This document shows, one piece after another, positions 1 to 12,445 of a stretch of DNA of 12,445 nucleotides. This stretch comes from Chloroflexota bacterium (GTDB lineage Bacteria; Chloroflexota; UBA6077): the NCBI GenBank assembly GCA_023380955.1, contig JAMCTB010000202.1, positions 1 to 12,445 on the forward strand, given 5' to 3'. The translations under genes and the position numbers were made by a program. Below the pieces are notes generated by a model. That model saw only the letters and a list, made by a program, of their open reading frames with translations. It ran no database searches and was not told the DNA's origin. Positions within the stretch are counted from its first letter, which is position 1. Each line of letters begins with the position of its first letter.

Positions 1-2253
1 ATCCAGGCAGCGCTCAAGAGCATCCAGCGCCAGTATCCCGAGCTGAGCTTCGGTATAGTCTTCGACCAGTCCACGTTCACTCGCGAGTCCATCAGCGACG
101 TGCAGCTCTCGCTGCTGATGGGCGGCATCCTGGCCGCCATGGTCGTCTTCCTCTTCTTCCGCGACCTGCGCAACACCCTCGTAACGGTGGCGGGGTTGCC
201 GGTGGTGGTGCTGGGAACCTTCATCGCGCTGAACGCCCTCGGCATCTCACTCAACATGATCTCCATGATGGCTCTGTCGCTCTCGGTGGGGCTGCTGATC
301 GACGATGCCATAGTGGTCAGGGAGAACATCTTCCGTCACGTGGAGATGGGGGATGACCCCAGGGTGGCGGCTGGAAGGGGTGCGGCGGAGATCGCCATGG
401 CGGTGCTTGCCGTCACCTCCACTATCATCGCGGTGTTTCTGCCGATCGCTTTCACCGGCGGGATGATAGGTATGTTCCTTCGGGATTTTGGGCTCACGAT
501 AAGCGTGGCGGTGCTGATCTCGCTGGCCGAGGCATTCACCCTGGCCCCGATGCTGTCGGCATACTTCTTCCACCGGGTCGATCCGGCTCAGGAGGAGAGA
601 CGCAGGAACGGGAGGTTCGCCAGGGGCTTCGAGGCCTTGAACCGAGGATACGGAAGACTGCTCGGCTGGGCCCTCAGCCATCGACGAATCGTGGTCGCCT
701 TCGGTGTGGGATGCCTGGTGGCGAGTCTGGGCCTGATACCGCTGACCAACCAGTCTTTCCAGTCCACGGCGGATCAGGGGGAGTTCGCAGTAATGATGGA
801 GCTAAAACCCGGCTCCAGCCTGCAGGAGGCGGATGCGGCCGCTCGAACAGCGGAGCGGCTGTTGAGGGAAGAACCGAGCGTGGCAGAGACATTCGCCAAC
901 GTGGGTTCCAACGGGGGCGCGGCCAACACCGCGTCCGTCGGGGTCAAGCTGAAAACCAGGGGACACACCAACGAGGTGGTGAACCGTGTCCGCTCCTCCC
1001 TTAGCGCGGCTCTACCAGGTGTGAAACTCTCCTACAATACCCAGTCGGCGGCCGCGGGCGCGCTGGGGGCCGTAGCGGCCAGTCACATGGCTAGCCTGCC
1101 GATACAGTATAAGATCCAGGGCCCCGACTTCAACAAGCTGGATCAGGTCTCGCAGGAGGTAGCGGCGAGACTGGCAAGTGTGCCCGGCGTAGTTGATGTC
1201 GATCGGTCCTCCAAGGAGGGAGGGCCGCAGCAATCCATCGTGCTCGACCGCGCCCGGGCGACCGACCTGGGGGTTTCCGCGAACCAGGTGGCATCTACTC
1301 TTCGAACGATGGTGAACGGAGACAAGGCTGGGACCTTCCAGACCGCGGACAGGGATGTTGACATAGTGGTTCGGCTCACGGAGGCGGATCGAGACAACCT
1401 GAACAAGATCCTGCAGCTTCCCATCGCTACCAGCGGTGGCAGGCAGATCCCCCTCTCGGCTGTGGCCGGAATGCTCCCGTCGACAGAGCCCGCCAAGATC
1501 GATCGCGAGAACCGCCAGCGCCTGGTTTTGGTAGCGGCCAACACCGACGGCGCCGACGCCGGGCCGGCCCTGGCTAAGGCGAAAGCCGCGGTGGCCTCGA
1601 TCGTGTTGCCGGACGGCGTGGTGATCAAGGAGGGGGGCGACGCCGCGCAGATGGCGGAGTCATTTGGATCGCTCGGCATGGCCATGGCCCTCTCCATAGC
1701 ATTCATGTACATGATCCTGGCATCCCAGTTCGGGAGCTTCGTGCACCCCTTCACCATCATGCTCGCGCTTCCGTTCTCTATCATCGGGGCGCTGCTGGCT
1801 CTGATACTGGCGCACTTCAGCCTCGACTCCCTGGCGATGATCGGGATGATCCTGCTGATGGGGCTGGTGACCAAGAACTCGATCCTGCTCGTCGAGTTCA
1901 CCAATCAGTTGAGGCGCCGGGGCCTCAGCACGCGGGACGCGATCCTGCAGGCGGGACCCATACGGCTGCGACCCATCATGATGACCACCCTCTCGATGAT
2001 CTGCGGCATGCTCCCGGTGGCCGTTGGTTTCGGGGCTGGATCGGAATATCGCCAGCCCATGGGCGTCAGCGTGATAGGAGGGGTCATCACGTCGACGGTC
2101 CTGACGCTGGTTGCCGTGCCTGTCGCCTACTCGCTCATAGACGACGCCGGCAAATGGATCGTGCGCAGGTTCCGGGGGAAGCCGGCCGGCTCAGAACAGC
2201 AGCTATCGCCGATTGCCAGCCGACTACCGCCGTCCAGGGTCGAGACCACCTGA
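1..2253 (+). CDS. RND (HAE1/AcrB-type) efflux transporter permease, 5'-truncated
   Basis: This is an inner-membrane proton-driven efflux pump subunit of the AcrB/MexB type, expected to work with a periplasmic adaptor. The frame is open from the first base of the window, so the gene begins outside it; 750 residues are present and about 300 N-terminal residues (TM1 and the start of the first porter region) are missing. The visible part begins just before TM2. It carries the paired aspartates of TM4 in [10 protein letters not shown] (codons at 301-306), corresponding to the proton-relay Asp pair of AcrB, and the TM10 lysine in [13 protein letters not shown] (codon at 1873), corresponding to AcrB Lys940. 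A second periplasmic loop (about 700-1650) and a second helix bundle (about 1670-2150) follow. The tail after the last helix is short, basic and hydrophilic. The family is certain. The substrate cannot be read from sequence, and a metal-exporting HME pump is less likely from these motifs. No partner gene is visible downstream. Confidence 0.95.
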
Positions 2254-2308
2254 ACGAAAACTACGGTGAGGTATGCAGTAGGGAGCCGGCTGGCAGGAAG
2301 AAGTGGAT

Positions 2309-2379
2309 CGTCATGCCCGCTTTCGCGGGCATCCACTGGCTGCACAGGCGCCTGGATTCCCGCGTACGCGGGAATGACG
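2309..2379. repeat. REP-like double-palindrome element with terminal inverted repeats
   Basis: This 71-bp intergenic element has near-identical inverted ends: CGTCATGCCCGC at the left and GCGGGAATGACG at the right. Each end is also half of its own hairpin. On the left, ATGCCCGC (2313-2320) pairs with GCGGGCAT (2325-2332) across a TTTC loop. On the right, 2356-2375 is a perfect 20-bp palindrome centred on GTAC. The interior ATCCA and TGGAT segments are also complementary, so the whole element can fold as two nested cruciforms. Read as protein, it gives the MPAFAGI and IPAYAGMT strings known from a very widespread family of dispersed palindromic repeats in GC-rich bacterial genomes. It lies between convergent genes, where it could stop or stabilise transcripts from either side. 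No T-tract follows either hairpin, so a classical intrinsic terminator is not supported. Confidence 0.8.
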
Positions 2380-2389
2380 GTTCACGTAG

Positions 2390-2399
2390 GCCCGCGGGC
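2390..2399. repeat. short GC palindrome in the convergent intergenic region
   Basis: GCCCGCGGGC is a perfect 10-bp palindrome just past the right end of the double-palindrome element and about 45 bp beyond the stop of the - strand Fe-S gene. On the - strand it could contribute to 3'-end folding. It has no loop and no T-tract, so it is only a weak candidate signal. Confidence 0.25.
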
Positions 2400-2444
2400 T
2401 TCCCCTAAGAGATCATGCCGATCCCATCTTGGCCTTGGTATTTG

Positions 2445-3257
2445 TTACGCCAGGGGATCGACAGCGTCCGTAGCAATAGCCTGGGAAGAGCCGTTCTTCT
2501 TTCTGTGCTTCTTTCCCAGGGGACAGACTGCCTGGCAGAGAGCACACTGGCAGTAGTCCATGTATGTATTGCACGCTGCCCGATCGATGCTGGGCCGGCT
2601 GGTTTGCTCGTCGAAGCTAAGCGCCCCCACCGGGCAGGAATCGATACAGAGGTGGCAGCTGCCGCAGATCTCGCCGGGGTTCCCCACGGCGGCGGCGCGT
2701 GTGCGCTCCAGCTCGGCATCGGTGACCACACACACGAACCGAACTCGAGGTCCGTACTCCGGACTTATAACGAGGCTGTTCTTGCCGATCACGCCGAGGC
2801 CGGCTGCGGCAGCTATGGGTTTGAAGGCGAAGGGGGTGTCCCAGATACCTTTGCCCTGACTCAGCAAGGCTGTCTGCAATGGGGTTGCTCTCTCTTCGCT
2901 GTCGGCGTCCAGATGGCGGACCCGCCCGGCAGAAGGGCCGTCCACCGGAAACGCGGCGTAGCCCTCGTCTTCAAGGAAGCGCGCCGTTCTGATGGCAAGA
3001 TGGTCGAGCTGCGGGTAGTTGTAGGAAGCGAGGTAGTTGCGCAACACGTCTGAGAAAAAGTCTTTCTTGCCCTGCAGGCGGTCCCAGATAGCATCCACCA
3101 TCTTGAGGGCGATCACCACCACGCTCCTGGCGCCCGGCACCAGTTCTTCTGGGCGGTAGCCTCGTGTAACACCTTCCAACTCCACTACTGGAACGGCGGC
3201 AACCAGGTCGGCGCCGATGGAGCCGGTCCATTCGACAACACGTTGCGTAAGGCTCAT
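2445..3257 (-). CDS. Double-cluster 4Fe-4S protein, short QueG/RdhA-related
   Basis: This 270-residue protein belongs to the group often annotated as epoxyqueuosine reductase-like 4Fe-4S proteins. The N-terminal part (about 14-50, GADLVAAVPV to LVPGARSVVVIAL) resembles the QueG N-terminus. The segment AGLGVIGKNSLVISPEYGPR (152-171) resembles the corrinoid-domain core shared by QueG and RdhA. Two [4Fe-4S] sites follow. C198, C201, C204 and C208 form the first (CxxCxxCxxxCP). C238, C241 and C245 (CxxCxxxCP) with the distant C229 form the second, and C236 is an extra cysteine. Like QueG and RdhA it may bind cobalamin, but that is inferred from fold similarity. It is shorter than QueG (usually about 350-380 residues), lacks the C-terminal HEAT-like repeats and sits in a transport/catabolic operon, so I do not call it queG. 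The ATG follows AGGGGGAG at 5-nt spacing, 20 nt after the UroD-family stop. It may be an electron-transfer or reactivation partner for the neighbouring corrinoid enzymes. Confidence 0.85.
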   Translation of the reverse strand: MSLTQRVVEWTGSIGADLVAAVPVVELEGVTRGYRPEELVPGARSVVVIALKMVDAIWDRLQGKKDFFSDVLRNYLASYNYPQLDHLAIRTARFLEDEGYAAFPVDGPSAGRVRHLDADSEERATPLQTALLSQGKGIWDTPFAFKPIAAAAGLGVIGKNSLVISPEYGPRVRFVCVVTDAELERTRAAAVGNPGEICGSCHLCIDSCPVGALSFDEQTSRPSIDRAACNTYMDYCQCALCQAVCPLGKKHRKKNGSSQAIATDAVDPLA

Positions 3258-3277
3258 AGCAGCTCCCCCTTCAGCGA

Positions 3278-4570
3278 CTAAGCACCTGCACCAGCCTCGG
3301 CATTGCCCCCCGGCCGGATGTTCATCAACCTCTTGTCGGCCTCGGTGAGCACGACTTCAGCCTCTCCAACGGGTCTCTCCTCTAATTCGCCACCATTCGA
3401 ATACCATCCATACTTCAGCGCGGTGTCGAAGCACTCAACGATATTTTCTGGTGGCACGTCCCGCTGAATATTGTGCACGGTGGCAAACACAAAGCCGCCC
3501 CCGGGTTTCAAGTCCGAAATTCGGCGCCGCACCTCCTGACGCACATCCTCAGGAGTCCCGAATGGCAACACTCGCTGCGTGTCGACACCTCCTCCCCAAA
3601 AGGTGATCTTGTCCCCGAACTCGGCTTTCAGTCGCGCCGTGTCAGCCACGCTCGGACAGGAGACCTGCACGGGATTCCAGGCGTCGTAGCCTGCGTCGAT
3701 AAAATCGGGCAGGAATATGCCTTCATCCCCGCAGGCATGGTTGAGAAGCTTGACGTGAGGAGCCTTACCCCTAATGAAAGCAGCAATGCGCTGGTGGGCA
3801 GGCTTGAACAACTCCCGGTACACGGAGGGCCGCATCGAGGGGCCGTCCTGGAACGCAAGGTCGTCCGAAACGATCGCTACCTGGATGTACTTGCCCACGG
3901 CGTTCAGGATCCCATCCCACTGCTTTGTGTGATAGTCCTCCAGACGCTCCACGAGCGCTTGGACGAACTTCGGCCGGCTGGCTATATTGTAGAAGTGATC
4001 CTCCCAGCCACACAGAAAGGCCGACAGAGCCACCACCCCGCTGCTCCACTGCGAATTCATCACCAGGCAGTAGTCGGAGTTCTCGTATACCTCCCGAGCT
4101 TCGTCAGCCAGCCCCGCCACCCGACCCGGATCATAAGGATCAGGCCAGGGAAATTTGTCCAAATCCTCCAGTTCCGCACCCTTCAGCGGGTTCCCTACCA
4201 CGTCGTGGTAGTAGCCCTGGGGAGGTCTCTCCCAGCGAACACCCCAATCGTCGACGAACCATGATCGCCCATTGATCTCTCGATGAACCTGGATTTTGTG
4301 ACTCTCGGGGCCTCGCGGCCACAGGCCCCAGCAATCCACATCAAAGCGCTTCATGATGCGCAGATCAGGGCGCACGCTCATGGAGACGAGAGAATTTATG
4401 ACCGGTTCGCCGCCTTCGAAGCCCAGGTACTTCTTGAGCCTTTCGTGGGCGTCGACGTGCATACTCGTAAAGTTCGACATGCCGCCGATATCTATGGGTA
4501 TTCGATCTCCCTCTTGATGGTCAAGAGCCCGGAGAACGCGTTCGCGATGAGACAACTTAGCTCGGCCCAT
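3278..4570 (-). CDS. Uroporphyrinogen decarboxylase-family protein (MtaA/CmuA-like)
   Basis: This 430-residue protein has the UroD TIM-barrel fold, which covers both uroporphyrinogen decarboxylase and cobamide-dependent methyltransferases such as MtaA, MtbA and CmuA. Family marks are the N-terminal RERVLRALDHQEGDRIPIDIGG (about 9-30), the HACGDEGIFLPDFIDAGYDAWNPVQ block (278-302) and the C-terminal VHNIQRDVPPENI (365-377). H278 and C280 match the HxC zinc ligands of MtaA-type enzymes. At the position of their third ligand (normally Cys before a P-rich ENI/ENV segment) this protein has H366. A genuine heme-pathway UroD is unlikely: the protein is longer, carries the HxCG zinc motif and sits in a transport/catabolism operon. 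The last 30 residues form a Gly/Ala-rich tail outside the core. The ATG has GAGGAG at 9-nt spacing. Neighbours are an RdhA-like protein 90 nt upstream and the short Fe-S protein 20 nt downstream. Methyl transfer to or from a corrinoid is the leading guess, but the substrate is unknown. Confidence 0.85.
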   Translation of the reverse strand: MGRAKLSHRERVLRALDHQEGDRIPIDIGGMSNFTSMHVDAHERLKKYLGFEGGEPVINSLVSMSVRPDLRIMKRFDVDCWGLWPRGPESHKIQVHREINGRSWFVDDWGVRWERPPQGYYHDVVGNPLKGAELEDLDKFPWPDPYDPGRVAGLADEAREVYENSDYCLVMNSQWSSGVVALSAFLCGWEDHFYNIASRPKFVQALVERLEDYHTKQWDGILNAVGKYIQVAIVSDDLAFQDGPSMRPSVYRELFKPAHQRIAAFIRGKAPHVKLLNHACGDEGIFLPDFIDAGYDAWNPVQVSCPSVADTARLKAEFGDKITFWGGGVDTQRVLPFGTPEDVRQEVRRRISDLKPGGGFVFATVHNIQRDVPPENIVECFDTALKYGWYSNGGELEERPVGEAEVVLTEADKRLMNIRPGGNAEAGAGA

Positions 4571-4660
4571 AAGGGCTATCTCCTCAATCAGAGCTTTCCG
4601 GTAGTCTGGGCTAAGGACAATCCAGAGTCCCAGATCTTGTAAGCTTTGGCGAAGCGCACA

Positions 4661-5986
4661 TCACAGGACGTCATCCCAGAATGTGTCCGGCATCGGCGTG
4701 CCGTAACCAAACGCGTTGTCGGCGCCCACTATGAGGGGATCAAGGGCCGGGAATCGGGCAATCGCGGCCTTGACGACTTGGTGCGACCAGTGGGAACCCT
4801 TGTTGAAGGGGCAAGACGCCAGGCAAATGCCACAGTTGGTGCCGACGTGGTTCCAGTACTTGTAGCACTTACCGTGGTTGAGCTGCCACTGTTTGACCCC
4901 GGCACCGCTGAAGTCGCCGGCAGGTTCAAATGAGCGAAACCCCCTTGGGATCGCCTGCGATGGGCAAGCCTCTGCACACTTCCCACAAGAGTCGCAGAAG
5001 GTCGTGGCGCCGGTCTCGATCGGAACATCTGGCTCTAACGGCAGGTCGGTAATCACCTTGCAGATTCGGCAAACCGGCCCCCAGACCGGATGGATCAGCT
5101 TGGCGTTGCGCCCCAGTTCGCCCAGGCCCGCGTCAATTGCCAGCGGGATGTTGAGGGCGGTGCAGTTGGATGAGGGAATCGCGTGGTAGCCCAGGCCACG
5201 AATGAACTCCGCGACGCTTGCGACGAACCGGCTTATAGAGGAGTAGGTCGCCATCGTTGCCGCCAGCTCTGCAAGGGTCGGCGCGCTGCGAACGCCCTCC
5301 CTCAGCATCGGCAGCACGAAAACCGCGACATATTTCATGCCCGTTGGGATCACCTGGGTGCGATCCTCAAGTTGCGCTGGCTCATCGACGTGCTCGTAGC
5401 CGCCCTCGTCTGAGAACCTAATGGGATAGCTTTGCCCGGTCTCCGGGTCGAACCAATCGGCGTAAACCCATCGCCGATCCAGAAGCGCGATGCCTACGTC
5501 ACCTGCCCCGTAGATGCGGCCGATCTTCTTGACTACGCGCGCGTTTGTTGCCGGATCGCCCGACCACCTCCCTACGCCTGCCGGAATTCGCGGTCCGATT
5601 GGCTTCCACGAGGTCGGGCCATGGTTTGGGACGTTAATGCCGAAGTTAGTCATCGCTTGATTGGCCATGGACGCATTGTTGAAGGCCCAGTCGAGGACGC
5701 CAAAGCCACCTTTCTGAGCCTGAACATGCTTGGCTCGAACCGCATCCATGTTGCTCTCAGGAGGATAGATTTCCGGTTGCCAGAGGCCGCGCCTGGTCAT
5801 GTTCATCTTCTGATTAAAGCGCTGGTAATCCGGCTGAACCTCGTATCGCTCTGCCGCGGTGCGATCGGTATGCTTCATCCCGGCCACCGTTGCCGCGAGC
5901 GTTCCCCGATACGTAGAACGGGCCGAACGACAGGACAGGCTATCGAACAGGGCGGAAAGAGATAGTTCTCGCGTAGGCTTCTTCAT
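4661..5986 (-). CDS. RdhA-like reductive dehalogenase homologue lacking a Tat signal
   Basis: This corrinoid- and 4Fe-4S-dependent reductase homologue has 441 residues from the ATG at 5986. That ATG follows GAGG at 5-nt spacing; an in-frame GTG at 6001 would add five residues and has a poorer ribosome site. RdhA features (ATG numbering) are an N-terminal YEVQPDYQRFNQKMNM segment (48-63), the core FIRGLGYHAIPSSN to AGLGELGRNAKLI to TDLPLEPD (about 261-320), and two clusters: C331/C334/C337/C341 (CDSCGKCAEACP), and C374 with C385/C388/C392 (CYKYWNHVGTNCGICLASCP). Y248, N274 and R307 have exactly the spacing (26 and 59) of Tyr246, Asn272 and Arg305 of PceA from Sulfurospirillum multivorans, so the catalytic site looks intact. 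There is no RRxFxK Tat motif, no hydrophobic leader, no adjacent RdhB anchor and no fused flavin/ferredoxin reductase as in NpRdhA-type enzymes. It should therefore be cytoplasmic. It starts 25 nt after a permease stop, so it is probably cotranscribed with the importer. Substrate unknown. Confidence 0.88.
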   Translation of the reverse strand: MKKPTRELSLSALFDSLSCRSARSTYRGTLAATVAGMKHTDRTAAERYEVQPDYQRFNQKMNMTRRGLWQPEIYPPESNMDAVRAKHVQAQKGGFGVLDWAFNNASMANQAMTNFGINVPNHGPTSWKPIGPRIPAGVGRWSGDPATNARVVKKIGRIYGAGDVGIALLDRRWVYADWFDPETGQSYPIRFSDEGGYEHVDEPAQLEDRTQVIPTGMKYVAVFVLPMLREGVRSAPTLAELAATMATYSSISRFVASVAEFIRGLGYHAIPSSNCTALNIPLAIDAGLGELGRNAKLIHPVWGPVCRICKVITDLPLEPDVPIETGATTFCDSCGKCAEACPSQAIPRGFRSFEPAGDFSGAGVKQWQLNHGKCYKYWNHVGTNCGICLASCPFNKGSHWSHQVVKAAIARFPALDPLIVGADNAFGYGTPMPDTFWDDVL

Positions 5987-5991
5987 AGTAG

Positions 5992-5995
5992 CCTC
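5992..5995 (-). promoter_or_regulatory. Shine-Dalgarno deciding the start of the RdhA-like gene
   Basis: GAGG lies 5 nt before the ATG at 5986 on the - strand. It favours that start over the in-frame GTG at 6001, in front of which I see only a weaker purine stretch. Confidence 0.6.
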
Positions 5996-6011
5996 GCCCA
6001 CCTGTCGCCCA

Positions 6012-7007
6012 TCACGAAGGCGGCCGAGGCTCAGCCGCCCACGCCCTTCTCCTCCGCGCCCAGCGCTCGCGCAGCCGCGGTGTCTCGGTCACCAACTCGA
6101 TGGCGATGACGACGAGCAGAATGGCGCCTGTCGCCAGGCTCTCCACGAAGTAGGGCGCGCCCTGAAGATTGATGTAGCTGCCGATGAACCGCAGGATGAA
6201 GACGCCCACCGCGATGCCGATGGCGCTCCCCTTGCCGCCCTCGATACGCACGCCCCCGACTAGCGCCGCCGTGGCCGCGGGCAGGGTAAGGTCGGCAAGC
6301 CCGAACGGCGTCGCGCTTCCTGATTTGAGAGATACCAGTGCTCCGGCCAGTCCCGCAAGGGAACCGGACAACCCGAAAACGATGACGAGTGTGCGGGTCA
6401 GAGGTATGCCGGCTGCGACGGCCTCCAGTCGGCCACCGCCGATGGCGTAGATGTCACGTCCCACACTCGAATAGGTCATGAAGATCCAGAGCGCCGTGAA
6501 CAGTGCAATCGTTATCAGGCTGAAGGGCGAGAACAGAAACAGCTGGTGCTTCACCACGTCAGCGATATCGAGATCACGCAGGACGACGGTATTCTGGTTG
6601 CAGACAATGTAGGCGAGCCCCCGTAGCGCCATCATCGATCCTACAGTGAATACGAGCGAGTTGATCTTGAGGAGCCCGATGGCTAATCCCTGCAACCCGC
6701 CCAGGATCATGGCAACGACGACCGCGATCAGCACCGCCGGAATCGGCCCGATCGAGTTGCTCAGCATTACAGCTATGATTCCAGCTAGCCCGGCCATCGA
6801 ACCGACGGATAGATCCAGCTCGCCAGCGATCATGGAAATCCCTATCGCGAGAGCGGCGAGGCCGGAGAAGGCGAAGCCTTCGAATAGCGTGTACACGTTC
6901 GCAGGAGTCGCGAACGAACCATCCCGAATACTGAGGAAGACGAAGATAGCCGCCGCGAGAATCGCCCGGCTAAGTAGTTGGTAGTCCAATCGCCTGGTAG
7001 TCATCAT
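6012..7007 (-). CDS. Ribose-type ABC transporter permease 1 (RbsC family)
   Basis: This 331-residue polytopic inner-membrane protein belongs to the branched-chain/ribose permease group (RbsC, XylH, MglC). It carries the family signature GELDLSVGS at residues 62-70 (consensus GGIDLSVGS), the C-terminal GGVRIEGGKGSAIG block (about 252-265) and a strongly hydrophobic body with roughly eight to ten predicted helices. It ends in a basic, Arg-rich cytoplasmic tail. The first ATG overlaps the stop of the upstream permease gene (ATGA), a mark of translational coupling. A second ATG follows immediately, so the start could be at 7004; an AGAGGT element inside the upstream gene serves either one. It forms the membrane channel with the second permease and the double ATPase. 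It is a full-length, canonical member; the transported compound cannot be assigned. Confidence 0.93.
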   Translation of the reverse strand: MMTTRRLDYQLLSRAILAAAIFVFLSIRDGSFATPANVYTLFEGFAFSGLAALAIGISMIAGELDLSVGSMAGLAGIIAVMLSNSIGPIPAVLIAVVVAMILGGLQGLAIGLLKINSLVFTVGSMMALRGLAYIVCNQNTVVLRDLDIADVVKHQLFLFSPFSLITIALFTALWIFMTYSSVGRDIYAIGGGRLEAVAAGIPLTRTLVIVFGLSGSLAGLAGALVSLKSGSATPFGLADLTLPAATAALVGGVRIEGGKGSAIGIAVGVFILRFIGSYINLQGAPYFVESLATGAILLVVIAIELVTETPRLRERWARRRRAWAAEPRPPS

Positions 7008-8032
7008 TCGGACCTCTGCCTGAGCAAGTGAAATCCACCAACGCCGACGAGGATCAGCATCCCGATGACGAGGTAACGCACACCCTGGGGCTGTCCGCTG
7101 AGGACCAGAAGGTTATCCAGCAACGCCATGAAGATGGCCCCGATCAAGGTGCGGAGTGCCGAGCCATCGCCGCCCTGGATCGCGGTACCACCGACCACGA
7201 CCGCCGCGACCACGCTCATGTTGAAATCCATATTGTCGAACTGGTCGATCGTCGCCAGGCTGAATTGGGTGGCCACGAATATGCCACAGACCGCGGCGGT
7301 CACGGATGCGATGGCAAAGGCGCTGATCGTGGCTAGTCCCACGGGCAATCCCGATGCCACAGCAGCCTTTCTGTTGGACCCGCACAGCATGATCAGCCGC
7401 CCGAAGCGAGTTCTGTTGAGTACGACCGCGGCGATGATCGTGAACAGGATCACCGACCAACTCTCGGTCGGCACGCCCAACGGCCGGGCTGAGCCGATCC
7501 ACGCGCCACCGTTATCGACCACGCGAATCATCTTTAGCCCAGAGATGATCGCAGCCACGCCGTAGATCACTGCCGCGCCACCTAGCGTGGTTACGATGGC
7601 GTTCGCTCCCAGGGCAACGGCTCCGCCCTGAATCAGGCCGAGTACCAGACCGAGGAGGAGGGTGATCAACAGCGACAGGACCAGGCCCCTGCCGGCCGCC
7701 ATGTTGAGAGCGAAGGTGATGGCACAAATGGCGGCCGTTTCCTGGATCGATAGCGAGAAGAAGTTCCCGGAGATCGTGATGAACGTGGAGCCCAAGGCGG
7801 CGATACCGATCAGAGACGCAGCGCGCACGACGATCTCGAAATTGTCGGCGGTTAGGAAGGCGGGATTCACGAACCAGCCGACCACCGATATCGCCACAAC
7901 GGCGAGGAAGACGCTCGTAGGGGCGACAAGATGGCGCCGGCTGCGTCGCTCGTGGGATCCCGGGAGGGCACCAGGCGCCAGCGGCTCGGCTAGCTCTTGT
8001 TCTGTCACGTCGGCAAGGCTCGAAGTATCCAT
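7004..8032 (-). CDS. Ribose-type ABC transporter permease 2 (RbsC family, divergent signature)
   Basis: This is the second, non-identical permease of the same importer, 342 residues from the ATG at 8032. That ATG overlaps the ATPase stop (TGATG) and has GGAGGT 6 nt upstream; an in-frame TTG at 8035 would add one residue and is less likely. The N-terminus has about 35 hydrophilic residues before the first helix. Where the family has GGIDLSVGS, this protein reads SGNFFSLSIQE (about residues 88-98), so the acidic residue and the glycines of the signature are lost. The C-terminal block GGTAIQGGDGSALRTLIGA is well conserved. Two distinct permeases imply a heterodimeric channel, whereas RbsC-type systems often use one permease twice. 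The divergent signature may reflect an asymmetric pair. The family is clear; the individual role is inferred. Confidence 0.92.
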   Translation of the reverse strand: MDTSSLADVTEQELAEPLAPGALPGSHERRSRRHLVAPTSVFLAVVAISVVGWFVNPAFLTADNFEIVVRAASLIGIAALGSTFITISGNFFSLSIQETAAICAITFALNMAAGRGLVLSLLITLLLGLVLGLIQGGAVALGANAIVTTLGGAAVIYGVAAIISGLKMIRVVDNGGAWIGSARPLGVPTESWSVILFTIIAAVVLNRTRFGRLIMLCGSNRKAAVASGLPVGLATISAFAIASVTAAVCGIFVATQFSLATIDQFDNMDFNMSVVAAVVVGGTAIQGGDGSALRTLIGAIFMALLDNLLVLSGQPQGVRYLVIGMLILVGVGGFHLLRQRSE

Positions 8033-9582
8033 CAACGCACCTCCACCCGCTCATCTGGAGGGCACGTCACGTCCTGCGTGACCCGAACCACGTCGGTATC
8101 TGCCGCTGGCCTCAGGTTGACCAGCCTGCCCTTGTAGAAGCTGGCGATCGTGTCGGCCAGACCGAGCACTTCCTGCACGTCCGACGAAGCAAAAACTACG
8201 GCGAGACCCCGCGCGGCCAGCTTGCGAAGATGCGCGTAGATTTCCGCTCTCGCTCCAACGTCCACGCCGCGCGTCGGCTCCTCAACAAGCAAAACGGCCG
8301 GCTCGATGCCAAGCCACTTTCCAAGAGCGACCTTTTGTTGATTGCCGCCGCTGAGCGTATTGGCGAGGTGCCCGAGGCGCCTGGCGTCGATCTGGAACAT
8401 ACCAGCGAGACTCCCCGCTAGCGTCTTCTCACGCCCGACACTCAGCCAACCGAAGGGCGTTACACGGTCGAGCGCCGGCGCGGTGAGGTTCTGGGTGATC
8501 GTCCTCACCTGAAACAGACCGTCCTGCTTGCGGTCGGCCGAACAGTATGCGATTCGGGCGGCGATCGCATCGCGGCGCCCTTCGATCTTGAGCGGCTTAC
8601 CTCCCAACTGCACACTGCCCTCCAGGATCGGGTGCACCCCGGCGATCGCCTGGAGCATGCTCGCCGCACCACTGCCAATTTGTCCGGTTAATCCAAGTAT
8701 TTCGCCGGCTCGGACTCGCAGGGTGATGGGCTGCCGCAGGCCGCGCGCCAGGAGGCCATCCACGGCCAGTAGCTCAGCGCCGAACGCTGCTGCCTTCGGC
8801 GGGAACATGTCGCCGAGATGCTGGCCGATCATCCGCTCGATAAGCGTCTCTACCGTCAGCTCTTTCACCGAGACAGCAGGTTGTGCGTCGCCATTCCGAA
8901 AGACCGTGACGCGATTGGCGAGATCGAAAACCTCCTGGAGTCGATGGGTCACGTAGATTACCGACCGGCCATCAGCTGCCAAGGAACGCACGACGTTCTT
9001 CACCCTCTCGATTTCCGCGTCGCTTAGCGCCGCCGTGGGCTCGTCCAGGATCAGGATCCGAGCCCGGCGCGACAGCATGCGGGCGATCTCGATTAGCTGT
9101 CGGTCGGCAACGGGGAGCTGGCCGATGGGAATGCCAAGATCAACATCGCTCAGACCCACCAGCTCCAGGAACGGCCGCGCGAGCTCGCGCAGCTTGCCCG
9201 GCGAGAACAGAGCGCCTCTGGACGGGTTGCAGAGTAGGACGTTCTCGACGACAGACATCGTGGGTACGAGGCTCAGCTCCTGCTGAACCACGGCGATGCC
9301 CGCCCCGAGAGAATCAGCTGGGCCATGGATGGTCACCGGACGCCCGCCGATTCTTATCACGCCGTGATCCGGCCGGTAGATGCCGGTGAGGATCTTAACC
9401 AGGGTGCTCTTGCCAGCTCCGTTCTCGCCGACGAGTGCCATGATCTCTCCGGCGCGCACCTCAAAATCGACGCCGCGGAGTGCCTGAATCGGGCCAAAGC
9501 CTTTCTCGATCCCCACCATCTCCAGGTAGGGCTCAGGGTTGACCTCATAGAGTGCACTTGTGCCACGAGCTTCGGCCGTCAT
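8032..9582 (-). CDS. Ribose/sugar-type ABC importer ATPase, two nucleotide-binding domains (RbsA/MglA/XylG family)
   Basis: This 516-residue double ATPase energises the importer. The first domain has Walker A GENGAGKST (52-60), a signature-like region LPVADRQLIEIARML (156-170), Walker B ILILDEP (176-182) and the switch histidine H213. The second domain has a Walker A-like GQIGSGAAS (300-308) lacking the Lys-Ser/Thr, an intact signature LSGGNQQ (410-416) and a Walker B ending LLVEEPT (431-437) with Glu for the usual Asp. A degenerate second Walker A and the SSD/SSE switch (here ASSDVQE) are normal for RbsA/MglA proteins and do not mean loss of function. Length matches the family (about 500). 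The ATG at 9582 has only a weak purine-rich ribosome site (GGCGGGAAA). It lies 126 nt after the binding-protein stop, the largest gap in the operon, with a stem-loop between. Its stop overlaps the next start. Confidence 0.94.
   Translation of the reverse strand: MTAEARGTSALYEVNPEPYLEMVGIEKGFGPIQALRGVDFEVRAGEIMALVGENGAGKSTLVKILTGIYRPDHGVIRIGGRPVTIHGPADSLGAGIAVVQQELSLVPTMSVVENVLLCNPSRGALFSPGKLRELARPFLELVGLSDVDLGIPIGQLPVADRQLIEIARMLSRRARILILDEPTAALSDAEIERVKNVVRSLAADGRSVIYVTHRLQEVFDLANRVTVFRNGDAQPAVSVKELTVETLIERMIGQHLGDMFPPKAAAFGAELLAVDGLLARGLRQPITLRVRAGEILGLTGQIGSGAASMLQAIAGVHPILEGSVQLGGKPLKIEGRRDAIAARIAYCSADRKQDGLFQVRTITQNLTAPALDRVTPFGWLSVGREKTLAGSLAGMFQIDARRLGHLANTLSGGNQQKVALGKWLGIEPAVLLVEEPTRGVDVGARAEIYAHLRKLAARGLAVVFASSDVQEVLGLADTIASFYKGRLVNLRPAADTDVVRVTQDVTCPPDERVEVR
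8039..8044 (-). promoter_or_regulatory. Shine-Dalgarno of permease 2 inside the ATPase gene
   Basis: GGAGGT sits 6 nt before the ATG at 8032, inside the last codons of the ATPase gene. It supports the ATG start and translational coupling across the TGATG overlap. Confidence 0.7.
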
Positions 9583-9626
9583 TCACATTTCCCGCCTTAG
9601 TGTTGTTATCCTTCGACGTAACCGGA

Positions 9627-9640
9627 GCGATCGGGATCGC
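9627..9640. repeat. 14-bp near-palindrome GCGATCGGGATCGC
   Basis: Two 6-bp arms (GCGATC and GATCGC) flank a 2-base centre between the binding-protein and ATPase genes. It is too tight for an RNA hairpin with a full stem, but its size suits a DNA-binding protein half-site pair. I have no evidence that any regulator binds here. Confidence 0.25.
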
Positions 9641-9653
9641 ATTACTAATTCGT

Positions 9654-9699
9654 ACTGGGGCGGGACCGGGCCAACCCGGCAGCCCGATCCCACCCCAGT
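9654..9699 (-). terminator. Long imperfect stem-loop after the binding-protein gene (attenuator or mRNA-stabilising hairpin)
   Basis: ACTGGGG (9654-9660) pairs with CCCCAGT (9693-9699), GGGA (9662-9665) with TCCC (9688-9691) and CGGG (9667-9670) with CCCG (9683-9686). Single mismatches separate these blocks and the loop is GC-rich. It lies 10 nt downstream of the binding-protein stop on the - strand. No U-tract follows, so it is unlikely to be a strong intrinsic terminator. In ABC importer operons such structures commonly protect the upstream binding-protein mRNA and let the transporter genes be made at lower levels; that is the likely role here. Confidence 0.6.
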
Positions 9700-9708
9700 G
9701 TGACTAAC

Positions 9709-10911
9709 TCAGTACTTGCACTGTTCTATCATGGATGAGCCCCAGAGAGTCGTGGAGTTCACGTCCTTGGCCAGCACCGGCGGCGAGGGAATGGGGTTGT
9801 ACTTGTACACGGGACCGTCAAGGCTGGGATATTTGTCCTTGTCCATAGGCGGCGCTCCTGTGCCATCTTTTACCGTGCCGTCACGCAGGTACTTGAAGAT
9901 GTTGTCGACCGCGTAGGAGCCTTCGAGCATGGCCGGCTGCAAGATTGTGCCGAACTCGCGCCCCGAAGTGAGGTCACTCAGGTCGCCATGGCAGTTGCCG
10001 CCCACGACGGCCACGTCTTTGCCCGGCTTAAGCCCAGCTTCGTCCAGGGCTTTCATGGCACCTGAAGCCATCGCGTCGTTGTTGCCATACAGCATGTCGA
10101 TGCCTTTAGCCTTGTTAGCGGCGATCATCTGAGCGCCGACTTTGTAACCCGACGCCTCATCCGTGCCGGCTCCCTGCGCATCCAGAACCTGGATGCCTGA
10201 ACCCGCGATCGCCTTCTTGAATCCGTTTGTGCGGTCGACGCCGGGGGAATAGCCCTGCTGGAAGGTGACGATTATGGCGTTGCCCCCTTGGCCGTGCAGG
10301 GTCACGCCGCTCGCCTTCAGCGCGTCGCGCGCCTGCAACATCAGCTTGCCGCCGCTTTCACCGATTCCCACGTCGTCCGGACCGACGAAGGCAGTCCAGA
10401 GGCTCTCGGTGCCCGGCACCGGGTTGAGCCGCACGAACACCGGCACCTTGGTATCGGAGAGGTCCTTGAGCGACGCAACTCCGGCCGAGTTGTCGGCAGC
10501 CCACCATACGTAGGCGCCCGGCTTGTCGGTCTTGGCGACCTGCTGCTGAACCTGAACGTCTTGCTCCTGCTGCTTGAAGTTGTTCTCGATGAACTGAACG
10601 GACAAGCCGAGCTTGTCCGCTTCGGCCTTCGCCCCTTTCTCGTACTGGGCGACGTAGTTGTTCGTGCTCGTGGGGACGAACATCACGATGCTCTTGCCCT
10701 TCACGGACGCGGCACCCGCCGGGCTGGCCTGTGCGGCTGGGGCCTGGGTTGGTTGGGCTTTGGCGGCCGGCTGCGCTGCCGGAGCTGCGGTTGGACTGGA
10801 CGCCGCCGGCCCGCTACAGCCCGCCGCGATCAACAACGCGAAGACAATCATCAGCGCGGGGATTCGCATGGGCCGGAAACCGAAACCGGCTGGCAGGTAT
10901 CTCCTGTTCAC
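9709..10911 (-). CDS. Sugar-type ABC transporter substrate-binding lipoprotein (Peripla_BP_4 / RbsB-like)
   Basis: This ligand-capturing component of the importer has 400 residues from the GTG at 10911. That GTG follows AAGGAGGAG at 3-nt spacing; the open frame runs 28 codons further up, but those codons cross this ribosome site. A downstream ATG at 10869 would still keep the signal. The N-terminus has a basic start, a hydrophobic stretch (about 16-29) and a lipobox-like LLIAAGC with Cys32 as the lipidated residue. A low-complexity Ala/Pro/Thr/Gln linker (about 33-70) follows, typical of surface lipoproteins. The ligand domain (about 72-400) is a type I periplasmic-binding fold, with IVMFVPTSTNNYVAQYEKGAKAEADKLG at its start and MLYGNNDAMASGAMKALDEAGLKPGKDVAVVGG near the hinge. 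It closely follows the ribose/galactose-binding group, but the ligand is not identifiable. Its gene is just upstream of the other importer genes and separated from them by a stem-loop. Confidence 0.93.
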   Translation of the reverse strand: MNRRYLPAGFGFRPMRIPALMIVFALLIAAGCSGPAASSPTAAPAAQPAAKAQPTQAPAAQASPAGAASVKGKSIVMFVPTSTNNYVAQYEKGAKAEADKLGLSVQFIENNFKQQEQDVQVQQQVAKTDKPGAYVWWAADNSAGVASLKDLSDTKVPVFVRLNPVPGTESLWTAFVGPDDVGIGESGGKLMLQARDALKASGVTLHGQGGNAIIVTFQQGYSPGVDRTNGFKKAIAGSGIQVLDAQGAGTDEASGYKVGAQMIAANKAKGIDMLYGNNDAMASGAMKALDEAGLKPGKDVAVVGGNCHGDLSDLTSGREFGTILQPAMLEGSYAVDNIFKYLRDGTVKDGTGAPPMDKDKYPSLDGPVYKYNPIPSPPVLAKDVNSTTLWGSSMIEQCKY

Positions 10912-10914
10912 GCT

Positions 10915-10923
10915 CTCCTCCTT
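10915..10923 (-). promoter_or_regulatory. Strong Shine-Dalgarno deciding the binding-protein start
   Basis: AAGGAGGAG ends 3 nt before the GTG at 10911. It matches the anti-Shine-Dalgarno sequence very well and supports GTG initiation rather than the upstream or downstream in-frame ATG codons. Confidence 0.7.
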
Positions 10924-10958
10924 AGGCGGTGCTTGGCGATGTCGTTCCGTGATCTCCC

Positions 10959-10974
10959 CGGCCCTAGCGGGCCG
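10959..10974. repeat. 6-bp GC hairpin between the M24 and binding-protein genes
   Basis: CGGCCC and GGGCCG pair perfectly around a 4-base loop in the 109-nt gap between the M24-family stop and the binding-protein start. There is no U-tract on the - strand side. It may be a minor processing or attenuation structure. I see no convincing -35/-10 promoter in this gap. Confidence 0.4.
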
Positions 10975-11020
10975 ACTTCGCAGGTTGGACAGCAATCACC
11001 CTCTCTTAGCTGGGACACCA

Positions 11021-12277
11021 TCACGGTTTCAGGCTATCCACCACCTCCCTTTGGACGCCTGGCAGCCAGGTGCAGATCAGCTCATCGCAAGGGTAACCCG
11101 TGATCACCTCGCAGCCGTCGTCCGTGACGACGATCTCCTGTTCGATGCGCGCACCCTGCCTGCTATCTTTGGCGCCGCAATATGTCTCCAGCGCGATGAC
11201 CATATTCTTCTCGATCTTCACGGGTTGCTCCAGCGAGTACAGGCGGCTGATCATCGGTCGCTCTCTATGACTCAGACCAATGCCATGGCCGAACTGGAGG
11301 AAGTACGCCTCTTCTTCATTGGCCATGCCTGTCTCCTGCCCCGTCGGCCAAACGCTGGCGATGTCGGCCGTGGTGATCCCCGGCCGGACGATGTCAATTG
11401 CCTTCTTTAGCCATTCGTAGGCGGTGTCGTATGCCTCGCGCTGGGCCTTGCTTGGGCGACCCACCACGAAGGTTCGGTAGTAGCAGGTGCGATAACCGTT
11501 GAAGGTCTGCATGATGTCGATGTACACGAAGTCCCCGGGGCGTACCACCCGGTCGGTGAAGAGATGCGGGTGAGGACTGGTGCGCTCTCCCGAAACCACG
11601 TTGACGCACTCGACCGAATCCGAACCCATGTCGTACAGTACCTGGTTCGCGATGGCCACAATCTGGTTCTCGGAGATACCCGGCTTGAGCTGCTCCACTA
11701 TATGGCGGTACGTGACGTCCACCATCATCGCCGATATCTTCAGCAGCTCGATCTCGTCCTCCGTCTTGACGAGTCGGGCCTCAAGCATCTGCTCCTGCCC
11801 ATCGACGATCTCGATCCCTTCCTTCTGAAGCGCCTTCATCAGCGGTACGTCGAGGATGTCGACTCCGAGCGGCTGCTTCTCAACGCCAAAGTCGCTGAGC
11901 ATCCGCTTGATCTTCCTGGCGAACTTGTCAGGCAAACCCAACTCACTCGGGACGGTGCTCCGTGACCATGGCTGGGCTTGCTCTATCCTTCCCTTCAGCC
12001 ACGGCGAGGACTGACGCCGCACCTTGGCGGCGCTTGAGACCTCAAAGAGTACAGGGTCGCTGGTGTTGGGCAACAGGCAACATCGCTCCATCTTGTCCCG
12101 TGACCACTCCCCAATGTGACTGCTGGTGACATAGCGGATGTTGTTGTTATCGAAGTTGAGAAACGCCCCAAACCCGGACTTCGCCAGCTGCGCCTTCGCT
12201 CGCTCCAATCGCTGTCTGCGCAGACGGTCGTAATCGACTCTGACCTCGTAGTCAACGCCCATCATGCCAAACGCCAT
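11021..12277 (-). CDS. M24-family (creatinase / Xaa-Pro peptidase fold) protein with altered metal site
   Basis: This 418-residue protein has the two-domain creatinase/prolidase architecture: an N-terminal creatinase-N domain (about 15-165) and a C-terminal pita-bread domain (about 175-410). Catalytic-domain marks are SGERTSPHPHLF (229-240, including the conserved substrate-side His), RPGDFVYIDI (246-255), FGHGIGLSHRERP (329-341), IALETY (361-366) and RIEQEIVVT (377-385). The five metal ligands of the peptidases map to D254, C265, H331, E364 and E379, so the second Asp is replaced by Cys while the +11 spacing is kept. Creatinase, in the same fold, works without metal, so the protein may be a C-N hydrolase or lyase rather than a dipeptidase. 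The ATG follows AGAGGTGG. The start lies 20 nt after the preceding stop, and the binding-protein gene begins 109 nt further on. No signal peptide is seen, so it should act in the cytoplasm, perhaps on the imported compound. Confidence 0.88.
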   Translation of the reverse strand: MAFGMMGVDYEVRVDYDRLRRQRLERAKAQLAKSGFGAFLNFDNNNIRYVTSSHIGEWSRDKMERCCLLPNTSDPVLFEVSSAAKVRRQSSPWLKGRIEQAQPWSRSTVPSELGLPDKFARKIKRMLSDFGVEKQPLGVDILDVPLMKALQKEGIEIVDGQEQMLEARLVKTEDEIELLKISAMMVDVTYRHIVEQLKPGISENQIVAIANQVLYDMGSDSVECVNVVSGERTSPHPHLFTDRVVRPGDFVYIDIMQTFNGYRTCYYRTFVVGRPSKAQREAYDTAYEWLKKAIDIVRPGITTADIASVWPTGQETGMANEEEAYFLQFGHGIGLSHRERPMISRLYSLEQPVKIEKNMVIALETYCGAKDSRQGARIEQEIVVTDDGCEVITGYPCDELICTWLPGVQREVVDSLKP

Positions 12278-12297
12278 GCGTCCACCTCTTTCTATGC

Positions 12298-12445
12298 CTA
12301 GATTCCGATCTTTGGCAGACCGTAGACCGACTTCCAGCCGGTGCTCATCGGCTCCCGAAGATAGGGCTCCATCTCCTCAGCACTGCGCAAGGTAACCTCC
12401 TCCACCGGCGGCACCTCGCCCGCCGGGAATGCGCTCAAGATCTGG
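12298..12445 (-). CDS. Unrecognised protein, C-terminal 49 codons only
   Basis: An open - strand frame enters from the right edge and stops with TAG at 12298, only 20 nt before the M24-family start, so it is probably the preceding gene of the same operon. The visible C-terminus is acidic (an EVPPVEEVTLRSAEEMEPYL stretch) and ends TGWKSVYGLPKIGI. I do not recognise a family from this much sequence. Co-direction, tight spacing and matching base composition support a real gene over chance. Confidence 0.6.
   Translation of the reverse strand, partial: QILSAFPAGEVPPVEEVTLRSAEEMEPYLREPMSTGWKSVYGLPKIGI

Follow-up and report, generated by a model that had tools for sequence, protein, structure and literature searches.

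The closest described relatives of the protein studied here are the respiratory reductive dehalogenase (RdhA) PceA of Sulfurospirillum multivorans and the catabolic enzymes BhbA and NpRdhA. BhbA and NpRdhA have no Tat signal and are cytoplasmic. BhbA carries a C-terminal reductase domain, and in NpRdhA the N-terminal cobalamin-binding domain is duplicated. The preliminary description of this DNA had treated both as reductase fusions, which was right for BhbA; NpRdhA, however, is unfused and is called naturally 'truncated' in the accessible part of PMC10463259. The same part identified the reductive dehalogenase WP_015585978 of Comamonas plasmid pBHB as BhbA. On pBHB (locus L125), the reductive dehalogenase gene (4606-7821) is immediately preceded by that of a TTT binding protein (TctC, 3552-4565). 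A catabolic RdhA beside an importer gene thus has a precedent, and the earlier view that such a pairing is unusual was weakened. Tat-less RdhA homologues lacking RdhB, with intact Fe-S motifs, were described from sediment Chloroflexota and Deltaproteobacteria in the accessible parts of PMC3939436, PMC6129605 and PMC6797604. None of the 12 members of cluster Smkt1 had Tat (same part of PMC3939436), and expressed RdhAs with a missing Tat appeared in part of PMC12090745. A Tat-less RdhA without RdhB is, by itself, already published and not new. Those parts of the papers made no mention of importer adjacency, of the lysine described below (K296) or of pairing with UroD for the sediment proteins. 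Linkage between RdhA and importers as a pattern was not found in the titles and abstracts searched, a scope that excluded most subscription literature. What is new here is a Tat-less clade with recurrent importer neighbours of unrelated families and a shared K296.

We analysed a window of 12,445 nucleotides, the whole stretch of DNA given above, which encodes a Tat-less RdhA-family protein, hereafter RDH. RDH starts at an ATG at 5986 (441 aa), with a GTG at 6001 as an alternative (446 aa), and its stop ends at 4661. It scored 227.9 bits against TIGR02486 (cutoff 160.35) and 43 against PF13486 (cutoff 24.3). The best PDB sequence match was PceA (4uqu, E 5e-62), with 32% identity in the structural alignment, and the structure model had the RdhA fold. 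QueG (epoxyqueuosine reductase) shares the superfamily and the Fe-S motifs with RDH. Identity with QueG was rejected because TIGR00276 gave only 49.5 against a cutoff of 200, and the tree and structure comparison also spoke against it. Family models, trees and structure comparison thus agreed on RdhA membership. Y248, N274 and R307 of RDH (ATG as 1) aligned with Tyr246, Asn272 and Arg305 of PceA, which we take to be the catalytic residues of that enzyme, and the spacings of 26 and 33 were identical. The three residues were conserved in 120/120 listed homologues; for the eight cluster cysteines, conservation was 118-120 out of 120 at each position. The models, the alignment and these homologues confirmed the earlier assignment of an RdhA-family protein with both 4Fe-4S motifs and PceA-like spacing. 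The corrinoid pocket, as judged by the fold and the aligned residues, was not lost, and RDH would bind a cobamide.

RDH differed from respiratory RdhA such as PceA in that neither a Tat signal nor a neighbouring rdhB was present. The N-terminus contained neither an RRxF motif nor a hydrophobic stretch. Among the 120 listed homologues, RRKFI matches were seen in two, neither followed by a hydrophobic stretch, and no hydrophobic stretch was found in the first 70 residues of any. No RdhB-like small ORF lay between RDH and its same-strand neighbours. A hidden Tat signal or RdhB was rejected on the N-terminus and the ORF list, in agreement with the preliminary description. Because the Tat signal is missing, RDH is predicted to be located in the cytoplasm, like BhbA and NpRdhA. 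It lacks the reductase domain of BhbA and the duplicated domain of NpRdhA, aligning only to NpRdhA 250-616. The absence of a Tat signal and of a fused reductase domain supported the earlier proposal of cytoplasmic action with a separate electron donor. At E<=1e-60, RDH was found in 1/400, 1/29, 6/245 and 2/396 genomes of four genome sets. A viral origin was rejected, as none of 48 pattern matches in viral_contigs was a relative by tblastn, and so was a plasmid origin, as none of 20 plasmid records covered 80% of the query.

RDH is part of a run of eight consecutive minus-strand genes (12277 to 2445), all in the same direction in the ORF list. The order was M24, solute-binding protein, ABC ATPase, permease A, permease B, RDH, UroD-family protein and short Fe-S protein (Table 1). 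Neighbouring genes in the run overlap by 4 nt at the closest and lie 126 nt apart at the widest, and from this spacing we infer a single transcript. The RDH ATG lies 25 nt downstream of the permease B end (6012), as previously noted, and 90 nt separate RDH from its other neighbour. The other side of the run is bordered by a convergent RND efflux gene (plus strand, end at 2253). An Rfam scan of the window gave nothing at the gathering score. Promoter and terminator scans were both near shuffled sequence (1 site against a shuffle mean of 2.6, and 9 against 6.3). A perfect 20-nt palindrome, ATTCCCGCGTACGCGGGAAT, was spotted by eye at 2356-2375 between the convergent gene ends; its arms are shorter than the arm of at least 12 used in a search of 2240-2460, which found no inverted repeats.

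Table 1. Features of the window and importer genes directly beside RDH in related loci
Locus	Feature	Coordinates	Strand	Basis
Window	Upstream gene, 3' end only, cut by window edge	12298..12445	-	Translation
Window	M24 creatinase/prolidase-type protein	11021..12277	-	PF00557 + PF01321
Window	Solute-binding protein, Peripla_BP_4 (true start possibly further in)	9709..10995	-	Pfam; YtfQ nearest in PDB
Window	ABC importer ATPase, two ABC domains, AraG/RbsA-like	8032..9582	-	ABC_tran + NCBIfam
Window	Permease A, BPD_transp_2	7004..8035	-	Pfam
Window	Permease B, BPD_transp_2	6012..7007	-	Pfam
Window	RDH, Tat-less RdhA-family protein	4661..5986	-	TIGR02486, PF13486, PDB match, model, tree
Window	Tyr248 codon (PceA Tyr246)	5243..5245	-	PceA alignment; 120/120 listed homologues
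Window	Asn274 codon (PceA Asn272)	5165..5167	-	PceA alignment; 120/120 listed homologues
Window	Lys296 codon, clade-marking residue	5099..5101	-	Alignment + listed homologues
Window	Arg307 codon (PceA Arg305)	5066..5068	-	PceA alignment; 120/120 listed homologues
Window	Two 4Fe-4S motifs, Cys331 to Cys392	4811..4996	-	Pfam, alignment, listed homologues
Window	UroD-family protein, MtaA superfamily	3278..4570	-	PF01208; profile match to MtaA 4ay7
Window	Short RdhA/QueG-like Fe-S protein, 270 aa	2445..3257	-	Family models, alignment, structure model
L003	SBP_bac_5 downstream of RDH		same as RDH	Pfam
L005	SBP_bac_5 upstream of RDH		same as RDH	Pfam
L009	TctC upstream of RDH		same as RDH	Pfam
L010	TctB-like upstream, DASS/CitMHS permease downstream of RDH		same as RDH	TctB by homology
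L011	Xanthine/uracil-type permease (Xan_ur_permease) downstream of RDH		same as RDH	Pfam
L012	TctA upstream, TctC downstream of RDH		same as RDH	Pfam

Trees were used to place RDH among its relatives. In a quick tree of 100 rows, RDH grouped with P0002, P0003, P0005, P0006 and P0007 (support 97) and with L001 (support 100). It sat inside a clade of 33 rows (support 100), none of which was labelled Tat. The Tat rows, the fused BhbA-type rows and QueG all fell outside this clade. A second tree of 99 rows recovered the identical 33 rows, again with support 100. The reference rows had long branches, and therefore the deeper branching order is unsure. The clade was marked by Lys296, which falls in the stretch GRNAKLI of RDH. 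In the alignment, this position was Lys in 28/33 clade rows and Leu in the five SAR202-type rows. It was Lys in none of the 61 aligned outside rows (0/15 Tat rows and 0/46 other rows), and K296 was absent from the PceA-type, Dehalococcoides, BhbA and QueG references. The residue was Lys in 117/120 listed homologues, the others being two Arg and one Gln (A1 took in 31 of the 120). The SAR202-type RDHs, L013-L017, have a long stem branch (0.89) and no importer neighbour, and a change of function is possible in them.

Genes beside RDH were compared in 79 related loci. RDH was placed in 78 of them, L046 being dropped, and the 12 closest (L001-L012) encode proteins 47-62% identical to RDH. An importer component lay directly beside RDH on the same strand in six of these 12, and L006 had SBP_bac_5 two genes upstream. 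Random genes of the same loci gave a mean of 2.35 at +/-1 gene, and six or more were reached in 1.1% of 20,000 draws. The enrichment was weak at +/-2 genes (7/12 against 4.19 expected, reached in 5.5% of draws). In the other 66 loci, five of which are SAR202-type rows from inside the 33-row clade, an importer was seen in none at +/-1 and in one at +/-2 (Fisher 3.6e-6 and 2.3e-6, respectively, for close against other loci). Most importer seeds were taken from the window and the close loci, so that importers of other kinds may have escaped detection elsewhere. L003, L005 and L006 come from one genome and L002 and L009 share a genome too, and L001 and L008 are cut just upstream. Genes in the fetched loci were called by composition; the caller missed both window permeases, and therefore permeases may be undercounted. 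Pfam names were obtained for 20 chosen neighbour proteins and L003, and the remaining neighbours were named by homology or reading. K296 was common to the importer-adjacent RDHs of the close loci; it was also present in close members beside which no importer was seen (L001, L002, L004, L007 and L008).

A Pfam tally pointed in the same direction. Near Tat-less RDHs, SBP_bac_5 was counted four times, TctA three, TctB three and TctC twice among 138 of the 196 near genes. Six or more genes away, SBP_bac_5 occurred twice among 149 of 239 genes and no Tct family was among the 25 listed; this far tally held the top 25 families with at least two members, and one TctA and one TctC of L009 lay in the far set. 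The preliminary description had expected homologues beside RbsC-type importers. Adjacency to importers held in half of the close loci, but an RbsC-type importer was found beside an RDH homologue in 0/79 loci. Searches of the 79 loci with the window neighbours (tblastn) gave no permease, binding-protein or UroD match, and the ATPase matches were scattered ABC proteins. The gene neighbourhoods hint at a family that may reduce imported compounds inside the cell.

Other neighbours of RDH were also recorded. In L005, a UGSC-family protein (PF24696, 5500-6825) directly follows RDH. In L001, it is followed (1727-3823) by a CoA-transferase of class III and a citrate-lyase-type protein (HpcH/HpaI), which suggest a CoA-activated acid pathway. 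A tungsten aldehyde:ferredoxin oxidoreductase-like cluster, recognised by reading, lay at most four genes from RDH in seven loci and further in two; the loci with such genes include L055, L010 and L011. AFOR_C was found in 2/138 proteins within two genes of RDH. A ferredoxin-level redox link to RDH is possible from these neighbours.

The window importer consists of an ABC_tran ATPase, two BPD_transp_2 permeases and one Peripla_BP_4 binding protein. The name 'sugar-type' applies at family level, as all sugar-specific NCBIfam models listed for the four proteins were below cutoff. In an Anaerolineae-class genome (G603, locus L142), SBP, RbsA, RbsC, M24 and UroD genes lie on a single strand, with a UroD 63% identical to that of the window and no match for RDH or the short Fe-S protein. 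This contradicted the earlier claim that the importer is dedicated to RDH, because UroD and M24 are at least equally partners of the importer. Of the overall interpretation, the intracellular reductase in an importer gene run was supported and the dedicated importer was not. Since RDH is missing from the L142 cluster, it may be an add-on. Importer, M24 and UroD thus make up a separate group, which in the window is extended by RDH and the short Fe-S protein. A recent insertion of RDH into such an operon without a functional tie to the importer is consistent with this arrangement. It is also consistent with the closest relatives found in the same database, which reached 94, 84 and 71% for UroD and 88% for the short protein, with none above 68% for RDH. 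However, short contigs could also explain the fewer close RDH relatives. RDH also lies inside the run, close to both neighbours, its composition (GC 0.601, GC3 0.715) resembles that of neighbouring genes, and importer neighbours recur in its clade. We consider such an insertion unlikely.

The window UroD scored 68 against PF01208 (cutoff 23.9), which placed it in the UroD superfamily, and 34.3 against TIGR01463 (MtaA/CmuA), far below the cutoff of 235.4. Its profile matched MtaA (4ay7, E 6.5e-8). The HxC and third Cys of MtaA were taken as zinc ligands in this comparison; HxC was kept and the third position was Gly in the window protein, unlike MtaA/CmuA-type methyltransferases of the same superfamily. 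HxCG occurred in 86/120 listed UroD relatives and PxCG in 0/120. Permease, ATPase and binding-protein genes lay near a 38% UroD in L146. UroD relatives adjoined genes of corrinoid B12-binding proteins and/or TctC-type genes in L144 by Pfam and in further cases by reading. Of 18 further UroD stretches, four had a B12-protein homologue nearby and two an RbsC homologue. UroD genes are abundant in the class of G603 (95/396 genomes at E<=1e-70, with up to 79 first-look candidates per genome). In L145, a UroD lies beside corrinoid-type, pterin-type methyltransferase, sugar kinase-like and aldolase-like genes, as named by reading, and this locus may serve the demethylation of methylated sugar acids. 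The UroD superfamily includes O-, S- and halogen-demethylases, according to part of PMC10418091.

In the case of the M24 protein, comparison with prolidase 3q6d showed Cys in place of an Asp that is presumably the second metal ligand. Because of this replacement, it may not be an ordinary metallopeptidase.

A second locus combined RDH, UroD and an importer. In the class of G603, 2/396 genomes had RDH at E<=1e-60, namely G690 (L157) and that of L158. The L157 order, on one strand throughout, was GntR, PTE, a 133-aa ORF, UroD, PTS EIIC-GAT, RDH, PTS EIIB, BtpA, PTS EIIA and ribulose-phosphate epimerase. RDH thus lies between PTS EIIC and EIIB, with UroD upstream. The L157 RDH was 41% identical to that of the window, scored 28.1 against PF13486 (cutoff 24.3) and, though outside the 33-row clade, also had K296. 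No second case of the L157 arrangement was seen; within its taxonomic order, a relative at E<=1e-60 was found in 3/7 genomes, the other two being at 39-40%. The RDH of L158 had a Tat-type N-terminus (RRDFL), and neither UroD nor any importer seed had a match in that locus. This recurrence of RDH, UroD and importer in L157 is a further point against insertion. It also raises another explanation, in which the RDH cobamide, reduced by its own Fe-S clusters, would replace a corrinoid protein and ATP-dependent activator for UroD demethylation. In neither the window nor L157 was a gene for a B12-binding corrinoid protein recognised, several UroD relatives elsewhere do adjoin one, and the third zinc cysteine of MtaA is missing from the window UroD. 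However, the pairing was seen in these two loci only and in none of the 79 RDH loci, the L142 UroD has neither RDH nor a recognised corrinoid protein, and a corrinoid protein is possibly encoded elsewhere. We regard this explanation as very unlikely.

The short Fe-S protein kept both Fe-S motifs and the Tyr and Arg equivalents, and Asn was replaced by Gly in the alignment. At E<=0.001 it was matched by 129 proteins, and ten others reached at least 38% with half or more of the query covered. Its model (pLDDT 86.8) gave TM 0.50-0.53 to QueG and 0.59-0.62 to PceA. No such protein was found beside UroD in the UroD stretches compared. As a guess, it may be an electron or cobamide partner. No electron donor gene was found within the run.

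It seemed moderately probable to us that the run is a catabolic operon in which RDH would act in the cytoplasm as a corrinoid/Fe-S reductase of an imported polar solute. The host is probably an anaerobic bacterium and probably related to Chloroflexota. The binding-protein-dependent importer would take up a polar organic solute, on which the M24 protein and the UroD-type methyltransferase homologue would act in the cytoplasm. RDH, with its cobamide and two [4Fe-4S] clusters, would reductively remove a substituent, halide or other, from the solute. Tyr248 would be the likely proton donor, with Arg307 and Asn274 in the pocket. Electrons would be supplied by a ferredoxin-level donor whose gene lies elsewhere, or via the short RdhA/QueG-like partner. 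We infer that the imported compound is the substrate of RDH, and the order of the catabolic steps is likewise putative. A narrower form, in which the substrate is specifically an organohalide and RDH a catabolic dehalogenase like BhbA and NpRdhA, PceA-sized and unfused, appeared rather doubtful. Its Tyr/Asn/Arg as in PceA and the function of BhbA, whose gene follows TctC, in halogenated aromatic catabolism agree with it. However, no gene of the run indicates halogenated substrates, the importer family, UroD and M24 point to solutes of an ordinary or methylated kind, and the RdhA superfamily contains non-dehalogenases such as QueG. These readings and the two alternatives above overlap.

It is also improbable, yet conceivable, that the intracellular, importer-coupled K296 family as a whole is not chiefly dehalogenating. 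Together with UroD-type methyltransferases, it would make up a system that needs neither a corrinoid protein nor an ATP-dependent activator, and would supply a self-reduced cobamide for demethylation or reductive C-O/C-N cleavage of imported solutes. Lineages would then have swapped one importer for another (RbsABC, TTT, Opp-type binding protein, DASS, nucleobase permease, PTS), which we hold to be equally improbable. Numerous RdhA-like genes from environmental genomes lack an assigned function, and the clade, K296 and importers make the question testable. The adjoining binding proteins may reveal what uncharacterised RdhA relatives act on, with no need to guess at organohalides. If these substrates are non-halogenated, the common label 'reductive dehalogenase' would suggest more use of organohalides in anoxic sediments and groundwater than there is.
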